Below, in pieces: positions 1-64,000 of a DNA stretch of 64,000 nucleotides (position 1 is the stretch's first letter; each line of letters opens with the position of its first letter). The DNA comes from Microbacterium sp. BH-3-3-3 (GTDB lineage: Bacteria; Actinomycetota; Actinomycetes; Actinomycetales; Microbacteriaceae). Under the pieces are notes generated by a model that saw only the letters and a list, made by a program, of their open reading frames with translations, made no database searches and had not been told where the DNA came from. The DNA is taken from contig NZ_CP017674.1 in assembly GCF_001792815.1 (NCBI RefSeq), positions 1,302,001 through 1,366,000 on the forward strand. Reading direction: 5' to 3'. Made by a program: the position numbers and the translations under genes.

Positions 1-1082
1 ATGCCGCGGGGGCGGTGCAGCAGATCGATCACCTCCGCGCCGACGGGACGCTCGCCGTCAGCGACCGCCGCGATGTCGCCCACGGCTCCGGCCGTACCCG
101 GCGCGTCATCGTCGCCTGCGACGAGAGCGGCGCGCCTCGCGCCGCGTGGCGCGGGGTGAGGGAGCTGTACACCGCGTGGCTCGACCGGCTGACCGGCGGT
201 GCCCGGTCGTTCCTGCTCGTCGACAGCAAGGCCATGGCACGGTTCGCGGCCGGCTATCGCCGAGCCGGCGTGGTCGTGCTGCACGTGGTGCACGGCTCCC
301 ACCTGACCGACGACGGCAGCGCCATCCGCGCCTCCCGCGCGGAGGTGTTCTCGCGGCTCAGCGCCTTCGACGCCGTCGTGTTCTGCACGCCACGGCAGGT
401 GGCCGACGTGCGACGCGAAGTCGGGCCCATCCCCCTGCTGACCGCGGTACCGCATCCGGTCGACGTGCCCGACACCGATACTCGTGCACCGCGCGACGGC
501 ACGGTGGTGGTGGCCCGGCTCGAGCCGATCAAGCGTGTCGAGGACGCGGTCGACGCCATCGGGCTGGCACGGTCGAGCGGCGCGCAGGTGCACCTCGACG
601 TCTACGGCGACGGTCCCTCCCGCGCCGCTCTGGAGCGACGGGCCGGCGACGGCGTCGTGTTCCACGGCTTCGATCCCGCCGCGCGGGATGCCCTCCGGCA
701 CGCCTCGACGCTCCTGCTGACGAGTCGTTCCGAGGCCTTCTCGCTCGTGGTGGCCGAGGCGATGGCCGCCGGCTGCCTGCCCATCGCCTACGACGTGCCG
801 TACGGCCCCCGCGAGCTCATCGCCGACGGACGCACCGGGTGGCTCGTGGCACCCGGTGATGTCGCCGCGCTGAGTGAGGCGCTCGTGCACGCGGCATCCG
901 CGAGCCCGGCGACCCTCGCCCGCATGCGCCGTGCCGCCGTCGAGAGGGCACGCGCGTACGACGAGGCTGCGGTCCTGCGCCTGTGGGGGCGCGCGCTCTC
1001 TCGGGCCCGACGGAGACACCGGCTCCGGGGGACCACCTGGCGCACCCGCGAGATGTTGCGGCGCCGCCTTCGGATCGGCTGA
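1..1082 (+). CDS. Glycosyltransferase family 4, 5' end outside window
   Basis: The reading frame is open from base 3, so the start codon lies upstream of the window. The visible part is a GT-B fold glycosyltransferase. The C-terminal nucleotide-sugar domain is clear: a VARLEPIKR segment opens the second Rossmann fold, VYGDGPSR follows, and an E-x7-E element appears as SEAFSLVVAE, followed by the usual GPRELI and G-T-G-W-L stretch. Such enzymes move a sugar from a nucleotide donor onto a lipid-linked or polymer acceptor at the inner face of the membrane. The basic, arginine-rich C-terminus would suit membrane association. The acceptor cannot be told from the sequence; a teichoic-acid-type or capsule glucosyltransferase is possible. 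The gene ends in front of two hairpins that separate it from a convergent small gene. Confidence 0.85.
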   Translation, partial: AAGAVQQIDHLRADGTLAVSDRRDVAHGSGRTRRVIVACDESGAPRAAWRGVRELYTAWLDRLTGGARSFLLVDSKAMARFAAGYRRAGVVVLHVVHGSHLTDDGSAIRASRAEVFSRLSAFDAVVFCTPRQVADVRREVGPIPLLTAVPHPVDVPDTDTRAPRDGTVVVARLEPIKRVEDAVDAIGLARSSGAQVHLDVYGDGPSRAALERRAGDGVVFHGFDPAARDALRHASTLLLTSRSEAFSLVVAEAMAAGCLPIAYDVPYGPRELIADGRTGWLVAPGDVAALSEALVHAASASPATLARMRRAAVERARAYDEAAVLRLWGRALSRARRRHRLRGTTWRTREMLRRRLRIG

Positions 1083-1150
1083 GATCCGGACCTATCCGGC
1101 CCACGCAGGCGTAACGTTCGTCTCACCACCCCGGCATCGCCGGCGCGGAA

Positions 1151-1221
1151 GGCACCGATCTCGGTGCCACCGACGACTCCCGTCCGTCGAGCCCTCCCCC
1201 ACGCGGCTCCGGACGGGAGTC
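1151..1221. terminator. Double hairpin between convergent genes
   Basis: Two perfect stems lie in the gap between the glycosyltransferase and the convergent small protein gene. The first is a 7-bp stem at 1151-1157 and 1162-1168 with a 4-base loop. The second is a 12-bp stem at 1175-1186 and 1210-1221 with a 23-base loop. There is no T-run, as is common for GC-rich actinobacterial terminators, so a bidirectional terminator is inferred from position and stem strength only. Confidence 0.5.
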
Positions 1222-1231
1222 GCCGCCGTTC

Positions 1232-1417
1232 TCAGCGGTCTTCGCCGTAGCCGCGGATGCTGCGCAGGTCGTCTTTCAGGTCCTCGTTCGACACGTCGTC
1301 GTTCACCTGGGCGTCAGCGGCGCGCTGCTCCTGCTCGCCCTGCTTCTTTTCTTCGACCCCGGCGTCGGTCGCACCGTCCATCACGGGGGCGTCTTGGGTC
1401 TCTTCGCGGTCAGTCAT
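1232..1417 (-). CDS. Small acidic hypothetical protein, 61 aa
   Basis: This 61-residue protein is very hydrophilic and rich in Asp, Glu and Gln, with no membrane segment or signal peptide. It is predicted to be largely disordered or helical. The start is supported by a strong GAGGAGG ribosome binding site six bases before the ATG, which is the main reason to accept such a short gene. It lies alone between a convergent glycosyltransferase and the 3' end of the MMPL gene on the same strand. No function can be assigned. Small acidic proteins of this type are common orphans in Microbacteriaceae genomes. Confidence 0.6.
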   Translation of the reverse strand: MTDREETQDAPVMDGATDAGVEEKKQGEQEQRAADAQVNDDVSNEDLKDDLRSIRGYGEDR

Positions 1418-1507
1418 CGTCGTCCTCCTCGGAAAGGGTGGTGACTGGCATCCTGACCCCCTCCGTCGCGAGCCGACCGGGGCTTGCGCCGACCTGGCCC
1501 GAGATGC

Positions 1508-4165
1508 TCACGCGTCGTCATGCGCCGGGTGACGACGCTCGAGCGCCGAGCCCTCGACGTCGACGTTCGGCACGATGCGATCGAGCCATCGCGGCAGCCA
1601 CCAGGCCGACCCTCCGAGAACGTGCATGATCGCGGGGATGAGGAGCATGCGCACGATGAACGCGTCGAAGAGCACGCCGAGCGCGAGGCCGAGACCCATC
1701 GACTTGATGATCACCGCGTCCGACGCGATGAAGCCCGAGAACACCGCGATCATGATGATCGCCGCGGTCGTCACGACGGTGCGTCCGGCGCGGAACCCCT
1801 GCGCCACCGCCAGTCGGGGCGCGGCCCCGTGCGCCCACGCCTCGCGCATGCCGGTGGCGAGGAACAACTGGTAGTCCATCGCGAGACCGAACAGGATGCC
1901 GACGAGGATCACCGGCAGGAAGCTGAGGATCGGGCCGGGGTTGTGCACGCCCAGGATGCCGCCCAGCCAGCCCCACTGGAAGACCGCGGTGACCGCGCCG
2001 TAGGTCGCGACCAACGACAGCACGAAGCCCACCGTCGCGATCAACGGCACCAGCAGCGAGCGGAAGACCATGATCATGATGAGGAACGACAACCCCACGA
2101 CCACCACGAGGTAGATCGGCAGCACGTCGGCGAGACCCTCGGAGATGTCGATGTTGATGGCGGCGGCGCCCGCGACCCCCAGCTCGATGTCGCCGTCGAC
2201 CGCGGGGAGGGACCGTAGATCGCGCACGAGCTGCTCGGTGGACACCGCGTTCGGGCCCTCCTTCGGGATGACCTGGAACGCCGCGAGCGACCGGTCTTCC
2301 GATACCGCGACCGGGGCTACCGCGGCCACATCGTCCTGCGCGAACAGCTCGCGCGCGACGTCGAGCTGGATACCCTGCACGTCGGCCTCGGCGGTGCCGG
2401 CGGGCAGCGCCGCGGTCACGAGCAGGGGGGCGTTGGCCCCGGCGCCGAACGCCTGGTCGGTCCAGGTGAACGCCTGGTACGCGGTGGAGTCCTCGGCCTC
2501 CGACCCGCCGTCGGGCAGGCCCAACCGCATCGACAGGGCGGGGATCGCCACGACCAGCAGCGCCAGGGTCGCGATCACCATGGTGAGCACGGCACGCAGC
2601 GTCGACATCGGCTTCACCGCGGAGACCGTCGCGATCGACCCCGTGCGGGCGGCGCGACGCGGGTGCTCGGCGGAGTCGACGGGAGGCTCGGCGGACCGGG
2701 CTGCGCGACGCGGGTGCTCGGCGGAGTCGACGGGAGCCGGGGCCGAGCCCGCGGCCCGGCGCGGGCGCTCCATCGCGTCGGCGGCGGCCGTCGCCCTGGC
2801 GCGGGCCTTGCGAGTGAGGATCCGCCGACCGGCCAGCCCCAGCAGCGCGGGGATGAGCGACACCGCGATGAGCACGGCGACCAGCACGCTCACCGCCCCC
2901 GCCGTTCCCATCAGGCCGAGGAAGGGGATGCCGGTGATGTTGAGCGCCAGCAGGGCCACGATCACGGTCGTCCCGGCGAAGACGACGGCGTTCCCGGCCG
3001 TTCCGTTGGCGAGGCCGATCGATTCGACCACCTCGGCGCCCTGCAGCAGCTGGCGCCGATGGCGGTAGAGGATGAACAGCGCGTAGTCGATGCCGACGGC
3101 GAGGCCGAGCATCACGCCGAGGATCGGGGTGACGGATGCCATCTGCACCACCCCCGAGAACGACAGCGTGGCCATGGCCCCGATGGCGACGCCGACGAGC
3201 GCGGTGACGATGGGGAACGCGGCTGCGAGCACCGAGCCCAGAACGACGACGAGCACGATGGCGGCGATCGCGACGCCGATGGCTTCGCCGACGCCGAGGA
3301 TCTCGGGCACACCCTGCGCGATCTCGGTGTTGAACGCCACGTCGACGCCCGGTACGGGTTCGGCGGTGAAGTGCTCGACGACGGCGTCTTTCGAGGCTTC
3401 GGACAGCTCCAGCCGCGGCTCGCTGAAACCGACGTTGACGATCGCGGTGGACGCGTCGTCCGACACCAGACGGATGGCATCCGCGAACGACAGCAACTCG
3501 GCTCCGTCGGCGAGCTGGGTCTCCTGCGCGGAGATCTGCGCGAGGCCGTCGGTCACCTGCGTCTGCTGCTGCGCGAGCGCCGCGCGCTGCTGGTCGAGCT
3601 GCGCCTGCTGCTGGTCGAGGGCCTCGAGCTGCGCCTGCTTCTGTGCGGTGGGCAGCGGCGCGGCCTCGATCTGCGCGCGGGCGGCATCGAGCTGCTGCTG
3701 GCCCGCGTCGAGCTGCGCCGTGCCCGCGTCGAGCTGCTGCGCGCCCGACTCGGCCTGCGCGCGGGCGTCGGCGAGCTGCTGGCGGCCGTCGACCACCTGC
3801 TGTCGCTGTTCATCGAGCTGCTGCTGCGTCGAGAAGGGGCCGGTGACGCGCGCCACGTCGGGCAGGTCGCCTGCCGAGGCGACCAGCCCCGAGATCCCGC
3901 TCTTCTGCTCGTCGGTCAGCGCCGAGCCGTCGGCGGTGCGGAACACCACCGCTCCCGAGGCGCCGCTGAAGTCGGGCAGTTCCTCCTGCAGCTTCGCGAT
4001 GACGTCCCCGGATGCCGTGCCCGGGATGTCGAAGCTCGAGCTGAGGCCCTTGGAGCCCAGCAGGAAGCCGCCCACCACCACGCCGACGATCACGGTCCAC
4101 GCGACGATCACCGTCCACGCGCGGCGCGCCGCGAAGGTTCCGAGACGGTGCAGCAGTTCAGCCAT
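1508..4165 (-). CDS. MMPL/RND family exporter with coiled-coil insert, 885 aa
   Basis: This large membrane protein has the duplicated architecture of MMPL (RND superfamily) transporters: an N-terminal transmembrane helix, a large extracytoplasmic region, a block of five to six helices, then a second helix, second loop and second helix block. MMPL proteins use the proton gradient to export lipids, drugs or envelope precursors. The first extracytoplasmic loop, about residues 125-235, is a Gln- and Ala-rich helical repeat (QQLDAG, QLDAARAQ, QQQAQLDQQ) and should form a long coiled coil. The cytoplasmic linker between halves holds a 17-residue repeat. The start was set at the ATG at 4165, which follows GAGAGGA and begins MAELLHRLG, rather than at an upstream in-frame start at 4237. 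The gene diverges from a TetR regulator, its likely repressor. Confidence 0.88.
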   Translation of the reverse strand: MAELLHRLGTFAARRAWTVIVAWTVIVGVVVGGFLLGSKGLSSSFDIPGTASGDVIAKLQEELPDFSGASGAVVFRTADGSALTDEQKSGISGLVASAGDLPDVARVTGPFSTQQQLDEQRQQVVDGRQQLADARAQAESGAQQLDAGTAQLDAGQQQLDAARAQIEAAPLPTAQKQAQLEALDQQQAQLDQQRAALAQQQTQVTDGLAQISAQETQLADGAELLSFADAIRLVSDDASTAIVNVGFSEPRLELSEASKDAVVEHFTAEPVPGVDVAFNTEIAQGVPEILGVGEAIGVAIAAIVLVVVLGSVLAAAFPIVTALVGVAIGAMATLSFSGVVQMASVTPILGVMLGLAVGIDYALFILYRHRRQLLQGAEVVESIGLANGTAGNAVVFAGTTVIVALLALNITGIPFLGLMGTAGAVSVLVAVLIAVSLIPALLGLAGRRILTRKARARATAAADAMERPRRAAGSAPAPVDSAEHPRRAARSAEPPVDSAEHPRRAARTGSIATVSAVKPMSTLRAVLTMVIATLALLVVAIPALSMRLGLPDGGSEAEDSTAYQAFTWTDQAFGAGANAPLLVTAALPAGTAEADVQGIQLDVARELFAQDDVAAVAPVAVSEDRSLAAFQVIPKEGPNAVSTEQLVRDLRSLPAVDGDIELGVAGAAAINIDISEGLADVLPIYLVVVVGLSFLIMIMVFRSLLVPLIATVGFVLSLVATYGAVTAVFQWGWLGGILGVHNPGPILSFLPVILVGILFGLAMDYQLFLATGMREAWAHGAAPRLAVAQGFRAGRTVVTTAAIIMIAVFSGFIASDAVIIKSMGLGLALGVLFDAFIVRMLLIPAIMHVLGGSAWWLPRWLDRIVPNVDVEGSALERRHPAHDDA
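2652..2753 (-). repeat. In-frame 51-bp tandem repeat inside the MMPL gene
   Basis: A 33-base block starting at 2652 is repeated exactly starting at 2703, a 51-base (17-codon) period. The repeat encodes VDSAEHPRRAAR units in the basic cytoplasmic linker between the two halves of the MMPL transporter, and a further degenerate PRRAA unit lies just N-terminal to it. Confidence 0.85.
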
Positions 4166-4275
4166 GCGGGATGTTCCTCTCGTGCGGTGCGCGCGGAGGA
4201 GCACCGTCGGCTCCGACCAGTCCGTCGAAGATAACACGCACCGTCTCGTCTCGATTCGCCTCGAGGTCGTCCAGA

Positions 4276-4848
4276 ATGTGTGTCATGGCTCTTCCGCGCA
4301 GTGGACCCGTTCGCAGCGAGGCGGCGCGCCTCGCGATCATCGATGCGGCCGTCGCCCTCTTCGTGGAGCGCGGCTACGACCACCTCACGATGGAGGGCAT
4401 CGCCCGGCGCGCCGGCGTCGGCAAGCAGACCATCTACCGCTGGTGGCCGAGCAAGGGAGACGTCATCGCCGAGGCGATCCTCGAGGGCCGCCTGCTCGGC
4501 GGCCGGCGCGACCTCCCCGACACCGGAGACGCGCGCATCGACCTGGCCGACTGGCTCGACGAACTCTTCACCCTGCGCGCCAGCCCCGAGGGCGAGGGCA
4601 TGCTGCACTCGCTCGTCGCCGCGGCCGCCGGAAGTGCCGAGACCGGCCGACGACTGCGCACCGAGATCCTCGCGGCGCCTCTCATGGCGCGATTGTCCGA
4701 AGCGCTGGGAGGAGCCACCGGGCCCCGTCTCGACGCCGCCGCCGACGCCCTGGTGGGAGCGGTCATCCTGCGCGCCCTGAGTCGCGAGGCCTTCCATCGC
4801 GACGACATGCTCGCTCTCGTCGACGCGATCGTGGGTGCTCGCACCTGA
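4276..4848 (+). CDS. TetR/AcrR family transcriptional regulator
   Basis: The protein is about 190 residues. An N-terminal TetR helix-turn-helix spans roughly residues 15-60: it includes the FVERGYDHLTMEGIARRAGVG helices and the highly typical KQTIYRWWPSK recognition stretch, and is followed by a variable ligand-binding domain. TetR regulators are usually repressors released by a small molecule. The gene is divergent from the MMPL exporter with 110 bases between starts, the classic arrangement for a repressor and its target pump, so control of that exporter and of itself is inferred. The start at 4276 has a GAGG element nine bases upstream; an in-frame ATG at 4285 is an alternative. I could not pick out a clear palindromic operator in the gap. 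Confidence 0.9.
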   Translation: MCVMALPRSGPVRSEAARLAIIDAAVALFVERGYDHLTMEGIARRAGVGKQTIYRWWPSKGDVIAEAILEGRLLGGRRDLPDTGDARIDLADWLDELFTLRASPEGEGMLHSLVAAAAGSAETGRRLRTEILAAPLMARLSEALGGATGPRLDAAADALVGAVILRALSREAFHRDDMLALVDAIVGART

Positions 4849-4941
4849 CCCGGCGGCGGCCGCAGGACTCAGGATCGAATAGCACATCGCCCGAAACGGC
4901 GTCCAGCCCACCCACGCACATCTTCATCCCGTAGAATCGTG

Positions 4942-5045
4942 CGCAGCAAGGGGAGTACTCCCACGCGACGATCTCGTCAATACGGCCACGCCATCGTGGA
5001 CCCGGGACGTCGGCCCGCTTCGCCGGGTGGAAGAGACCTTGGTGT
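4942..5045 (+). promoter_or_regulatory. yybP-ykoY-type (manganese) riboswitch candidate upstream of terC
   Basis: The 5' leader of the TerC gene contains the AAGGGGAGTA box typical of the yybP-ykoY family. A closing helix CAAGG (4947-4951) can pair with CCTTG (5037-5041). A second helix ACCCGG (5000-5005) pairs with CCGGGT (5023-5028) and encloses a GACGTCGGCC stretch like the conserved second binding loop, and CCACG (4961-4965) can pair with CGTGG (4995-4999). This family binds Mn2+ and commonly precedes TerC/Alx-type exporter genes. The assignment rests on these motifs and the downstream gene; no covariance search was run. Confidence 0.75.
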
Positions 5046-5078
5046 TCTGGCGTACACCTATTCTCCCTGGAGGCCGTC

Positions 5079-6101
5079 TTGGGCGTCACACCCCTGGTCT
5101 GGATCATCACCATCGCGATCACGATCGCGTTCTTCGTCTTCGAGTTCTTCGCGCACGTGCGAAAGCCCCACGAGCCCACGATCGCCGAGTCCGCTCGATG
5201 GTCGGCGTTCTACATCGGCTTGGCCCTGCTCTTCGGCGTCGGTATCGGCGCCGTCTCGGGGTGGACCTACGGCGGCGAGTACTTCGCCGGCTACCTGACC
5301 GAGAAGGCGTTGTCGATCGACAACCTCTTCGTGTTCCTGATCATCATGACCGGGTTCGCCGTGCCGAAGATTTATCAGCAGAAGGTGCTGATGATCGGCA
5401 TCGTGATCGCGCTGATCATGCGTGGCGCATTCATCGCCGTCGGTGCCGCGCTGATCGAGAACTTCTCGTGGATCTTCTACATCTTCGGCGCCCTGCTGCT
5501 CTTCCTCGCCTACCGCCAGGCGTTCTCGCACGGCGACAGCGACCCCGCGAACGGCAAGTTCATGCAGTTCGTCCGCCGCGTCCTCCCCGTGAGCGAGGAG
5601 TACAACGACGACAAGCTGACGGTGAAGAAGGACGGCAAGCGCTTCGTCACCCCGATGCTGCTCGTCATCATCGCGATCGGCTTCATCGACCTCGTCTTCG
5701 CGGTCGACTCGATTCCCGCAATCTACGGTCTGACCAACGAGGCGTACATCGTCTTCACCGCCAACGCCTTCGCGTTGATGGGCCTGCGTCAGCTCTACTT
5801 CCTCATCGGCGGACTGCTCGAGCGCCTCGTGTACCTCGCGCAGGGACTGGCCGTCATCCTGGCGTTCATCGGTGTGAAGCTCGTCTTCCACGCCCTGCAC
5901 GTCAACGAGCTGCCCTTCATCAACGGCGGCGAGCCGCTGCTGTGGGTGCCCGAGATCCCGATCTGGTTCTCGCTGCTGTTCATCGCGGCGACCGTGGCCG
6001 TGGCGACGTTCCTCAGCCTGCGCAAGACCCGTAACGACGACCAGAAGAAGGAACGCGAGACCTTCGACGGCGAGAAGGTCATCCACGCACCCGAGGACTG
6101 A
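5079..6101 (+). CDS. TerC/Alx family integral membrane protein
   Basis: This 340-residue polytopic membrane protein has about eight helices and the family hallmarks EKALSIDNLFVF near residue 75 and LVFAVDSIPAI near residue 205, in which acidic residues lie inside helices. TerC/Alx proteins are implicated in manganese export, in metalation of exported enzymes and, historically, in tellurite resistance. The start is a TTG at 5079, chosen because CTGGAGG lies five bases upstream and the next in-frame starts would remove the first helix. The candidate Mn2+ riboswitch directly upstream supports a manganese role and predicts induction by excess Mn2+. A strong hairpin follows the stop codon. A hydrophilic, charged C-terminal tail of about 25 residues is cytoplasmic by prediction. 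Confidence 0.93.
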   Translation: MGVTPLVWIITIAITIAFFVFEFFAHVRKPHEPTIAESARWSAFYIGLALLFGVGIGAVSGWTYGGEYFAGYLTEKALSIDNLFVFLIIMTGFAVPKIYQQKVLMIGIVIALIMRGAFIAVGAALIENFSWIFYIFGALLLFLAYRQAFSHGDSDPANGKFMQFVRRVLPVSEEYNDDKLTVKKDGKRFVTPMLLVIIAIGFIDLVFAVDSIPAIYGLTNEAYIVFTANAFALMGLRQLYFLIGGLLERLVYLAQGLAVILAFIGVKLVFHALHVNELPFINGGEPLLWVPEIPIWFSLLFIAATVAVATFLSLRKTRNDDQKKERETFDGEKVIHAPED

Positions 6102-6113
6102 CCCCGCACGACG

Positions 6114-6143
6114 ACGGGCCCGCGGCGACCGCCGTGGGCCCGT
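6114..6143 (+). terminator. Rho-independent-like terminator of terC
   Basis: A 13-bp stem (6114-6126 with 6131-6143, one mismatch) with a 4-base loop begins 12 bases after the terC stop codon. The stem is almost entirely G and C and is followed by only a short mixed tail. Confidence 0.7.
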
Positions 6144-6196
6144 TGCCGTATCCGGGCGTCGTGCGCAACCCCGGCGGACGCGTCCCTCGGCGGTCC

Positions 6197-6210
6197 TACC
6201 GTGGCGGTCA
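6197..6210 (+). promoter_or_regulatory. Leaderless promoter -10 element of the LLM oxidoreductase
   Basis: TACCGT at 6197-6202 fits the actinobacterial TANNNT -10 consensus and ends seven bases before the ATG at 6210. No Shine-Dalgarno sequence is present, so transcription probably begins at or next to the start codon. Confidence 0.5.
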
Positions 6211-7175
6211 TGACGCGATTCGGCTACACCCTCATGACCGAGCAGAGCGGCCCCCGGGCGCTCGTCGACTACGCCGTCGGCGCCGAGCGCGCTGGCTACG
6301 ACTTCCTCGTCTCGAGCGACCACTACTCGCCCTGGCTCACCAGCCAGGGTCACGCGCCCTACGCGTGGACCGTGCTCGGTGCCGTCGCGCAGGCGACGAC
6401 CGACGTCGAGCTCATGACGTACGTGACGTGCCCGACGGTTCGCTACCACCCCGCCGTCGTCGCACAGAAGGCGGCAACCCTTCAGCTGCTGTCGGAGGGG
6501 CGGTTCACTCTCGGCCTCGGCTCGGGCGAGAACCTCAACGAGCACGTCGTCGGTGAGGGTTGGCCGGCGGTCCACGCCCGCCAGGACATGCTGGTCGAGG
6601 CCATCGAGATCATCCGCGCCCTGCACACGGGCGACCTCGTCACCTACGACGGCGAATACTTCCGCGTCGACTCCGCGCGCGTGTGGGATGCGCCCGACGG
6701 CGGCGTGCCGATCGGTGTGGCGGTGTCGGGCGAGCACTCGATCGCGCGTTTCGCTCCCCTGGGCGACCACCTCATCACCACCGAGCCCGATGCCGAGATC
6801 GTCCAGGGCTGGGACGAGCACCACGAGGGCGCGTCGCGCAAGATCGGTCAGATCCCGATCAGCTGGGACCCCGACAAGGATGCCGCCATCGCACGCGCCC
6901 ACGACCAGTTCCGCTGGTTCGCCGGAGGCTGGGCCGTCAACGCCGACCTCCCGACCCCCGCGGGCTTCGCGGGCGCATCGCAGTTCGTGCGACCCGAAGA
7001 CGTCGCCGAGTCGATCGCCTGCGGCCCCGACCTCGATGAGCTGGCTGAGAGCGTGCGGCCGTTCATCGACGCCGGTTTCACCGACATCGCCATCGTGCAG
7101 GTCGGCGACGAGCAGCAGCAGCGCTTCGTCGACGAGATCGCCGCTCCCCTGCTCGACAAGCTCCGCGCCCTGTGA
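6210..7175 (+). CDS. LLM class F420-dependent oxidoreductase
   Basis: This 321-residue enzyme has the TIM-barrel fold of the bacterial luciferase-like monooxygenase family. It starts FGYTLMTEQ and has the SDHYSPW segment that in F420-dependent glucose-6-phosphate-dehydrogenase-like members forms part of the active site. The barrel strands ELMTYVTCP, RFTLGLGSGENLNEH and VPIGVAVSG are all recognisable. Such enzymes use coenzyme F420 to oxidise or reduce an alcohol or related substrate; the actual substrate is not known. An ATG at 6210 was preferred over the GTG at 6201 because a -10 hexamer overlaps the latter and the family begins near this Met. A convergent hairpin terminator follows. Confidence 0.88.
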   Translation: MTRFGYTLMTEQSGPRALVDYAVGAERAGYDFLVSSDHYSPWLTSQGHAPYAWTVLGAVAQATTDVELMTYVTCPTVRYHPAVVAQKAATLQLLSEGRFTLGLGSGENLNEHVVGEGWPAVHARQDMLVEAIEIIRALHTGDLVTYDGEYFRVDSARVWDAPDGGVPIGVAVSGEHSIARFAPLGDHLITTEPDAEIVQGWDEHHEGASRKIGQIPISWDPDKDAAIARAHDQFRWFAGGWAVNADLPTPAGFAGASQFVRPEDVAESIACGPDLDELAESVRPFIDAGFTDIAIVQVGDEQQQRFVDEIAAPLLDKLRAL

Positions 7176-7183
7176 GCCGTGGT

Positions 7184-7211
7184 CCGGGGCGCGTCGGCGA
7201 CGACGCCCCGG
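7184..7211. terminator. Hairpin between convergent genes
   Basis: An 8-bp perfect GC stem (7184-7191 with 7204-7211) sits between the stops of the LLM oxidoreductase and the convergent HTH gene, where a bidirectional terminator is expected. Confidence 0.55.
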
Positions 7212-7221
7212 GCTCTCGGGC

Positions 7222-8133
7222 TCAGCGCGGAGAGGCGCCGGTCTCGGCGATCCACCTCTCGAGGCGCCACGAGGGCAGGCGGAAGACACGGGCGACGACC
7301 GAAACCGGATGCCGGGCCTCGACGACCGCGGCGACGGCGAACTCGCGGAGCGAGCGGAACTCGCGGTCCGCCAGCACTCCTTCGCGCAGTTCGGTGAAGG
7401 TACGGGGCTGCCGACGCGGTGCCGGGGCACGCTCGACGCCGGTCATGACCGAGCCGGCGATGGGCTGAGGTCGCGAGACGACGACGCCGGTCGCCGGCGG
7501 GGCCGGGCGGGACGCCGTCTCGATGGGCGCGGGTGCGTGCATCGCAGACCACGCGGCTTCCGGCGGGCGCATCGGCGCTTCGTGGCGCACCCACGGCGCG
7601 GGCGGCAGCGGCCCGCCCCACGTCTGCTCCGTCGGAGGATAGACCGTCGACTCGGGCCGGACGGGCGCGAGGGGCGGCTCGGGCATGGTCGGCGCGGCCA
7701 CCGCAGAACTCCAGGGCGCGGCGGGGAGCTCCCCACCCCACACCACCTCGCTCGGCACCACGTACGGGCTGACCTTCGCTGCGGGCGCGCTCATCCAGGG
7801 CGCCGGGGGAAGGTCGCCGCCCCACACGACCTCGCTCGGCACCACGTACTCGCTGCGCGTCGCCTCGTCGCCCGGCGCCGTGCGCACGACGCCGCCGAAG
7901 AGCTCGGCGATCTCGATCTCGAAGGTCTCGGCGAGGGCGACGAGCGTCGCCAGCGACGCCGTCGCGCGTCCCGACTCGATCGCGCGGACGCGTGACTCCG
8001 AAATGCCGGCCTCGAAAGCCAACCCGGCGACCGAGAAGTCCCGCGCCCTTCGCAGGGCCCGCACCCGGTCGGCGAGGCCACGCAGAACGCCGTCGAGTCG
8101 ATCGTCCACCGTCACGTCCGTCATCCGTGTCAT
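7222..8133 (-). CDS. XRE-type HTH regulator with WGG/APW repeats and a second C-terminal HTH-like domain
   Basis: The 303-residue protein has three parts. Residues about 12-68 form a Cro/C1-type helix-turn-helix (FEAGISESRVRAIESGRATAS). Residues about 80-200 are a proline-rich linker with three repeats of a motif ending WGG-x-LP-x-APW. Residues about 230-300 form a helical domain, FAVAAVVEARHPVSVVARVFR followed by WRLERW, that closely matches the product of the overlapping upstream gene at 8130-8351. The start ATG overlaps that gene's TGA (ATGA), so the two are translationally coupled. The first domain points to DNA binding; the rest is unassigned. The partner gene and tandem repeats suggest a hetero-oligomeric regulator. 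Targets are unknown. Confidence 0.78.
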   Translation of the reverse strand: MTRMTDVTVDDRLDGVLRGLADRVRALRRARDFSVAGLAFEAGISESRVRAIESGRATASLATLVALAETFEIEIAELFGGVVRTAPGDEATRSEYVVPSEVVWGGDLPPAPWMSAPAAKVSPYVVPSEVVWGGELPAAPWSSAVAAPTMPEPPLAPVRPESTVYPPTEQTWGGPLPPAPWVRHEAPMRPPEAAWSAMHAPAPIETASRPAPPATGVVVSRPQPIAGSVMTGVERAPAPRRQPRTFTELREGVLADREFRSLREFAVAAVVEARHPVSVVARVFRLPSWRLERWIAETGASPR

Positions 8134-8351
8134 CCCCGTCTCACCCGAGGCGCGGCGGCGGCCTCATCGACCCACTTTTGCAGACGCCACTGCTGGATGC
8201 GGAACAGACGCGCGATGGTCGACACCGAGTATCCGCCCTCGAGGACCGCGGCGACGGCGAAGTCCTGCAACGACGCGAACGTGCGCCCCTCGAGCACCCC
8301 GGTGCGGAGGTCCGCGAAAGAACGGGGACGACCGGACGACGGGCGCCCCAC
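8130..8351 (-). CDS. Small HTH-like protein, paralogue of the neighbouring regulator's C-terminus
   Basis: The 73-residue product matches the last 65 residues of the downstream XRE protein (RSFADLRTGVLEGRTF; FAVAAVLEGGYSVSTIARLFR; WRLQKW) and looks like a helix-turn-helix or related helical module. Its stop overlaps the next start in an ATGA. The GTG at 8351 has no good ribosome binding site, and the same frame stays open upstream to beyond 8600 with protein-like, proline-rich sequence but no ATG, GTG or TTG. The true gene may therefore be longer with an unusual start, or may be a remnant of a longer regulator. A role as partner of the downstream protein is inferred from coupling and similarity. 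Confidence 0.6.
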   Translation of the reverse strand: MGRPSSGRPRSFADLRTGVLEGRTFASLQDFAVAAVLEGGYSVSTIARLFRIQQWRLQKWVDEAAAAPRVRRG

Positions 8352-8599
8352 CTGCGCGGGACCCGCCGGTCGGGGTCTGCCCGCGCGCTCGGCGGGCGTG
8401 CCGGGGCGCGTCCCCCTCGCCGACCATGATCCGGGGCCGCGTCCCGCACGGGATGCGTCCTCCGACCCGTCGTCGATCGGAGGTTGCGGCTTCCCCGCGA
8501 TCGGAGGGTCAGCGGATGCCGGGATCCCCGCGTCGAGTATCGCAGCAGAGCGGACCGCCGAGGGCCTCGCCGCGACGAGTCCGTTCCCGCGCCGCGCGG

Positions 8600-9091
8600 T
8601 CAGACCCCGTCGCGCAGGTCGCGGAAGAACGCGTCGACGTGCGATCGCAGAGACGCCACGCGACGATCGCGCGCCGCCGCGGCGTCATGACCGAGGTACG
8701 CGGGCGGATCGAGCCGACGCACGTTGCGCGAGCACTCGAATCCCGCGCAGAGCAGGGTGCCGACGGTGTTGCCCGCCCGGCCCGCTTTGCCCGTCCGTCG
8801 CGCGGAGAACAGCACGACGTCGTTCGGCAGCGTCACGTCGGTGCACCACGAGCACTGTGCGCGAGTGCGGGTGCGCTGTTCGGTCTGGCGCAATTGCAGA
8901 CCGACCGGCGTGCCGTCGATCTCGGCGACGACGAACCCGAGCAGGGGTGACTTGGCGTCGCGCCATCCGACGTAGTCGAGGCGGTCCCATGGCGACGTGT
9001 CGATGTCGGTGGGCACCGTGAGGGCGCTGCGCTCACGGGTGGAGACGTTGACGAAGGCGGAACGGAGGGTGGAGGCGGAGAGAGCGTGCAT
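8600..9091 (-). CDS. FBP-domain protein (EF-G-binding, treble-clef zinc finger)
   Basis: The 163-residue product matches the FBP family, named for the zinc-binding C-terminal domain of the FusB/FusC fusidic-acid resistance proteins, which bind elongation factor G and free it from the ribosome. Two cysteine pairs, CSWC and C-x4-C in CAGFEC, are placed as the four zinc ligands, with the characteristic DVTLPNDVVLFSARRTGKAGR and GNTVGTLLCAGFECSRNVR stretches between and around them. Whether this protein protects against a drug is not known; many actinobacteria carry housekeeping members. The start at 9091 begins MHALSASTLRSAF. It lacks a Shine-Dalgarno and has an anti-SD-like CCTCC just upstream. 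A hairpin and a possible leader ORF precede it. Confidence 0.85.
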   Translation of the reverse strand: MHALSASTLRSAFVNVSTRERSALTVPTDIDTSPWDRLDYVGWRDAKSPLLGFVVAEIDGTPVGLQLRQTEQRTRTRAQCSWCTDVTLPNDVVLFSARRTGKAGRAGNTVGTLLCAGFECSRNVRRLDPPAYLGHDAAAARDRRVASLRSHVDAFFRDLRDGV

Positions 9092-9110
9092 GGAGGTATC
9101 CCGAAGAGAG

Positions 9111-9132
9111 GGTCCGCCCGCGCGGGCGGACC
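9111..9132 (-). promoter_or_regulatory. 22-bp palindrome in the leader of the FBP gene
   Basis: Bases 9111-9132 are a perfect GC-rich palindrome (arms GGTCCGCCCGC) ending 20 bases before the FBP start codon. In RNA it would form a very stable stem close to the start site. A translational or transcriptional attenuator is inferred from its place between the leader ORF and the gene. Confidence 0.5.
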
Positions 9133-9243
9133 GAAGAAGACGTGCGTGCGAGAAGGAGCGCACGCGCGAAGGTGATCGACCGGTCGAGAGGACGACACGG
9201 GATCGAGGTGGTCGCTCGCACACCGGCGAGCGGGCCCCGTCGG

Positions 9244-9348
9244 TCAGACGGCGGGGGAAGCGGCGCGCACGACGCCTGTGCCGCCGGCGCTCCGCGCGCC
9301 GACGACCCCCTCACGCCCGGAGGGCACCGAAGGAGTGACGAAGGACAT
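9244..9348 (-). CDS. Candidate 34-aa leader peptide upstream of the FBP gene
   Basis: A 35-codon ORF begins with ATG at 9348, exactly six bases after a TACCCT -10-like hexamer (9355-9360), so it would be translated from a leaderless mRNA. The peptide starts MSFVTPSVPSGREG and has no recognisable domain. It sits at the head of a 275-base leader on the same strand as the FBP gene, followed by GC-rich hairpins. Actinobacteria and staphylococci are known to use leader ORFs to control ribosome-protection genes by attenuation. A similar role here is inference; the ORF could also be chance. Confidence 0.4.
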   Translation of the reverse strand: MSFVTPSVPSGREGVVGARSAGGTGVVRAASPAV

Positions 9349-9360
9349 ACCTCCAGGGTA
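9349..9360 (-). promoter_or_regulatory. -10 element and start region for the FBP leader transcript
   Basis: On the minus strand TACCCT (9355-9360) is followed by six bases and an ATG, the spacing seen at several leaderless genes in this window. The -35 region is not close to consensus. Confidence 0.4.
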
Positions 9361-9366
9361 CGCCCG

Positions 9367-9765
9367 TCAGGCCCGGAACGCCGCCGAACCCAGCGTGCGC
9401 TCGACCGTCATCTCGAGCACGACGCGCTCCGGGTTCTCACGGGGCTGCCGGTACCGCGCGGCGTACAGCTCCACTGCGCGGGCCACGTCCTCCGGATCAT
9501 CGGTGACCTGCGCCGGCCCTTCGAAGCTGATCCACTGCGCCCCGGCGACCGAGCACACCGAGGCGCGGCCGCTGCGCGTGGCGTTCACGAACTTCTGGGT
9601 GCCGCGCGAGCCGATGACACGGACGACGCCGTCTTCGTACGTGAAGCCCACGGGCACGGAGTGCACCCGACCCGAACGGCCGACGGTCGAGAGGGTGGCC
9701 AGGTGGTACTCGCGCAAGAAGGCGAAGGCGTCATCGGTCAGCACTCCTCCAGGGTGCCACGTCAC
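9367..9765 (-). CDS. PPOX-class (pyridoxamine-oxidase-like) F420/flavin-binding protein
   Basis: The 132-residue product has the split-barrel fold of the pyridoxamine 5'-phosphate oxidase superfamily: AFAFLREYHLATLSTVGRSGRVHSVPVGF with the next strand VVRVIGSRGTQKFVNATRSGRASVC, then WISFEGPAQVTDDPEDV. Members of this size in actinobacteria are usually F420-dependent reductases or heme- or flavin-binding proteins of the TIGR03618-like type. The substrate is unknown. The start GTG at 9765 overlaps the stop of the upstream 2'-5' RNA ligase gene in a GTGA, which supports it and indicates translational coupling. The gene is last in a three-gene minus-strand run with the DoxX and RNA-ligase genes. 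Confidence 0.82.
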   Translation of the reverse strand: MTWHPGGVLTDDAFAFLREYHLATLSTVGRSGRVHSVPVGFTYEDGVVRVIGSRGTQKFVNATRSGRASVCSVAGAQWISFEGPAQVTDDPEDVARAVELYAARYRQPRENPERVVLEMTVERTLGSAAFRA

Positions 9766-10280
9766 GCGATGTCCGAGACCGTTCTCGTGGCGGCATCCCA
9801 GCGACGGATCGACGTCGCCCGCCCCGCGAGGTCCGCCCCGCCTCCTCGTGCCAACGCCGAGAGCGCCTCGCCGATCCGGTCCACCGGCACGCGTCGCGCC
9901 AGGGTGACGTGCGGCGTCCACGAACCCGGACGCGTGTGGTCGGCGTCGTCGCCGGCACCCGCGCGCTCGTGCACGCGCGCGTGCAGGTCGAGCAGGGCCG
10001 ATGTGGGAACGACCGAGCGGGCGATGACGCGGGTGCGACCGACGCCGAACAGCAGCGGCGCCCCGAGCGTGAGCGGCAGCGGGAGCGACGAAGCCAGTCC
10101 CGTGGCATCCATCTCGTCGAGGGCCCCGCGCACGAGCATGGTCAGATGCGGGCGGTTGCTCTCGCCCGTGTGCCGAGCTTGGCTGGGGAGGTCAGCCGCG
10201 ACGAGAAGGTCCCACTCGCGTCGGACGGCCGCGTCGGTGTCGTCGTCGAAGAGCAGTTCCAGGCTGGTGACGTCGCTCAT
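9762..10280 (-). CDS. 2'-5' RNA ligase / cyclic phosphodiesterase family protein
   Basis: The 172-residue product is a 2H phosphoesterase. The two signature H-x-T motifs are visible as HLTML near residue 50 and HVTLA near residue 125, spaced as in LigT-like proteins, and supply the two catalytic histidines. Family members hydrolyse 2',3'-cyclic phosphates or reversibly join 2'-5' RNA bonds. The start at 10280 (MSDVTSLEL) lies seven bases after the stop of the DoxX gene, and the 3' end overlaps the PPOX gene. Nothing in the neighbourhood identifies an RNA substrate. Confidence 0.85.
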   Translation of the reverse strand: MSDVTSLELLFDDDTDAAVRREWDLLVAADLPSQARHTGESNRPHLTMLVRGALDEMDATGLASSLPLPLTLGAPLLFGVGRTRVIARSVVPTSALLDLHARVHERAGAGDDADHTRPGSWTPHVTLARRVPVDRIGEALSALARGGGADLAGRATSIRRWDAATRTVSDIA

Positions 10281-10287
10281 CGCGCGG

Positions 10288-10665
10288 TCATCGCGTCGAC
10301 CACCAGGCCGCCGCGACGAGAGCCGGCTGGAAGAACAGGCGAACGAGGCGCTTGCGGTCCGTGTCCAGACCGAACGCCGAACGGCGCTTGCGCCACTGAT
10401 CGATGTTGCCCGGGAAGATCGCGACGAAGAAGGCCGCGAGGGCGGCCCCCACCCGGCGACGTTCTTTCGGCAGCACCAGCAGGGCCAGGCCGAAACCCGC
10501 TTCGACGACCCCGGATGCCACGACCACGGCGTCGCGGTCGAGGGGCCCCCGTTCGACCAGGGCATCCGGCACCTGCGCCTGGAAATCGCGGCGCGCGAAG
10601 GTCAGATGCGATACACCGGCGAAGAGCATTGCCAGGGCGAGCGCCCATCGTACGACAGATCTCAT
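10288..10665 (-). CDS. DoxX-family membrane protein
   Basis: The 125-residue product has four predicted transmembrane helices: MRSVVRWALALAMLFAGVSH, VVVASGVVEAGFGLALLVL, GAALAAFFVAIFPGN and LVRLFFQPALVAAAWW. It also has the GVSHLTF, FP-x-N and LR-x-FFQ features common in small DoxX-like proteins. The fold is shared with thiosulfate:quinone oxidoreductase subunits and with redox-linked membrane proteins such as SseA/DoxX partners, but the short members remain uncharacterised. It is the first gene of a compact minus-strand operon with the RNA ligase and PPOX genes. Confidence 0.82.
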   Translation of the reverse strand: MRSVVRWALALAMLFAGVSHLTFARRDFQAQVPDALVERGPLDRDAVVVASGVVEAGFGLALLVLPKERRRVGAALAAFFVAIFPGNIDQWRKRRSAFGLDTDRKRLVRLFFQPALVAAAWWSTR

Positions 10666-10831
10666 GCGACCACGGTACGAGCCGCGAGACGTGGATCCGG
10701 TGGGCTTGACGACGACGCGCGCGTTCTGCGCGACGGATCGCGGCGACTACGCCACCCGGCCGGATCGCGCAAGCCCCGTGTCCTTGAGGCGCTGCGCGGT
10801 TGACTGACGATACGCGACGAAGGGGGTGACC

Positions 10832-11125
10832 ATGACGATGACCGAGACCGCATCTACATCGAGTGAGGACGCCGACGTGGACGCTCTGCTCGTCCGCGCC
10901 GCTAGTGGCGACTGCGACGCCTTCGTCGCGTTCTACGACGCCACCGCCCCGCGCGTATACGCGGTGCTGCTCTCCCTCACCGGCGTCGCCGCCTCTGCCG
11001 ACGCCCTTCTCGAGGGCATCTACGTCGAGGCGTGGGAGCGCATGCGCGGCCGTTCGGCGCCGCCGTGTCCGGGGATGCAGTGGATGTCGGTCATCGCTCA
11101 CCGGCACGCCGCCGGTCAACGCTGA
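10832..11125 (+). CDS. ECF sigma factor-like protein truncated after region 2
   Basis: The 97-residue product carries a sigma-70 region 2 of the ECF (SigK-like) type: LLVRAASGDCDAFVAFYDATA, then PRVYAVLLSLTG and YVEAWERM, ending in a degenerate VIAHRHAAGQR where normal proteins continue into region 4. No sigma region 4 is found in any frame downstream, so it is about half the usual length. It may be a remnant or a stand-alone region 2 protein that competes for RNA polymerase. The ATG at 10832 is preferred, with AAGGGGG upstream; a GTG at 10826 is in frame. No anti-sigma gene is nearby. The downstream 316 bases to the MarR gene show no homologous continuation. Confidence 0.6.
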   Translation: MTMTETASTSSEDADVDALLVRAASGDCDAFVAFYDATAPRVYAVLLSLTGVAASADALLEGIYVEAWERMRGRSAPPCPGMQWMSVIAHRHAAGQR

Positions 11126-11252
11126 GCGGACGCGTCAGGCGGGCGCTGTGAGCGACGTCGAGGTCGGTGCGCTCGGGGTCGAGAATGACCCCGCCCGACG
11201 GGTCGGGGAAAGAGATGGGCTGTACGGACGACCCGGAGTATGGAAGGCCCAT
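11091..11252 (-). CDS. Small hypothetical ORF, 53 aa
   Basis: The ORF starts with ATG at 11252 preceded by GAGGGAG at good spacing (the same frame is open to an ATG at 11285 that lacks a ribosome binding site). The product begins MGLPYSGSSVQPISFPDP and has no recognisable domain. Its 3' end overlaps the end of the sigma-like gene on the other strand by 35 bases. It is the only gene-like signal in the 11,126-11,441 gap. It is reported for its ribosome binding site but could be spurious. Confidence 0.3.
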   Translation of the reverse strand: MGLPYSGSSVQPISFPDPSGGVILDPERTDLDVAHSARLTRPLSVDRRRAGER

Positions 11253-11390
11253 GAGCGTCTCCCTCAGGAGATATTTCGCACTCATATTTTACTAGGCCGC
11301 CTAACTATCGGCCAGGAAAACCCGACAATATGCGGCCGCAGAGGTGAATTATCGGACCCCGCCCAAGATGTATCGACCGCCTGGAATCTC

Positions 11391-11407
11391 GTTAACCTAA
11401 CTAGACT
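11391..11407 (+). promoter_or_regulatory. Promoter/operator-like site upstream of the MarR gene
   Basis: GTTAACCTAAC at 11391-11401 abuts a TAGACT -10-like hexamer at 11402-11407. A related TAGG-ccg-CCTA inverted repeat lies near 11293-11303, and a GTTAGCTAAC palindrome lies upstream of the facing small gene at 12245-12254. The shared GTTA/CTAAC half-sites suggest an operator used by the MarR protein; this is inference. Confidence 0.4.
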
Positions 11408-11441
11408 GTCGGTCACCTCGCCCGGATCCGACAGGAGGCGT

Positions 11442-11894
11442 ATGACGATCGCGACGGACGAACCCGCCACGAGCGCAGCCCGCGCCGTCGAACGACTCCG
11501 CTTGGCGGAGGCCCGGCTCTCCCGCCGTCGGCAGACCGACTGCGGCCCGAGCGAGAACGCGCGCGCGGCGATGCGACTCATCCTCGAGCGCACCGACGAC
11601 GGCCATCACGTGACCCCGACCGAGATCGCCCAGGCGCTGGGCATCTCGACGGCATCCGTCACCGGAATGCTCGACCGCCTTCACGCGGGCCGGCTCATCA
11701 CCTTCGTGGCGAACCCCGCGGACCGACGTAGCAAGTTCGTCGTCCCGTTCGACCGGGATCAGGATCCGGATGCCATCGACCCGGTGACCGCCCGCATCCG
11801 CGAGTTCGCCCTCGACCTCCCGGCCGACACCGCCGATCAGATCGTGTCGTTCCTCGACCGCGTCCGCGAGGTCGTCGACGCCGAGTGCGGCTGA
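11442..11894 (+). CDS. MarR family transcriptional regulator
   Basis: The 150-residue product has a winged helix-turn-helix of the MarR type, about residues 45-110: SENARAAMRLILERTDDGHHVTPTEIAQALGISTASVTGMLDRLHAGRLITFVANPADRRSK. The recognition helix ASVTGMLDRL and the wing PADRRSK are typical. Flanking helices would form the dimer interface. MarR proteins usually repress genes for resistance or catabolism until a ligand binds. AGGAGG seven bases before the ATG supports the start. The gene faces the small gene at 11902-12219, and similar GTTA/CTAAC motifs occur before both, so mutual control is possible. Confidence 0.88.
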   Translation: MTIATDEPATSAARAVERLRLAEARLSRRRQTDCGPSENARAAMRLILERTDDGHHVTPTEIAQALGISTASVTGMLDRLHAGRLITFVANPADRRSKFVVPFDRDQDPDAIDPVTARIREFALDLPADTADQIVSFLDRVREVVDAECG

Positions 11895-11901
11895 CGCCGG
11901 A

Positions 11902-12219
11902 TCACACGACCGCCACGGCTCCGTCGGGTTCCGGTTCGATGCCGACCGCGAGGCCGTTGGGTGAACTGGCCTCGTTCATCATGTCGTCGATCCAGCGCCG
12001 ATTCAGCTGGGGGGCTCGGCTGCCGTAGAAGTGGAAGACCAGCGGGATCGAGGGGTGGATCCACAGACTCCGCGTACCACTGCCGTCGCCGTGGGCGTAA
12101 TGGAACATGAACGGCTCCGCGCGACGCAGTTTGTTCATGAACACCAGTCGCAGATGCGACAGGGTCCGGTCTTCGATGTCGAACGAGTGCCCGAGCGTGT
12201 TGTAAACCAATTTTCCCAC
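11902..12219 (-). CDS. Conserved Microbacteriaceae small protein (DUF7882-like)
   Basis: The 105-residue product begins MGKLVYNTLGHSFDIEDRTLSHLRLVFMNKLRRAEPFMFHY and contains SLWIHPSIPLVFHFYGSRAP and LNRRWIDDMM. This pattern is familiar from many Microbacteriaceae proteins that databases list as DUF7882 or, wrongly I think, as ATP-dependent DNA ligase; no ligase KxDG motif is present. The function is unknown. The start is a GTG at 12219 with no ribosome binding site. It lies six bases after a TAGGCT -10 element, so the mRNA is probably leaderless. The gene converges with the MarR regulator across only seven bases, an arrangement that suggests a functional pair. Confidence 0.75.
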   Translation of the reverse strand: MGKLVYNTLGHSFDIEDRTLSHLRLVFMNKLRRAEPFMFHYAHGDGSGTRSLWIHPSIPLVFHFYGSRAPQLNRRWIDDMMNEASSPNGLAVGIEPEPDGAVAVV

Positions 12220-12254
12220 CGATACAGCCTATATCGGCACCAAGGTTAGCTAAC
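12219..12254 (-). promoter_or_regulatory. Leaderless promoter with two palindromes for the DUF7882-like gene
   Basis: On the minus strand the -10 TAGGCT (12226-12231) ends six bases before the GTG start. The start region lies in an inverted repeat CCGATA-N7-TATCGG (12219-12237). A perfect palindrome GTTAGCTAAC (12245-12254) covers the expected -35 position. A repressor bound at either site would block the promoter. Confidence 0.5.
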
Positions 12255-12280
12255 GCGGCCCCGGCCGCCGAACGCTCGAC

Positions 12281-12294
12281 TAGAGTCCTGAACG
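12281..12294 (+). promoter_or_regulatory. Leaderless promoter -10 element of the GH6 gene
   Basis: TAGAGT at 12281-12286 ends seven bases before the GTG start at 12294, and no Shine-Dalgarno sequence is present. Confidence 0.5.
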
Positions 12295-13319
12295 TGGTGA
12301 GAACACACCGCCCGAACCGGCCCCGCCGCCGCGTTCCCCGGGCCGTCCTGGCGATCGGCGCGGTCGTCGTGATCGCTGCGCTCATCGCGGTGATCGCTGT
12401 CGTGGGAAGTCTCGTCACCACCCTCTTCCAGACTCTGTCGGCTCGGCCTCCCGCGGTCGACACGCGCATCGTGGCGCCCGACGAGTCCAAGGCCGCGCAG
12501 GCGGCGAGCGCCGCCGCCGGCAGCGCCGACGAGAACGACGCCGCCAGCTGGCTCTCGACCCAACCGACGACCTACTGGCTCACCCCCGAGATCGACCCGA
12601 TCGACGAGGTCTGGGACCGCGTCGCGCACCTGGCCGCCGAGGCGCGGGATCAGGATGCCGCGCTGTCGATCGCCGTCTACGGTCTGCCCGATCGCGACTG
12701 CGGCAACCACTCCGCCGGCGGCCTCGATCCCGACGCCTATCGCGAGTGGACCGCCCGAATCGGCGACGCGCTGGGCAACGCGTCGGACATCCAGAAGATC
12801 GTCGTGCTCGAACCCGACAGCATCGCACTGTCTTCTTCCTGCGGCTCGTTCTCCGACCGGGCGTCCTACCTGCGCGCAGCCGTCGACAACATCCGCGGAA
12901 CGAACACCTGGATCTACATCGACGGCGGCCACTCGGCATGGCATCCCGTCACCGAGATGGCCGATCTCCTTCGCTCGACGGGCGTGCTCTCCGACGTCCG
13001 CGGCGTGGCCCTGAACGTCTCGAACTACCAGGACACCGCCGCGGAGTTCGCCTACGCCCACGCGCTGTCCGAACAGCTCGGCGGCACTCACGCCGTCATC
13101 GACACGTCGCGCAACGGCGCGGGACCCGCGGGCGCGGAGTGGTGCAACCCCTCGGGCCGACTGGTGGGCAGCGCGGGGGGATCGTACGGCGACGACGTCG
13201 TCGACACGAACCTCTGGATCAAGCCGCCGGGCGAGAGCGACGGCGAATGCAACGGCGGCCCGGTGGCCGGAACCTGGTGGCCCGCTGCGGCCGCCGAACT
13301 GGCGCGCGAGCGGGGCTGA
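12294..13319 (+). CDS. Glycoside hydrolase family 6 protein, membrane-anchored or secreted
   Basis: The 341-residue product has a basic N-terminus and one long hydrophobic segment (about residues 17-48) that anchors or exports it, then a GH6 catalytic domain. Family landmarks are IAVYGLPDRDCGN, IVVLEPDSIA (the Asp near residue 175 is the expected proton donor), YIDGGHSAW, VSNYQ, HAVIDTSRNG and LWIKPPGESDG near the end. GH6 enzymes invert and cleave beta-1,4-glucans as endoglucanases or cellobiohydrolases. No cellulose-binding module is present. Its place just before a regulator and a processive GT2 synthase suggests trimming or release of a self-made beta-glucan, as BcsZ does for cellulose; that role is inferred. 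Confidence 0.9.
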   Translation: MVRTHRPNRPRRRVPRAVLAIGAVVVIAALIAVIAVVGSLVTTLFQTLSARPPAVDTRIVAPDESKAAQAASAAAGSADENDAASWLSTQPTTYWLTPEIDPIDEVWDRVAHLAAEARDQDAALSIAVYGLPDRDCGNHSAGGLDPDAYREWTARIGDALGNASDIQKIVVLEPDSIALSSSCGSFSDRASYLRAAVDNIRGTNTWIYIDGGHSAWHPVTEMADLLRSTGVLSDVRGVALNVSNYQDTAAEFAYAHALSEQLGGTHAVIDTSRNGAGPAGAEWCNPSGRLVGSAGGSYGDDVVDTNLWIKPPGESDGECNGGPVAGTWWPAAAAELARERG

Positions 13320-13452
13320 GGCCCGTCGCATCCCGCGCAATCGGGCCGGGACGGGCCGAATATGTGCCAGGATTGCGCTCGTCGCTCTGCGACACCGCGG
13401 CTCGGGGGAGAACGTGGGCACGCCAGCGTGCGAAGCCGGAAGAGTGGGTGAC

Positions 13453-14397
13453 ATGAGCGACAGCACTGAAATGCTGAAGACCGCGGTGATCGTCGAGGAC
13501 GATCCCGATATCCGACACCTGTTGGTCGAGGTCCTCGAAGCGGCGGGTTTCTCCACCGTCTCGGTCGGCAACGGCATCGACGGCGTCCGCGCGGTGATCG
13601 CCTACCAGCCCCTCATCACCACGCTCGATGTCAACATGCCCGGCATCGACGGGTTCGAGGCCGCCCGTCGCATCCGGCAGCAGAGCGATACCTACATCAT
13701 CATGCTCACTGGCCTCGAAGAAGAGGCCGACGTCGTGCTGGGCCTGGGAGCCGGAGCCGACGAGTACGTCGTGAAACCGTTCCGCCCTCGCGAGCTGCGC
13801 GCGCGGATCGAGGCGCTGCTGCGCCGCCCGCGCGGCGGCGGGCCCGCCGTGTCGTCGGCCCCGCGCCAAGACAATGTCGGGCCGTCCTTCCCCACTCCTC
13901 GCACCGAGACGCCGCCCCCCGTAGCGACCCCGAGCGCTCCCGTCGTGGTGCCCTCCTCGCAGGGCCCCGACCCCCGCTCCGCACCCGCGGGCGCCGAGAT
14001 CGTCCCGCGCCCCGCCGCGGGCGCGATGGCCACGAACGACCTCACCCCCACCGGTGCCCAGTGGGTGGTCCACCGCGATCTGCAACTCGACCCCGACAGC
14101 CGCCTCGTGCGGGTGGGCGGCGACGAGCTCGAACTCACGCGCACCGAGTTCGACCTGCTCGCGACCCTCATGGAGTCCAAGCGCCGGGTGCGCAGCAAGG
14201 CCGACCTGACGCTCGTGCTCCGCGGGGAGTCCTACGTCACCAGCTACTTCGTCGGCGAGGCCGACAAGCGGGCGATCGAGGCCCACATGACGAACCTGCG
14301 ACGCAAACTCGGTGACAATCCCGCGAACCCGCGGTACATCGAGACCGTACGCGGTGTCGGATACCGCCTCACGTCGGAGCTGCTCGCTCCCACCTGA
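13453..14397 (+). CDS. OmpR/PhoB-type response regulator with long linker
   Basis: The 314-residue product has a receiver domain (residues about 10-125) with the acidic pair ED/D at 15-17, phospho-acceptor D59 in LDVNMPG, T86 in MLTG and the Lys of VVKPF. A proline/alanine-rich linker of about 80 residues, unusually long, follows. The C-terminal winged-helix DNA-binding domain contains LELTRTEFDLLATLM, HMTNLRRKL and YIETVRGVGYRL. It is expected to be phosphorylated by a sensor kinase and to control transcription; the kinase at 18202 is the nearest candidate. The start ATG at 13453 follows GGAAGAG. A GTG at 13414 with GGGGGAG upstream is an alternative that adds 13 residues. A terminator follows the gene. 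Confidence 0.92.
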   Translation: MSDSTEMLKTAVIVEDDPDIRHLLVEVLEAAGFSTVSVGNGIDGVRAVIAYQPLITTLDVNMPGIDGFEAARRIRQQSDTYIIMLTGLEEEADVVLGLGAGADEYVVKPFRPRELRARIEALLRRPRGGGPAVSSAPRQDNVGPSFPTPRTETPPPVATPSAPVVVPSSQGPDPRSAPAGAEIVPRPAAGAMATNDLTPTGAQWVVHRDLQLDPDSRLVRVGGDELELTRTEFDLLATLMESKRRVRSKADLTLVLRGESYVTSYFVGEADKRAIEAHMTNLRRKLGDNPANPRYIETVRGVGYRLTSELLAPT

Positions 14398-14420
14398 TTC
14401 GCGCGAACCCCGCGGACAGC

Positions 14421-14464
14421 ACGGATGCCTCGACCCTCCCCAGGGCCGAGGCATCCGTCTTTCT
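14421..14464. terminator. Terminator between the response regulator and GT2 genes
   Basis: A perfect 12-bp stem (14421-14432 with 14448-14459) with a 15-base loop is followed by CTTT on the plus strand. It lies 23 bases after the regulator stop and ends 37 bases before the stop of the convergent GT2 gene. Both arms contain the GGATGCC heptamer that is over-represented across the window. Confidence 0.8.
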
Positions 14465-14495
14465 GATGCATTCGGGCGATCAGACCGTGGGTCCG

Positions 14496-15974
14496 TCAGA
14501 CCTTGAAGCCGTGGTGGCGACGGACGAGCTTGGTGAACATCATGACGGTCTGGAGCACGGTGACCACACCGACGATGGGCCAGCCGATCCAGAGGATCGA
14601 GGACTGCACCATCGGTCCGACCATGATCCAGATGACGGCGAGGGCGATGGCGACAGCCACCAGCACGACCAGCGGCGTCCAGTGGCCGAGTCCGCCACCG
14701 CGCTCGGCCTTGGCCTGCATGGCCCAGTTGTCGACCTTCTTGCGCGACAGGAATCGGGTCCAGGAGCGCACGAAGTGGCTGATGCGGATCCACATGAAGA
14801 TCTCCGCCGGGAAGAAGAGGATGGCGAAGAGGATGTCCGAGCGGTCCACCGACTTGATGGTGCGTGCGATGCGCAGGTTCAGCAGCATCGCGATGACGGG
14901 CGGGATCAGCCACAGCGGCGAGAAGACGAAGGCGTTGAGGGTCAGCGAGCCGGCGAGCAGCGTGAGGAACGCCACGCGCACGAACAGGTTGGTCAGCATG
15001 CCGAAGTTCTCGAACCACCGCAGACGGAGGTTCGGGTGGAACGGCTGCCCCTTGGTGTCGCCGCGCTGGCCGGGCCACATGAGCTCGATGGCGCCGTAGG
15101 TCCACTTCACCTGCTGGGCGTCGTAGCCCGACAGCGTCGTCATGCCGCCCACGTCGGCGCGGGCGTAGGGGCTGATCTTCGTCAGGTACCCGGCGCTCTT
15201 GATCTGCAGCGAGAGGAGCGAGTCCTCGACCTCGGAGTCCTTCACCCACGGCGTGACCTGGTGATTCTGCTTCATCGCCTCGCGCAGCGCGTTGGTCGAG
15301 AAGATCGAGAACTGCCCGCCGAGCACCGCCATGTTTCGACCGCGCAGCATGTTCTGCAGGTTGAACGCGGCGAACTGCGTGCGCTGACCCGCGGTGAGGA
15401 ATCGCGCCACGAGGCCCTTGATGGGCTTGTCGTCGATCGTGAAGATGGCGGAGATGCCGCCGATGCGCGAGTCGGAGACGGCCTCGGTCTCGAGATACTC
15501 GACGGCCTTCGAATCGGCGATCGTGTCGCCGTCCACACCCAGAAGGTAGTCGTATCCTTCGACCAGCGAGTACCCGTAATTCAGGGCGCCCACCTTCTTG
15601 TCGGGGTTCTTGCCGATGTCGTGCACGAACACCTCGGTGAACTGCTCGCCGAGCTCGGTGGTGATCTCGTGCGGGCCGCTGTACTCCGAGGCGATCTTGA
15701 CGGTCGCGTCCGAGGTGTTGTTCACCACCACGTGGATGACGTCCGGCACGCGCGTCTGCGACAGAAGTGCCTCGATGACGTCGGCGATCGACTCTTCCTC
15801 GTTGTACGCGGGAATGACGCACCCGATGGTGGAGCGGTGCACCGTGGTGTTCTCGAGCACGGCGGAGAAGTCGTCGGCGAAGCCGTGGTTCTCCTCGACA
15901 GCCCCCGTCGTCAGCTCGCCCGCGGTGTGGGAGAACTCCCGGGAGGGGGAGGAGAAGCTGCGCGCATCGGTCAT
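14496..15974 (-). CDS. Processive family 2 glycosyltransferase (PgaC/cellulose-synthase-like)
   Basis: The 492-residue product has a cytoplasmic GT2 domain after about 45 disordered residues. VIPAYNEEESI binds nucleotide sugar, GVDGDT carries the DxD metal site, the Glu-Asp pair in VEDSLLS is the expected catalytic base region and QQVKW is a conservative variant of the QxxRW motif of processive enzymes. Membrane helices at the C-terminal side (AFLTLLAGSLTLNAFVF, LWLIPPVIAMLL, ILFAILFFPAEIFMW, LVVLVAVAIALAVIWIMV, IGWPIVGVVTVLQTV) would form the export channel. The product is likely a beta-linked glucan or poly-N-acetylglucosamine. The start at 15974 (MTDARSF) follows AGGAAG; a longer frame upstream is basic and unlike the family. 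GH6 and GGDEF-like neighbours suggest regulated exopolysaccharide synthesis. Confidence 0.88.
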   Translation of the reverse strand: MTDARSFSSPSREFSHTAGELTTGAVEENHGFADDFSAVLENTTVHRSTIGCVIPAYNEEESIADVIEALLSQTRVPDVIHVVVNNTSDATVKIASEYSGPHEITTELGEQFTEVFVHDIGKNPDKKVGALNYGYSLVEGYDYLLGVDGDTIADSKAVEYLETEAVSDSRIGGISAIFTIDDKPIKGLVARFLTAGQRTQFAAFNLQNMLRGRNMAVLGGQFSIFSTNALREAMKQNHQVTPWVKDSEVEDSLLSLQIKSAGYLTKISPYARADVGGMTTLSGYDAQQVKWTYGAIELMWPGQRGDTKGQPFHPNLRLRWFENFGMLTNLFVRVAFLTLLAGSLTLNAFVFSPLWLIPPVIAMLLNLRIARTIKSVDRSDILFAILFFPAEIFMWIRISHFVRSWTRFLSRKKVDNWAMQAKAERGGGLGHWTPLVVLVAVAIALAVIWIMVGPMVQSSILWIGWPIVGVVTVLQTVMMFTKLVRRHHGFKV

Positions 15975-16119
15975 GACGGTGGTCTTCCTGTGGGAGCGGT
16001 GGCGGATCGGCCAAGACCCACTCTGGTAGGTTCGCCGCAAGACGGCCAGGACACACGTCGTTCTTCCCCGCAAGATTTGCTCAAGATTGCGCCGGCCCCC
16101 CGAAGGAGGCGAGAGTTCC

Positions 16120-17178
16120 GTGATCTTCCTCGCCCTCCTCGCCGCGATTCTCGCCGCGGGTCTCGCTCTCGCCACGATCGTCCTCACTCACGGTCGCGCC
16201 CGCGACGATCGCGGCGGAGCCCGGGCAGACCTCGTGCGGTACTGCAACCTGTCGGCCGTGTCGGCGCTGCTCTGCGGAGCGATGAACCTGTTCGAGGCGG
16301 CCGGAGGCGGAACCACCGCTGCAGCGGCGGGGAACGCCACGAACGTCGTGGCCGTCGGTCTGCTCTGGGCCGGGGCACGTCGATTGAACTCCCGATCGGC
16401 GATCGGTGCGATCAGCGTCGGTGCCGGGGGCATCCTGATGTTCGGACTCACGTTCCTCGTCCCCCTCGACGATGCGACGCTGGTCAAGACCGCCGGCCTC
16501 GCGGTGCTCGCCCTGCTCGGCGCCTTCGAGATGGCGCGCCGCCCGCTCGCGGACCTTTCCGGAGCGCGGTTGATGACGTGGACCCTCGGCCTGTACGGCG
16601 TCTACAACATCGCCCGGTTGGCCGTGGTGGCGGTCGCCGGCCTCGATCCCCTCCTCGGACGAGGACTCGTCTCGGCCGAGACCACGGCCGCCGTCAGCGC
16701 CGTCGCCATCGCGCTGGTCTCGCTCGCGGCCGTGCGCATCGGTCGCCACCTCGACGACGCTCCGATCCCGGGAACACGGGAGCACGATCGCGGATCACTG
16801 CGCTCCGAGGCGGCGGCGTTGCTCGCCGATGCCGCGACGGCCCAGGTCACCGTCATCCGCGTGCCCGAGCTCGACCTCATCCGCACCGCGCACAGTTCTG
16901 AGCGCGCCGAGACGATGATGCGACAGCTGCTCGACGCCGCCAACGACGCGATCCCCCGCGCCGCAACCGGCATCCCCGCGCGCGACACCGTCGTCGTCGT
17001 GGCGCCCGTGGCGTCGGACCGCGACGCGCAGGATGCCGCCGTCCGACGCGCGTTCGCCTCCCGCATGCCGGGCATCGGGTACGACGACGTCCCCGACCTG
17101 GCCTTCCAGCACGTCGTGATCACCGAGGTCGGTGAGCTCTCCCACCTGCTCGAGAGCCGCCGCCTCCGTCCTCGCTGA
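16120..17178 (+). CDS. Polytopic membrane protein with possible degenerate GGDEF-like C-terminus
   Basis: The 352-residue product has six or seven transmembrane helices in residues 1-225 followed by a cytoplasmic domain of about 120 residues (LLADAATAQVTVIRVPELDLIR, ARDTVVVVAPVASDRD). The layout resembles membrane diguanylate cyclases, but the GG[DE]EF signature is absent, so no catalysis is expected. The second membrane protein at 19866 has a similar but clearer domain. The GTG start at 16120 follows AAGGAGG by ten bases. The gene is divergent from the GT2 synthase with only 145 bases between, so shared control is plausible. The function is not known; a sensor or scaffold for the polysaccharide system is a guess. 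Confidence 0.65.
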   Translation: MIFLALLAAILAAGLALATIVLTHGRARDDRGGARADLVRYCNLSAVSALLCGAMNLFEAAGGGTTAAAAGNATNVVAVGLLWAGARRLNSRSAIGAISVGAGGILMFGLTFLVPLDDATLVKTAGLAVLALLGAFEMARRPLADLSGARLMTWTLGLYGVYNIARLAVVAVAGLDPLLGRGLVSAETTAAVSAVAIALVSLAAVRIGRHLDDAPIPGTREHDRGSLRSEAAALLADAATAQVTVIRVPELDLIRTAHSSERAETMMRQLLDAANDAIPRAATGIPARDTVVVVAPVASDRDAQDAAVRRAFASRMPGIGYDDVPDLAFQHVVITEVGELSHLLESRRLRPR

Positions 17179-17197
17179 GCCGCTGCGCCTACCCGGC

Positions 17198-17212
17198 CGC
17201 CCGCGGCGGGCG
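17198..17212. terminator. Weak hairpin between convergent genes
   Basis: A 6-bp GC stem with a 3-base loop (CGCCCG/CGGGCG) lies between the stops of the membrane protein and the lipoprotein gene. The position fits a terminator, but the stem is short and alternative pairings exist. Confidence 0.3.
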
Positions 17213-17223
17213 CGCGGGCGGGA

Positions 17224-18024
17224 TCAGCCCTGGCTGCCGGACTGCCCCCACCCCGGAGCGCGACCGCTGCCGGGTGCGGTGGTGGAACCCGACGAGGCCG
17301 ACCCCTGCTCGCTGTCGGCGAAGATCGCGATCGGCAGGTACTGGTACACCGTCTGCTGCCCGAACGACGTCTCGGTGTTGGCCGAGCCCTCGACCGCGAC
17401 GTTGAGGGCGAACTCGAGCGTGATGCCGTAGGTGTCACCGGGCAGCTGGCGGATCGAGGTGGTGGGGACCAGCAGGCCGCCCTGGAAGCTGTTGAGCAAG
17501 AGGCCGCGGTCGGAACGGAGTGTGTCCGAGGGGACGAGCGTGCGCGGGTCGGCGCTGAACTGGAACGGGCTCGACACCTGACCGCTGGTCTGCGCGGTCT
17601 GCGACGTGACCGAGAGCGATGAGACGTAGACGCGACGCTTCTGCGCGAGCACGGCCTTCTCGTCGACGCGGTGGTCGACGACGTTGACCGCGAAGCCCAA
17701 CTGCTTGTCGTTGGTCGGCGTCCACTCCATCGTGCGCTTGGGGTTGACCGCCCACACGTCGAGACGCACCTCGAGGCCGTCGGCGACCTCGGTCGAGAGC
17801 GACACCGAGCCGTCGTACGTGAACTGCGAGTCGAACGGTTTGTCAGCGGACGCCGACGGCGCAGGGGTCGGGACGACGGCCGCCTGATTGCCGCCCTGCC
17901 CCGGGAAGGCACCGATGACGTCGCTGATCTGGCCGCAGCCGGTCAGCGCGACCGGCCCGGCGAAAGCCAGAACGAGGGCGAGGGCGCTCGCGCGCAGGGC
18001 GCGACGACGGAGGGGCGTGCTCAC
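17224..18024 (-). CDS. Secreted lipoprotein, 266 aa (paralogue of the one at 20985)
   Basis: A basic N-terminus and hydrophobic stretch lead to the lipobox LTGC, so the protein should be lipidated and held on the outer face of the membrane. A Ser/Pro-rich spacer follows, then a beta-rich domain of about 180 residues. MEWTPTNDKQ, RRVYVSSLSV and ITLEFALNVAVEGSANTE align loosely with DRWTPTALKP, QKVYLQRATM and LQFTFEFLVQTTPNS in the lipoprotein at 20985-21623, so the two are paralogues. The GTG start at 18024 follows AGGAGA. No known domain was recognised. It is divergent from the histidine kinase, and a role as an extracellular sensor or cofactor for the kinase or the polysaccharide synthase is a hypothesis. 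Confidence 0.8.
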   Translation of the reverse strand: MSTPLRRRALRASALALVLAFAGPVALTGCGQISDVIGAFPGQGGNQAAVVPTPAPSASADKPFDSQFTYDGSVSLSTEVADGLEVRLDVWAVNPKRTMEWTPTNDKQLGFAVNVVDHRVDEKAVLAQKRRVYVSSLSVTSQTAQTSGQVSSPFQFSADPRTLVPSDTLRSDRGLLLNSFQGGLLVPTTSIRQLPGDTYGITLEFALNVAVEGSANTETSFGQQTVYQYLPIAIFADSEQGSASSGSTTAPGSGRAPGWGQSGSQG

Positions 18025-18188
18025 AGGTGTCTCCTGAGGTAACGGCGCAAGGCGCGCAGAGGTCGAGAATCGACCATCACGCTGCGGGATGCAGGCCTCA
18101 GGGGGAGTCTGACCGGGCACCGCGCCCCAGAAGGGCACGTGCGGCGAGCAGAGACAGGATGGCGCGCAGAAGACTACACCACTCTCTA

Positions 18189-18202
18189 TACACTCGATCT
18201 CA
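18189..18202 (+). promoter_or_regulatory. Leaderless promoter -10 element of the histidine kinase
   Basis: TACACT at 18189-18194 ends seven bases before the ATG at 18202. No ribosome binding site precedes this ATG. Confidence 0.5.
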
Positions 18203-19869
18203 TGGCATCCATGAGGAGCGTGCCGCCGGCGGTTCCTCCCGTGAGCGCACAGGACGACGACGGCACCGGACCCAGCAGTTACACACGCTCCGTGTGGCTG
18301 TTGCAGCTCGTCCTCGGGGCGAGCGTGGTCATCACGGTACTGCTCGTGCAGGCCCTCGAACCGACCCTGTTCCTCCTGTGGCCGTTCTCGTCGGGCGTCG
18401 GTGTGATCATCGCCCTGACGGCCGTCGCGATCGTCGTGCCCTGGCACCGCCTCCCGCGTGCGGCGGTCGCCGCGATCCCTTTCGCCGATATCGTCGGCAT
18501 CGGGTTGTTGAGCTTCGGGACCGATCTGCGGTTCGGCTTCTTCTGGGTCTTCCCGATCATCTGGATCGCCACCCACTTCAGCCTCGCGTACATGATCTCG
18601 GCGCTCGCCACGGTGGGCTTCATCATCGTGGTGGATGCCGCGGTCAACGCGGCGGGACCCGTCACCGCTCTGCGACTCATCGTCGTGCTGCTCTCGCTCA
18701 CGTTCATCGCCATCACGTCGTTCCTCTCGGCCCGGCAGACGCGGGCGTTCAAGCAACTGCTCAGACGGCAGGCCAGCCGCCTGCAGGGCACCCTGCAGCG
18801 CGTGTCGGGGCAGGAGCGCCGCGTCTCGCAGATGCTGAACGGGCTCGACACCGGCATCGCCCGGCTGTCGGCCGACGGCGAGGTGCTGGCGCTGAACGAC
18901 ACCTACGTCGACCTGTACGGCATCGAGCGTGACGAGTCCCAGCGTCCGGGGGGAGCCGTCGAGTACGCCACTCTTCGCGGCGACCCGCTGCCCGAGGCGG
19001 AGCGCCCGTTCACCCGCGCGGCACGCGGCGAGCAGTTCGACGACGAACGCACGTGGCTCTTCGACACCCACGGCGAGTGGCACGCGCTGTCGGTGTCGAC
19101 GCGGCGCCTCATCTCTTCGGACGAACCCGAGAGCACGCTGCTCATCGTGCACGACATCACGGCGCTCATCGAGTCCGAGCGCGCGCGCGAGCGTCTCGCC
19201 GCGACCGTCTCGCACGAGCTGCGCAACCCGCTCACCGCCATCATCGGTCACGCCGACCTCGCACTGGACGACCCGGGCCTCACCCCCAAGGTGCGGGACC
19301 AGCTCGAGGTGATCGCCGGCGCCGGCGAGCGCATGCAGAAGCTGATCTCCGAGATCCTCGCGAACTCGCGTGGGGTCTTCCGCGAGCAGAACGCCCCCTC
19401 GGTCGCCGACGCCACCCGCATCATCGCGTCGTCGTTGGAATCCTTCCGCCCGGCGGCAGCCTCCCGGCGCGTCAGCGTGGTCGACGACCTCCCCGAGACA
19501 GCCGCCGTCGTCGGCGACGCCTTCCGGCTGCGTCAGGCGTTCGACAACATCCTCAGCAACGCCATCAAGTACACCCCGGCCGGCGGCTCGATCCTCATCT
19601 CGGGCGAACTCACCCCCGACGACGTCATCCTCCGCTTCGCCGACACGGGTATCGGCATCCATCCCTCCGATCTGGCGCGTGTCTTCGACCCGTACTTCCG
19701 CGCGCAGTCCGTGCGCGAGAGCTCGACTCCGGGAACCGGGCTCGGCATGGGCATCATCCGCAGCATCATCGAAGACGAGGGCGGCTCCCTCCTCATCGAG
19801 AGCGAGCTCGGCACCGGCACCACGGTGACCGTCGTGCTGCCCGCGCACACCCCCGCCGAGTCCTCGTGA
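18202..19869 (+). CDS. Membrane sensor histidine kinase with PAS domain
   Basis: The 555-residue product has five or six N-terminal helices (residues about 35-190), a coiled segment, a PAS domain beginning MLNGLDTGIARLSADGEVLALND, and a kinase core. The H-box VSHELRNPLTAIIGHADLAL places the phosphorylated His at 338. The ATPase domain shows NILSNAIKYTPAGG (N box), FADTGIGI (G1) and GTGLGMGI (G2). It should autophosphorylate and pass phosphate to a response regulator; the OmpR-type regulator at 13453 is the only one in the window. The start was set at 18202, where a -10 element gives a leaderless mRNA; the same frame opens earlier at 18139. Its TGA overlaps the GTG of the next gene (GTGA), so the two are coupled. 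Confidence 0.93.
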   Translation: MASMRSVPPAVPPVSAQDDDGTGPSSYTRSVWLLQLVLGASVVITVLLVQALEPTLFLLWPFSSGVGVIIALTAVAIVVPWHRLPRAAVAAIPFADIVGIGLLSFGTDLRFGFFWVFPIIWIATHFSLAYMISALATVGFIIVVDAAVNAAGPVTALRLIVVLLSLTFIAITSFLSARQTRAFKQLLRRQASRLQGTLQRVSGQERRVSQMLNGLDTGIARLSADGEVLALNDTYVDLYGIERDESQRPGGAVEYATLRGDPLPEAERPFTRAARGEQFDDERTWLFDTHGEWHALSVSTRRLISSDEPESTLLIVHDITALIESERARERLAATVSHELRNPLTAIIGHADLALDDPGLTPKVRDQLEVIAGAGERMQKLISEILANSRGVFREQNAPSVADATRIIASSLESFRPAAASRRVSVVDDLPETAAVVGDAFRLRQAFDNILSNAIKYTPAGGSILISGELTPDDVILRFADTGIGIHPSDLARVFDPYFRAQSVRESSTPGTGLGMGIIRSIIEDEGGSLLIESELGTGTTVTVVLPAHTPAESS

Positions 19870-20984
19870 TCCCCGCCGACGCCCTCTCCAACCTGGGTCT
19901 CGCCCAGGCCACCGTCGCCACGGTGGGCACCGTGATGCTCATCGGGTTGGGCTTCCTGCACCGCCCCTCGCGGTCGGCGTTGCTCTGGTCGCTGGCGTTC
20001 GTGCTGGCGATGACGAGCACCTGGGTCTCGGTCGCCGGATCGATCGTCGAAGACGAAGCGATCCGGCGCGCGGGGCTCGGACTCATGCTCGGCGCCCCCG
20101 CGCTGGTCTGGTCGGGCTTCCGAGCCCGACGCGGGGTGCGGGCCCTGCCCTGGGTCGGCGCCGCGCAGGCGGTCGCGACGGCCGCCGTATTCGTGGTGGT
20201 CCCCGATCTCTCGGCCTACGGCTTCGCCTTCCGTGTCGCGTTCCTCGGCGCCGCCGTCTTCGCGGGCCTGACGAACCTCGAGCTGCTCCGGGCGGCCGAT
20301 CGGCTCGAACGCCTCGCCCTTCCTCTGGCCATCGTCTCGGCGACGTTCGTGGCGCTCGGGGCGGCGGTGATGGTCGCGGGCGTCGCCGCCCCCGCCGAGA
20401 TGGGCGACCTCACGCTCCCCCGCGTCCTCAACGGTCTCGCCATGCTGGTGTACCTCGTCTGCGCGACGGTGTCCCTGCTGTACTTCACCTCGGTCTCCCC
20501 CACGGGGACCCGTTCCGCCTCGTCGTGGCCCCACTTCGTCGCCACGGCATCCGATCGCCTCGCTCGCGCACGGCGCGCTCGTGAGCAGTCGTGGGCGGTT
20601 CTCACCGTTCGTCTCGACGACCCCGCTCAGTTGCGCAGCGCCGCGGGCGAGAGCAGCTGGGGCCGGCTCGTCACGGAGTTCGAGGGGATCGTCGCCGACT
20701 CCTTCCCCGCCGAAGCCGACCTCGGCCGCGAGACACGGGGACGGGTCGTGGTGGTCCTCGCCCGCCCGGACACCGTCCTGCGGGAGCACGTCAGGGACAC
20801 CCTCCGCCGCATCACCGAGGTGGACGTCTCGGGCCATATCGACGTCCAGCTCTCCGCGAGCGTGGGATGGGTCCCCGCCGAGGCGGCCGACTTCGACCTC
20901 CGCGCTCTCATCGCCGCGGCCGACGATGCCGCCGCCACGGCCACGCGTCAGGGCGGCGACCGCTGGGAGCGCGTGCGCGGCTGA
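19866..20984 (+). CDS. Seven-helix membrane protein with degenerate GGDEF domain
   Basis: The 372-residue product has about seven helices up to residue 215 and a cytoplasmic domain that ends SASVGWVPAEAADFDLRALIAAADDAAATATRQGGDRWERV. This matches the end of GGDEF domains, where S-x-G-x-A and the A-D-x-A-x-Y-x-A-K-x-x-G-R-[ND] helix occur. The GGDEF signature itself and the Mg2+-binding pattern are missing, so it is not expected to make cyclic di-GMP and may be a receptor or allosteric partner. The GTG start overlaps the kinase stop, and co-translation points to a joint signalling role. The gene ends back to back with the lipoprotein gene on the other strand. Confidence 0.78.
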   Translation: MIPADALSNLGLAQATVATVGTVMLIGLGFLHRPSRSALLWSLAFVLAMTSTWVSVAGSIVEDEAIRRAGLGLMLGAPALVWSGFRARRGVRALPWVGAAQAVATAAVFVVVPDLSAYGFAFRVAFLGAAVFAGLTNLELLRAADRLERLALPLAIVSATFVALGAAVMVAGVAAPAEMGDLTLPRVLNGLAMLVYLVCATVSLLYFTSVSPTGTRSASSWPHFVATASDRLARARRAREQSWAVLTVRLDDPAQLRSAAGESSWGRLVTEFEGIVADSFPAEADLGRETRGRVVVVLARPDTVLREHVRDTLRRITEVDVSGHIDVQLSASVGWVPAEAADFDLRALIAAADDAAATATRQGGDRWERVRG

Positions 20985-21623
20985 TCAGCTCGCGGGTGTG
21001 GCCTGGCCGCCCCCGGCGATCGCGACGGTCAGGGTGTCGGTCGCGGTCTGCTTCGCGAACTCGCTCGAGTTCGGGGTGGTCTGAACGAGGAACTCGAAGG
21101 TGAACTGAAGGGTGACAAACGTGGAGTCATCGGGGACCTCGCCGACGTTGAAGGTCTGCGAGTAGCTGTACGGGGCGAGCACCAGATACCCCGGCGCATC
21201 CGTCTGATCGCTCTGAGCCGTCAGGGGGGCGAACGACTGCGAGGCGTTGCCGGGAACCGCGGTCATGGTCGCGCGCTGCAGGTACACCTTCTGACCGTCG
21301 TCGGGCGTCACCGTTGTCACCATCGAGATGCTGACGGGTTTGAGAGCGGTCGGCGTCCAGCGGTCCATCGACAGCGTGGACCAGTAGTCGACCGTTGCGC
21401 CGACTGCTCCCGCGGTCAGCGTCCTCTTGGTGGAGCCGCTCGAGAGATCGTTGCGCACCGGTTGCGGTGCGGCGCTGTTCGCCGCGGTGGGAGACGCCGA
21501 CGACGACGCCTGCGCGCCGCCCTGGGCCCACGGAGGGGCTCCGCACCCGGTCAACGCCACGAGCGTCGCCCCCATCAGGGTCACCCCGATGATCGCCTTG
21601 CTTCTGCGCGCTGCGAGCCTCAT
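20985..21623 (-). CDS. Secreted lipoprotein, 212 aa (paralogue of the one at 17224)
   Basis: The N-terminus MRLAARRSKAIIGVTLMG with lipobox LTGC directs lipidation. A Ser/Ala-rich spacer precedes a beta-rich domain with DRWTPTALKP, QKVYLQRATM, YSQTFNVGEVPDDS and FTFEFLVQTTPNS. It resembles the 266-residue lipoprotein at 17224-18024 in order and spacing of these blocks but lacks that protein's C-terminal Ser/Gly tail. GGGAGAG precedes the ATG at 21623. Both paralogues flank the kinase/GGDEF-like pair on the opposite strand. No function is known; the extracytoplasmic location and context suggest a surface or sensing role. Confidence 0.78.
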   Translation of the reverse strand: MRLAARRSKAIIGVTLMGATLVALTGCGAPPWAQGGAQASSSASPTAANSAAPQPVRNDLSSGSTKRTLTAGAVGATVDYWSTLSMDRWTPTALKPVSISMVTTVTPDDGQKVYLQRATMTAVPGNASQSFAPLTAQSDQTDAPGYLVLAPYSYSQTFNVGEVPDDSTFVTLQFTFEFLVQTTPNSSEFAKQTATDTLTVAIAGGGQATPAS

Positions 21624-21699
21624 GTACTCTCCCCCGGATCCTCAGCCCAGTGTAAGACGCCCGCGGCGACCCGGTCGCGCCACCGCCGACGGCCCCGTC

Positions 21700-21712
21700 T
21701 AGGGTGTTCGCG
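21700..21712 (+). promoter_or_regulatory. Leaderless promoter -10 element of the first DUF4012 gene
   Basis: TAGGGT at 21700-21705 ends six bases before the GTG start at 21712, and there is no Shine-Dalgarno sequence. Confidence 0.5.
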
Positions 21713-23478
21713 TGATCGACACCCCTCGCCGTCCGGCCGACGTGGCCGCACGCGTCTTCTCGTGGACCGTGGCGCTGCTCCTGGTCACGGGCCTCGGCGG
21801 CGCCACGTGGATCGGGGTGCGAGCGGGGCTGGCCGCCGACCACCTTCGCTCCGCGCAGGCGACGGTCGCCGCCGCCACCGCGGTCGACGATCCCTCGGCC
21901 GCGATGGCGTCCCTCGCCACGATCGGCGACGACACCGCGGCGGCCGCGGCCCTCACGGGCGATCCGGTCTGGCGGGCGGCCACCCACCTGCCGTGGGTCG
22001 GCCCTCAGCTCGCCGCCGTCTCACGCTCCGCGGCGGCCCTGGACGACGTCTCCGCGCACGCCCTCACCCCGCTGGCCGCGTCGGCGTCCGACCTGAGCCC
22101 GGCGGCGCTGACCCCCGTCGACGGCACCATCGACGTTGCGCGGATCGCCGCCGTCGAACCCGCCGCGGCCCTCGCGGCGGCGGCGCTGCGTCGCGCGGCC
22201 GATGACCTGTCCGGAATCGATCGGGCACCCCTTCTCGGCGATCTCGCCCGCACCGTCGAACAGTCGACGGCCCTGCTGATCCGCGCCGCCGACAGCGCCG
22301 ATGCGCTGCACCGGGCGACCGAGATCGTGCCGACCACGTTCGGCGCCGACGGACCGCGCTCGTACCTGGTGCTCTTCCAGAACAACGCCGAGTGGCGCTC
22401 CCTCGGCGGAGTCGTGGGCGCCGTGGCCCAGGTCGACACGGCGGGCGGCCGCATCTCGCTCGTGTCGCAGGCGTCGTCGAGCGACTTCACCGACGTCGCC
22501 GAGGCGGGTCCCGTCCTCCCCCTCACCGACGAAGACCGCGCGCTCTTCGACACGCGCCCGGCCCGTTTCGTGCAGAACGCGACGCAGATCCCCGATTTCT
22601 CCGTCGGCGCGCCCCTGGCGCGCGAGATGTGGCGGCGCCTGCACGGTGTCTCGGTCGACGGGGTGGTCACGCTCGACCCGGTCACGCTGTCGTACCTGCT
22701 GCGCGCCACCGGTCCGGTCGCATTGCCCTCGGGCGAGGAGTTGACCGCCGACAACGCGGTCTCGCTGCTGCTCGACGAGGTCTACCGCCGCTACGACGAT
22801 CCCGACGTGCAAGACGCCTTCTTCCAGAGCGCCGCGACGGCGGTGTTCCAGTCGCTCGCCGCAGGGCGCGCCGATCCGACGGCTCTCATCTCGGCGGTGA
22901 CGCGAGCGGGTGAGGAGCGACGCCTGCTGGTGTGGAACGCGGATGCCGAGACCCAGGCCATTCTCGACGGCACCCCGTTGCAGGGTGCGCTGCCCGCCAC
23001 CGACGCGACGCGCAGCATGTTCGGGGTGTACCTGAACGACGGCACGGGCTCGAAGATGGACTACTACCTGCGCCCCGAGGTCGAGACGGCCTGGTGCGGC
23101 CCCGACCGCGCGTCGCTGCACGTCGAGCTGCGCAGCGACGCACCCGACCCCGCGTCGCTCCCGGCCTACGTCACCGGAGGCGGCGAGTACGGCGTACCCG
23201 TCGGCGACGCCCTGACGGGGGTCTACGTCTACCTCCCCGAGGGGGCGCGGCTCCTCGATCGTCAGACCGGCGGCGACACCGCCGTCACTCCCGGTTTCGC
23301 CGGGGGGACCGCGCACGGGCGGGAGGTCGTGAAGTGGTCGGTGACCCTCTCACCCGGGCAGCGCGCGCAGCTGGATCTCGAGGTGCAGCTCCCCCGCACC
23401 GCCGAGCTCGGCGCTCACGCGACCCCGACGCGCGATCCGTCGGAGATCCCGCGCGGGGGCGAGTGCCGTTTCCCGTGA
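21712..23478 (+). CDS. DUF4012 domain protein, 588 aa
   Basis: One N-terminal membrane helix (about residues 15-40) leads to a large extracytoplasmic region. The DUF4012 core is recognisable by RSYLVLFQNNAEWRSLGGVVGA, then AREMWRRLHGVSVDGVVTLDPVTLSYLLRATGPV and LTADNAVSLLLDEVYRRY. The family is of unknown function and is often found beside surface-polysaccharide genes in actinobacteria. A second, full-length DUF4012 gene lies at 48600-50480 next to the other polysaccharide locus of this window; QNNAE and the VVxIDPVxLxxxL stretch are shared. The start is the GTG placed six bases after a -10 hexamer. A C-terminal Ig-like tail ends in basic residues. Confidence 0.88.
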   Translation: MIDTPRRPADVAARVFSWTVALLLVTGLGGATWIGVRAGLAADHLRSAQATVAAATAVDDPSAAMASLATIGDDTAAAAALTGDPVWRAATHLPWVGPQLAAVSRSAAALDDVSAHALTPLAASASDLSPAALTPVDGTIDVARIAAVEPAAALAAAALRRAADDLSGIDRAPLLGDLARTVEQSTALLIRAADSADALHRATEIVPTTFGADGPRSYLVLFQNNAEWRSLGGVVGAVAQVDTAGGRISLVSQASSSDFTDVAEAGPVLPLTDEDRALFDTRPARFVQNATQIPDFSVGAPLAREMWRRLHGVSVDGVVTLDPVTLSYLLRATGPVALPSGEELTADNAVSLLLDEVYRRYDDPDVQDAFFQSAATAVFQSLAAGRADPTALISAVTRAGEERRLLVWNADAETQAILDGTPLQGALPATDATRSMFGVYLNDGTGSKMDYYLRPEVETAWCGPDRASLHVELRSDAPDPASLPAYVTGGGEYGVPVGDALTGVYVYLPEGARLLDRQTGGDTAVTPGFAGGTAHGREVVKWSVTLSPGQRAQLDLEVQLPRTAELGAHATPTRDPSEIPRGGECRFP

Positions 23479-23667
23479 GGCGGAATCCATCCGTCGCCCG
23501 GGTGAAGTCGGGCACGGCGAGACGTGAAACCGGGCGCAGCGCGGGGGTTCGTGCGCGACGGTTCCCCGAGACTCTGACGAGGAGTCGCCTTCCCTCATCT
23601 CAGGGGAGCGAGCACCACTTCGAACTCAGCAGACCGGCTCGACTACGCCAAGCAGATGGGGCACATC

Positions 23668-24222
23668 ATGAAGACCACGATCATCCGGGCCGTCGCCGCC
23701 CTCTCACTCGCCGCGGCCGCCTTGATGGCGCCGACGGCCGCCAACGCGTACACCGACCCCGCCGCCGTCACGGTGTCGCCGTCGACGGTCGTCCCGGGCG
23801 GGTCCGCGACCTTCACCACCTCGACGGCCCCCTTCCAGACCGACGAGCAGGTGGCGATCTCGATCACGGGAGCCAACGCGAGCGCCGTCACGCTCGGGTC
23901 GGTCGCGGTGCAGACGAACAACTCACTGAGCACGACGGCCGCGTTCGGAAAGCTCAACGTCGCGATCAAGCTCCCCTCGAACGCGACGGGCACGTACTAC
24001 CTCACCTTCACCGGCCTGTCGAGCAAGGTCGTGCTGCACTCGAGCGTCGTCGTCACCGCGGCCACCTCCGACAACACCTCGAAGGGCGGGCTCGCCGTCA
24101 CGGGCTTCGACGCGAACAGCACCACGGGCTTCTGGGTCGCCGGAGCCGCGCTGGTCGCTGCCGGTGGCGCCGTCGCCGTGGGCGCCGCGGTACGCCGTCG
24201 CCGTCAGGCGGCCTCCGCCTGA
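23668..24222 (+). CDS. LAxTG-anchored surface protein (class-E-type sorting signal)
   Basis: The 184-residue product has a classical signal peptide (MKTTIIRAVAALSLAAAALMAPTAANA, cleavage after ANA). A beta-sandwich-like domain of about 110 residues follows, rich in Thr, Ser and Val. A C-terminal sorting signal LAVTG is followed by a hydrophobic helix and the basic tail RRRRQ. LAxTG is the motif of class E sortases in high-GC actinobacteria, so the protein should be linked to the peptidoglycan. No sortase gene is in the window. The start was set at the ATG at 23668; an in-frame ATG at 23656 would add four residues. A strong terminator follows. The ligand or role of the surface domain is not known. 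Confidence 0.85.
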   Translation: MKTTIIRAVAALSLAAAALMAPTAANAYTDPAAVTVSPSTVVPGGSATFTTSTAPFQTDEQVAISITGANASAVTLGSVAVQTNNSLSTTAAFGKLNVAIKLPSNATGTYYLTFTGLSSKVVLHSSVVVTAATSDNTSKGGLAVTGFDANSTTGFWVAGAALVAAGGAVAVGAAVRRRRQAASA

Positions 24223-24241
24223 GTCACCGCCGCGAACGCGG

Positions 24242-24275
24242 AGGGGGCCGTCTTCGGGCGGCCCCCTTCAGCGTT
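24242..24275. terminator. Terminator after the LAxTG protein gene
   Basis: A perfect 9-bp stem (24242-24250 with 24259-24267) with an 8-base loop is followed by GCGTTTTT on the plus strand, a standard intrinsic terminator. It reaches the last codons of the convergent gene and may act in both directions. Confidence 0.85.
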
Positions 24276-24981
24276 TTTCGTCCGTGTGGGCCTCGAGGCT
24301 CGACGGACGGGAGTTCGTCACCTCGGCGGTGATGAGGATCGGCAGGTGGTCGCTCAGGCCCTGCGGCAGCGTCTTGATGTGCGCGATGTCGAAGCCGATC
24401 GACGTCGCGAAGTCGTAGTGCCCGCGGAAGAAGCGGTACCGGGTGTACGTGCGGGTATCGCTGAGGGTCAGTTCATACCCCTGGTCGCGTACCTTCTGCC
24501 CCAGGTTCTCTTTGAAGACCGGGTAGTTGTAGTCCCCCACCATGAGGGCCGGAAGCCCCGGTCCGAGGTTCTGCAGCTCGGTGAGAGCGGTGCGGATCTG
24601 GTGGCGCCGCAACGAGTTCAGCGCCGTCAGTGGAGCCGCGTGGAACGAGGCCACGATGATGTCGCGACCGCTGTCGATGTCGCGCAGTCGCACGCCCAGC
24701 ATGCGCTCCTCGGCGGGCTTCAGCACGTAGTCGTGCAGGGACTTCTTCAGGCTGATCGCCCGGACGTCCTCGGCGCGGTAGGCGTTCTCGCGGTAGTACA
24801 GCGCGAGCCCGAGCCTGTTGCGCTGCGTCGCGTCGGCGAGCCGAAGCCCACCGATGTGCTCCGGGATGTCTGTGCTGTCGCACTCTTGCAGGCACAGCAC
24901 GTCGACCTCGTGCTTCTCGACGAGAGCGACGAGTTCACCGGCGGCCCGGTGCTTGTTGAGGTTGTACGAGATGACCTTCAT
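24268..24981 (-). CDS. Endonuclease/exonuclease/phosphatase family protein
   Basis: The 237-residue product has the four-layer DNase I-like fold. The landmarks are ISYNLNKH at the start, LCLQECD with the metal-binding Glu, ASFHAAPL with a catalytic His, MVGDYNYP with Asp and Asn, and LSDHLPILI with the final Asp-His pair. There is no signal peptide, so the protein acts in the cytoplasm. The substrate may be DNA, a phosphoester metabolite or a lipid; it cannot be decided from sequence. The ATG at 24981 was chosen; a TATGCT -10-like hexamer ends nine bases upstream, and an in-frame GTG at 24990 directly abuts that hexamer. Confidence 0.88.
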   Translation of the reverse strand: MKVISYNLNKHRAAGELVALVEKHEVDVLCLQECDSTDIPEHIGGLRLADATQRNRLGLALYYRENAYRAEDVRAISLKKSLHDYVLKPAEERMLGVRLRDIDSGRDIIVASFHAAPLTALNSLRRHQIRTALTELQNLGPGLPALMVGDYNYPVFKENLGQKVRDQGYELTLSDTRTYTRYRFFRGHYDFATSIGFDIAHIKTLPQGLSDHLPILITAEVTNSRPSSLEAHTDEKR

Positions 24982-25062
24982 GGCGATCACAGCATACGAC
25001 CGAGCGATCTGCGCCAGCGGTGGGGTTGCACCCGTTCCGTCCGAGGGGATCAGGATGCCGCG

Positions 25063-25908
25063 TCACTCGTCGTCGCGCCGCCGACGGGTCTGTTCCGCGC
25101 GGGTGGCGAGCAGGTCGTCGGCCGGGTATCCGACCTCGGCCAGCACCAATCCTCGGGCCGCCAGCACCTTCGTCTCCGGGATGCGCATCCTCGCGTCACG
25201 GATGGCGACGACATCGTCGACCTCGATACGCCCCTCGCCCACCGCCACGCACGCGCCGACCAACGCGCGCACCATGCTGTGGCAGAACGCGTCGGCGCGC
25301 ACGTTCGCCACGAGCACGCCGTCGTCGGCACGGCGCCAGTCGTACTCCAGCAAGGTGCGGATCGTCGTCGCCTCTTCTCGCGCTTTGCAGTACGCCGCGA
25401 AGTCGTGCAGGCCGATCAACCGCTGAGCCGCGGCATCCATCGCCGCGAGGTCGAGGGTGCTGCGCACCGCGGTCGTGCGCAGGCGATCGAGGGGGTCGTA
25501 GCCCGTCGTGGCGTCGGCGAGGCGGTACGAGTAGCGCCTCCAGACCGCCGAGAATCGCGCGTCGAAGCCCTCGGGCGCCACGGTCGTCGAGCGCACCGTC
25601 ACGTCGGCATACGAGCCCAGAACGCCGCGCAGACGGCCCGCCAGGGCCGTCACGGCATCCGCTTCGTCGTTGTCACGCCGCCGGCGCGGAAGGCGCGCGA
25701 TCTGCCCCGCGTCGAGGTCGATGTGCGCGACCTGCCCCGAGGCGTGCACGCCCGCGTCGGTGCGGCCGGCGACGACGAGGCGCGGGTCTCCGCCGAGGAT
25801 GCGCTCGAGCGCCTCTTCGATCTCTCCCTGCACCGTCCGCAGACCCGGCTGACGCGCCCATCCGCGGAAATTCGTTCCGTCATAGGCGATGTCGAGACGA
25901 ATGCGCAC
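25063..25908 (-). CDS. truA: tRNA pseudouridine synthase A
   Basis: The 281-residue product begins MRIRLDIAYDGTNFRGWARQPGLRTVQGE, the canonical TruA N-terminus, and has the catalytic Asp in AGRTDAGVHA near residue 55. FSAVWRRYSYRL and the VRADAFCHSMVRALVG motif of the second half are also typical. TruA isomerises uridines 38-40 in the anticodon arm of tRNAs. As in many actinobacteria it lies directly after rplQ at the end of the ribosomal block, although here a strong terminator separates them and truA has its own promoter. The GTG start lies six bases after a TAGGCT -10 element with no ribosome binding site, so it is probably leaderless. Confidence 0.96.
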   Translation of the reverse strand: MRIRLDIAYDGTNFRGWARQPGLRTVQGEIEEALERILGGDPRLVVAGRTDAGVHASGQVAHIDLDAGQIARLPRRRRDNDEADAVTALAGRLRGVLGSYADVTVRSTTVAPEGFDARFSAVWRRYSYRLADATTGYDPLDRLRTTAVRSTLDLAAMDAAAQRLIGLHDFAAYCKAREEATTIRTLLEYDWRRADDGVLVANVRADAFCHSMVRALVGACVAVGEGRIEVDDVVAIRDARMRIPETKVLAARGLVLAEVGYPADDLLATRAEQTRRRRDDE

Positions 25909-25920
25909 CCGATCAGCCTA
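25909..25920 (-). promoter_or_regulatory. Leaderless promoter -10 element of truA
   Basis: On the minus strand TAGGCT (25915-25920) ends six bases before the GTG start at 25908. The same hexamer and spacing occur at the DUF7882-like gene at 12219. Confidence 0.55.
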
Positions 25921-25980
25921 CGCGGGGTGATCTCCCACCCCTCCCCCGCGCACCCTGCCGAAGGACGCCGGTGAAACGAC

Positions 25981-26010
25981 GATGCCCCCACCCGGAAGGG
26001 TGGGGGCATC
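25981..26010 (-). terminator. Terminator of the rpoA-rplQ transcript
   Basis: A perfect 13-bp stem (25981-25993 with 25998-26010) with a GGAA/TTCC tetraloop begins 17 bases after the rplQ stop codon and is followed on the minus strand by GTCGTTTC. It should end the alpha operon before truA. Confidence 0.88.
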
Positions 26011-26027
26011 GTACCGAGAGGGAGAAC

Positions 26028-26585
26028 TCAGGCCTTGGCGTCGTCCTGGACGGCGTCCTCGGCTGCGGCCTCGGCCGCTGCACCCTCTTCGTGCGACTCG
26101 GCGCCGGCGTCGGCGGCCTCGTCGGTGGTGGATTCTTCGGCGGGGGCCTCGTCGGCGACGGGCTCCTCGGCGACCGGGGCTGCGGCGGCGGGAGCCGCGG
26201 CGGCCTTGTTCGACGCCTTCTTCGCGACGGGCTCCAGGACGAGCTCGATCACTGCCATGGGGGCGTTGTCGCCCTTGCGGTTTCCGACCTTCGTGATGCG
26301 GGTGTAGCCACCCTCACGGTCGGCGACCAGCGGCGCGATCTCGGTGAAGAGGGTGTGCACGACACCCTTGTCACCGATCACGGACAGCACGCGACGACGA
26401 GCGTGCAGGTCGCCGCGCTTGGCGAAGGTGATCAGTCGCTCGGCGAGCGGACGAAGACGCTTGGCCTTGGTCTCGGTCGTCTTGATCGACTTGTGCGTGT
26501 ACAGCGCTGCGGCGAGGTTCGCGAGAAGCAGACGCTCGTGGGCCGGGCCGCCTCCGAGGCGGGGACCCTTCGTGGGCTTAGGCAT
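26028..26585 (-). CDS. rplQ: 50S ribosomal protein L17 with Ala/Glu-rich tail
   Basis: The first 120 residues are a standard bL17 ([49 protein letters not shown]). The protein then carries about 65 extra residues rich in Ala and Glu, an acidic disordered tail common in actinobacterial L17. It is the last gene of the ribosomal block, 42 bases after rpoA, and is followed by a strong terminator. L17 lies at the polypeptide exit side of the large subunit. Confidence 0.97.
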
Positions 26586-26627
26586 GTCGTATTACTCCAG
26601 TAGAAGGTTCGGTCGGGTCCGACAGGG

Positions 26628-27617
26628 TCAGACGGTTTCTTCGTCGTAGCCGCTGTAGAACTGGGCGCCGTCGAAACCGGGCACCGAGTCCTTGAGCGAC
26701 AGTCCGAGCGAGGTGAGCTTGTCGCGCACCTCGTCGACCGACTTCTGACCGAAGTTGCGGATGTTCATCAGCTGCGTCTCCGAAAGGGCGACCAGCTCCG
26801 AAACGGTGTTGATGCCCTCACGCTTGAGGCAGTTGTACGAGCGCACCGACAGATCGAGGTCCTCGATCGGCATCGACAGCTCGTTCGAGAGAACGGTCTC
26901 GACGGGGGCGGGTCCGATCTCGATACCCTCGGCCTCGACGTTCAGCTCGCGGGCGAGACCGAACAGCTCGGTGAGGGTGCGACCGGCAGACGCCACGGCG
27001 TCGCGCGGCGCGATGGACGCCTTCGACTCGACGTCGAGGACGAGCTTGTCGAAGTCGGTACGCTCTCCGGCGCGCGTGGCGTCGACGCGGTAGCTGACCT
27101 TGAGCACCGGCGAGTAGATCGAGTCGATCGGGATCTGACCGGCCTCGGCGTACTCGTTGCGGTTCTGCGTGGCCGAGACGTAGCCGCGGCCGCGCTCGAT
27201 GGTGAGCTCGAGCTCGAACTTGGCCGTGTCGTTCAACGTGGCGATGACCAGCTCGGGGTTGTGCACCTCGACACCCGCCGGGGCGGAGATGTCGGCGGCG
27301 GTGACCTCGCCCGAACCCGTCTTGCGCAGGTACGCCGTGATGGGCTCGTCGCGCTCGCTCGAAACGACGAGCTGCTTGATGTTCAGGATGATCTCGGTGA
27401 CGTCTTCCTTCACGCCCGGGATGGTGCTGAACTCGTGCAGAACGCCGTCGATGCGGATGCTCGTGACGGCCGCGCCGGGGATCGACGACAGAAGGCTGCG
27501 ACGCAGCGCGTTGCCGATCGTGTAACCGAAACCGGGCTCCAGCGGCTCGATGATGAAACGGCTGCGGAACTCCCCGATCTTCTCCTCGGTCAGAGTGGGA
27601 CGCTGTGCGATGAGCAC
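26628..27617 (-). CDS. rpoA: DNA-directed RNA polymerase subunit alpha
   Basis: The 329-residue product has the N-terminal assembly domain ([35 protein letters not shown]) and the C-terminal domain ([44 protein letters not shown]) that binds UP elements and activators. The alpha dimer nucleates RNA polymerase assembly. The GTG start at 27617 follows AAAGGAA. In most high-GC actinobacteria rpsD precedes rpoA; here it does not, and a 188-base gap with a large hairpin separates rpoA from rpsK. Confidence 0.98.
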
Positions 27618-27765
27618 TATGTGTTCCTTTCGATCACGTGCCCGCTATATGACACGTGTAATGGGGTGAGGTGTTGAGTTGTACTCGCGGGATGCCGAGT
27701 CACCTGAGCGATGCGCCGAGGGTGAGCCGTGGCATCCGGAAGTCTGAGTCGCGCGTAAGCGCGGC

Positions 27766-27798
27766 GTTCCCGGGGAGCGACGAGCACTCCCCGGGAAC
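27766..27798 (-). other. 12-bp hairpin in the rpsK-rpoA gap
   Basis: A perfect 12-bp stem (27766-27777 with 27787-27798) and 9-base loop starts seven bases after the rpsK stop. No T-run follows on the minus strand. It could be a terminator, an RNA-processing or stability element, or a translational operator for the alpha genes. It sits where rpsD is usually found. Confidence 0.6.
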
Positions 27799-27805
27799 GG
27801 ACGCG

Positions 27806-28204
27806 TCAGACGCGGCGGCGCTTGGGCGGACGGCAGCCGTTGTGAGCCTGGGGCGTCACGTCCTGGATCGAGCCGACCTCGAGGCCGGCGGCCGTGAGCG
27901 AACGGATCGCGGTCTCACGACCCGAACCCGGTCCCTTCACGAAGACGTCGACCTTCTTGACGCCGTGCTCCTGCGCCTGGCGAGCGGCCGACTCCGCGGC
28001 CATGCCGGCGGCGTACGGCGTCGACTTGCGCGAGCCCTTGAACCCGACACCGCCGGACGAAGCCCAGCTGATGACGGCACCCGAGGGGTCGGTGATCGAA
28101 ACGATGGTGTTGTTGAACGTCGACTTGATGTGGGCCTGACCCACGGCGATGTTCTTCTTCTCCTTGCGGCGCGGCTTGCGCGCTGCAGACTTGGCCTGTG
28201 CCAT
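27806..28204 (-). CDS. rpsK: 30S ribosomal protein S11
   Basis: The 132-residue product is uS11: a basic N-terminus, then [36 protein letters not shown] and [20 protein letters not shown]. It binds the platform of the small subunit. The ATG at 28204 follows AGGAGA; upstream in-frame sequence is unlike the family. It follows rpsM by 34 bases. Confidence 0.98.
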
Positions 28205-28238
28205 GTGCGGTTCTCCTGAATCCTGCGCCGGCGGAGGC

Positions 28239-28613
28239 CTAGCGCGCCTTCTTCTTGCCGGCGACGGTGCGCTTGGGTCCCTTGCGGGTACGAGCGTTCG
28301 TCTTCGTACGCTGACCGCGCACCGGGAGGCCGCGGCGGTGGCGGATGCCCTCGTAGGAACCGATCTCGACCTTGCGGCGGATGTCGGCGGCGACCTCGCG
28401 ACGGAGGTCACCCTCCACCTTGTAGGTGCCTTCGATGTAGTCGCGAAGCGCGACCAATTGGTCGTCGGTAAGGTCCTTCACGCGGATGTCGTGGCTGATA
28501 TCCGTTGCCGTGAGAATCTCGACGGAGCGGGTGCGACCCACGCCGTAGATGTAAGTAAGTGCGATCACCACGCGCTTGTCGCGCGGGATGTCGACGCCGG
28601 CGAGACGTGCCAT
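28239..28613 (-). CDS. rpsM: 30S ribosomal protein S13
   Basis: The 124-residue product is uS13: [26 protein letters not shown], then [23 protein letters not shown] near the C-terminus. It lies in the head of the small subunit and contacts the P-site tRNA. The start at 28613 is the conserved Met of the family; an in-frame extension to 28688 was rejected. The 145-base gap to rpmJ upstream shows a 6-bp hairpin and no gene. Confidence 0.98.
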
Positions 28614-28758
28614 GCGGCTCTCCTCAGAGTGTCGTGGAGGTGTGAAGCAGGATCGGTGCTCGGGCCTCCGACCCGAGGTGTCCCCCACCCGCTGACGCGG
28701 GCGAGATCTGATCCTGCCGATGTGTATTCAGTTGAAAAGTGTCGAGCTCTGAGCGAAC

Positions 28759-28875
28759 TCAGCCCTGGCGCTGCTTGTGACGCGGGTTGCTCTTGCAGAT
28801 CACCATCACGCGCCCGTGACGACGGATCACCTTGCAGTGATCGCAGATGGGCTTGACGGAGGGATTGACCTTCAT
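28759..28875 (-). CDS. rpmJ: 50S ribosomal protein L36, zinc-binding type
   Basis: A 38-codon gene reads [20 protein letters not shown] and ends [11 protein letters not shown]. It has the C-x2-C and C-x5-H zinc ligands (Cys11, Cys14, Cys27 and a His near residue 33), so it is the zinc-containing (C+) form. A zinc-free paralogue elsewhere would be expected under zinc limitation. The gene lies between infA and rpsM, the usual place. Confidence 0.97.
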
Positions 28876-28934
28876 GATGTTCCTGTTTCGCTGTCTTCGA
28901 TCCGCGGATGCGGATCGTTACTTCTCAGCCGGGC

Positions 28935-29156
28935 TCAGCGGTAGCGGTAGACGATACGACCACGAGTGAGGTCGTACGGGCTCAGCTCGACGACGACGCG
29001 GTCCTCGGGGATGATACGGATGTAGTTCTGTCGCATCTTGCCCGAGATGGTCGCGAGCACTTTGTGCCCGTTCGTCAACTCGACACGGAACATCGCGTTG
29101 GGCAGTGCTTCGGACACCGTGCCCTCGATCTCGATGACACCGTCTTTCTTCGCCAT
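28935..29156 (-). CDS. infA: Translation initiation factor IF-1
   Basis: The 73-residue OB-fold protein reads [20 protein letters not shown] and ends [13 protein letters not shown], as expected for IF-1. It occupies the ribosomal A site during initiation. The ATG at 29156 is the family start; the longer frame to 29252 is unrelated. A good promoter lies about 100 bases upstream, so infA-rpmJ-rpsM-rpsK probably forms its own transcript. Confidence 0.98.
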
Positions 29157-29251
29157 ATACTCGCTCACGCTCTGGACAGACCGGCTGGTCTGCGGTGGAT
29201 GGGGATTCGGTGCTTCGACACGCCAATGAAGGCGCAACGCACCAAAGATCA

Positions 29252-29280
29252 AGCATACGTGGTATCACGTGACCCGGCAA
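29252..29280 (-). promoter_or_regulatory. Promoter of infA-rpmJ-rpsM-rpsK
   Basis: On the minus strand TTGCCG (29275-29280) and TATGCT (29252-29257) are separated by exactly 17 bases, a good sigma-70-like promoter. It lies just after the stop of the DsbA-like gene. Confidence 0.65.
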
Positions 29281-29296
29281 CTCGCCGGGGCCGCGC

Positions 29297-30001
29297 TCAC
29301 CCGTTGAGGCGCTCGACGATGTCCTTCTGCGGATCGCCCGACAGATCGGTCTGGTTGGTCAGGACCGTGCCGTCGACCGCGATGGTCGGGGTCGAGATTC
29401 CGGCCGCGCCCTGCTGAAGGGGCGTCTCGCGTGTCATCGCGGTGACGAACCTCGTGTAGGTGCCATCCGAGATGCAGGAGGCAACGGCATCAGATGCTCC
29501 GGCCGTCGTCGCGATCGAGGTGAGGGTGGCGTCGTCGAGACCGGCCGTCCCCTCCGAGGGCTGCTGCGCGTACAGGGCCTTCACGAAGGCCGGCACGTTC
29601 GCGGCGTCGTCGACGGCCACGCAGTACGCGGCCGACGCCGCCCGAGTCGAGTACTGCGTTCCCTGCGACTGCCGGTCGAGGATCGAGATCGGGTGGATGT
29701 TCAGCGTGATCTCACCGCTCTCCACGAGCTGGTCGAGCGTGGGCCCGTAGCTCTGCTCGAACTGGTTGCAGATGGGGCACATGAAGTCGACGTAGGTGTC
29801 GACCGTCTTGGGGCCCGAGCCGACGGCGATGGCGCCCGTGTCGGTGTTCACCGCCGACGCCTGCGGCAGCGTGCCGGCCGAGGTCGCCTGGCTGTTGGCG
29901 AACCACACCACCCCGCCCACGATGAGCACGACCACGAGCGCGGCGGCGGTGACGCCGATCGCGAACCAGTTCGTGGACTTGCGTACAGCCGCCATCATCA
30001 T
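29297..30001 (-). CDS. Membrane-anchored DsbA-like thioredoxin-fold protein
   Basis: The 234-residue product has an N-terminal membrane anchor (NWFAIGVTAAALVVVLIVGGVVWF) and an extracytoplasmic thioredoxin fold with the redox site CPIC in YVDFMCPICNQFEQ. The fold ends with the cis-Pro region STPTIAVDG. Such proteins form or shuffle disulfides in exported proteins. The first of three consecutive ATGs, at 30001, follows AAGGAG by eight bases and overlaps the map stop codon by one base (TGATG). A further Cys pair (AAYC, ASC) lies in the helical insert. It ends the secY-adk-map transcript, linking protein export to oxidative folding. Confidence 0.9.
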   Translation of the reverse strand: MMMAAVRKSTNWFAIGVTAAALVVVLIVGGVVWFANSQATSAGTLPQASAVNTDTGAIAVGSGPKTVDTYVDFMCPICNQFEQSYGPTLDQLVESGEITLNIHPISILDRQSQGTQYSTRAASAAYCVAVDDAANVPAFVKALYAQQPSEGTAGLDDATLTSIATTAGASDAVASCISDGTYTRFVTAMTRETPLQQGAAGISTPTIAVDGTVLTNQTDLSGDPQKDIVERLNG

Positions 30002-30840
30002 CAATCGATCTCCTTCGGCACCACACCGAACGGCGCCAGTTTTTCGGCACCGCCGTCATGTGCGGTGAGAACCCAGATGCCCCCATCATGCACGGCGACA
30101 CTATGTTCCCAGTGGGAGCCGGCCGTGCCGTCGACGGTCGAGACGGTCCACCCGTCGTCTTCGGTGAAGGTCTGCTGGTCGCCGATGACGACCATGGGCT
30201 CGATCGCCACCGCGAGACCGGGGCGGACCTCGGGCCCGCGATCCGCGACCGCGTAGTTGAAGATGCTCGGCGACTCGTGCATCTTGCGTCCGATGCCGTG
30301 CCCGACGTAGTCCCGCAGAATGCCGTACCCGCCGTCGGGCGCGTTGTCGTCGATGTACTGCTCGATCGCCGCACCCACCTCGCCGAGGTGGGTGGCCCGA
30401 CTGAGCGCCGCGATTCCGGCCCACAGCGACCCCTCGGTCACCTCGGACAGCCGGCGACGCGGTGCGACGACCTCTGCGGGGGCATCCCCGGGCACGATCA
30501 CGGTGAACGCCGAGTCGCCGTTCCACCCGCGGAACTGCGCTCCGGCATCGATCGAGAGGATGTCGCCCGCCTGCAGCGGCCGGTCGTTCGGGATGCCGTG
30601 CACGACCTCCTGGTTCACCGAGGCGCAGATCGTGTGACGGTAGCCGCGCACCATCTGGAAGTTCGATTCCGCTCCGCGCGACGTGATCACGCGCGATGCC
30701 TCGGCGTCGAGCTCGAGGGTCGTCACCCCGGGCGCGACCCGTGCGCGCACGGCATCCAGAGCATCAGCCGTGATGAGACCCGGCTCGATCATCGACCGCA
30801 GCTGGGCGGGCTTCTTGTAGATGGAGGAACGCAGCGCCAC
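30001..30840 (-). CDS. map: Methionine aminopeptidase, type I
   Basis: The 279-residue enzyme removes the initiator methionine from nascent proteins. The five metal ligands are visible: two Asp in SIDAGAQFRGWNGD, His in YVGHGIGRKMHE, Glu in AIEPMVV and Glu in WEHSVAV. The N-terminal substrate His is in YRHTICASVNQEVVHGIP. The start is a GTG at 30840, one base after the adk stop codon, giving MALRSSIYKK; sequence upstream of it belongs to another frame. It is coupled to adk on one side and to the DsbA-like gene on the other. Confidence 0.96.
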   Translation of the reverse strand: MALRSSIYKKPAQLRSMIEPGLITADALDAVRARVAPGVTTLELDAEASRVITSRGAESNFQMVRGYRHTICASVNQEVVHGIPNDRPLQAGDILSIDAGAQFRGWNGDSAFTVIVPGDAPAEVVAPRRRLSEVTEGSLWAGIAALSRATHLGEVGAAIEQYIDDNAPDGGYGILRDYVGHGIGRKMHESPSIFNYAVADRGPEVRPGLAVAIEPMVVIGDQQTFTEDDGWTVSTVDGTAGSHWEHSVAVHDGGIWVLTAHDGGAEKLAPFGVVPKEID

Positions 30841-30841
30841 G

Positions 30842-31435
30842 TCAGACAGCCGACAAGGCGATTCCGCGCGCCTCGAGGGCGGCGAAGATGCGTGCCGTGA
30901 CCTCGTCGAGCCCGCCGACACCGTCGATCTCGTCGACGATGCCGCGCGTGCCGTAGACGTCGAGGATGGGCGCGGTCTCGCGCTCGTAGATGCCCAGACG
31001 CGTGGCGATGGCCTCTTCTGTGTCGTCGGCACGGCCCTGCTCGGCCGCACGGGCCGTCAAGCGCGCGAGCGACTCGTCGCGGGGCACCACGAGGGCGATG
31101 ACCGCGTCGAGACGTTCGTCGCGTCCGCCCAGGAACTCGTCGAGGTGCATGACCTGGGCGAGGTTCCGCGGATACCCGTCGAGCAGGAAGCCCTCGGCGG
31201 CGTCGGCCTGCGAGAGGCGGTCGCGCACGACCGCGCTCGTCAGTTCATCGGGGACGAGGTCTCCCCCGTCGATGATCGACTTCACCTGCAGACCGAGGTC
31301 TGTTCCCTCGGCGACGTTCGAACGGAAGACGTCGCCCGTCGAGACGACCGGGATGCCGAGGGCGTCGCCGACGCGGACGCCCTGCGTTCCCTTGCCCGAG
31401 CCCTGGGGCCCCACGATCAGAAGACGCGCGGTCAT
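30842..31435 (-). CDS. adk: Adenylate kinase
   Basis: The 197-residue product interconverts ATP + AMP and 2 ADP. The P-loop is GPQGSGKGTQ, the AMP-binding region is VSTGDVFR, and FLLDGYPRNLAQ is the conserved core. The lid is of the short type, without the zinc finger. The ATG at 31435 overlaps the secY stop in an ATGA, so the genes are translationally coupled, the usual secY-adk-map order. Confidence 0.97.
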   Translation of the reverse strand: MTARLLIVGPQGSGKGTQGVRVGDALGIPVVSTGDVFRSNVAEGTDLGLQVKSIIDGGDLVPDELTSAVVRDRLSQADAAEGFLLDGYPRNLAQVMHLDEFLGGRDERLDAVIALVVPRDESLARLTARAAEQGRADDTEEAIATRLGIYERETAPILDVYGTRGIVDEIDGVGGLDEVTARIFAALEARGIALSAV

Positions 31436-32754
31436 CGCAGCAGCCCTTCGTAGTGACGCTGCTGGAGTTGCGCGTCGATCTGCTTCACCGTCTCGAGACC
31501 GACACCCACGATGATGAGGATCGATGCTCCGCCGAACGGGAAGTTCTGGTTCGCCCCGACCGTCGCCAGCGCCACGAGCGGCAGCAGCGCGATCAGACCG
31601 AGGTAGATGGATCCCGGCAAAGTGATGCGCGTCAGCACGTAGTCGAGGTACTCGGCCGTCGGACGACCCGCACGGATGCCGGGGATGAACCCGCCGTACT
31701 TCTTCATGTTGTCGGCGACATCGACCGGGTTGAAGGTGATGGCCACGTAGAAGTACGTGAAGCCGACGATCAGCAGGAAGTACACGAGCATGTAGAGCGG
31801 GTGGTCACCGCGCGTGAGGTACTGCGAGATCCAGGTCACCCAACCGGCCGGCTCCTGGCCCGCCTGCGGCTGGTTGAACTGCGCGATGAGGGCGGGGATG
31901 TACAGCAGCGACGAGGCGAAGATGACGGGCACGACGCCGGCCATGTTCACCTTGATCGGGATGTAGGTGTTCGTGCCGCCGTAGGTGCGACGCCCGACCA
32001 TGCGCTTCGCGTACTGCACGGGGATGCGGCGCTGGGACTGCTCGACGAAGACGACCAGCGCGACGATCACGATGCTCACGGCGAGGACGAGGAGGAAGAC
32101 CTCCACGCCGCGCGAGGTGAGGATCGACAGCATGGCGCCGGGGAACGTCGCCGCGATCGAGGTGAAGATCAGGATCGACATGCCGTTGCCGACACCGCGC
32201 TCGGTGACCAGCTCGGCGAACCACATGACCAGGCCGGTGCCGGCGGTCAGGGTGATGATCATGAGCAGCTGCGCCCACCAGATGTCGTTGGTGAGCAGCT
32301 GCTGGCACTCGGGGATGCCGGCCGAGCCGAACAGCTGTCCCGAGCGGGCCACGGTGACGAGGGTCGTCGACTGCAGGAGAGCGAGAGCGATCGTCAAGTA
32401 GCGCGTGTACTGGGTGAGCTTGGCCTGCCCCGCCTGGCCCTCTTTGTAGAGGGTCTCGAAGTGCGGGATCACGACGCGCAGGAGCTGCACGATGATGGTG
32501 GCCGTGATGTAGGGCATGACGCCGAGCGCGAAGATCGACAGCTGCAGCAGAGCGCCGCCCGAGAAGAGGTTGACCAGCGACAGCAGCCCCTCGGTGCCGC
32601 CCGACTGGTTCAGACACTGCTGGACGTTGGGGAAGTCGACGAAGGGCGTGGGGACGTGGGCACCCAGCCGGTAGATGGCGATGATGCCCAGCGTGAAGGC
32701 GATCTTCCGCCTCAGGTCGGGCGTGCGGAAAACCCGCGCGATGGCGCTGAACAA
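31432..32754 (-). CDS. secY: Preprotein translocase subunit SecY
   Basis: The 440-residue product has ten transmembrane helices and the family signatures LFSGGALLQLSIFALGVMPYITATIIVQLL (second helix region) and GMSILIFTSIAATFPG. It forms the Sec channel with SecE and SecG. The start is a TTG at 32754, set by GGAGGAA seven bases upstream; it gives MFSAIARVFRTPDLR. The gene follows rplO after a strong hairpin, and a TAGTCT hexamer after that hairpin may serve as its own promoter. It leads the secY-adk-map-dsbA-like transcript. Confidence 0.97.
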   Translation of the reverse strand: MFSAIARVFRTPDLRRKIAFTLGIIAIYRLGAHVPTPFVDFPNVQQCLNQSGGTEGLLSLVNLFSGGALLQLSIFALGVMPYITATIIVQLLRVVIPHFETLYKEGQAGQAKLTQYTRYLTIALALLQSTTLVTVARSGQLFGSAGIPECQQLLTNDIWWAQLLMIITLTAGTGLVMWFAELVTERGVGNGMSILIFTSIAATFPGAMLSILTSRGVEVFLLVLAVSIVIVALVVFVEQSQRRIPVQYAKRMVGRRTYGGTNTYIPIKVNMAGVVPVIFASSLLYIPALIAQFNQPQAGQEPAGWVTWISQYLTRGDHPLYMLVYFLLIVGFTYFYVAITFNPVDVADNMKKYGGFIPGIRAGRPTAEYLDYVLTRITLPGSIYLGLIALLPLVALATVGANQNFPFGGASILIIVGVGLETVKQIDAQLQQRHYEGLLR

Positions 32755-32818
32755 GGGGATTCCTCCAGAACGATCTCGGCACGCCGCAGGGCGCACACCA
32801 AATCAGACTAACCCAGAA

Positions 32819-32848
32819 GGGGCCGACGGCCGTAAGGCCGCCGGCCCC
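32819..32848 (-). terminator. Hairpin between rplO and secY
   Basis: A 13-bp stem with one mismatch (32819-32831 with 32836-32848) and a 4-base loop starts 15 bases after the rplO stop. On the minus strand it is followed by TTCTGGGTTAGTCTGATTT. It probably ends or attenuates the spc transcript, leaving secY under partly separate control. Confidence 0.65.
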
Positions 32849-32862
32849 TCAGGGGTCGTGCG

Positions 32863-33396
32863 TCAGTTGACGGAACCGCCGGCGGCGACGATCTTCTGCT
32901 CAGCAGAGCCGGAGACCTTGTCGACCGAGACGGTCAGCGCGACCGAGATGTCGCCGGTGCCGAGCACCTTGACCTTCTCGTTCTTGCGGACGGCACCCTT
33001 GGCCACGAGGCCGGCGACGGTCACGTCGCCACCCTGCGGGTAGAGCTCGGCGAGCTTGTCCAGGTTCACGACCTGGTACTCGACGCGGAACGGGTTCTTG
33101 AAGCCACGGAGCTTCGGGGTGCGCATGTGCAGCGGCATCTGCCCACCCTCGAAGCCGACCCGGACCTGGTAGCGGGCCTTGGTTCCCTTGGTACCGCGAC
33201 CGGCGGTCTTACCCTTCGAGCCCTCACCGCGACCCACGCGGGTCTTGGCCTTGTGGGCTCCCGGGACGGGACGCAGGTGGTGGACCTTCAGCACGCCGGG
33301 GCGCGCCGCGGGGGCTTCCTTCTTCTCAGCCGTCTTACGGGCCGAGGCCTTCTTCGGGGCGGCGACCGTTGCGGTCTCGTCCTTCTTGTCAGCCAT
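32863..33396 (-). CDS. rplO: 50S ribosomal protein L15 with N-terminal extension
   Basis: The 177-residue product has about 34 extra N-terminal residues rich in Lys, Ala and Glu, then a normal uL15: [40 protein letters not shown] and [20 protein letters not shown]. It is a late assembly protein at the centre of the large subunit. The ATG overlaps the rpmD TAA by one base (TAATG). Confidence 0.97.
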
Positions 33397-33581
33397 TAGT
33401 CGATCTCCTCAACCTTGACGAGGTGGGCGACGGTCTTGACGTAACCGCGCGTCTGCGCGTCGTCGGGACGGACGACCGAGTCGCCGATCCGCTTGAGACC
33501 GAGCGAACGCAGCGTGTCACGCTGGTTCTGCTTCTCGCTCACCTTGGACTTGATCTGCGTGACCTTCAGACGCTCGGCCAT
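33396..33581 (-). CDS. rpmD: 50S ribosomal protein L30
   Basis: The 61-residue product reads [20 protein letters not shown], then [19 protein letters not shown], a normal uL30. It overlaps rpsE upstream (TGATG) and rplO downstream (TAATG), each by one base. Confidence 0.97.
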
Positions 33582-34261
33582 CAGGCACCTACCTTCTGGG
33601 CGGCGGCCTCGGCGCGCACGAGGCGGGCCGGGGCGACCTGGTCGAACTCCAGGCCACGGCGGGCTGCCACGGCGCGGGGCTCTTCGAGCTGCTTCAGGGC
33701 TGCGACGGTCGCGTGCACGATGTTGATCGTGTTCGACGAGCCGAGCGACTTCGACAGGACATCGTGGATGCCGGCGCACTCGAGGACGGCGCGGACGGGA
33801 CCGCCGGCGATAACACCGGTACCGGCAGCGGCGGGGCGCAGGAGCACCACACCGGCGGCAGCCTCACCCTGGACGGGGTGGGGAATGGTCGAACCCGAAC
33901 GCGGGACGCGGAAGAAGTTGCGCTTGGCCTCTTCGACACCCTTGGAGATGGCGAGGGGGACTTCGCGGGCCTTGCCGTAACCGACACCCACGACACCGTT
34001 GCCGTCACCCACGACGACGAGCGCCGTGAAGCTGAAGCGACGACCACCCTTGACCACCTTCGAGACGCGGTTGATCGTCACGACGCGCTCGAGGAACTGG
34101 CTCTCGTTGCGGTCGCGCGAACCACGGTCGCGCTGGTTGGTGTTGCGCTCGCGACCACCGCGACGCGGCTCGCGCTCACGCTCGGCGGGGGCCGTGGCCG
34201 CAGCCGCACCCTCTACCGGTGCAGTCTGCTCGGTCACTTCGGTCTCCTTGTTGTCACTCAC
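33581..34261 (-). CDS. rpsE: 30S ribosomal protein S5 with extended N-terminus
   Basis: The 226-residue product carries about 50 extra N-terminal residues that are acidic then Arg-rich, before [34 protein letters not shown], the double-stranded RNA-binding domain of uS5. The C-terminal domain includes [20 protein letters not shown]5 acts in decoding accuracy. Its start overlaps the rplR stop by four bases. Confidence 0.97.
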
Positions 34262-34617
34262 AGGTTCAGCCCTCCTTCGCGAGCTCCGTCGGCGATCGCG
34301 GCGACACGGCCGGCGTAGCGGTTACCGCCACGGTCGAACACGACGTCGGCGACGCCCACGGCCTTGGCACGCTCGGCGACGAGCTCGCCGACCTTGCGGG
34401 CCTTGGCGGTCTTGTCACCGTCGAACCCGCGCAGGTCGGTCTCGAGGGTGGAGGCAGAGGCCACGGTGTGGCCCTTGCTGTCGTCCACGACCTGGACGAA
34501 CACGTGGCGCGCCGAGCGCGTCACGACGAGACGGGGACGCAGCTCGGTGCCGACGACCTTCTTGCGAAGGCGCGCGTGGCGACGGGCACGGGCGACGGAC
34601 TTTGTCTTGACAGCCAT
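34258..34617 (-). CDS. rplR: 50S ribosomal protein L18
   Basis: The 119-residue product has the basic start [21 protein letters not shown] and the uL18 core [18 protein letters not shown] and [18 protein letters not shown]. It binds 5S rRNA. It starts three bases after rplF and overlaps rpsE by four bases. Confidence 0.97.
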
Positions 34618-34619
34618 GG

Positions 34620-35156
34620 CTACTTACCACTCTTTCCGGCCTTGCGGCGCACAACCTCGCCCGCGTACCGCACACCCTTGCCCTTGTACGGCTCGGGCTT
34701 GCGGATCTTGCGGATGTTGGCGGCGGCCTCGCCGACGGCCTGCTTGTCGATGCCGCTCACGGTGACCTTGTTGTTGCCTTCGACCGTGAGGGTGATACCT
34801 GCGGGCGGCTCGATCAGGACGGGGTGCGAGAAGCCGAGGGCGAACTCGATCGAGCTGCCCTTCTGCGCCACGCGGTAACCCGTACCGACGACCTCGAGGC
34901 CCTTGGTGTAGCCCTGGGTGACACCGATGATGTTGTTGTTGATGAGCGTGCGGGTCAGGCCGTGGAGCGACCGCGACTCGCGCTCATCGTCGGGGCGGGT
35001 GACGAGAACCTGGTTCTCTTCGACCGACACCTCGAGGGGCTGGGCAATGGTGAGCTCGAGCTCGCCCTTGGGGCCCTTGACGGCGACCTCCCGGCCGTTC
35101 ACCGAAACGGTGACGCCGGCGGGGATGTCGATGGGAAGACGTCCGATACGCGACAT
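34620..35156 (-). CDS. rplF: 50S ribosomal protein L6
   Basis: The 178-residue product begins [21 protein letters not shown] and has the C-terminal signature [24 protein letters not shown] of uL6. It lies near the factor-binding site of the large subunit. Seven bases separate it from rpsH. Confidence 0.98.
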
Positions 35157-35163
35157 TCTCAGA

Positions 35164-35562
35164 TCACCACACGTAGGCGAGGACTTCCCCGCCGACGCCC
35201 TTCTGCTCGGCCTGACGGTCGGTGAGGAGACCGGAGGAGGTGGACAGGATGGCGACGCCGAGCCCGCCGAGGACCGTGGGGACCTCGGTCGACTTCGCGT
35301 ACACGCGGAGGCCGGGCTTGGAGACGCGCTTGATGCCGGCGATCGACCGCTCGCGGTTCGGGCCGTACTTCAGCGTCATGTTGAGGGTCTGGCCGACACG
35401 GGCGTCTTCGACGGTCCAGTCGGCGATGTAACCCTCCTGCTTGAGGATCTGGGCGATGTTCGTCTTCAGCTTCGAGTTCGGCATCGACACGGAGTCGTGG
35501 TGAGCCGAGTTCGCGTTGCGCAGACGGGTCAGCATGTCTGCGACCGGGTCTGTCATCGTCAT
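35164..35562 (-). CDS. rpsH: 30S ribosomal protein S8
   Basis: The 132-residue product reads [24 protein letters not shown] and ends with the uS8 pattern [33 protein letters not shown]. In enterobacteria S8 represses the spc operon by binding its mRNA. rpsN, normally just upstream, is absent; a 90-base gap with a GC hairpin separates rpsH from rplE. Confidence 0.98.
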
Positions 35563-35624
35563 GTGTTGCTTCTTTCGTTCATGAGGTTTCGACTGCCGTT
35601 ACGCGACAGCCGACCTTCGATGAG

Positions 35625-35648
35625 GGGCCCCCGGAAACCCGGGGGCCC
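35625..35648 (-). other. 10-bp hairpin in the rplE-rpsH gap
   Basis: A perfect 10-bp all-GC stem (35625-35634 with 35639-35648) with a 4-base loop begins five bases after the rplE stop codon. No T-run follows on the minus strand. It may be a processing or stability element, or a relic of the site where rpsN is found in other bacteria. Confidence 0.55.
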
Positions 35649-35652
35649 GAGT

Positions 35653-36243
35653 TCAGGCCTGAGCGTCGGCCGACTGGAAGGGGAAGCCGAGCTGACGCAG
35701 CAGCGAGCGGCCTTCCTCGTCCGTCTTCGCGGTGGTGACGATGGTGATGTCGAATCCACGCACGCGGTCGATGCGGTCCTGATCGATCTCGTGGAACACG
35801 GACTGCTCCTGGAGACCGAAGGTGTAGTTGCCGTTGCCGTCGAACTGCTTGGCCGAGAGACCGCGGAAGTCGCGGATACGGGGCAGGGCGAGGTTGACGA
35901 GACGGTCCACGAACTCCCACGCGCGGTCACCGCGGAGGGTGACGTGCGCGCCGATCGCCTGACCCTCGCGCAGCTTGAACTGCGCGATGGACTTGCGAGC
36001 CTTGGTGACGACGGGCTTCTGACCGGTGATCTTGGTGAGGTCGTCGACCGCACCATCGATCACCTTGCTGTCGCGAGCGGCCTCGCCGACACCGGTGTTC
36101 ACGACGACCTTGACCAGTCCGGGGATCTGCATGACGTTCGGGTAACCGAACTCCTCCTGCAGAGCCTTCTTGATCTCGGCGTTGTACTTCTGCTTCAGGC
36201 GGGGCTGGATCTTGCCAGTCTCCGCGGCAGTCACGGTGCTCAT
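35653..36243 (-). CDS. rplE: 50S ribosomal protein L5
   Basis: The 196-residue product is uL5, with [21 protein letters not shown], the [21 protein letters not shown] region and [20 protein letters not shown]. It binds 5S rRNA and contacts the P-site tRNA. It follows rplX by two bases, so translation is likely coupled. Confidence 0.98.
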
Positions 36244-36245
36244 GT

Positions 36246-36605
36246 TCAGAGGTCCTTGCCTGACTTCTTCGCGAAGCGCACGCGGACGGTGCGCTTGACG
36301 CCGTCCTTCACCTGCTCCTCGACCCGGCGGCCGACGCGGGTCGGCTTCTTGGTCGAGGGGTCGACGAGCGCGACGTTGGAGATGTGGATCGGGGCTTCGA
36401 ACGTCTCGATGCCACCGGTCTTGGTGCCGCGCTGGGACTGGCCCACGCGGTTGTGCTTGGTGACGTAGTTCACGCCTTCGACGATGACGCGGTTCTGCTC
36501 GGTCAGGATCTCGAGGACCTTGCCCTGCTTGCCGCGGTCGCCGCCACGCTCGGGCTTGGCGCCCGTGATGACCTGAACCAGGTCACCCTTCTTGATTTTC
36601 GCCAT
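36246..36605 (-). CDS. rplX: 50S ribosomal protein L24
   Basis: The 119-residue product has a KOW motif ([29 protein letters not shown]) and a typical uL24 C-terminus ([21 protein letters not shown]). It initiates assembly of the large subunit. It lies two bases after rplN. Confidence 0.98.
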
Positions 36606-36607
36606 GA

Positions 36608-36976
36608 TCAGATGACCTCCGGGGCGAGCGAGACGATCTTCATGAACTTCTTGTCACGAAGCTCACGACCGACGGGTCCGAAGATGCGGGTGCCGCGGGG
36701 CTCCCCGTCGCTCTTCAGGATCACGGCGGCGTTCTCGTCGAACTTGATGTATGAGCCGTCGGGACGGCGGGTCTGCTTCACGACACGGACGACGACAGCC
36801 TTGACCACGTCGCCCTTCTTGACGTTTCCACCGGGGATCGCGTCCTTGACCGTGGCGACGATGACGTCACCGAGGCCCGCGTAACGACGGTTGGAGCCGC
36901 CGAGCACGCGGATGGTGAGCAGCTCCTTGGCGCCGGTGTTGTCGGCGACCTTCAGCCGGGATTCGTTCTGAATCAC
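36608..36976 (-). CDS. rplN: 50S ribosomal protein L14
   Basis: The 122-residue product reads [34 protein letters not shown] with the uL14 signature [22 protein letters not shown] and ends [19 protein letters not shown]. It lies at the subunit interface. A 34-base gap separates it from rpsQ. Confidence 0.98.
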
Positions 36977-37010
36977 TTTTTACTCCTTGGATTCCAAGTA
37001 AGCGCGAGGC

Positions 37011-37343
37011 TTACTTGGCCTTCTCGAGGATCTCGACCAGGCGCCAGCGCTTGGTGGCGCTCAGCGGACGGGTCTCGTTGATGACGACCAGGTCGCCGAT
37101 GCCCGCCGAGTTGGTCTCGTCGTGCGCCTTGACCTTGGAGGTGCGGCGGATGACCTTGCCGTAGAGCGGGTGCTTCACGCGGTCTTCGACCTCGACGACG
37201 ATGGTCTTGTCCATCTTGTCGCTGACGACGTAGCCACGACGCGCCTTGCGGTAACCGCGGGCGTTCTCGTCGCGCACATCGTTCTCGGAGTGCTCGTGAC
37301 CGACGACCTGCGCCTCGGCCTCTGCCTTCTTCGCGGTAGCCAT
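37011..37343 (-). CDS. rpsQ: 30S ribosomal protein S17 with N-terminal extension
   Basis: The 110-residue product carries about 28 extra N-terminal residues, acidic and His-containing, before the uS17 core [22 protein letters not shown] and [22 protein letters not shown]. The extension is seen in several actinobacteria. It shares one base with rpmC. Confidence 0.97.
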
Positions 37344-37653
37344 TACTCCGCCTCTTCCTTCGCGGCGTCGTCAGCGGCGTCCGCCTTCTTCGCCTTGCTC
37401 TTCTTCGCCTTCGTCGCCTCGACCGGGGCCGGGGTGGCGCGGATGCCGAGCTCGCGCTCACGGATCACGGTGTACAGACGCGCGATGTCGCGCTTGACTG
37501 CACGGATGCGACCGTGGCTTTCGAGCTGGCCGGTGGCCGACTGGAAGCGCAGGTTGAACAGCTCTTCCTTGGCCTTACGCAGCTCCTCGACGAGGCGCTG
37601 GTCTTCGAACGTGTCGAGCTCGCTCGGGGCGAGCTGCTTGGTGCCGATCGCCA

Positions 37654-37654
<1 letters not shown>
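37343..37654 (-). CDS. rpmC: 50S ribosomal protein L29 with Lys/Ala-rich tail
   Basis: The 103-residue product contains the uL29 helical hairpin ([56 protein letters not shown]) followed by a 35-residue Lys/Ala/Glu-rich tail that is longer than in most bacteria. L29 sits at the exit tunnel. One-base overlaps couple it to rplP and rpsQ. Confidence 0.97.
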
Positions 37655-38072
<418 letters not shown>

Positions 38073-38073
<1 letters not shown>

Positions 38074-38831
38074 TACGCCGACGCTCCTTCTGCCACGGGG
38101 GCCTCGTTGCGCGGACCACGACGACGGTCGCCACCGCGGTCGTCACGACCGCGGGACTTGGGCGCGTTGGCCTGCTCGCGGGCGAGCTCCTTGTTGGTGA
38201 GGTCGCCCTTGTAGATCCAGACCTTCACGCCGATGCGGCCGAAGGTGGTCTTGGCCTCGTAGAAGCCGTAGTCGATGTTCGCGCGCAGGGTGTGCAGGGG
38301 CACACGGCCTTCGCGGTAGAACTCCGAGCGGCTCATCTCGGCGCCGCCGAGGCGACCCGACACCTGGATGCGGACACCCTTGGCGCCGGCACGCTGCGCG
38401 CCCTGCAGGCCCTTGCGCATCGCGCGGCGGAACGCCACGCGAGCGGTGAGCTGCTCGGCGACACCCTGCGCGACGAGCTGAGCATCGGCCTCGGGGTTCT
38501 TGACCTCGAGGATGTTCAGCTGGATCTGCTTGCTGGTGAGCTTCTCGAGGTCGGCACGGATGCGCTCGGCCTCGGCGCCGCGGCGACCGATCACGATGCC
38601 CGGACGGGCGGTGTGGATGTCGACGCGGACGCGGTCACGCGTGCGCTCGATCTCGATGTTGCTGACACCGGCGCGGTCAAGCGAGGTGGTCAGCAGGCGA
38701 CGGATCTTGATGTCCTCGGCGAGGTAGTCGGCGTAACGCTGACCGGCCTTCGTCGAGTCCGAGAACCACCGCGACACGTGGTCGGTGGTGATGCCGAGGC
38801 GGAAGCCGTACGGGTTGACCTTCTGTCCCAT
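38073..38831 (-). CDS. rpsC: 30S ribosomal protein S3
   Basis: The 252-residue product is uS3. The KH domain covers [23 protein letters not shown]; the C-terminal domain includes [38 protein letters not shown]. About 35 extra C-terminal residues, Arg/Gly-rich, end the protein. S3 forms part of the mRNA entry site. One-base overlaps join it to rplV and rplP. Confidence 0.98.
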
Positions 38832-39229
38832 TACTTGCTCGCCTTCTTGTTGGCGCGCGCCGGGGCCGCAGCAGCGTCTTCCGGCGTCGCGAGCACGACC
38901 GTGATGTGGCTCGTGCGCTTCTTGATCTGGAAGGCGCGACCCTGTGCACGGGGACGGAAACGCTTGAGCGTCGTGCCCTCGTCGACGTACGCGTTCTTCA
39001 CGTACAGGTCGGCGTCATCCAGGTATTCGTTCGTCTTGTCAGCGGTGACGCGAGCGTTCGCGATCGCCGAGGCGACGAGCTTGTAGATCGGCTCGCTCGC
39101 GCCCTGGGGCGCGAACTTCAGGATGGCGAGGGCCTCTTCGGCCTGCTTGCCCTTGATGAGCGCGACGACACGACGAGCCTTCTGAGGGGTCACGCGGATG
39201 TGTCGCACGCGTGCGATGGACTCCACCAT
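38831..39229 (-). CDS. rplV: 50S ribosomal protein L22
   Basis: The 132-residue product begins [22 protein letters not shown] and has the uL22 tunnel loop [23 protein letters not shown]. The ATG at 39229 was chosen because AGGAG lies seven bases upstream; an in-frame start at 39250 would add seven residues not typical of the family. L22 lines the exit tunnel and is a site of macrolide resistance changes in other bacteria. Confidence 0.97.
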
Positions 39230-39254
39230 TTCTCTCTCCTCTAGCGCCACCGCG

Positions 39255-39536
39255 TCAGCGGCGGCGGCCCTTCTTGTCGTCCTTCACGTGGCCGCGGAAG
39301 GTGCGGGTGGGCGAGAACTCGCCCAGTTTGTGACCGACCATGGTCTCGGTCACGAACACGGGGATGTGCTTGCGACCGTCGTGCACGGCGATGGTGTGTC
39401 CCAGCATGGCGGGGATGATCATCGAACGGCGCGACCAGGTCTTGATGACGTTCTTGGAACCGGCTTCGTTCTGCGAGACGACCTTGCGAAGCAGGTGCTC
39501 GTCGACGAAGGGGCCCTTCTTAAGGCTGCGAGGCAT
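39255..39536 (-). CDS. rpsS: 30S ribosomal protein S19
   Basis: The 93-residue product reads [19 protein letters not shown] and contains [43 protein letters not shown], a full uS19 signature. It lies in the head of the small subunit. Confidence 0.98.
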
Positions 39537-39548
39537 CTTCCTCTACTC

Positions 39549-40388
<840 letters not shown>

Positions 40389-40412
40389 TGTTCTTGTCCT
40401 CTATCCCGACCG

Positions 40413-40712
40413 TCAGCCGACAGACGTGAAGATGTCGATGGTGCCCGACTTGAGCGACACGATGGCGCGCTTGGTGTCCTTGCGCTTGCCGGTGCCGAAG
40501 CGGGTGCGACGGGCCTTGCCGACGCGGTTGATCGTGTTGACCGAGGCCACCTTGACGCCGAAGATCTTCTCGATGGCGAGCTTGATCTCGGTCTTCGAGG
40601 AGCGCGGGTCCACCAGGAAGGTGTACTTGCCCTCGTCGATGAGCGAGTAGCTCTTCTCGGAGACGACCGGCTTCAGGATGATGTCGCGCGGGTCTTTGTT
40701 GACGGCGGTCAT
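40413..40712 (-). CDS. rplW: 50S ribosomal protein L23
   Basis: The 99-residue product reads [44 protein letters not shown], a normal uL23. It forms the docking site for trigger factor and SRP at the tunnel exit. Its start overlaps the rplD stop by four bases. Confidence 0.98.
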
Positions 40713-41371
40713 GCCGAGACCTCCTCGGTGGCAGCGGACTTCGACGCGACGAACGCGTCGTAAGCGGCCTTGGTGAAGACGATGTCGTCGGAGACGATCA
40801 CGTCGTAGGTGTTCAGCTGGCCGACGGTCAGCACGTGGACGTACGCGAGGTTGCGGACGCTCTTCACCGTCAGCTCGTCGTCGCGGTCGATGACCACGAG
40901 AACGTTCTTGACGGCGCCGAAGGCCTTCAGCGCGGCAGCGGCAGCCTTGGTCGAGGGGGCACCCTCGATGGCGAAGCTGTCGACGATGTGCAGACGCTGC
41001 CCACGCGCACGGTCGCTGAGCGCACCCAGCAGGGCGGCGGCGATCATCTTCTTGGGCGTGCGCTGGCTGTAGTCACGCGGCTTGGGGCCGTGGACGATGC
41101 CACCACCGGTCATGTGCGGCGCGCGGATCGAGCCCTGACGGGCGTTACCGGTGCCCTTCTGCTTGAAGGGCTTGCGGCCGGCACCCGAGACCTCGCCACG
41201 ACGCTTGGTCGAGTGCGTGCCCTGGCGTGCCGCGGCGCGCTGCGCCACGACGACCTGGTGGATGAGGGGAATGTTCGTCTTGACGTCGAAGAGCGCGGCG
41301 GGCAGCTCGACGGAGCCTGCCTTCTTGCCGTCGGCCTTCACGACGTCGAGCGCGAGAGTCGAGTCAGCCAT
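40709..41371 (-). CDS. rplD: 50S ribosomal protein L4
   Basis: The 220-residue product has the uL4 loop [51 protein letters not shown]. In enterobacteria L4 also represses the S10 operon through its mRNA leader. The long leader before rpsJ would allow a related control here, but no matching structure was checked. Confidence 0.98.
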
Positions 41372-41373
41372 GA

Positions 41374-42033
41374 TCAGGCACCCTTCACTGCGTTGCGGAC
41401 GTAGACGATGCGGCCACGAGCACCGGGGACAGCGCCCTTGACGAGCATCAGGCCCTTCTCGGCGTCGACGGCGTGCACCGTGAGGTTGAGGACGGTCACG
41501 CGCTCGCCACCCATACGGCCGGCCATGCGCATGCCCTTGAAGACGCGGCTCGGGGTCGACGATGCGCCGATGGAGCCGGGCTTGCGGTGGTTGCGGTGCG
41601 AACCGTGCGAAGCGGACACACCCTTGAAGTTGTGACGCTTCATGACACCCGCGGTGCCCTTGCCCTTGCTGGTGCCGACGACGTCGACGCGCTGGCCGGC
41701 TTCGAAGAGACCGTCAACGGTCAGCTCCTGGCCGAGCGAGTAGTCGGCGGCATCCGCCGTGCGCACCTCGGTGAGGTGGCGACGCGGGGTCACGCCGGCG
41801 GCGTCGAAGTGAGCCGTGAGGGGCTTGTTCACCTTGCGGGGGTCGATCTGGCCGTAGCCGATCTGAACGGCGTTGTAGCCGTCCTTCTCGAGCGAGCGCA
41901 GCTGGGTCACGACGTTCGGAGCGACCTCGATGACGGTGACGGGAACGAGCTTGCCGTTCTCGTCCCACACCTGGGTCATGCCGAGCTTGGTGCCGAGGAG
42001 GCCCTTGGAGATCTTGGAGTTGATGTCAGACAT
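41374..42033 (-). CDS. rplC: 50S ribosomal protein L3
   Basis: The 219-residue product reads [26 protein letters not shown] and has the uL3 centre [58 protein letters not shown]. The ATG at 42033 ([10 protein letters not shown]) lies eight bases after rpsJ. L3 reaches into the peptidyl transferase centre. Confidence 0.98.
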
Positions 42034-42041
42034 GTCGAACC

Positions 42042-42350
42042 TCAGAGCTTGATCTCGATGTTGACATCGGCCGGGAGGTCGAGGCGCATCAGCGAGTCGA
42101 CGGCCTTGGGCGTCGGGTCGATGATGTCGATAAGGCGCTTGTGGGTGCGCATCTCGAAGTGCTCGCGGCTGTCCTTGTACTTGTGGGGCGACCGGATGAC
42201 GCACACGACGTTCTTCTCGGTCGGAAGGGGAACCGGGCCCACCACGGTGGCACCGGCACGGGTCACGGTGTCGACGATCTTGCGCGCCGACGAGTCCAGC
42301 CCGGCGTGATCGTACGACTTCAGGCGAATGCGGATCTTCTGTCCCGCCAT
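42042..42350 (-). CDS. rpsJ: 30S ribosomal protein S10
   Basis: The 102-residue product reads [76 protein letters not shown], a complete uS10 (the NusE transcription factor). It is the first gene of the block. The usual actinobacterial upstream str genes (fusA, tuf) are not next to it; a divergent HprK-like gene is. Confidence 0.99.
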
Positions 42351-42654
42351 TGTCTGCTCTCTCTCTTTCTCGCGTCTTACCCGACCTGGGGCATTGGACG
42401 CACGGTGGTGCTCTCGCACCCTGGCACTTCCCCTCGCTCACGCGAGAGATGCTGCACCGCTGTTCAGCTGTCAAACCGGATGCCATGGCATCCGGCCCAC
42501 CCCGCACGCACGCGTGCGAATCCGATGAAGGAAGGGGCTCGGTGTCTGTTCTGCTGCCGGCGGCCCAGGACCCTGCGCTTTCGCGCCGCCTGTGCACTGC
42601 CCTGACAGTGATCCTGGCGCGCGCCGAGCGCACGCCGGAATGTGGAACTGCATT
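42351..42654 (-). other. Long 5' leader of the S10 operon
   Basis: About 300 bases lie between the predicted transcription start and rpsJ and hold no gene that I can support. They include a perfect 20-bp palindrome at 42476-42495 (two GGATGCC heptamers head to head) and a CT-rich stretch before the start codon. A long structured leader is expected if the operon is autoregulated. Confidence 0.55.
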
Positions 42655-42683
42655 AGTCTACGTAGCCGCCGGGTGTGTCGCAA
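42655..42683 (-). promoter_or_regulatory. Promoter of the S10 ribosomal operon
   Basis: On the minus strand TTGCGA (42678-42683) and TAGACT (42655-42660) are separated by exactly 17 bases. The position, about 300 bases before rpsJ, makes this the likely main promoter of the ribosomal block. Confidence 0.7.
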
Positions 42684-42758
42684 ACCCGGGCGTGTCGCGC
42701 GCGGCGGATACCCAGCATCGCCGGCGCACGAGGCCCCCGACGGGGACAGGCGGGCCCA

Positions 42759-42764
42759 TACAAT
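42759..42764 (+). promoter_or_regulatory. -10 element for the HprK-like gene
   Basis: TACAAT at 42759-42764 fits the -10 consensus and is followed by an A/T-rich start region unusual for this DNA. No clear -35 is present. Transcription would begin near 42771, about 55 bases before the ATG, back to back with the S10 promoter. Confidence 0.5.
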
Positions 42765-42826
42765 TATCGCGCCCGATGATGGACCGGATCCCGCACCGTG
42801 CGGCACGCCTCGACAGGAAGGCACGT

Positions 42827-43915
42827 ATGAGTCCGGCTGACGCAGCACCGTCCCCCGTGCCGATGGTCACCGTCGACGCGATGGGCGTCGATGTCCACCT
42901 CCGCGCGACCTCGACCCTGTCGGGCACGTTGCTTTCGCGCGTACGCGATGCATGGAGCGACTGCCACGTGCCTCGCGGCGACGCCGGCCGGCAGCACCGC
43001 ACCCTCGACCTCTCCCCCGACGCGTTCGTCGACATCGAGCGCGGGTTGTCCGATCTCTCCACCCGAGTGACCTTGGAGGCCCTCGACGCGCTCCGCGGCA
43101 CGCGCCTTCTCCTGCATGCCGCCGGGGCGGCCACCGACGACGGACGCACGATCGCGTTGGTCGGACCCTCGGGTCGCGGCAAGACCACGGCATCCCGTCA
43201 TGTCGGAACACACTTCGCCTATGTGAGCGATGAGACGGTGGCGGTCGCCGACGACCTCACCGTCGAGCCGTACCGCAAGCCGCTCTCCGTCATCACCCCC
43301 GGTCGCGCTCATAAGGAGCAGATCGCGCCCAGCATCTTCGGGTTGAAGGATCTGCCGGATGCTCGCCTGCGTCTCACCGCGATCACCCTCATCGACCGTC
43401 AGCCCGATGCGGCAGCGATCGGGCCCTACGCGATCGACACGATCGACGCGATCTGCGAGATGACACCGCAGATCAGCTACCTCCCCGAGTTGCCCACGCC
43501 TTTGCAGTACCTGGCACGCCTGTTCGACGCCATCGGCGCCCCCACCCGGCTGATCTACCGCGACGCCGTGGAGCTCCCCGCTCTGGTGCGCACAATGCTC
43601 GACGAGCCGGGTCATCCGGCCGCCGCCTGGACCGTCCCCCTTCGCGCGGACGATCCGGGACCCTGGCGGGTCGCGCCCTACGACGACGCCATCATCGTCG
43701 CGGGACGCGCGTGCGTGATGCGCAATGGAATGGTCACCGCTCTCGACCAGCGCGGGTGCCTCGTGTGGACGCAGTGTCTGGCCGGGGCGTCGACGGAAGC
43801 GATCGTCGCCACCGCCGTCGCCGAGTTCGGAGAGCCGGAGCAGGGCGAAGCGACTGCGCTCATCGCCGCGACGATCGAGGAACTCCGTGTGCTCGGATTC
43901 ATCGAGGCGGCATGA
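42827..43915 (+). CDS. HprK-like P-loop ATPase fused to a PqqD-like domain
   Basis: The 362-residue product has an N-terminal part of about 90 residues, then an HprK-like P-loop domain with Walker A GPSGRGKTT near residue 112, and the blocks YVSDETVAV, PYRKPLSVI and HKEQIAPS. The last 75 residues match the PqqD (RiPP recognition element) fold: MVTALDQRGCLVWTQCLAGASTEAIVATAVAEF, then IAATIEELRVLGFIE. HprK-type enzymes phosphorylate serine on protein substrates, and stand-alone relatives modify some lasso peptides; PqqD domains bind leader peptides. The fusion suggests a kinase that recruits a peptide substrate through its own leader-binding domain; this is inference. AGGAAGG precedes the ATG. 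The stop overlaps the signal peptidase start (ATGA). Confidence 0.82.
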   Translation: MSPADAAPSPVPMVTVDAMGVDVHLRATSTLSGTLLSRVRDAWSDCHVPRGDAGRQHRTLDLSPDAFVDIERGLSDLSTRVTLEALDALRGTRLLLHAAGAATDDGRTIALVGPSGRGKTTASRHVGTHFAYVSDETVAVADDLTVEPYRKPLSVITPGRAHKEQIAPSIFGLKDLPDARLRLTAITLIDRQPDAAAIGPYAIDTIDAICEMTPQISYLPELPTPLQYLARLFDAIGAPTRLIYRDAVELPALVRTMLDEPGHPAAAWTVPLRADDPGPWRVAPYDDAIIVAGRACVMRNGMVTALDQRGCLVWTQCLAGASTEAIVATAVAEFGEPEQGEATALIAATIEELRVLGFIEAA

Positions 43916-44628
43916 GCGCCGAGTCCCCCGCACCGGCGTCCAGCCGAACCCGCTGGCGCCGCATACGTCGGTCTCCGATCACCCACGTCGTCGCCGCGTT
44001 CCTCGTGCTCGCTCTTACGCAACTCTTCTTCGTCAAGCCCTTTCAGGTGCCGTCGGAATCCATGTCGCCCACTCTCGAGACAGGCGATCGAATCCTGGCC
44101 AATCGCATCGCTCTCGTCGGCAGCGATCCTGCCGCCGGCGACGTCATCGTTTTCTCACGGCCCGCCGCATGGAGAACGGATCTCGCACCTCGGGGAACTC
44201 TGCGGACGGCCGTCGGCTGGGTCGGTGACATCGTCGGTTTCGGTCCGAGTAATCTCGACGCCCTGGTGAAGCGGGTGATCGGTGAGCCGGGTACGTCGGT
44301 GCGGTGCTGCACCGACGACGGGCGTGTGGAGGTCGACGGGGTCGCCCTGGACGAGGGTTACGTTCGCACCGATCTTTCGTTCACCCCCGGGCAGCTCGAC
44401 TGCGACAGCACACCCGCGTCCTCGCGATGCTTCGGCCCGGTCACGGTCCCCGACGACTCGTACCTCGTGATGGGCGACAATCGCGCCAACTCCTCCGATT
44501 CGGTCATCGGATGCCGGGGAGCCCCCGCCGTAGAGGAGTGTGCGCGCTTCGTCCCACGCTCCGATGTGATCGGCGAAGTCGCGCTGATCCTGTGGCCGCC
44601 CGACCGGGCGTTCGCTCCCCTGCGCTGA
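43912..44628 (+). CDS. lepB: Type I signal peptidase (S26)
   Basis: The 238-residue product has one N-terminal membrane helix and the Ser/Lys catalytic dyad: Ser50 in VPSESMSPT and Lys120 in ALVKRVIGEPG. Box E is VMGDNRANSSDS. An extra Cys pair (RCCTD, and later C-x6-C regions) is unusual for signal peptidases and suggests disulfides in the outer domain. It would cut signal peptides at the outer face of the membrane. Because it is coupled to the HprK-like/PqqD gene, it may be dedicated to a particular exported substrate rather than being the housekeeping enzyme; a second, damaged copy lies at 45869. Confidence 0.9.
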   Translation: MSAESPAPASSRTRWRRIRRSPITHVVAAFLVLALTQLFFVKPFQVPSESMSPTLETGDRILANRIALVGSDPAAGDVIVFSRPAAWRTDLAPRGTLRTAVGWVGDIVGFGPSNLDALVKRVIGEPGTSVRCCTDDGRVEVDGVALDEGYVRTDLSFTPGQLDCDSTPASSRCFGPVTVPDDSYLVMGDNRANSSDSVIGCRGAPAVEECARFVPRSDVIGEVALILWPPDRAFAPLR

Positions 44629-44751
44629 CCCTAAGCATCTCCGCTCGCGCCCGCTCCGCCGATTCAACATCCATACAGGACGACTGGTCGCCCATCGGGG
44701 AATGCCGCGCCCCATAGGCGGGCATCGGGGGCGCCGATCCCTGCTCTGCGG

Positions 44752-44967
44752 TCAGGCGTTCCCGATGTTCTTGTCGACGTTCTGGCGGATGTCGTCCACC
44801 TTGGCGTGCTGCTCGGTCGGGACGACCTTCTTGATCGCATCGGCCGCGCCATCGAGGATCTTGTCACTGACCTCTTCGGCTTTCTCTGTCTTGAGGGCCT
44901 CTTCGATCTTGCTTCGGTTCTCATCGAGCAGCTTCTTGCCCTTGTTGATGATGTCGTCCACACCCAT
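44752..44967 (-). CDS. MT0933-like small protein (Rv0909 family)
   Basis: The 71-residue product is helical and highly charged: MGVDDIINKGKKLLDENRSKIEEALKTEK and GAADAIKKVVP, then DDIRQNVDKNIG. It fits the MT0933_antitox family, named from a Mycobacterium antitoxin (Rv0909), although no toxin gene is beside it. Many relatives are small stress or CsbD-like proteins. GAGGGAG precedes the ATG. The gene lies between the intact and the truncated copies of the kinase/signal-peptidase module, close to where the second kinase lost its N-terminus. Confidence 0.7.
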   Translation of the reverse strand: MGVDDIINKGKKLLDENRSKIEEALKTEKAEEVSDKILDGAADAIKKVVPTEQHAKVDDIRQNVDKNIGNA

Positions 44968-45042
44968 TGCTGAACTCCCTCGCTCGGGCGGGCCACGTCC
45001 CGCTCCGTGGGAAATCATTCTTCCGCGCTCCTCGGGCGACTG

Positions 45043-45872
45043 GTAGCCCTTGACGGAGCACGAGCCACGATGGCAGCGGCCGGGTGGCTGCAGAGGACGG
45101 GCGCACCATCGCGCTCGTCGGTCCCTCCGGGCGAGGGAAGACGACTGCCGCCCGGCGACTCGGGGCGCACTTCGCCTATGTGAGCCATGAGACGGTCGCC
45201 GTCGACGGCGACCTTTCGGTGCAGTCTTACCGCAAACCGCTGTCCGTCATCACCGACGGTCGCGCCCACAAGGAACAGATTGCACCGAGCGACCTCGGAC
45301 TCAGGGAGCTGCCCGGCGCTCCCCTGGTCCTCACCGCACTCACCCTCATCGAGCGACAGTCCGACGCTGCAGCCCCGGGTGCGACCGTCGTCGACACGAT
45401 CGACGCTATCTGCAAGATGACCCCGCAGATCAGCTACTTGCCCGAACTCCCCACCGCGCTGCAGTATCTCGCCCGCCTCTTCGATGCCATCGGGGCGCCG
45501 ACGCTGGTGATCTACCGGGATGCCGTCGAGCTTCCCGCTCTCGTCTCACAGATGTTCGCCTCCCCCGGGCTGCCCGCCCCCTCGTGGACGGTGCCCGCGC
45601 GGTCGGACCGCTCCGGGCCCTGGCGCGCCACGACCTACGACGACGCCATCCTCGTCGGTGGGCGTGCCTGCATTCTTCGCCACGGCGTGGTCACGGCGCT
45701 CGGCCCGCTCGGGCGCCTCGTCTGGACGCAGTGCCTCGCCGGCGCGTCTCCCGACGAGATCGCGGCGGCAGCCGTCGCCGAGTTCGGCGAGCCCGACGAG
45801 GGCGGCGTGGACCGACTCATCGCCGGCGCGCTCGACGACCTGAACACGCACGGGTTGATCGAGGCGCGATGA
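45043..45872 (+). pseudogene. N-terminally truncated, frame-shifted second HprK-like/PqqD gene
   Basis: From the GTG at 45084 the 262-residue frame is a close paralogue of the gene at 42827: GRTIALVGPSGRGKTTAARR, HKEQIAPS, the block TPQISYLPELPT-LQYLARLF and the C-terminal PqqD-like domain are nearly the same. Bases 45043-45084 still match a little more of the first copy (VALDGARAT versus EALDALRGT) but in another frame; one missing base near 45084 would explain it. The first 85 or so residues are absent altogether. The P-loop and PqqD domains are intact, so a shortened product could still be made. Its stop overlaps the next gene start (ATGA), as in the first copy. Confidence 0.72.
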
Positions 45873-46580
45873 GCACCGCTCCCTCCCGCCCGACGCGCTC
45901 GCGCTGGCAGCGGATCCGCCGCTCCCCCCTCACGCATGTGGCGATGGCCTTGATCGCCCTCGCCCTCGTTCAGCTTCTCCTGGTGAAACCGTTCCAAGTG
46001 CCGTCCGAGTCAATGTCACCCACGGTCGAGACCGGTGACCGCATCCTCGCGAATCGGCTCGCGATGAGCGTGTCCGATCCGGTGCGGGGCGACATCATCG
46101 TGTTCCCCCGACCCGACACTTGGAAGACGGATGCCAGGGAAGCAGGACCCTTCAGGGTCGCTGCCGGATGGGTCGGCGACATCGTGGGCTTCGGTCCCAG
46201 CAACCTCGATGCGCTCGTCAAACGCGTGATCGGCGAGCCGGGGACGACGGTGCGGTGCTGCTCGGCAGACGGCCGCGTCGAGGTGGACGGTGCCGCTCTG
46301 GACGAGGGGGATGTGCGCAACGACCCGCCGTTCAGCCCCGGTCAGCTCGACTGCGCGAGCGTCCCGGCGTCTCAACGGTGCTTCGGGTCTGTCACCGTAC
46401 CCGACGGGAGCTATCTGGTGCTGGGCGACAATCGTGCGAACTCCGCCGATTCGGTCGCCGGGATGCCGCGGCATCCCGGCCATCGAGAGCTGCGGGCGCT
46501 TCGTCTCCCGGGCCGACATGATCGGCAGGGTATGGGCGGTCGTCTGGCCGTTTAATCGCGCCTTCGGCCCACTTGGCTGA
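45869..46580 (+). pseudogene. Second type I signal peptidase, frameshifted near the C-terminus
   Basis: The product repeats the first signal peptidase: VPSESMSPT with Ser48, ALVKRVIGEPG with Lys118, and LGDNRANSADS. After residue 196 the frame runs into unrelated sequence and stops at 46555. The true C-terminus (RGIPAIESCGRFVSRADMIGRVW, ending RAFGPLG) continues in the next frame to 46580 and matches the first copy. One extra G in the run 46460-46462 explains the shift; it lies inside a perfect 24-bp palindrome. All catalytic boxes precede the shift, so the altered protein could still be active. A sequencing error is possible. Confidence 0.8.
46457..46480. repeat. 24-bp perfect palindrome at the frameshift
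   Basis: The arms GCCGGGATGCCG and CGGCATCCCGGC are exact complements. The sequence lies within the second signal peptidase gene at the point where the reading frame changes, and carries the GGATGCC heptamer in both arms. Confidence 0.9.
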
Positions 46581-46720
46581 GGGCTTGGCCCAGGAGTTCG
46601 TACACGACCCACGTTGCCTGTGGTCGGCGTCCCACCGCGGGGACGGCGCCGACTAACAGAAGTGATCAGGCCCTGTCGCGGGACTTGCCGACATGAACAC
46701 CTGCTCGGGACCGGCACACA

Positions 46721-46756
46721 GATGAATGCCCGGCGCAAGATCACCGGGCATTCATC
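46721..46756. terminator. Hairpin between convergent genes
   Basis: A perfect 13-bp stem (46721-46733 with 46744-46756) and 10-base loop lies between the second signal peptidase and the stop of the convergent secreted protein gene. A bidirectional terminator is likely. The 46,581-46,720 stretch before it shows no gene. Confidence 0.75.
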
Positions 46757-46769
46757 TGCAGGGGTGGGG

Positions 46770-47380
46770 TTAGGGCGTGCTCGAGGAGTTGGAGACGGAA
46801 ACCCCGTTGTTGATCGCGGCAGCCGTCACAGTGACGGTGGCGGAAAGGGGGTCATCCTCCGAAACCTCTGCCGGGTCGAAGGTTCCGGTGTAGCTCGCGA
46901 CAGGCGCAAAGATCGACACCTGACTTGGCTGTGACGACGTGCCACTCACCGTGACCGGCTCTCCGGTGAACTCAACGCGACGCCCGGAGGCCGCGACCAG
47001 AGCCACGGTCCACACGGTGCCGCCGGCAGTGATGGTCTCGCCGACCGAGAAGAGGCTCACTCCATCTGCTTTGGTGATCTGTCCGACGGCATTAGGACCC
47101 AGGAGCCGGTATGATGCGCGCAGCGCGCCCGTTGAGTACGAGCCCACCACGTTGCTGAGTTGCACACCGGCGTTCTGGAAGTCACCGGAGAAGGTGCCGG
47201 CAGAGAAGTTGGCGCGGATGTTCCCCCGACAAGAGCCAGGATTTGCGCTGAGGCGGCGCTTGCCGCTGCCAGTGGCGCAGCGACGGCGACGGCGATCACG
47301 GGCGCTGCCCATGCCGCGGTCTTGATCACGGTACGACGGCTGACGGAGCCGGTGACGGAGTCGGACTTCTCGTTGCTCAT
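46770..47380 (-). pseudogene. Secreted protein with Tat-like signal, frameshifted
   Basis: The first frame (from ATG 47380, with AAGGGGGG upstream) encodes a twin-arginine-type signal: SRRTVIKTAAWAAPVIAVAVAAPLAAASAASAQ. Coding then passes to another frame that continues to 46770 (NIRANFSAGTFSG, NVVGSYSTGALRASYRLLG, ending NSSSTP). A one-base change in a run of five G (around 47220-47228) would restore one frame of about 203 residues. The mature part looks like a beta-rich surface protein. Such SRRTVIK proteins are common exported proteins in Microbacterium. It may be a substrate of the neighbouring signal peptidase; that is inference. A sequencing error at the G run is possible. Confidence 0.68.
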
Positions 47381-47537
47381 ATGCCCCCCTTGGGGTTTCG
47401 ATGGGTGCCCGACCTCATGCGGGTGCTGGTCGGGGCGGCTTCAGGGTGATGATCTCGGCTTCGCCGGGTGAAGCAGGGGGTGAAGGGGGACAACGACGCT
47501 TTGGGTATGAGAAGTGACGTGTCGCGTGCGCGGTCGG

Positions 47538-48344
47538 TTACTGAACGGGCAGGCGGCGCACGGCCGACGGAGAGGCGAGCCCCTCGGCGGCGAATGCGCG
47601 GGCGAGGCTCGACCCGTTCGCCAAACCACACGCATGGCCGATCTGGTCGATCGACAGGGCTGCGTAGGCGGGATCCTCGAGTAACGAGACCGCGTGGGCC
47701 ACTCGAGCCCGCCGGATACTGCGGTCCATCGTGGTACCGCGGGACGAAAACTGACGTTGCAAGGTGCGAATCGACGTGTTCAGTTCCGCGGCGACCGACG
47801 CCGCCCTGAGGTCGGGATCGCCTACTCGCGCTGCGATGACCGACAGCGCCGCGGAATAGACGTCCGACACGGCGGGGCCTCCCTGAGACCGCAACGACGA
47901 CACCACCACTCCGACCAACATCTCCTGGAGCAAGCGCTCCATGAAGTACAGCGTGAGTCCGGTGTGACGATCGCCCGAGGTGGCACAGCTCCACGCGAAG
48001 GTGAGAAACGGCCAGAACAATGCGGAATGCACGTCGAGAGGAAGGGGCACCGGCGCGTCGACCCCCACGCCGTGCAGAACCTGCGCGGGAAAGGTGAGCA
48101 CGAGGTGACAGCGCGCCGCGTGCGCCTGGACCGGCGCGGCCGGCGCAATGGTCGCCACGCAGGAACTCGCCGCCCCCACAGGGCCACGAATAGAGGGCGG
48201 TCGACCGAGCGAGACCACGAGGCACGCCTCGTCTTCACCGGCATCCGTAGGAGGCATCGTTAGCTGTGAGCCAGCGATGGCCCGTACTCGAACACTTCCG
48301 AAGATCGCCGCCGGGGGCGAAACGGCGTGCAGCGCACCGACCAC
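47538..48344 (-). CDS. AraC family transcriptional regulator
   Basis: The 268-residue product ends in the double helix-turn-helix of AraC/XylS proteins: DLRAASVAAELNTSIRTLQRQFSSRG for the first and LSIDQIGHACGLANGSSLARAFAAEGLASPSAVRR for the second. The N-terminal 165 residues would form a cupin-like effector domain and resemble the AraC-binding-like type, with few recognisable motifs. The start is a GTG at 48344. The likely targets are unknown; the gene points towards the frameshifted secreted protein gene and away from the DUF4012 gene. The 255 bases on its upstream side, to 48600, show no convincing gene. Confidence 0.85.
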   Translation of the reverse strand: MVGALHAVSPPAAIFGSVRVRAIAGSQLTMPPTDAGEDEACLVVSLGRPPSIRGPVGAASSCVATIAPAAPVQAHAARCHLVLTFPAQVLHGVGVDAPVPLPLDVHSALFWPFLTFAWSCATSGDRHTGLTLYFMERLLQEMLVGVVVSSLRSQGGPAVSDVYSAALSVIAARVGDPDLRAASVAAELNTSIRTLQRQFSSRGTTMDRSIRRARVAHAVSLLEDPAYAALSIDQIGHACGLANGSSLARAFAAEGLASPSAVRRLPVQ

Positions 48345-48599
48345 GTTCTACCCACCCCACGACGCAAGAGGCGAAGCGGGCACTACCCGGAGATTCGCCG
48401 CGTCGGCATTCGCACGGCGCGGCCCCATAGAACCGGCGCTTGCGCAACGCATCCGCCGGCTAGCCGCAACGGAACGTCAAGAAATTGCGAAGATTCTACG
48501 AAGAAACCTGCGTTCGCGGCCGGGGCAATGCGCAAACGGGCTCCGCGAGGTAATGAATGCCCCCGGTTGAAGAAGGAGCCTGCGTACAGCCCGGGCGCC

Positions 48600-50480
48600 T
48601 CAGCTCGCGAAACCCGCCAGGAACGGATCGCACGACGCGTCGACCGTCACGGGGGTGTCGCTCGCCGTCGGAGTATGACGAAGGTCGAGCGGTCCGAGCG
48701 GTCCGCCCGGAAGCTGCACCGTGTACGAGACCGTGCGCGACTCGTTCTGGCCGAGCGTCACCATTCGACTCTCTCCGGTGTTCCCGTTCTCGTTCCCGCT
48801 CCGCGAGAGCGAGGGGATGTCACCATCGGCGGGATCCATCGCGGTGATCGTGGCACCCGGAGGCGCGAAGAACAGGGTGTCGAGCATCATCGTCGTGCGC
48901 GGCAGGCCGTAGGTGCCGTTGCGCGCACCCAGCGTGTAGGCGTTGGTGATGTCATCCGTGATGCTGTTGCGCAGGTTCATCGAGACGTTGACGGTGCGAT
49001 CCGCGGCGTTGCAGCTCGCGAACACCTCGGTGGCGAGGTGGTACTCGAGCTTGCTGACCGAGAAGTCGTTCAGGTAGATGCCCACCTGCGTCGATGCGGC
49101 GTTGTCCGTACGCAGACCGCCGTCGAGACCGACCTCCGTCACGAGAGCCTGTGCCTGCTCGTCGGTGAACCAGAGGTTGATGCGCTGCTCCTGAGCGCTG
49201 CGCGTGAGCTGGTCGAACATCGCGATGGGGTTCCACTGTCCCCCCGACAGGCGGGAGAACACCGTCGACGACACCGAGGCGAAGAACTCGTCGGACGAGC
49301 GCCCGTTGTCACCCGCGTCGCCGTAACGCTGATAGGCGTCGCTGAGCACGAGCTTGACCGCGTTCTCGGCCGTGATCTGCTCGCCGGTGGGCAGATCGAC
49401 GGGGCCCAGCACCTCGAGCATGTGAGCGAGCACGACGGGGTCGATCGAGATCACGCCATCGAACTGCGAGCCGTCGGTGCGATCCCACAGCGATTCGAAA
49501 AGACGCGCGGTGGTCGGGAAATCGGGCGTGAACGTGAAGTCCTGCGAGTAGCGCGTGAAGGTGTCGGGGTACAGCGCCAGCGTGCTCTCGGGGAGGTCTA
49601 GCGCCGAGCGCCCCGCCTGCCCGGCCGCGTAGAACGCCATCGAGTCCGACTGTTCCTTGAGCTCGATGCGTCCGTTGTCGACGACCATCACGCTCGACGC
49701 CGCGGGGTTTCCACCGGTGGCGCGGATCTCGGCGTTGTTCTGGAACAACACGAGGTACGTCTTGGGTCCGTCGCCGCCCGCCGCAGCCAGAAGGGACGGC
49801 AGGTACTTCTGCACGAGAGTGAGCGACGGTGCCGCCTGGTCGACGATCTGGGCGACCTGATCGAGGGGTTCGGTGACGATCGGGAGCAGATTGGTGCGGT
49901 CGATGCCGTCGGTGACGACCTTGGCGTCGGTGAACGCCGCGGTGATCTCGGGAAGCGCACCCTCGGCCTGGCGGAACGGTTCGAGGTTGATGCCACCGCC
50001 CTCGACCGCGAGCGACGAGAAGTCCGACGCCGACAGCAGGGCGACCGTCGGCGGCAGGGCGCGCCCGGTCAGTTCGCGGGTCATGGCGGTGAGGCTCTGC
50101 ACCGCCTCGGTGTTGTCTTTGACGAGGGGAATCGAGGATGCCAGATCCCACAGCGGGCCGGAGGAATTGGCATCCGCGCGGTTCGTCTGCTCGAGCACTT
50201 CGTTCGAGACCTGATTGAGGCCCGCGATGTCGCGATTGGCGACGATCTGCGGGACGAACGAGAGCTTGGCCTGGGCGCCGAGAAGGTCGGTGCGGACGAC
50301 GCCCGCTTGATGAGCGAAGGCGAGGGCGACCGCGGCGGTCGCGCAGACGGCGAAGCCGAGGGCCCCGAGAGTCCAGCCCGCGATGGCTGCCGCCACGCGT
50401 CCGCGTCCAGAACTCGCCGCTTCGGGCTCCACGTCGACGCGACGCTGACGCCTCGACGGCGTGTCGTGTGCGTCCGTCAT
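48600..50480 (-). CDS. DUF4012 domain protein, 626 aa
   Basis: The product has an N-terminal cytoplasmic stretch, one membrane helix (ALGFAVCATAAVALAFAH) and a large outer region. The DUF4012 core contains KTYLVLFQNNAEIRATGGNPAA, then FDGVISIDPVVLAHMLEVLGPVDLPTGEQITAENAVKLVLSDAYQRYG. It is the second DUF4012 protein of the window (see 21712), here coupled by an ATGA overlap to a repeat-bearing membrane protein. Both sit beside surface polysaccharide genes. The family's biochemical role is unknown; involvement in polymer attachment or assembly is a guess from context. Confidence 0.88.
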   Translation of the reverse strand: MTDAHDTPSRRQRRVDVEPEAASSGRGRVAAAIAGWTLGALGFAVCATAAVALAFAHQAGVVRTDLLGAQAKLSFVPQIVANRDIAGLNQVSNEVLEQTNRADANSSGPLWDLASSIPLVKDNTEAVQSLTAMTRELTGRALPPTVALLSASDFSSLAVEGGGINLEPFRQAEGALPEITAAFTDAKVVTDGIDRTNLLPIVTEPLDQVAQIVDQAAPSLTLVQKYLPSLLAAAGGDGPKTYLVLFQNNAEIRATGGNPAASSVMVVDNGRIELKEQSDSMAFYAAGQAGRSALDLPESTLALYPDTFTRYSQDFTFTPDFPTTARLFESLWDRTDGSQFDGVISIDPVVLAHMLEVLGPVDLPTGEQITAENAVKLVLSDAYQRYGDAGDNGRSSDEFFASVSSTVFSRLSGGQWNPIAMFDQLTRSAQEQRINLWFTDEQAQALVTEVGLDGGLRTDNAASTQVGIYLNDFSVSKLEYHLATEVFASCNAADRTVNVSMNLRNSITDDITNAYTLGARNGTYGLPRTTMMLDTLFFAPPGATITAMDPADGDIPSLSRSGNENGNTGESRMVTLGQNESRTVSYTVQLPGGPLGPLDLRHTPTASDTPVTVDASCDPFLAGFAS

Positions 50481-51856
50481 GAGGTGGCACCCGGGACGGT
50501 GCCGGACGGGGCGGGCTCAGGATCGATGATGATGGGGGGCTCTTCTGACTCCGTCGGGTCGGGGACCGGCTCCGGATCCGGATCCGGCGCGGGCTGAGAC
50601 GGCGCCGGGTCGGGATTGGTACCCGTATCCGGGGAGCCGCCCTGGTTCCCGCCACCCGTGTTCGAACCGCCACCCGAGTTCGTTCCGCCACCGGTGTTCG
50701 ACCCGCTTCCGGGGTTGCGGGGAGTCGTGGGTGCCGCATCCCTCTCCGCCTGCTCGAGGGCCAAAATGCGCGCGTTCTCGGTGCGGAGCGCGTCGAGCGA
50801 CGCCGCGTAGACCGGCATCTCCGCCAGTCCGTCGCCACCGGCCTGCTGCGCCGCCTTGACACGCGCCGCCGCGTCGGTGACCGCGGCACGGAAGCTCTGC
50901 GATGCGGAGTCGTTGATCGTCACGGCTTTCGCAGCCTCGGACTCGATGGCTGAGCCGAGGTTGGACAGCTCGCCGCGGAACGAGGTGAGGGCGGCGGTCA
51001 CCGTGGATCGGGCATCCCGCACATCGGTCACCAGAGGAGGCAGCGACTCGCGAGCGAGCCGCACACCGTCGATGGCTTTCCCGACGTCTACGAGGTCCTT
51101 CTCGTCGATAGAGGCGCGCTGATACGTCGGGATCGACACCGGCTGGGCCGCTGCCGCCACTTGAAGCAGGTTGAGTCTCGAGGCCTCGGCAGTCGCGAGA
51201 GGAGCCGCATCAACGCGGCCCTGCAGCGCGACGAGGACGGACGCGCTGCTCTGACCGAGGTTCGCCGCCTCGGAGACGGATGCGTCGAACAGATCGGCCG
51301 CCGTCTGCAACGTCTGGGTCTCGTTCGCGAGCTCCGCTTCGCGCTCCCGGAGACTGACCATTGCGTCATCGGCGGGATTCGCCGTCGCTCGCTGAATGAC
51401 GGCAAATGAGGCAGTACCGACGAGCGCGACGATTGCAATCACCGCAGCGGCCACGCTCAGGTAGTTGACCGCACCCGCTTTACGACGACCACCGAACATC
51501 GGGCGCTTGCCGACCTGCGCAAGCTCCGGCGCCTGCCAGCCTGCTCCTTCGGCGGCGACCCCGCCCGAGCCCACGAAGGACGAAAGATCCGTCATGATGG
51601 ACGGGCGGGCGCTGGCACGAGTTCCCCCCACGAGCGCCGCCAATTCCGATGCCGTGCTGTCGTCGTGCGGGGCCTGTGAATCGCCCACCAACGCCTTCAG
51701 ACCGGAAGATCCGTCACTCCGCGGCTGCTGCGGTGCCGCCGTGGACGCTCCGACCAATGCACGAAGCGATGCCGTGTCGGCGGATGGTTCCCCCGGCGGT
51801 CGCGCATTTCGTTCGGAGTCCGTGTCGGGCCCGAAGAGCGTTCTGAGATCGTTCAT
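50477..51856 (-). CDS. Single-pass membrane protein with N-terminal ALVG repeats and Pro/Gly-rich tail
   Basis: The 459-residue product has four parts. Residues 1-100 are cytoplasmic and hold five short repeats of the form L-x-x-L/F-V/F-G: LRTLFG, LRALVG, LKALVG, LAALVG and LSSFVG. A membrane helix follows near residue 135 (YLSVAAAVIAIVALVGTASFAVI). Residues about 155-370 are helical and probably form an outer coiled-coil domain. The tail is Gly/Ser/Asn then Pro/Asp/Glu-rich, as in wall-spanning regions. Its stop overlaps the DUF4012 start. It diverges from the Wzz/BY-kinase gene across a 161-base gap that must hold both promoters. The function is unknown; the repeats look like docking motifs. 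Confidence 0.8.
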   Translation of the reverse strand: MNDLRTLFGPDTDSERNARPPGEPSADTASLRALVGASTAAPQQPRSDGSSGLKALVGDSQAPHDDSTASELAALVGGTRASARPSIMTDLSSFVGSGGVAAEGAGWQAPELAQVGKRPMFGGRRKAGAVNYLSVAAAVIAIVALVGTASFAVIQRATANPADDAMVSLREREAELANETQTLQTAADLFDASVSEAANLGQSSASVLVALQGRVDAAPLATAEASRLNLLQVAAAAQPVSIPTYQRASIDEKDLVDVGKAIDGVRLARESLPPLVTDVRDARSTVTAALTSFRGELSNLGSAIESEAAKAVTINDSASQSFRAAVTDAAARVKAAQQAGGDGLAEMPVYAASLDALRTENARILALEQAERDAAPTTPRNPGSGSNTGGGTNSGGGSNTGGGNQGGSPDTGTNPDPAPSQPAPDPDPEPVPDPTESEEPPIIIDPEPAPSGTVPGATS

Positions 51857-52017
51857 GGCGTCTCCCGGGCGCCATCTCCGGCGCCGTTCTGCGAATGTCG
51901 TAGGGTAGTCGAGGGGGCGCCGGATACGGCGCGGATTGCTCCGGGACAGAATAGCCCGAGAATTCGTGCGTATCCTCCGGGCACCCGCTCATCTCCCCAC
52001 CGGCGAATGGACGAGGC

Positions 52018-53442
52018 TTGGAACTGCGTGACTATCTCAGAATCCTTCACCGCAACTGGATTCTCATCCTTGCGTTGACGATTCTCGGCGGTGCGGGGGC
52101 GTACGGCTACTCCCTCCTTCAGACCCCGACCTACGAAGCCAACACGCAGCTCTATGTGTCAGTTCGGTCAGACAGTTCAGGCGTGAGCGAGCTGGCGCAG
52201 GGCACCAACTTCGCTCGTCAGGCTGTCGTGAGCTTTGTCGACGTCGTCGACAGTGCCCTCGTGCTCGACCGGGTCATCGACGACCTGAACTTGGATGTCA
52301 CAGCTCAGCAGTTGGCGCAGTCGATCGAAGCGTCGTCCGCAACGAACTCCGTCATCATCTCCATTCGCGTGTCCGATGGAAACGCCGAAACGGCAGCCGC
52401 CATAGCCAATTCAGTCGGGTCCAACTTCGCTGACGTCGTCGTGAATCGCTTGGAGAAGCCGGACGGGGACACTGCGAGTCTTGTCCGGGTCGAGACCATC
52501 GCCCCCGCGCTTGTCCCCACATCTCCGTCGTCGCCGCACATCCCGATCAACATCGGGCTCGGCATTCTCCTCGGTTTGGCCCTCGGCATCGGAGTGGCCG
52601 TGCTGCGGTCCATTCTCGACACCCGTATCCATTCCCTGCACGACATCGAAGCGGCGACCGAAGCACCCGTCCTGGGGGGTATCGCTCTCGATCCCGACGC
52701 CAAGAAGCGACCGCTCATCGTGCACGCGGATCCGCGGAACCCTCGCGCGGAGTCCTTCCGCAGCCTCCGGACGAACCTGCAGTTCGTCGACGTAGACGGC
52801 TCGTCCCGTTCGTTCGTCGTTTCCAGCGCCGGCCCCGGCGAAGGGAAGTCCACCACAACGGCGAACCTCGCCATCGCGCTCGCGGAAACCGGAGCGCGAG
52901 TGGCCCTCGTGGACGGCGACCTCAGGCTCCCGCGCGTGGCGGATTACATGGGCGTCGAAGGAGGGGTCGGTCTCACTGATGTGCTCATCGGGCGGGCCGA
53001 ACTGGTGGACGTACTGCAGCAATGGGGAACGGGAAAGCTCTTCGTGCTCCCCTCGGGTCGGACACCCCCCAACCCGTCCGAGTTGCTCGGCAGCCAGGCC
53101 ATGCAACGGACGCTGGAGGCTCTCGCCGAGGCATTCGACTACGTCCTCGTCGATGCTCCGCCCCTGCTGCTGGTGACTGACGCCGCGGTCATTTCGCGCT
53201 TCACCAGCGGCGTCCTCATGGTCGCGGCGTCCGGAACGACGAAGAAGCCTCAGCTCACCGCCGCGGTCGAGAAGCTGGGTGCCATCGGCAGCCGTCTCTT
53301 CGGAGTCATCGTCACTATGCTCCCCGCCAAGGGACCCGACAGCTACGGATACGGCGCATATTCCTACAGCGCCGCGCAGGACGAAGTGAAGAGCTCGGCT
53401 TCCGGCGACCGTCGGTCTCGGAGACGCGAGGACAGCCGATGA
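52018..53442 (+). CDS. Wzz-type chain-length protein fused to a BY-family tyrosine kinase
   Basis: The 474-residue product joins a Wzz domain (two helices, WILILALTILGGAGAYGYSLLQ and PINIGLGILLGLALGIGVAVL, with an outer loop) to a cytoplasmic kinase domain. Walker A is SAGPGEGKSTTT, Walker A' is VALVDGDLRLP and Walker B is YVLVDAPP. A tyrosine cluster (SYGYGAYSY) near the C-terminus is the usual autophosphorylation site. Such proteins control length and export of capsular or exopolysaccharide. The start is a TTG at 52018; GAGG lies close upstream and the first helix begins at once. Its stop overlaps the phosphatase gene (ATGA), pairing kinase and phosphatase. Confidence 0.93.
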   Translation: MELRDYLRILHRNWILILALTILGGAGAYGYSLLQTPTYEANTQLYVSVRSDSSGVSELAQGTNFARQAVVSFVDVVDSALVLDRVIDDLNLDVTAQQLAQSIEASSATNSVIISIRVSDGNAETAAAIANSVGSNFADVVVNRLEKPDGDTASLVRVETIAPALVPTSPSSPHIPINIGLGILLGLALGIGVAVLRSILDTRIHSLHDIEAATEAPVLGGIALDPDAKKRPLIVHADPRNPRAESFRSLRTNLQFVDVDGSSRSFVVSSAGPGEGKSTTTANLAIALAETGARVALVDGDLRLPRVADYMGVEGGVGLTDVLIGRAELVDVLQQWGTGKLFVLPSGRTPPNPSELLGSQAMQRTLEALAEAFDYVLVDAPPLLLVTDAAVISRFTSGVLMVAASGTTKKPQLTAAVEKLGAIGSRLFGVIVTMLPAKGPDSYGYGAYSYSAAQDEVKSSASGDRRSRRREDSR

Positions 53443-54047
53443 GCTTCACAATCCTCAGCGTCTGCACCGGAAACGTCTGCCGATCACCCGTCGCCGAATT
53501 CGCTTTGGCCGCGCTCCTCGCCGACGAGGGAGGCGTCAGCGTAGAGAGCGCGGGAACCGGGGCCCTGACCGGGGAATCCGTTCCGGAACCCGGTCAGCGG
53601 ATAGCGATGGAGTATGACGTCGACGCGTCACACCACACGGCCAGACAGGTGTCAGCTCCCCTGATCCGCTCTGCCGATCTGATTCTCGGAATGGCGCGAG
53701 AACACCGTCGATATGCTGCGGAAACGCTCCCCGCGGCGATGCGACGCAGCTTCACCCTGCGGGAACTGGCGCGAATCGCAGAGGCAGCCCACTCCGATCT
53801 TCCTGCTTACGTCCGTGGATCGGGTGCGACGACGGCGGATGACGGAATGCGCGCAGCGGTGGCTTTCGCCGCCTCCCTCCGCGGAACGATCGCCCCGCCT
53901 TCGGACGCCAGTGAATTCGATGTCATCGATCCGTACCGCCGATCTGACGAAACCTACAGAACGTCCTTCGGTCAGCTGGTCCCGGCCGCGCGGAGCGTTG
54001 CGGCGTACCTACGCGCCGGGGCGCGGCTCGCCGAAGCAAACCAATGA
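53439..54047 (+). CDS. Low-molecular-weight protein tyrosine phosphatase
   Basis: The 202-residue product has the phosphatase loop CTGNVCRS near residue 9 and the acid motif DPYRR near residue 167. It should dephosphorylate the tyrosine cluster of the kinase encoded just upstream, completing the phosphorylation cycle that drives polysaccharide export. It is about 50 residues longer than typical members, with an insert in the second half. The ATG at 53439 overlaps the kinase stop. The following 250 bases to gmd have no gene and should hold a promoter. Confidence 0.9.
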   Translation: MSFTILSVCTGNVCRSPVAEFALAALLADEGGVSVESAGTGALTGESVPEPGQRIAMEYDVDASHHTARQVSAPLIRSADLILGMAREHRRYAAETLPAAMRRSFTLRELARIAEAAHSDLPAYVRGSGATTADDGMRAAVAFAASLRGTIAPPSDASEFDVIDPYRRSDETYRTSFGQLVPAARSVAAYLRAGARLAEANQ

Positions 54048-54297
54048 CCATGCGACGTCGCCCGAAATCGGTTCGCCGGACTCCTGATCTTCCGGGAGTA
54101 CATCGAGGCGGTGTCAGCACACAATCCACAGCCCTGTGTTCTCGCCGGAAACGAATCAGTCATCTGTGCGTGACTAGCGGTGAAACGCCGGGTGTTACTG
54201 TTCGGACGGGCTGAGCCTCGAAAACTTCCGTGAAGGAAGCCGTCGGGTCGATGCCCGTCGACGAGTAGGCAAAGACCTCGACATCTTGGAGAGAAAT

Positions 54298-55299
54298 ATG
54301 ACTGAATCTCGCCGTGCTTTGGTGACGGGGATTACAGGCCAAGACGGCGGGCACATCGCTCAGCTGCTTCACTCGAAGGGGTACGAAGTGTTCGGCCTCA
54401 TTCGTGGCCAGAACAATCCTCGACGAGAAGCTTTCCACCGCGAGTTCCCGTTCGCGACCCTCATCGAAGGGGATCTCACAGACCCCACGTCCCTGATCCG
54501 CGCCGTCGAGCAGAGCGACCCGGATGAGCTGTACAACCTCGCGGCGATCAGTCACGTGGGGTACTCCTTCAAGAACCCCACTCTCACGGCCGACGTCACG
54601 GCGAAGGGTGTCTTGAATGCTCTTGAGGCCGTCCGTGTCACCGGCCGCGCCTCGAAGACACGCTTCTACCAAGCATCCACCTCTGAGATGTTCGGCGGCT
54701 TGGACTACAACCGGCCGGGGGCCGGGTACAACGAGAACTCGTTGTTCCACCCGCGAAGCCCATACGGCGTCGCGAAGCTGTACGGCCACTGGATCGCCAA
54801 GAACTACCGCGAGAGCTATGACATGTACGTCTCGTGCGGCATCCTCTTCAATCATGAGGGCGAGCGACGCGGAGTCGAGTTCGTCACTCGCAAGATCACG
54901 CACGCTGTGGCGCGAATCAAGCTCGGTTTGCAGACCCACATCGAGCTAGGCGACCTCTGGCCGAAGCGAGACTGGGGCTACGCCGGCGACTACGTCGAGG
55001 GTATGTGGCGCATGCTGCAGCACGACGCACCGGACGACTTCGTCCTCGCTACTGGCGAGACCCACTCGATCGAGGAGTTCCTCACGTTGGCATTCGCCGA
55101 GATCGGCGTGGATGACTGGAAGCCTTACGTCGTCCAGAACCCGGCGTTCATGCGGCCCGCTGAGGTCGACATCCTCCTCGGCGACCCCGCCAAGGCCGAG
55201 TCCGAGCTGGGGTGGCGTCGCGAAGTCGACTTCCCTGGGCTGGTGGAGCGCATGGTGACCCATGACCTCAAGGAGCAGGCGCGGGCCGCACGATCATGA
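54298..55299 (+). CDS. gmd: GDP-mannose 4,6-dehydratase
   Basis: The 333-residue product is a short-chain dehydrogenase/reductase with the Gmd nucleotide motif TGITGQDGGHIAQLL. The catalytic Thr/Ser lies in ASTSEMFG and the YxxxK pair in SPYGVAKLYGHW; HPRSPYG and FVTRKIT are also Gmd-like. It converts GDP-D-mannose to GDP-4-dehydro-6-deoxy-D-mannose. The ATG at 54298 follows GGAGAG. The next gene, overlapping by four bases, encodes a likely reductase that would complete GDP-D-rhamnose, so the exopolysaccharide probably contains D-rhamnose or a related deoxyhexose. Confidence 0.93.
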   Translation: MTESRRALVTGITGQDGGHIAQLLHSKGYEVFGLIRGQNNPRREAFHREFPFATLIEGDLTDPTSLIRAVEQSDPDELYNLAAISHVGYSFKNPTLTADVTAKGVLNALEAVRVTGRASKTRFYQASTSEMFGGLDYNRPGAGYNENSLFHPRSPYGVAKLYGHWIAKNYRESYDMYVSCGILFNHEGERRGVEFVTRKITHAVARIKLGLQTHIELGDLWPKRDWGYAGDYVEGMWRMLQHDAPDDFVLATGETHSIEEFLTLAFAEIGVDDWKPYVVQNPAFMRPAEVDILLGDPAKAESELGWRREVDFPGLVERMVTHDLKEQARAARS

Positions 55300-56237
55300 G
55301 TCGTGTGCTCGCCGTCACGGGGGCAAACGGGTTCGTCGGCTCCCACGTCGTCCGACTCGCCGCGGAGGCCGGACACACCGTCTGGGCGATCGGACGTGAG
55401 TCCGAGCCCTCTCCCAGCATCGCGCCCCACGTCGAGCGATACGTCTCCGTCGATCTGGCCGATGAATGGCCCGTCCGCGACGAGGTCGACGCGATCGTGC
55501 ATCTTGCCGGGCTTGCGGCGGTCGGCCCGTCGTTCACCCATCCCCAGCGGTACCTCGAGGTGAACAGCCGCATCATGACGAATCTGGGCGAGTTCTATCT
55601 CGGCGCCGGGGCGCGCCCGAGGACGGTGGTCGTCAGTTCGGGGGCGGTCTATGCCCATCTGGCCTCGGGCACCGTCGACGAGGGGTGTGAGACCTCGCCA
55701 ACCAGTCCTTACGTCGTGGCGAAGTTGCTCGTGGAGCAGCAGGCCCGTTACTACGCCCAGCGCGACTTGGACACGGTGGTCGTCCGTCCCTTCAATCACA
55801 TTGGGCCGGGACAGGGGCGCGGATTCATCGTGCCCGACCTGACCGCCGCCGTGCGCGCGGCCCCCGCCGGGCACGCAATCGAGACGGGAAACCTCCTGGC
55901 GCAGCGTGACTACACAGATGTCCGCGACGTCGCCCGGGCTTACCTGACCTTGGCGATGGCTCCCGAACACCAGCACGACACGTACAACATCTCGACCGGG
56001 GTACCGCGCAGCGGAGAGGAGATCCTCCGCGTGATCTCTGACGCACTGGGCCGCGAAGACACGACCACGGTCGTCGATCCCGCCCGAGTCCGACCCAACG
56101 ATCCCGCAAGGATCGCAGGTGACTCTCGTCGATTCCAAGACGAGTTCGACTGGGTTCCGGCCGTCCCCTGGGACCAGTCGATCCGGGACTATGTCTCCGC
56201 AGCCGCACCCACCCCGTCCGAGTCCTCCAACCCCTGA
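55296..56237 (+). CDS. rmd: GDP-4-dehydro-6-deoxy-D-mannose reductase (Rmd-like)
   Basis: The 313-residue SDR enzyme has the NAD(P) motif TGANGFVGSHV and the catalytic YxxxK in SPYVVAKLL. The segment VVRPFNHIGPGQGRGFIVPDL and the R-D-Y-T-D-V-R-D-V stretch are typical of Rmd. It should reduce the Gmd product to GDP-D-rhamnose. The ATG overlaps the gmd stop (ATGA). A role as a fucose- or talose-forming reductase is less likely but not excluded. Confidence 0.85.
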   Translation: MSRVLAVTGANGFVGSHVVRLAAEAGHTVWAIGRESEPSPSIAPHVERYVSVDLADEWPVRDEVDAIVHLAGLAAVGPSFTHPQRYLEVNSRIMTNLGEFYLGAGARPRTVVVSSGAVYAHLASGTVDEGCETSPTSPYVVAKLLVEQQARYYAQRDLDTVVVRPFNHIGPGQGRGFIVPDLTAAVRAAPAGHAIETGNLLAQRDYTDVRDVARAYLTLAMAPEHQHDTYNISTGVPRSGEEILRVISDALGREDTTTVVDPARVRPNDPARIAGDSRRFQDEFDWVPAVPWDQSIRDYVSAAAPTPSESSNP

Positions 56238-56248
56238 AGGACCTCACC

Positions 56249-57400
56249 ATGAGTGAAACATCCAAGCGCACGGACCATGTCGCGATCGCGCACGACTATC
56301 TCACGCAGCGCGGCGGGGCGGAGAAGGTGGTCCTCGCCCTTCAGCGAGCTTTCCCCTCAGCGCCGGTGTACACAACGCTGTACGAGCCGAGCACGACCTA
56401 CCCCGAGTTCGCCGCATCGACGATCCTCACTTCGCCCCTGAATCGCGTGGGCTTCCTCCGTCGATCGCACCGGTTGGCTTTGCCGTTCCTCGCCTGGGCG
56501 TCGACCCGCGTGAAAGTGGATGCCGATCACACGATCGTCAGCTCAAGCGGGTGGGCACACGGCTTCCGCGCCCGCGGGTCGAAGGTCGTCTACTGCTACT
56601 CGCCCGCACGCTGGCTTTACCAGCGGGACGCCTACCTTGGTTCGTCCAGACTCACCCCCGCGTCCGTCGTGCTCCGGGCGCTCTCGCCCTTCCTGAAGCG
56701 CTGGGACCTCCGCGCGGCCCGCTCGGCCACGAAGTACTTCGCTATCTCGACTGTGGTTCAGCAACGCATCAAGGAGACATATGGTCTCGACTCGGAGGTC
56801 TTGCCTGCTCCGCATACCGTCGACAAGACCATCCCGCACGAACCCGTCGACCTCAGTCCCCTTTCCCCGGGCAACGGTTTCTACCTCTGCATCTCCCGCC
56901 TCCTGCCGTACAAGAACGTCGACGTCGTGATCAACGCGTTCAACGACCTGGGACTGCCGCTCGTCGTCGTCGGCACCGGTCCTGAGGAGCGGAGACTCTC
57001 CGGTCTCGCCGGCGATTCGGTCGTCATGGTGAAGAACCTCACGGACGGCCAGATCCAGTGGCTCTACGCTCATTGCACGGCCGTCGTGTCGTCGAGCTAC
57101 GAAGACTTCGGACTGACTCCGATCGAGGGCGCCACTCACGGCAAGCCGTCGATCGTCCTGCGATGGGGCGGCTTCCTCGACACGATCGCGGAAGGACGTA
57201 CAGGAGTGTACTTCGACGAGCCGGTTCCCTCCGCGGTCGTGGCCGCCGTGGAGAAGTCGCGGGCGACGGAGTGGGACGACGACGCGATCCGCGCGCACGC
57301 CGATTTCTTCACCGAGGAGCACTTCGCCCGCCGCCTGCGCGACGAGATCGCACGCCTGGACGCGGACTCAGCTCCCTCTCGCGTGCACCCCGACTCATGA
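56249..57400 (+). CDS. Glycosyltransferase family 4 (WbaZ-like)
   Basis: The 383-residue product has a GT-B fold. The N-terminal domain begins IAHDYLTQRGGAEKVVLALQ, and CYSPARWLYQRDAYL follows, typical of mannosyl/rhamnosyl-type GT4 enzymes such as WbaZ. The C-terminal domain has YLCISRLLPYKNVDVVI, VVGTGPEERRL and the E-x7-E region SSSYEDFGLTPIEGATHG. It acts on a lipid-linked oligosaccharide at the membrane. GDP-rhamnose from the neighbouring genes is the likely donor. It lies 11 bases after rmd and overlaps the next gene by four. Confidence 0.9.
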   Translation: MSETSKRTDHVAIAHDYLTQRGGAEKVVLALQRAFPSAPVYTTLYEPSTTYPEFAASTILTSPLNRVGFLRRSHRLALPFLAWASTRVKVDADHTIVSSSGWAHGFRARGSKVVYCYSPARWLYQRDAYLGSSRLTPASVVLRALSPFLKRWDLRAARSATKYFAISTVVQQRIKETYGLDSEVLPAPHTVDKTIPHEPVDLSPLSPGNGFYLCISRLLPYKNVDVVINAFNDLGLPLVVVGTGPEERRLSGLAGDSVVMVKNLTDGQIQWLYAHCTAVVSSSYEDFGLTPIEGATHGKPSIVLRWGGFLDTIAEGRTGVYFDEPVPSAVVAAVEKSRATEWDDDAIRAHADFFTEEHFARRLRDEIARLDADSAPSRVHPDS

Positions 57401-58566
57401 GAGACAGTTCAATGGCTCCCTTGAAGGCCGTCTTCGTGGACCACTCTGACGAACCGGGTGGCGCCGAGTTTGCTCTTCTGCGGTTGCTGAGGCCTCCACG
57501 TCCGTGGCGCGCGACGGTCGCCCTTCCGCCATCATCGTCTGCCGGTGACGACGTGTTCACCTCGGGTCTCCCCTCGGGTGTGTCGATGATCCGCAGCGGA
57601 CCGCGGCACGCCGCACGGAAGGAGCACGGCACCGGCCTCCGCGCCAACGTCGGTCTCGCGGCGCGCATCCTCCGTTCGGGACTTGCTCTCGCCACCCACC
57701 GCCAGGTCCGCGACGCGGACGTCCTGGTTGCCAACACCACACGTGCGAGCGTGTACGTGGCCATCACGGGCCTCGCGCTCGGAAAGCCGTTCGTGGTGCA
57801 CATTCGCGACCTGATCAGGAGCGAGGCAATCGGCTCGGCCGCAGCCCTCCTCATGCGCCGGCTCGTTCTTCCCCGCGCCGCCGGGGTCATCGCCAACTCT
57901 CGGGCGTCGTTGGACACGGTGAAGGACGCTGTCCGTACGGACAACATCGCCGTCATCCCCAGTCCTGCAGGGCTCAATCCCGTCGCGGTCGAGTCAGTGA
58001 ACACTCGTCCTCGCGTCGATCGAATCGGCATGGTCGCCCGCATCGACCCGTGGAAGGGCCAGGAGCAGGTTCTGCGAGCGTTCGCGCAGGCGTGCGCGAC
58101 GGGCGATCAGACCTTGGTCTTCTACGGAGGCCCCGCTTTCGGTCACGAGACATTCGACCGTGAGCTGCGTGACCTCGCCCGCAACCTAGGTATCGCCGAT
58201 CGTGTCGAGTTCGCTGGTCACACGTCCGACGTCGCGGGCGCCATCGAAACTCTGGATGTCTGCATCCAGGCGTCGACGCGTGCCGAACCCCTCGGTCAGA
58301 ACGTGTTGCAGTACCTGAGCGCAGGCAAGCCCACCATCGTGTCGGGTGAGGGCGGGCCCGTCGAGTGGGTTACCGACCATAAGAACGGGCTCGTCTTCAC
58401 CCCGCGCGATGTCGCTTCACTGAGCGCCGCGATCGTCAAGTTCGTCGAGGATCGACCACTGCGACAGAGGCTCGCCGAGAACGCGGCACGTACCCCCGGA
58501 CTGCGCACGGACGAGCGCGTGGGCGACGAGGTCCTCGCGGTCCTGCACAAGGCGGCCTCCGCTTGA
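57397..58566 (+). CDS. Glycosyltransferase family 4
   Basis: The 389-residue product begins KAVFVDHSDEPGGAEFALLRLL, a GT4 N-terminal domain, and has a C-terminal domain with RIGMVARIDPWKGQEQVLRAFAQA, VFYGGPAFGHE and the acceptor region STRAEPLGQNVLQYLSAGKPTIVSGEGGP. In the last, the first Glu of E-x7-E is present but the second is replaced (EPLGQNVLQY), which may alter catalysis or mark a subfamily. The ATG at 57397 overlaps the preceding stop; an ATG at 57412 with GAGAG upstream is an alternative start. Part of the exopolysaccharide operon; the sugar is unknown. Confidence 0.87.
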   Translation: MRDSSMAPLKAVFVDHSDEPGGAEFALLRLLRPPRPWRATVALPPSSSAGDDVFTSGLPSGVSMIRSGPRHAARKEHGTGLRANVGLAARILRSGLALATHRQVRDADVLVANTTRASVYVAITGLALGKPFVVHIRDLIRSEAIGSAAALLMRRLVLPRAAGVIANSRASLDTVKDAVRTDNIAVIPSPAGLNPVAVESVNTRPRVDRIGMVARIDPWKGQEQVLRAFAQACATGDQTLVFYGGPAFGHETFDRELRDLARNLGIADRVEFAGHTSDVAGAIETLDVCIQASTRAEPLGQNVLQYLSAGKPTIVSGEGGPVEWVTDHKNGLVFTPRDVASLSAAIVKFVEDRPLRQRLAENAARTPGLRTDERVGDEVLAVLHKAASA

Positions 58567-59633
58567 GCGCCCGCCTCTGCTTCGTCGCCGCCCCCCTCAT
58601 CGCACGCAGCGGCGTCTACAACTCGACTATCGAGCTGGTTACTGCGGCGCGCGCAGCGGGTCTTGATTGGACCGCTGTCATCGGCGTCTCGCGCAGGGCA
58701 GCGGGCTCCGCCACCAGCGCGGACGGCATTCGAGAACTCGAGATGGAGCCCTCAGGCGTCGCCGGGGTGGTGGGCCTGCTCCGCCTGCTACGCGAATGTC
58801 CCGAGTTCCGCGACGCCGATCTCGTCGTCAGCATGGCCCCGCAGAGCGACATGGCCCTGTCGCTATCGCGGCGCGAGTGGGTCGCGTATCTCCGTGGTCT
58901 GCCGTGGCCGGCCGCCGGCGAGAGTTCGCGGGCCAAGTCGACGGTGTGGCGGGCGCTGGAGAAGCTCGCCCTGTCGCGAGCACGAGAGGTCTGGTCCACG
59001 ACCCGCGTCCTGGCAGCGGAAGTCGGCGGCGGCGTCGACCGACTCGTCCCCCCGGGGTTGGTTCCGCCGGCTATCGGAGACGGCGCCCCAGCCGAGGGCG
59101 CCAACGAAATCGTGTGGGCCGCGCGCTTCTCCGCCGACAAAGACCCCGACCTGTTCCTCGATGCTCTAGCGGGTGTCGACGCCCCCGGCGTCATGTATGG
59201 CACCGGTCCGCTCGAGGAGCAGACGCGCGTCCGAGCCCCGAGCAATGTCGACGTGCGTGGTTGGCGCGCACGGGATGAGATCTGGGGCCTAGCGCGGGCA
59301 TATGTAGGCACATCGAGCCGCGAAGCCTTCGGCCGCAGTGCGGTCGAGGCGGCGATGCTCGGCATCCCCGTCGTGCTCTCCGATGCCTTCGGCTGCGCCG
59401 ACATGCTGTACACCGACGAGACTCTGCGCGCGGAATTGGTCCTCGACCCTGCCGACGTTGGTCGGTGGCGGACCACCATCTCGCGTCTCGCTACGGATGA
59501 CGCGTTCCACGCGCTCGTATCAGCGCACGTGCGGTCGAATGCAGAGTCCTTGACGATCACGTCGGCCGTGGAGTCGGTAACTGCGGCAAGCACCGCCGTT
59601 TTGTCGAGGGCGGGCTCGAGAGGCACCCATTGA
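58563..59633 (+). CDS. Glycosyltransferase family 4, divergent
   Basis: The 356-residue product begins RLCFVAAPLIARSGVYNSTIELV and has a GT4-like C-terminal half: IVWAARFSADKDPDLFLDAL, VMYGTGPLEEQTRV and SSREAFGRSAVEAAMLGIPVVLSDAFGCADML, with an E-x7-E (EAFGRSAVE). The N-terminal half is less typical of the family. It starts with a TTG that overlaps the previous stop (TTGA). It is the third glycosyltransferase of the operon, so the repeat unit contains at least three sugars plus the initiating one. Confidence 0.85.
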   Translation: MSARLCFVAAPLIARSGVYNSTIELVTAARAAGLDWTAVIGVSRRAAGSATSADGIRELEMEPSGVAGVVGLLRLLRECPEFRDADLVVSMAPQSDMALSLSRREWVAYLRGLPWPAAGESSRAKSTVWRALEKLALSRAREVWSTTRVLAAEVGGGVDRLVPPGLVPPAIGDGAPAEGANEIVWAARFSADKDPDLFLDALAGVDAPGVMYGTGPLEEQTRVRAPSNVDVRGWRARDEIWGLARAYVGTSSREAFGRSAVEAAMLGIPVVLSDAFGCADMLYTDETLRAELVLDPADVGRWRTTISRLATDDAFHALVSAHVRSNAESLTITSAVESVTAASTAVLSRAGSRGTH

Positions 59634-59763
59634 CCACACTGCGGAACACGTCGTGTACAGATGGATGCCCGCTCCGAACTCACACGGCGTGAGCTTCACT
59701 CTCGGTACCGACGAGGATATGGATGGCGGCAGCCGAGTAGGTCAAGCTGCAACGAGGCCCGCA

Positions 59764-59777
59764 TAAACTCGGGCAGG
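59764..59777 (+). promoter_or_regulatory. Leaderless promoter -10 element of the acyltransferase gene
   Basis: TAAACT at 59764-59769 ends seven bases before the GTG at 59777, the same layout as the other leaderless genes in this window. Confidence 0.5.
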
Positions 59778-61789
59778 TGACAGGGGAAAAGGTGGCACTC
59801 CAAAACCCGAGAACGTTCCGGGGCGATATTCAGGGTCTGCGAGCGATCGCCGTCGGTGCCGTGGTTCTCTACCACGCCGGCGTCCCTTTCCTTACCGGGG
59901 GTTATGTCGGGGTTGACATATTCTTCGTCATCAGCGGGTTCCTCATCACGTCGCACCTACTGACGAGCCTCGAGCGCCACGGGCGCGTCCAATTCGCGAG
60001 CTTTTACGCGAAGAGGGCGCGCCGCATCCTCCCCGCTTCGTTCCTCGTGCTGCTTGTATCGGTCGTCGCGGCGCTGATCTGGTTCCCGCCTCTGCTCATG
60101 GAGGAGGTGTGGAGGGGTGCCGTCGCCACGGCTCTATACGTTCCAAACCTTCTCTTCGCCCTCGACGGCACCAATTACCTCGCGGAGAGCACCCCGTCGC
60201 TTTTCCAGCACTATTGGTCGCTCGGGATCGAGGAGCAGTTCTACCTGATCTGGCCTCTCCTGCTGACCCTCGGATGGATGTTCGTGCGGTCGAGAAAGGC
60301 GCTCGGGGCTGTGTTGGTCGCCCTCGTGATCGTGTCGTTCGTCGGGTGCGTTTTCTTGACCTTCCAGCTCCAGCCCTGGGCGTTCTTCTCCCTCCCCACC
60401 AGGGCTTGGGAACTCGGCGTTGGAGGCCTGGTGGCTTTCGCCCTGCATCACCGCACTCACGTCTGGGGACCGCGCACGGCCGCTGCCGCCGGCTGGATCG
60501 GTCTTGCGGGGCTCCTTGTATCTGTCTTCTTCTTCACGTCGAAGACCCCTTTCCCCGGCTACTGGGCAGCCGTCCCCGTGCTGGCGACCGCCGTTGTCAT
60601 CCTCGCCGGTGCTACCCCGACGCGGTATGGTCCGACGAATCTGCTCTCGCTGCGAGGGATGATGTTCATCGGAGCGATCTCCTACTCGCTGTACCTGGTG
60701 CACTGGCCGGCGCTGGTCATCCCGCAAGCCGCGGTCGGCTACGCCCATCCGCTCCCGTTGTGGGCGACGCTCCTCATCGCGGCAGCCTGTGTGCCCGTGG
60801 CCTGGCTCCTCTACCGCTTCGTGGAAGATCCCGCGCGAGGGTGGAGTCTGCTGGCGAAAGCTCGTCCTCGCCGGACACTGTGGGCGGCGCTGGGCGCATC
60901 CCTTGCGGCGACGCTGGTCGCGACCGCGGCGTACGCGGTGAGCGAGACCCAGCCTCTCTCCGAGCCGCGGTCCGTGGAGATGGTGGAAATGATGGCCCCA
61001 CCGTCGTTCACCGCCTTTGTGCCGGAGAACCTCCGCCCTTCGCTCCGGGAGGCCTCTTCGGACCAGCCCCGCATCTACCCCGACGGATGCCACCGCTCTT
61101 TCGCCCAGACCGCCCCCGCCGATTGCGTGTACGGGGACGCCAGTGCGCCGCGAATCGTGCTTTTCGGAGACTCTCACGCGGCTCAGTGGTTCCCGGCTCT
61201 CCAGGGATGGGCCACTGACAAGGGATACGCAGTCGAGGTGCACACGAAGAGCTCGTGCCCGTCCGTGGACGCGACGGTGCTTCGCGACGGAGTCCCGTAC
61301 AGCGAATGCAGCCAGTGGCGTCAGGCCGTGCTCGACCGGATCGCGATCGAGGAACCGGCGCTCGTTCTGATCGCAAACTACGGAACGGCCACGATCGACG
61401 TCGGACCCGACACAACCTATCCCCGGGCGTGGGGTGCCGCGTTGGCATCCACTCTGTCGAACATCTCGACGCCCGTCGCCGTCATTGCCGATACCCCGAA
61501 CCTGGGGCAAACCCCCTCGATCTGCCTATCGGCGCACCTCAACGACACGGCGCAATGCGGCCTGTCGCGCGACGAAGCCCTCCGCGCCGACGTCCGCGAC
61601 TCGGAGGTCGCCGCCGCATCCTCGGAAGGCGTTCCGATGATCGACCTGACGGACTTTCTCTGCTCGGACGTGTGCGAACCGATCATTGGGGACACACTCG
61701 TCTACCGCGACGCGCATCACCTCACGGCGACCTTTAGCGCGCAACTGTCGAGGCCGCTGGGCGTGGCTCTAGACGCGATCATCCCCTGA
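59777..61789 (+). CDS. OafA-type acyltransferase with SGNH domain
   Basis: The 670-residue product has an acyltransferase-3 membrane domain (residues about 15-385) with the active-site patterns FRGDIQGLRAIAV and LYHAG, the FYAKRARRILPA loop and FFVISGFLI, and about ten helices. The outer C-terminal SGNH domain shows the Ser block GDSHAAQW and the terminal D-x-x-H in DAHHLT. The membrane part moves an acetyl group across the membrane and the SGNH part places it on a sugar. O-acetylation of the exopolysaccharide made by this locus is likely. The GTG at 59777 fits a leaderless start; a GTG at 59792 with AGGGG upstream is possible. Confidence 0.92.
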   Translation: MTGEKVALQNPRTFRGDIQGLRAIAVGAVVLYHAGVPFLTGGYVGVDIFFVISGFLITSHLLTSLERHGRVQFASFYAKRARRILPASFLVLLVSVVAALIWFPPLLMEEVWRGAVATALYVPNLLFALDGTNYLAESTPSLFQHYWSLGIEEQFYLIWPLLLTLGWMFVRSRKALGAVLVALVIVSFVGCVFLTFQLQPWAFFSLPTRAWELGVGGLVAFALHHRTHVWGPRTAAAAGWIGLAGLLVSVFFFTSKTPFPGYWAAVPVLATAVVILAGATPTRYGPTNLLSLRGMMFIGAISYSLYLVHWPALVIPQAAVGYAHPLPLWATLLIAAACVPVAWLLYRFVEDPARGWSLLAKARPRRTLWAALGASLAATLVATAAYAVSETQPLSEPRSVEMVEMMAPPSFTAFVPENLRPSLREASSDQPRIYPDGCHRSFAQTAPADCVYGDASAPRIVLFGDSHAAQWFPALQGWATDKGYAVEVHTKSSCPSVDATVLRDGVPYSECSQWRQAVLDRIAIEEPALVLIANYGTATIDVGPDTTYPRAWGAALASTLSNISTPVAVIADTPNLGQTPSICLSAHLNDTAQCGLSRDEALRADVRDSEVAAASSEGVPMIDLTDFLCSDVCEPIIGDTLVYRDAHHLTATFSAQLSRPLGVALDAIIP

Positions 61790-61955
61790 CCGGGTACGGG
61801 AGCGAAGGACAGGTCTTCGCGGGCCAGTGCGGGCCGCGCGCTGAGGCACACCGGCAGCCGAAGAGCTTGAACCAGATACGTCGCCAACGCTAATGGCCGA
61901 CACAGTCTTCGCTAGAACGCGCGAGTTACTGTCACCGCTGAAGGAAGGCGACACC

Positions 61956-63593
61956 ATGATTGCGCACAAGTACACCGTCGGCGCCGTAATCGCCGGCGTG
62001 ATGGTTGCGGCTATCGCGGCCGCGACCTTTTGGGCGACGGACGAGCAGGAAGCCCCTGCAGGGGCGACCTCCCCCTCTAGCACCATCTCAGTAACGAACC
62101 AGTCGCTCGTCTTCGCGACCACCCGAGACGTCAAGATCACAATCGCGGGTTACGACGGTACGCTGCAGTGGACGGTCAGAACACCGTCGGGACATGTCGC
62201 CGCGTCCGGCACGGAACCGAGCTCCCCAGCCGCCACCTTCCATCCGCGCGTGCCCTCTTCGGGTCTGTACTCCCTCGTCGCGACGGACCAAAACGGCGAG
62301 GTCACGACGAACTTCCTCGTCAACGGTCCCACCCGGGCAGCGCAGGATCCCTTCTTCTCCGTCGCCACCCATTGGGGCAAACAATCATTCGCATCTACGA
62401 CGTGGCCACTCGCGAAAACCCTGCCGCTCGTCACCTCCCTAGGGTTCTCACAAATCCGGGATGAGACATCGTGGCAGAACGTCGAGTCGGATCGCGATTC
62501 CTACTCGGTTCCCGACTTCGCCTCCGCGCTGTCGACCGCGACGCAGAAGAACAACCTGCGCATGATGCTCGTCGCGGGGTACGGCAATCCGAAGGCTTAC
62601 CCCCAGGACATGAACGACGCCATGTCACCGCCGAGATCGGCGGAGGCGCGCGCCGGCTACGTGAATTACATCAACACCGTTCTCGACGCGAACCCCAACA
62701 TCGACAAGGTCGAGGTATGGAACGAATTCAACCGCCCCAAGAGGAACACGAGTTCGTGCCAGAGCGGTACCTGTTACGCCGCTCTCGTCCGGGCGGTCTT
62801 CCAGGGAGTGAAAGCCGCCCACCCCGACGTGCAGATCGTGGCAGGCGACACGGCCGGGACTCCGATCTCGTGGTTCCAGGAGTTCATCGACGCCGGCGGC
62901 CTCAGGTATTGCGACCTCATCTCGACACACGGGTACTCGAGCGACACAGCCACACTCCGGCAGAGCATCACGCACCTCGACGACCTGGTGAAGAAGCACA
63001 ACGGGGGCGTTTCCAAGCCCATCATTGTGAGCGAAGTAGGGCTGTCGAATACTGCGGTTGCGCCCCCTCACCAATACGTGAGCAGGGTCGGCACGCAAGA
63101 ACAGGCTGCCGCTGGGCTCGTCAAGATCTTCGTCACTCTGAAATCCCTCCCCGCGGTGTCACAGGTCGTGTGGTACGACGCCATAGACGACGGCACCGAC
63201 CTCACGGATCCACAGGCAAACTTCGGCCTATTCCGCCAGCCCACGCACTCTGTCTCCGCCTTCGAGCCCAAGATCACCGCGGCGGCAGCCTCGTATCTCA
63301 TCCGCCAGCTCGCCGGTTACCGGCTCAGCTCCTCGTCTACGCCCACACCGGGAGTGTCCGAGTTCGTCTTCACCGCCGGGGACGGCTCGATCCGACGGGT
63401 GCTCTGGGAAAATGCGGCCTTCGCCGCCGACGATTCGCCAACGACGACCGTACCCGTCACCGCCCGTCCGGGTTACCGGACGACGGTCACCACCTTCACC
63501 GGGGAGAAGATCCGCAACCTCACCCCCGGGCGCACCGACCTCGACGTCGGAACCCAACCAATCTTCATCGACGAGTCACAGACCTCGCGGTGA
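61956..63593 (+). CDS. Secreted clan GH-A glycoside hydrolase (GH39/GH5-like)
   Basis: The 545-residue product has an N-terminal signal or anchor (KYTVGAVIAGVMVAAIAAATFWA), a beta domain of about 100 residues and a TIM barrel. The barrel has the clan GH-A acid/base in VEVWNEFNRP and the nucleophile in PIIVSEVGLSN; HWGKQSF and VVWYDAIDDG fit the barrel strands. The C-terminal beta domain covers the last 90 residues. The enzyme may cut or edit the exopolysaccharide of this locus. The ATG at 61956 follows AAGGAAGG; the frame opens earlier at 61893. The exact family was not resolved. Confidence 0.8.
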   Translation: MIAHKYTVGAVIAGVMVAAIAAATFWATDEQEAPAGATSPSSTISVTNQSLVFATTRDVKITIAGYDGTLQWTVRTPSGHVAASGTEPSSPAATFHPRVPSSGLYSLVATDQNGEVTTNFLVNGPTRAAQDPFFSVATHWGKQSFASTTWPLAKTLPLVTSLGFSQIRDETSWQNVESDRDSYSVPDFASALSTATQKNNLRMMLVAGYGNPKAYPQDMNDAMSPPRSAEARAGYVNYINTVLDANPNIDKVEVWNEFNRPKRNTSSCQSGTCYAALVRAVFQGVKAAHPDVQIVAGDTAGTPISWFQEFIDAGGLRYCDLISTHGYSSDTATLRQSITHLDDLVKKHNGGVSKPIIVSEVGLSNTAVAPPHQYVSRVGTQEQAAAGLVKIFVTLKSLPAVSQVVWYDAIDDGTDLTDPQANFGLFRQPTHSVSAFEPKITAAAASYLIRQLAGYRLSSSSTPTPGVSEFVFTAGDGSIRRVLWENAAFAADDSPTTTVPVTARPGYRTTVTTFTGEKIRNLTPGRTDLDVGTQPIFIDESQTSR

Positions 63594-63620
63594 GAGAGCC
63601 TCGCCGCCAAGAGCAAGTAA

Positions 63621-64000
63621 TCACCCGCTCCCGGTGACGTTCTCCTGGATCACGAGAGTCGGCGCGGTCGCCTCTCCCCCTTCTCTCGAGCTGAAGCGCG
63701 ACATGAGCGCCTCCGGCGTCGTGGCTACTGTGCCGCCGAGGGCGATCGAGATGCGCTTTGTGCCAGAGGGGAGCTTCTTGATGTAGTCGGTCAGATCAAC
63801 TTTCCACGTCTTCGATTCGCGTGTCACGGTGAAGGATGCAATGCGCTGGCCGAGTTGGGGTCCATTCGCATACGTCGTGGTCGACTCCGACCACGACCCG
63901 GACACCGCATAGATATCCACCTTGCCCTGGGTGCGACTGGGGTCGTCAATAAGGGCACCGTACAAGGAAAGCACCGCGGACTTCGTCGACGCGGGGGTGG
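63621..64000 (-). CDS. DNRLRE/CBM96-like carbohydrate-binding protein, C-terminal part
   Basis: The frame is open to the right edge, so only the last 126 or so residues are visible. The pattern KSAVLSLYGALIDD, VDIYAVSGSWSESTTTYANGP, WKVDLTDYIKKLPSGTKRISIALGG and SSREGGEATAPTLVI is the beta-sandwich of the DNRLRE (CBM96-like) family of carbohydrate-binding modules. The full protein is probably a secreted polysaccharide-active enzyme or surface protein. It converges with the GH-A hydrolase gene across 27 bases. Confidence 0.75.
   Translation of the reverse strand, partial: TPASTKSAVLSLYGALIDDPSRTQGKVDIYAVSGSWSESTTTYANGPQLGQRIASFTVTRESKTWKVDLTDYIKKLPSGTKRISIALGGTVATTPEALMSRFSSREGGEATAPTLVIQENVTGSG

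Follow-up and report, generated by a model that had tools for sequence, protein, structure and literature searches.

An HprK-like/RRE fusion protein that co-occurs with a class of Tat signals in Microbacterium and related actinobacteria

In the window, a stretch of 64,000 nucleotides from Microbacterium sp. BH-3-3-3 (contig NZ_CP017674.1, positions 1,302,001 to 1,366,000), we found a fusion of an HprK-like and a PqqD (RRE) domain, here called FUS. Across genomes, this protein family tracks a class of Tat signals (Tat-AAW), and on the comparative evidence laid out below a functional link between the two appears very likely. We lean, with some reserve, towards the view that FUS is the cytoplasmic part of a system, linked to Tat and encoded with exopolysaccharide clusters, that sorts or modifies secreted proteins, perhaps those of the matrix. 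The pattern suggests that some actinobacteria mark proteins ahead of export in a manner not described so far.

Domains of the fusion protein and its gene neighbourhood

The N-terminal part of FUS has the HPr kinase/PEPCK fold and keeps a set of motifs, namely the P-loop GxSGxGK[ST], a His upstream of it and an acidic pair downstream. Among 42 members compared, S115 of the P-loop was found in 41 and G116, G118 and K119 in all 42, while His97 was present in all 41 members with a letter at that position, Asp135 in 41 of 42 and Glu136 in 42 of 42. We take the His before the P-loop to be the general base; the roles of P-loop, His and acidic pair are assumed here from what is known of phosphotransferases. 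Membership of the ABC or AAA ATPases was rejected, since the sequence matches were confined to the P-loop and the fold is that of PEPCK/HprK. The TIGR04352 profile (HprK_rel_A) matched 34 of the 42 members at E<=0.001 (best 1.3e-7), and the window FUS scored 17.7 bits against a curated cut-off of 200 bits.

The sequence-only reading of the window had called the C-terminal domain PqqD-like, and the profile and structure checks agree: it is a PqqD/RRE domain of the lasso-B1 type. Three strands and three helices make up a winged-helix fold, and a domain profile search matched it to TbiB1 at E=2.2e-5, with unrelated chains interspersed among the PqqD-type matches of that search at E 0.02-0.04. PF05402 matched 32 of 42 members at E<=0.1 and gave two values for the window FUS, 20.4 and 23.9 bits, at a cut-off of 23.4; TIGR04353 (PqqD_rel_X) matched five of 42 at E<=0.001. 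The arrangement described by that reading, a fusion gene overlapping a type I signal peptidase (S26) gene by ATGA, is present as well (Table 1). The S26 product matches the family profile and has the Ser/Lys pair, with Ser50 and Lys120 presumably being the catalytic residues. The own genome (3.5 Mb, one contig) holds five FUS genes in total; searched with the window S26, it gave one further match at around 15 kb, with 40% identity.

Table 1. Features of the window (positions count from its first letter)
Feature	Position	Strand	Remarks
FUS, HprK-like/PqqD (RRE) fusion protein	42827..43915	+	362 aa
FUS, kinase-fold part	42827-43669	+	about residues 1-281
FUS, RRE part	43670-43912	+	about residues 282-362
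Type I signal peptidase S26	43912..44628	+	238 aa; ATGA overlap with FUS
FUS2, second FUS copy	45084..45872	+	about 100 residues missing at the N-terminus, the His97 region among them; His replaces Asp135
S26-2, second S26 copy	45869..46555	+	family frame lost near residue 200
Tat-signal protein, AAWxxPxI signal	46770..47380	-	frameshifted: 47380-47057 and 47312-46770
AraC-like regulator	47538..48344	-	clusters with regulators adjoining Tat genes elsewhere; relative scores HTH_18
Presumed DUF4012-like protein, exopolysaccharide-type cluster	48600..50480	-	
Wzz/BY-kinase (CpsD-like) protein, exopolysaccharide-type cluster marker	52018..53442	+	
Low-molecular-weight protein tyrosine phosphatase (LMW-PTP)	53439..54047	+	assigned partly from a relative

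FUS and FUS2 are sisters in the FUS tree (FastTree support 1.0) and therefore reflect a lineage-specific tandem duplication. The second FUS/S26 copy (45084-46574) has probably decayed; the C-terminal match of S26-2 continues in another frame at 46461-46574. A small charged ORF of 71 aa (44752-44967, minus strand), by eye resembling small stress or antitoxin proteins, lies between the two copies. The window row also contains sugar genes, and the exopolysaccharide-type cluster adjoins ribosomal protein genes. As to a precursor, of which the sequence-only reading saw none nearby, a candidate does exist 3 kb from FUS, although the frameshifted gene encodes a Tat-signal protein and not a short peptide. 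It is the sole such gene in the window (pattern match at C1:1349301-1349338), and its product belongs to the candidate substrate class.

The Tat-AAW signal class and its distribution

The consensus of the Tat-AAW signals is roughly RRTxxKGAAWSxPVIAxAxAxPxAAA|S. Whole genomes were searched at the DNA level with the pattern RR-x-h-h-x-x-A-A-W-[STA]-x-P, and the 86 Tat ORFs extracted yielded 85 unique signals. RR, AAW and P are set by the pattern itself, which also restricts positions 4, 5 and 11, so that only the remaining positions count as free evidence. At these, Thr follows RR in 77% of the signals, with Gly7 in 82%, Val14 in 84% and Pro22 in 96%, and an aliphatic residue [VILM] occupies position 15, five residues after W, in 85 of 85. 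The signals end in Ala24-26 (78-91%) and Ser27 (85%; Ser or Thr in 92%), the last at +1 of the cleavage site. By an AxA|[STQ]-type rule, 74 signals had a scorable site and 11 of the 85 did not; W stood at -17 in 67 of the 74, which puts W, P and the aliphatic residue at -17, -14 and -12. Judged by sequence, all 85 have the features of Tat signals (RR, short n-region, hydrophobic stretch), with the AxA site in 74.

The motif WxxPx[VILM] was also found in 23 of 23 members of a BLAST cluster of Tat proteins built without the pattern. A looser Tat-like rule applied to called genes collected 104 N-termini, 74 of them with WxxPx[VILM]; evident membrane proteins and variant signals were among the other 30. 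The mature parts of the Tat-AAW proteins vary in size and sequence, and the candidate substrates range from about 150 to over 500 aa. Five Tat-AAW proteins searched at E<=0.01 gave no Pfam or NCBIfam match, and one weak Ig match was obtained when three Tat proteins from Demequina-type loci were compared with Pfam at E<=0.05.

The co-occurrence of FUS and signal was evident at three taxonomic levels. Within the genus (149 genomes), 41 genomes had both, 13 FUS only, one the signal only and 94 neither (p=4.8e-24; 42 genomes with the signal and 54 with FUS at >80 bits), the lone signal-only genome being 83% complete. The corresponding counts for the family (398 genomes, 85 genera) were 40, 11, 2 and 345 (Fisher p=2.4e-42; FUS in 51 and signal in 42 genomes). 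Kinship among genomes was partly controlled in these statistics by testing within the 19 genera in which FUS or signal was present, which gave a Cochran-Mantel-Haenszel p of 1.1e-14 and an observed overlap that was reached by 0 of 20000 permutations. For the order (297 genomes) we counted 29, 29, 7 and 232 (p=8e-18), or 26, 26, 7 and 215 after removal of the own family (p=5.7e-16), and genus g94, outside the own family, contributed 10 genomes with both, one with each alone and 10 with neither. The FUS thresholds were >80 bits in the genus (reducing 77 to 54 genomes), >100 bits in the family (57 to 51) and >=80 bits in the order (62 to 58), and the genomes dropped before counting had weak, mostly P-loop-only matches. 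A control with the reversed pattern gave single matches in 3 of 149, 7 of 398 and 5 of 297 genomes, and a few of the signal matches, some signal-only ones included, will therefore be due to chance.

Hitchhiking was rejected as the full explanation of this pattern. For 50 signal loci (the contig-1 matches of 14 genomes), the distance to FUS was within 10 kb in 12, 10-100 kb in 9 and >100 kb in 29, and linkage alone is therefore not the cause; counted from the FUS side, a strict Tat-AAW signal lay within 10 kb of 43 of 102 FUS genes. Exopolysaccharide content was rejected in the same role, because its marker, the BY-kinase, is present in 125 of the 149 genus genomes and predicts the signal poorly (p=3e-4, with 4 genomes assigned by elimination). 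An NTP_transf_5 protein was found in 49 of the 149 at E<=0.001 (34 over cut-off). FUS was present in 44 of these 49, corresponding to 44 of the 54 FUS genomes of the genus, and within FUS-positive genomes NTP_transf_5 added nothing to signal prediction (p=0.69).

In an independent family, kinase, RRE and Tat genes stand in one row. These Demequina-type loci (L199-L202 and L102, the latter from Demequina activiva) have PqqD, BY-kinase, kinase and PqqD genes on the same strand, followed by Tat genes, so that kinase and RRE are here separate proteins. The first PqqD gene adjoins NTP_transf_5 in L199-L201, and in L102 and L203, which share a contig, sugar genes and one opposite-strand gene intervene between it and the BY-kinase gene. 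A script counted 5, 6, 5 and 7 Tat genes in L199, L200, L201 and L202, near-miss signals included, the last one of L200 and of L202 lying a few kb further along; L102 has at least four, two of which the script's charge filter had dropped. The kinase of L199 (L199:8024-9418), encoded directly 3' of the BY-kinase gene, starts with an LMW-PTP-like domain (PF01451, 27.6 bits). By eye, the position of the catalytic Cys in this domain is taken by another residue; relatives occur in L202 and L102.

A strict signal was lacking in 13 of the 54 FUS genomes of the genus, 11 of the 51 of the family and 29 of the 58 of the order. Near-miss signals were present in the fetched loci of at least five of the 13 in the genus (G044 in L054, G068 in L043, G133 in L039, G129 in L089 and G112 in L072), that of L072 reading IAVPAI instead of WxxPxI. 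Two FUS paralogues of the own genome (L050 and L071, at about 865 kb and 2344 kb) lie near Tat-like proteins with the variant signals LIAVPAV and GWSVPLA, which suggests substrates specific to each paralogue. An order-level subgroup of another family (f18, L209-L215) has FUS outside exopolysaccharide-type clusters, and no Tat-AAW neighbours were found at its mapped loci; the FUS family is therefore wider than the Tat-AAW system. A 286-aa gene (cluster c172) lies near FUS in L209, L210, L211 and L215. Another recurring row consists of NTP_transf_5, a short PqqD and a MauE protein with, by eye, a thioredoxin-like tail (L081, L086, L088, L091 and L093), and may serve further tailoring or disulfide chemistry.

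The signal peptidase, a proposed mechanism and its rivals

The pairing of FUS and S26 is conserved in part. The same ATGA overlap was seen in four close orthologue loci (L077-L080, 55-62% identity), and S26 follows FUS on the same strand with a gap of up to 60 nt in L181, L187 and L192. By called starts, the gaps are about 100 nt in L188 and L198 and 137 nt in L206, where AraC, Tat, FUS and S26 form one same-strand row. Outside the own genus, this order was seen in four genera, three of the same family and one of a different family. It is not universal: the 60-nt rule holds for 9 of 102 FUS genes (99 loci; both window copies counted), and S26 was absent from the mapped stretches of the Demequina-type loci. 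In more distant relatives within the genus, S26, when present, is mostly a few kb off on the opposite strand in the same type of cluster.

Among 59 genus loci, which represent strong FUS matches rather than a random sample, S26 occurred within about 9.5 kb in 22 and was missing from 37. It accompanied FUS in 14 of 19 loci with a Tat gene against 8 of 40 others (p=1.2e-4), and was also associated with LMW-PTP, AraC and MauE genes. S26 might also be just an extra signal peptidase of the common sort, without any particular relation to FUS or to Tat-AAW proteins, in line with its normal profile and the 37 loci that do without it. Its association with Tat genes and its same-strand position 3' of FUS in several genera speak against this, and we consider it rather unlikely; a special role of the window S26 is reasonably probable. 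The genome comparison thus points to S26 as an accessory and to the Tat-signal protein class as the tight partner of FUS. The earlier proposal that a leader is recognised, ATP used and the substrate cut at the membrane fits the data in outline, with the peptidase reduced to an optional part.

We propose the following order of events. The RRE of FUS would bind the Tat signal as a leader, a step that we hold to be likely from domain type and signal register. The tethered HprK-like domain would phosphorylate the precursor before export, for which the balance is only a little better than even. As phosphosite, our best guess is either the residue at +1 of the cleavage site (Ser/Thr in 92%) or the Thr that follows RR (77%), and the +1 Ser could also simply suit the signal peptidase. 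Where NTP_transf_5 is encoded as well, the phosphate may further receive a sugar. Tat would then export the precursor, and an S26 peptidase would remove the leader, a dedicated one where linked and otherwise the housekeeping enzyme. More generally, and here we are tentative, an actinobacterial Tat signal class may double as a RiPP leader: the RRE-kinase would read it first and phosphorylate a full-size protein (maybe glycosylated with NTP_transf_5) before Tat and S26 act.

A different role for FUS would be to regulate the exopolysaccharide machine together with the BY-kinase and the LMW phosphatase, the Tat proteins being co-members of the same programme. The three genes form one same-strand row in L185, L186 and L189, FUS adjoins the BY-kinase gene in many genus loci, and the phosphatase-like domain is fused to the kinase in Demequina-type loci. 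We nevertheless judge such a role improbable: the BY-kinase is widespread in the genus whereas FUS tracks the Tat signal, more than half of the signal loci lie far from FUS (29 of 50), and such a role would account for neither the RRE domain nor the register that the signal shares with lasso leaders. Less probable still is that FUS acts as a proofreading-type chaperone of the Tat signal, its kinase fold releasing or gating the precursor without modifying it. Tat-specific signal-binding chaperones such as TorD and DmsD are known, and the same co-occurrence and motifs would be expected of one; however, FUS keeps His97, P-loop, Asp135 and Glu136 as in a phosphotransferase, and it co-occurs with NTP_transf_5, a lasso partner of such kinases, in 44 of the 49 genomes that have the latter. 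A short precursor of the classical RiPP kind that escaped notice here would suit the combination of RRE, kinase and nucleotidyltransferase, the set that tailors phosphorylated lasso peptides in the part of PMC8498205 considered here, but is very unlikely given that the genome gave no match to lasso B2 or Asn synthase and that the Tat-AAW proteins carry the leader-like motif.

The proposed phosphorylation and export route, if true, would amount to a system assembled from tailoring parts of the lasso type, in which a leader guides the modification and export of proteins, and it might tie secreted proteins to exopolysaccharide. RRE-guided tailoring would then extend beyond short natural-product peptides to exported proteins, and the Tat signal would hold a second code, read prior to export. 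It gives the HprK/PqqD proteins of exopolysaccharide-type clusters a testable role, with likely substrates that can be found by a searchable signal.

Comparison with known systems

The phosphorylated lasso pathway (K, an HprK homologue; B1, a PqqD-type RRE; and N) shares with FUS the HprK-type kinase and the B1-type RRE, and an NTP_transf_5 protein is common to most FUS genomes of the genus. Lasso leaders carry Tyr(-17), Pro(-14) and Leu(-12), which are recognised by B1 RREs, and the kinase BsfK phosphorylates core Ser3 of a lasso precursor in a reaction accelerated by the RRE, as described in the part of PMC10368454 considered here. Tat-AAW signals resemble these leaders in having aromatic-x-x-P-x-aliphatic at -17/-14/-12. 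In the same excerpt, single Ala substitutions at Tyr(-17) or Leu(-12) left phosphorylation unaffected, and the motif therefore need not be essential even there. For pseudomycoidin, the excerpt of PMC8498205 describes a nucleotidyltransferase by which the phosphate gains one or two hexoses. Unlike in the lasso pathway, kinase and RRE are fused in FUS (split in Demequina-type loci), the candidate substrates are Tat-signal proteins, and the leader would be cut off by an S26 peptidase. Membership of the lasso pathway itself was rejected, since the own genome gave no match at E<=0.001 to lasso B2 (PF13471) or to the cyclase family, Asn synthase (PF00733).

The HPr-rel-A system of NCBIfam (TIGR04352 kinase and TIGR04353 PqqD_rel_X) likewise pairs an HprK-related kinase with a PqqD partner, but the window FUS is far below the 200-bit cut-off, is a fusion and has putative Tat substrates. 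We take the nucleotidyltransferase of pseudomycoidin to be of the PF14907 family. Our literature searches found nothing linking PqqD with HprK or with HPr kinase plus signal peptidase, nothing linking exosortase with HPr kinase, and nothing on PF14907; PqqD and twin-arginine came up together in three papers, each with a single mention of PqqD. A dedicated signal peptidase within a matrix gene cluster has a counterpart in SipW-TasA of Bacillus, which has neither RRE nor kinase and acts on other substrates. By analogy, the closest precedent for a cluster enzyme that tracks a sorting signal is the PEP-CTERM/exosortase (EpsH) system, in which, as far as the part of PMC1569441 considered here goes, an exopolysaccharide-cluster enzyme tracks a short, conserved sorting signal on otherwise diverse proteins from genome to genome; the FUS system differs in having a Tat signal at the N-terminus and, as its enzyme, a predicted cytoplasmic kinase/RRE protein instead of a membrane transpeptidase-like one.
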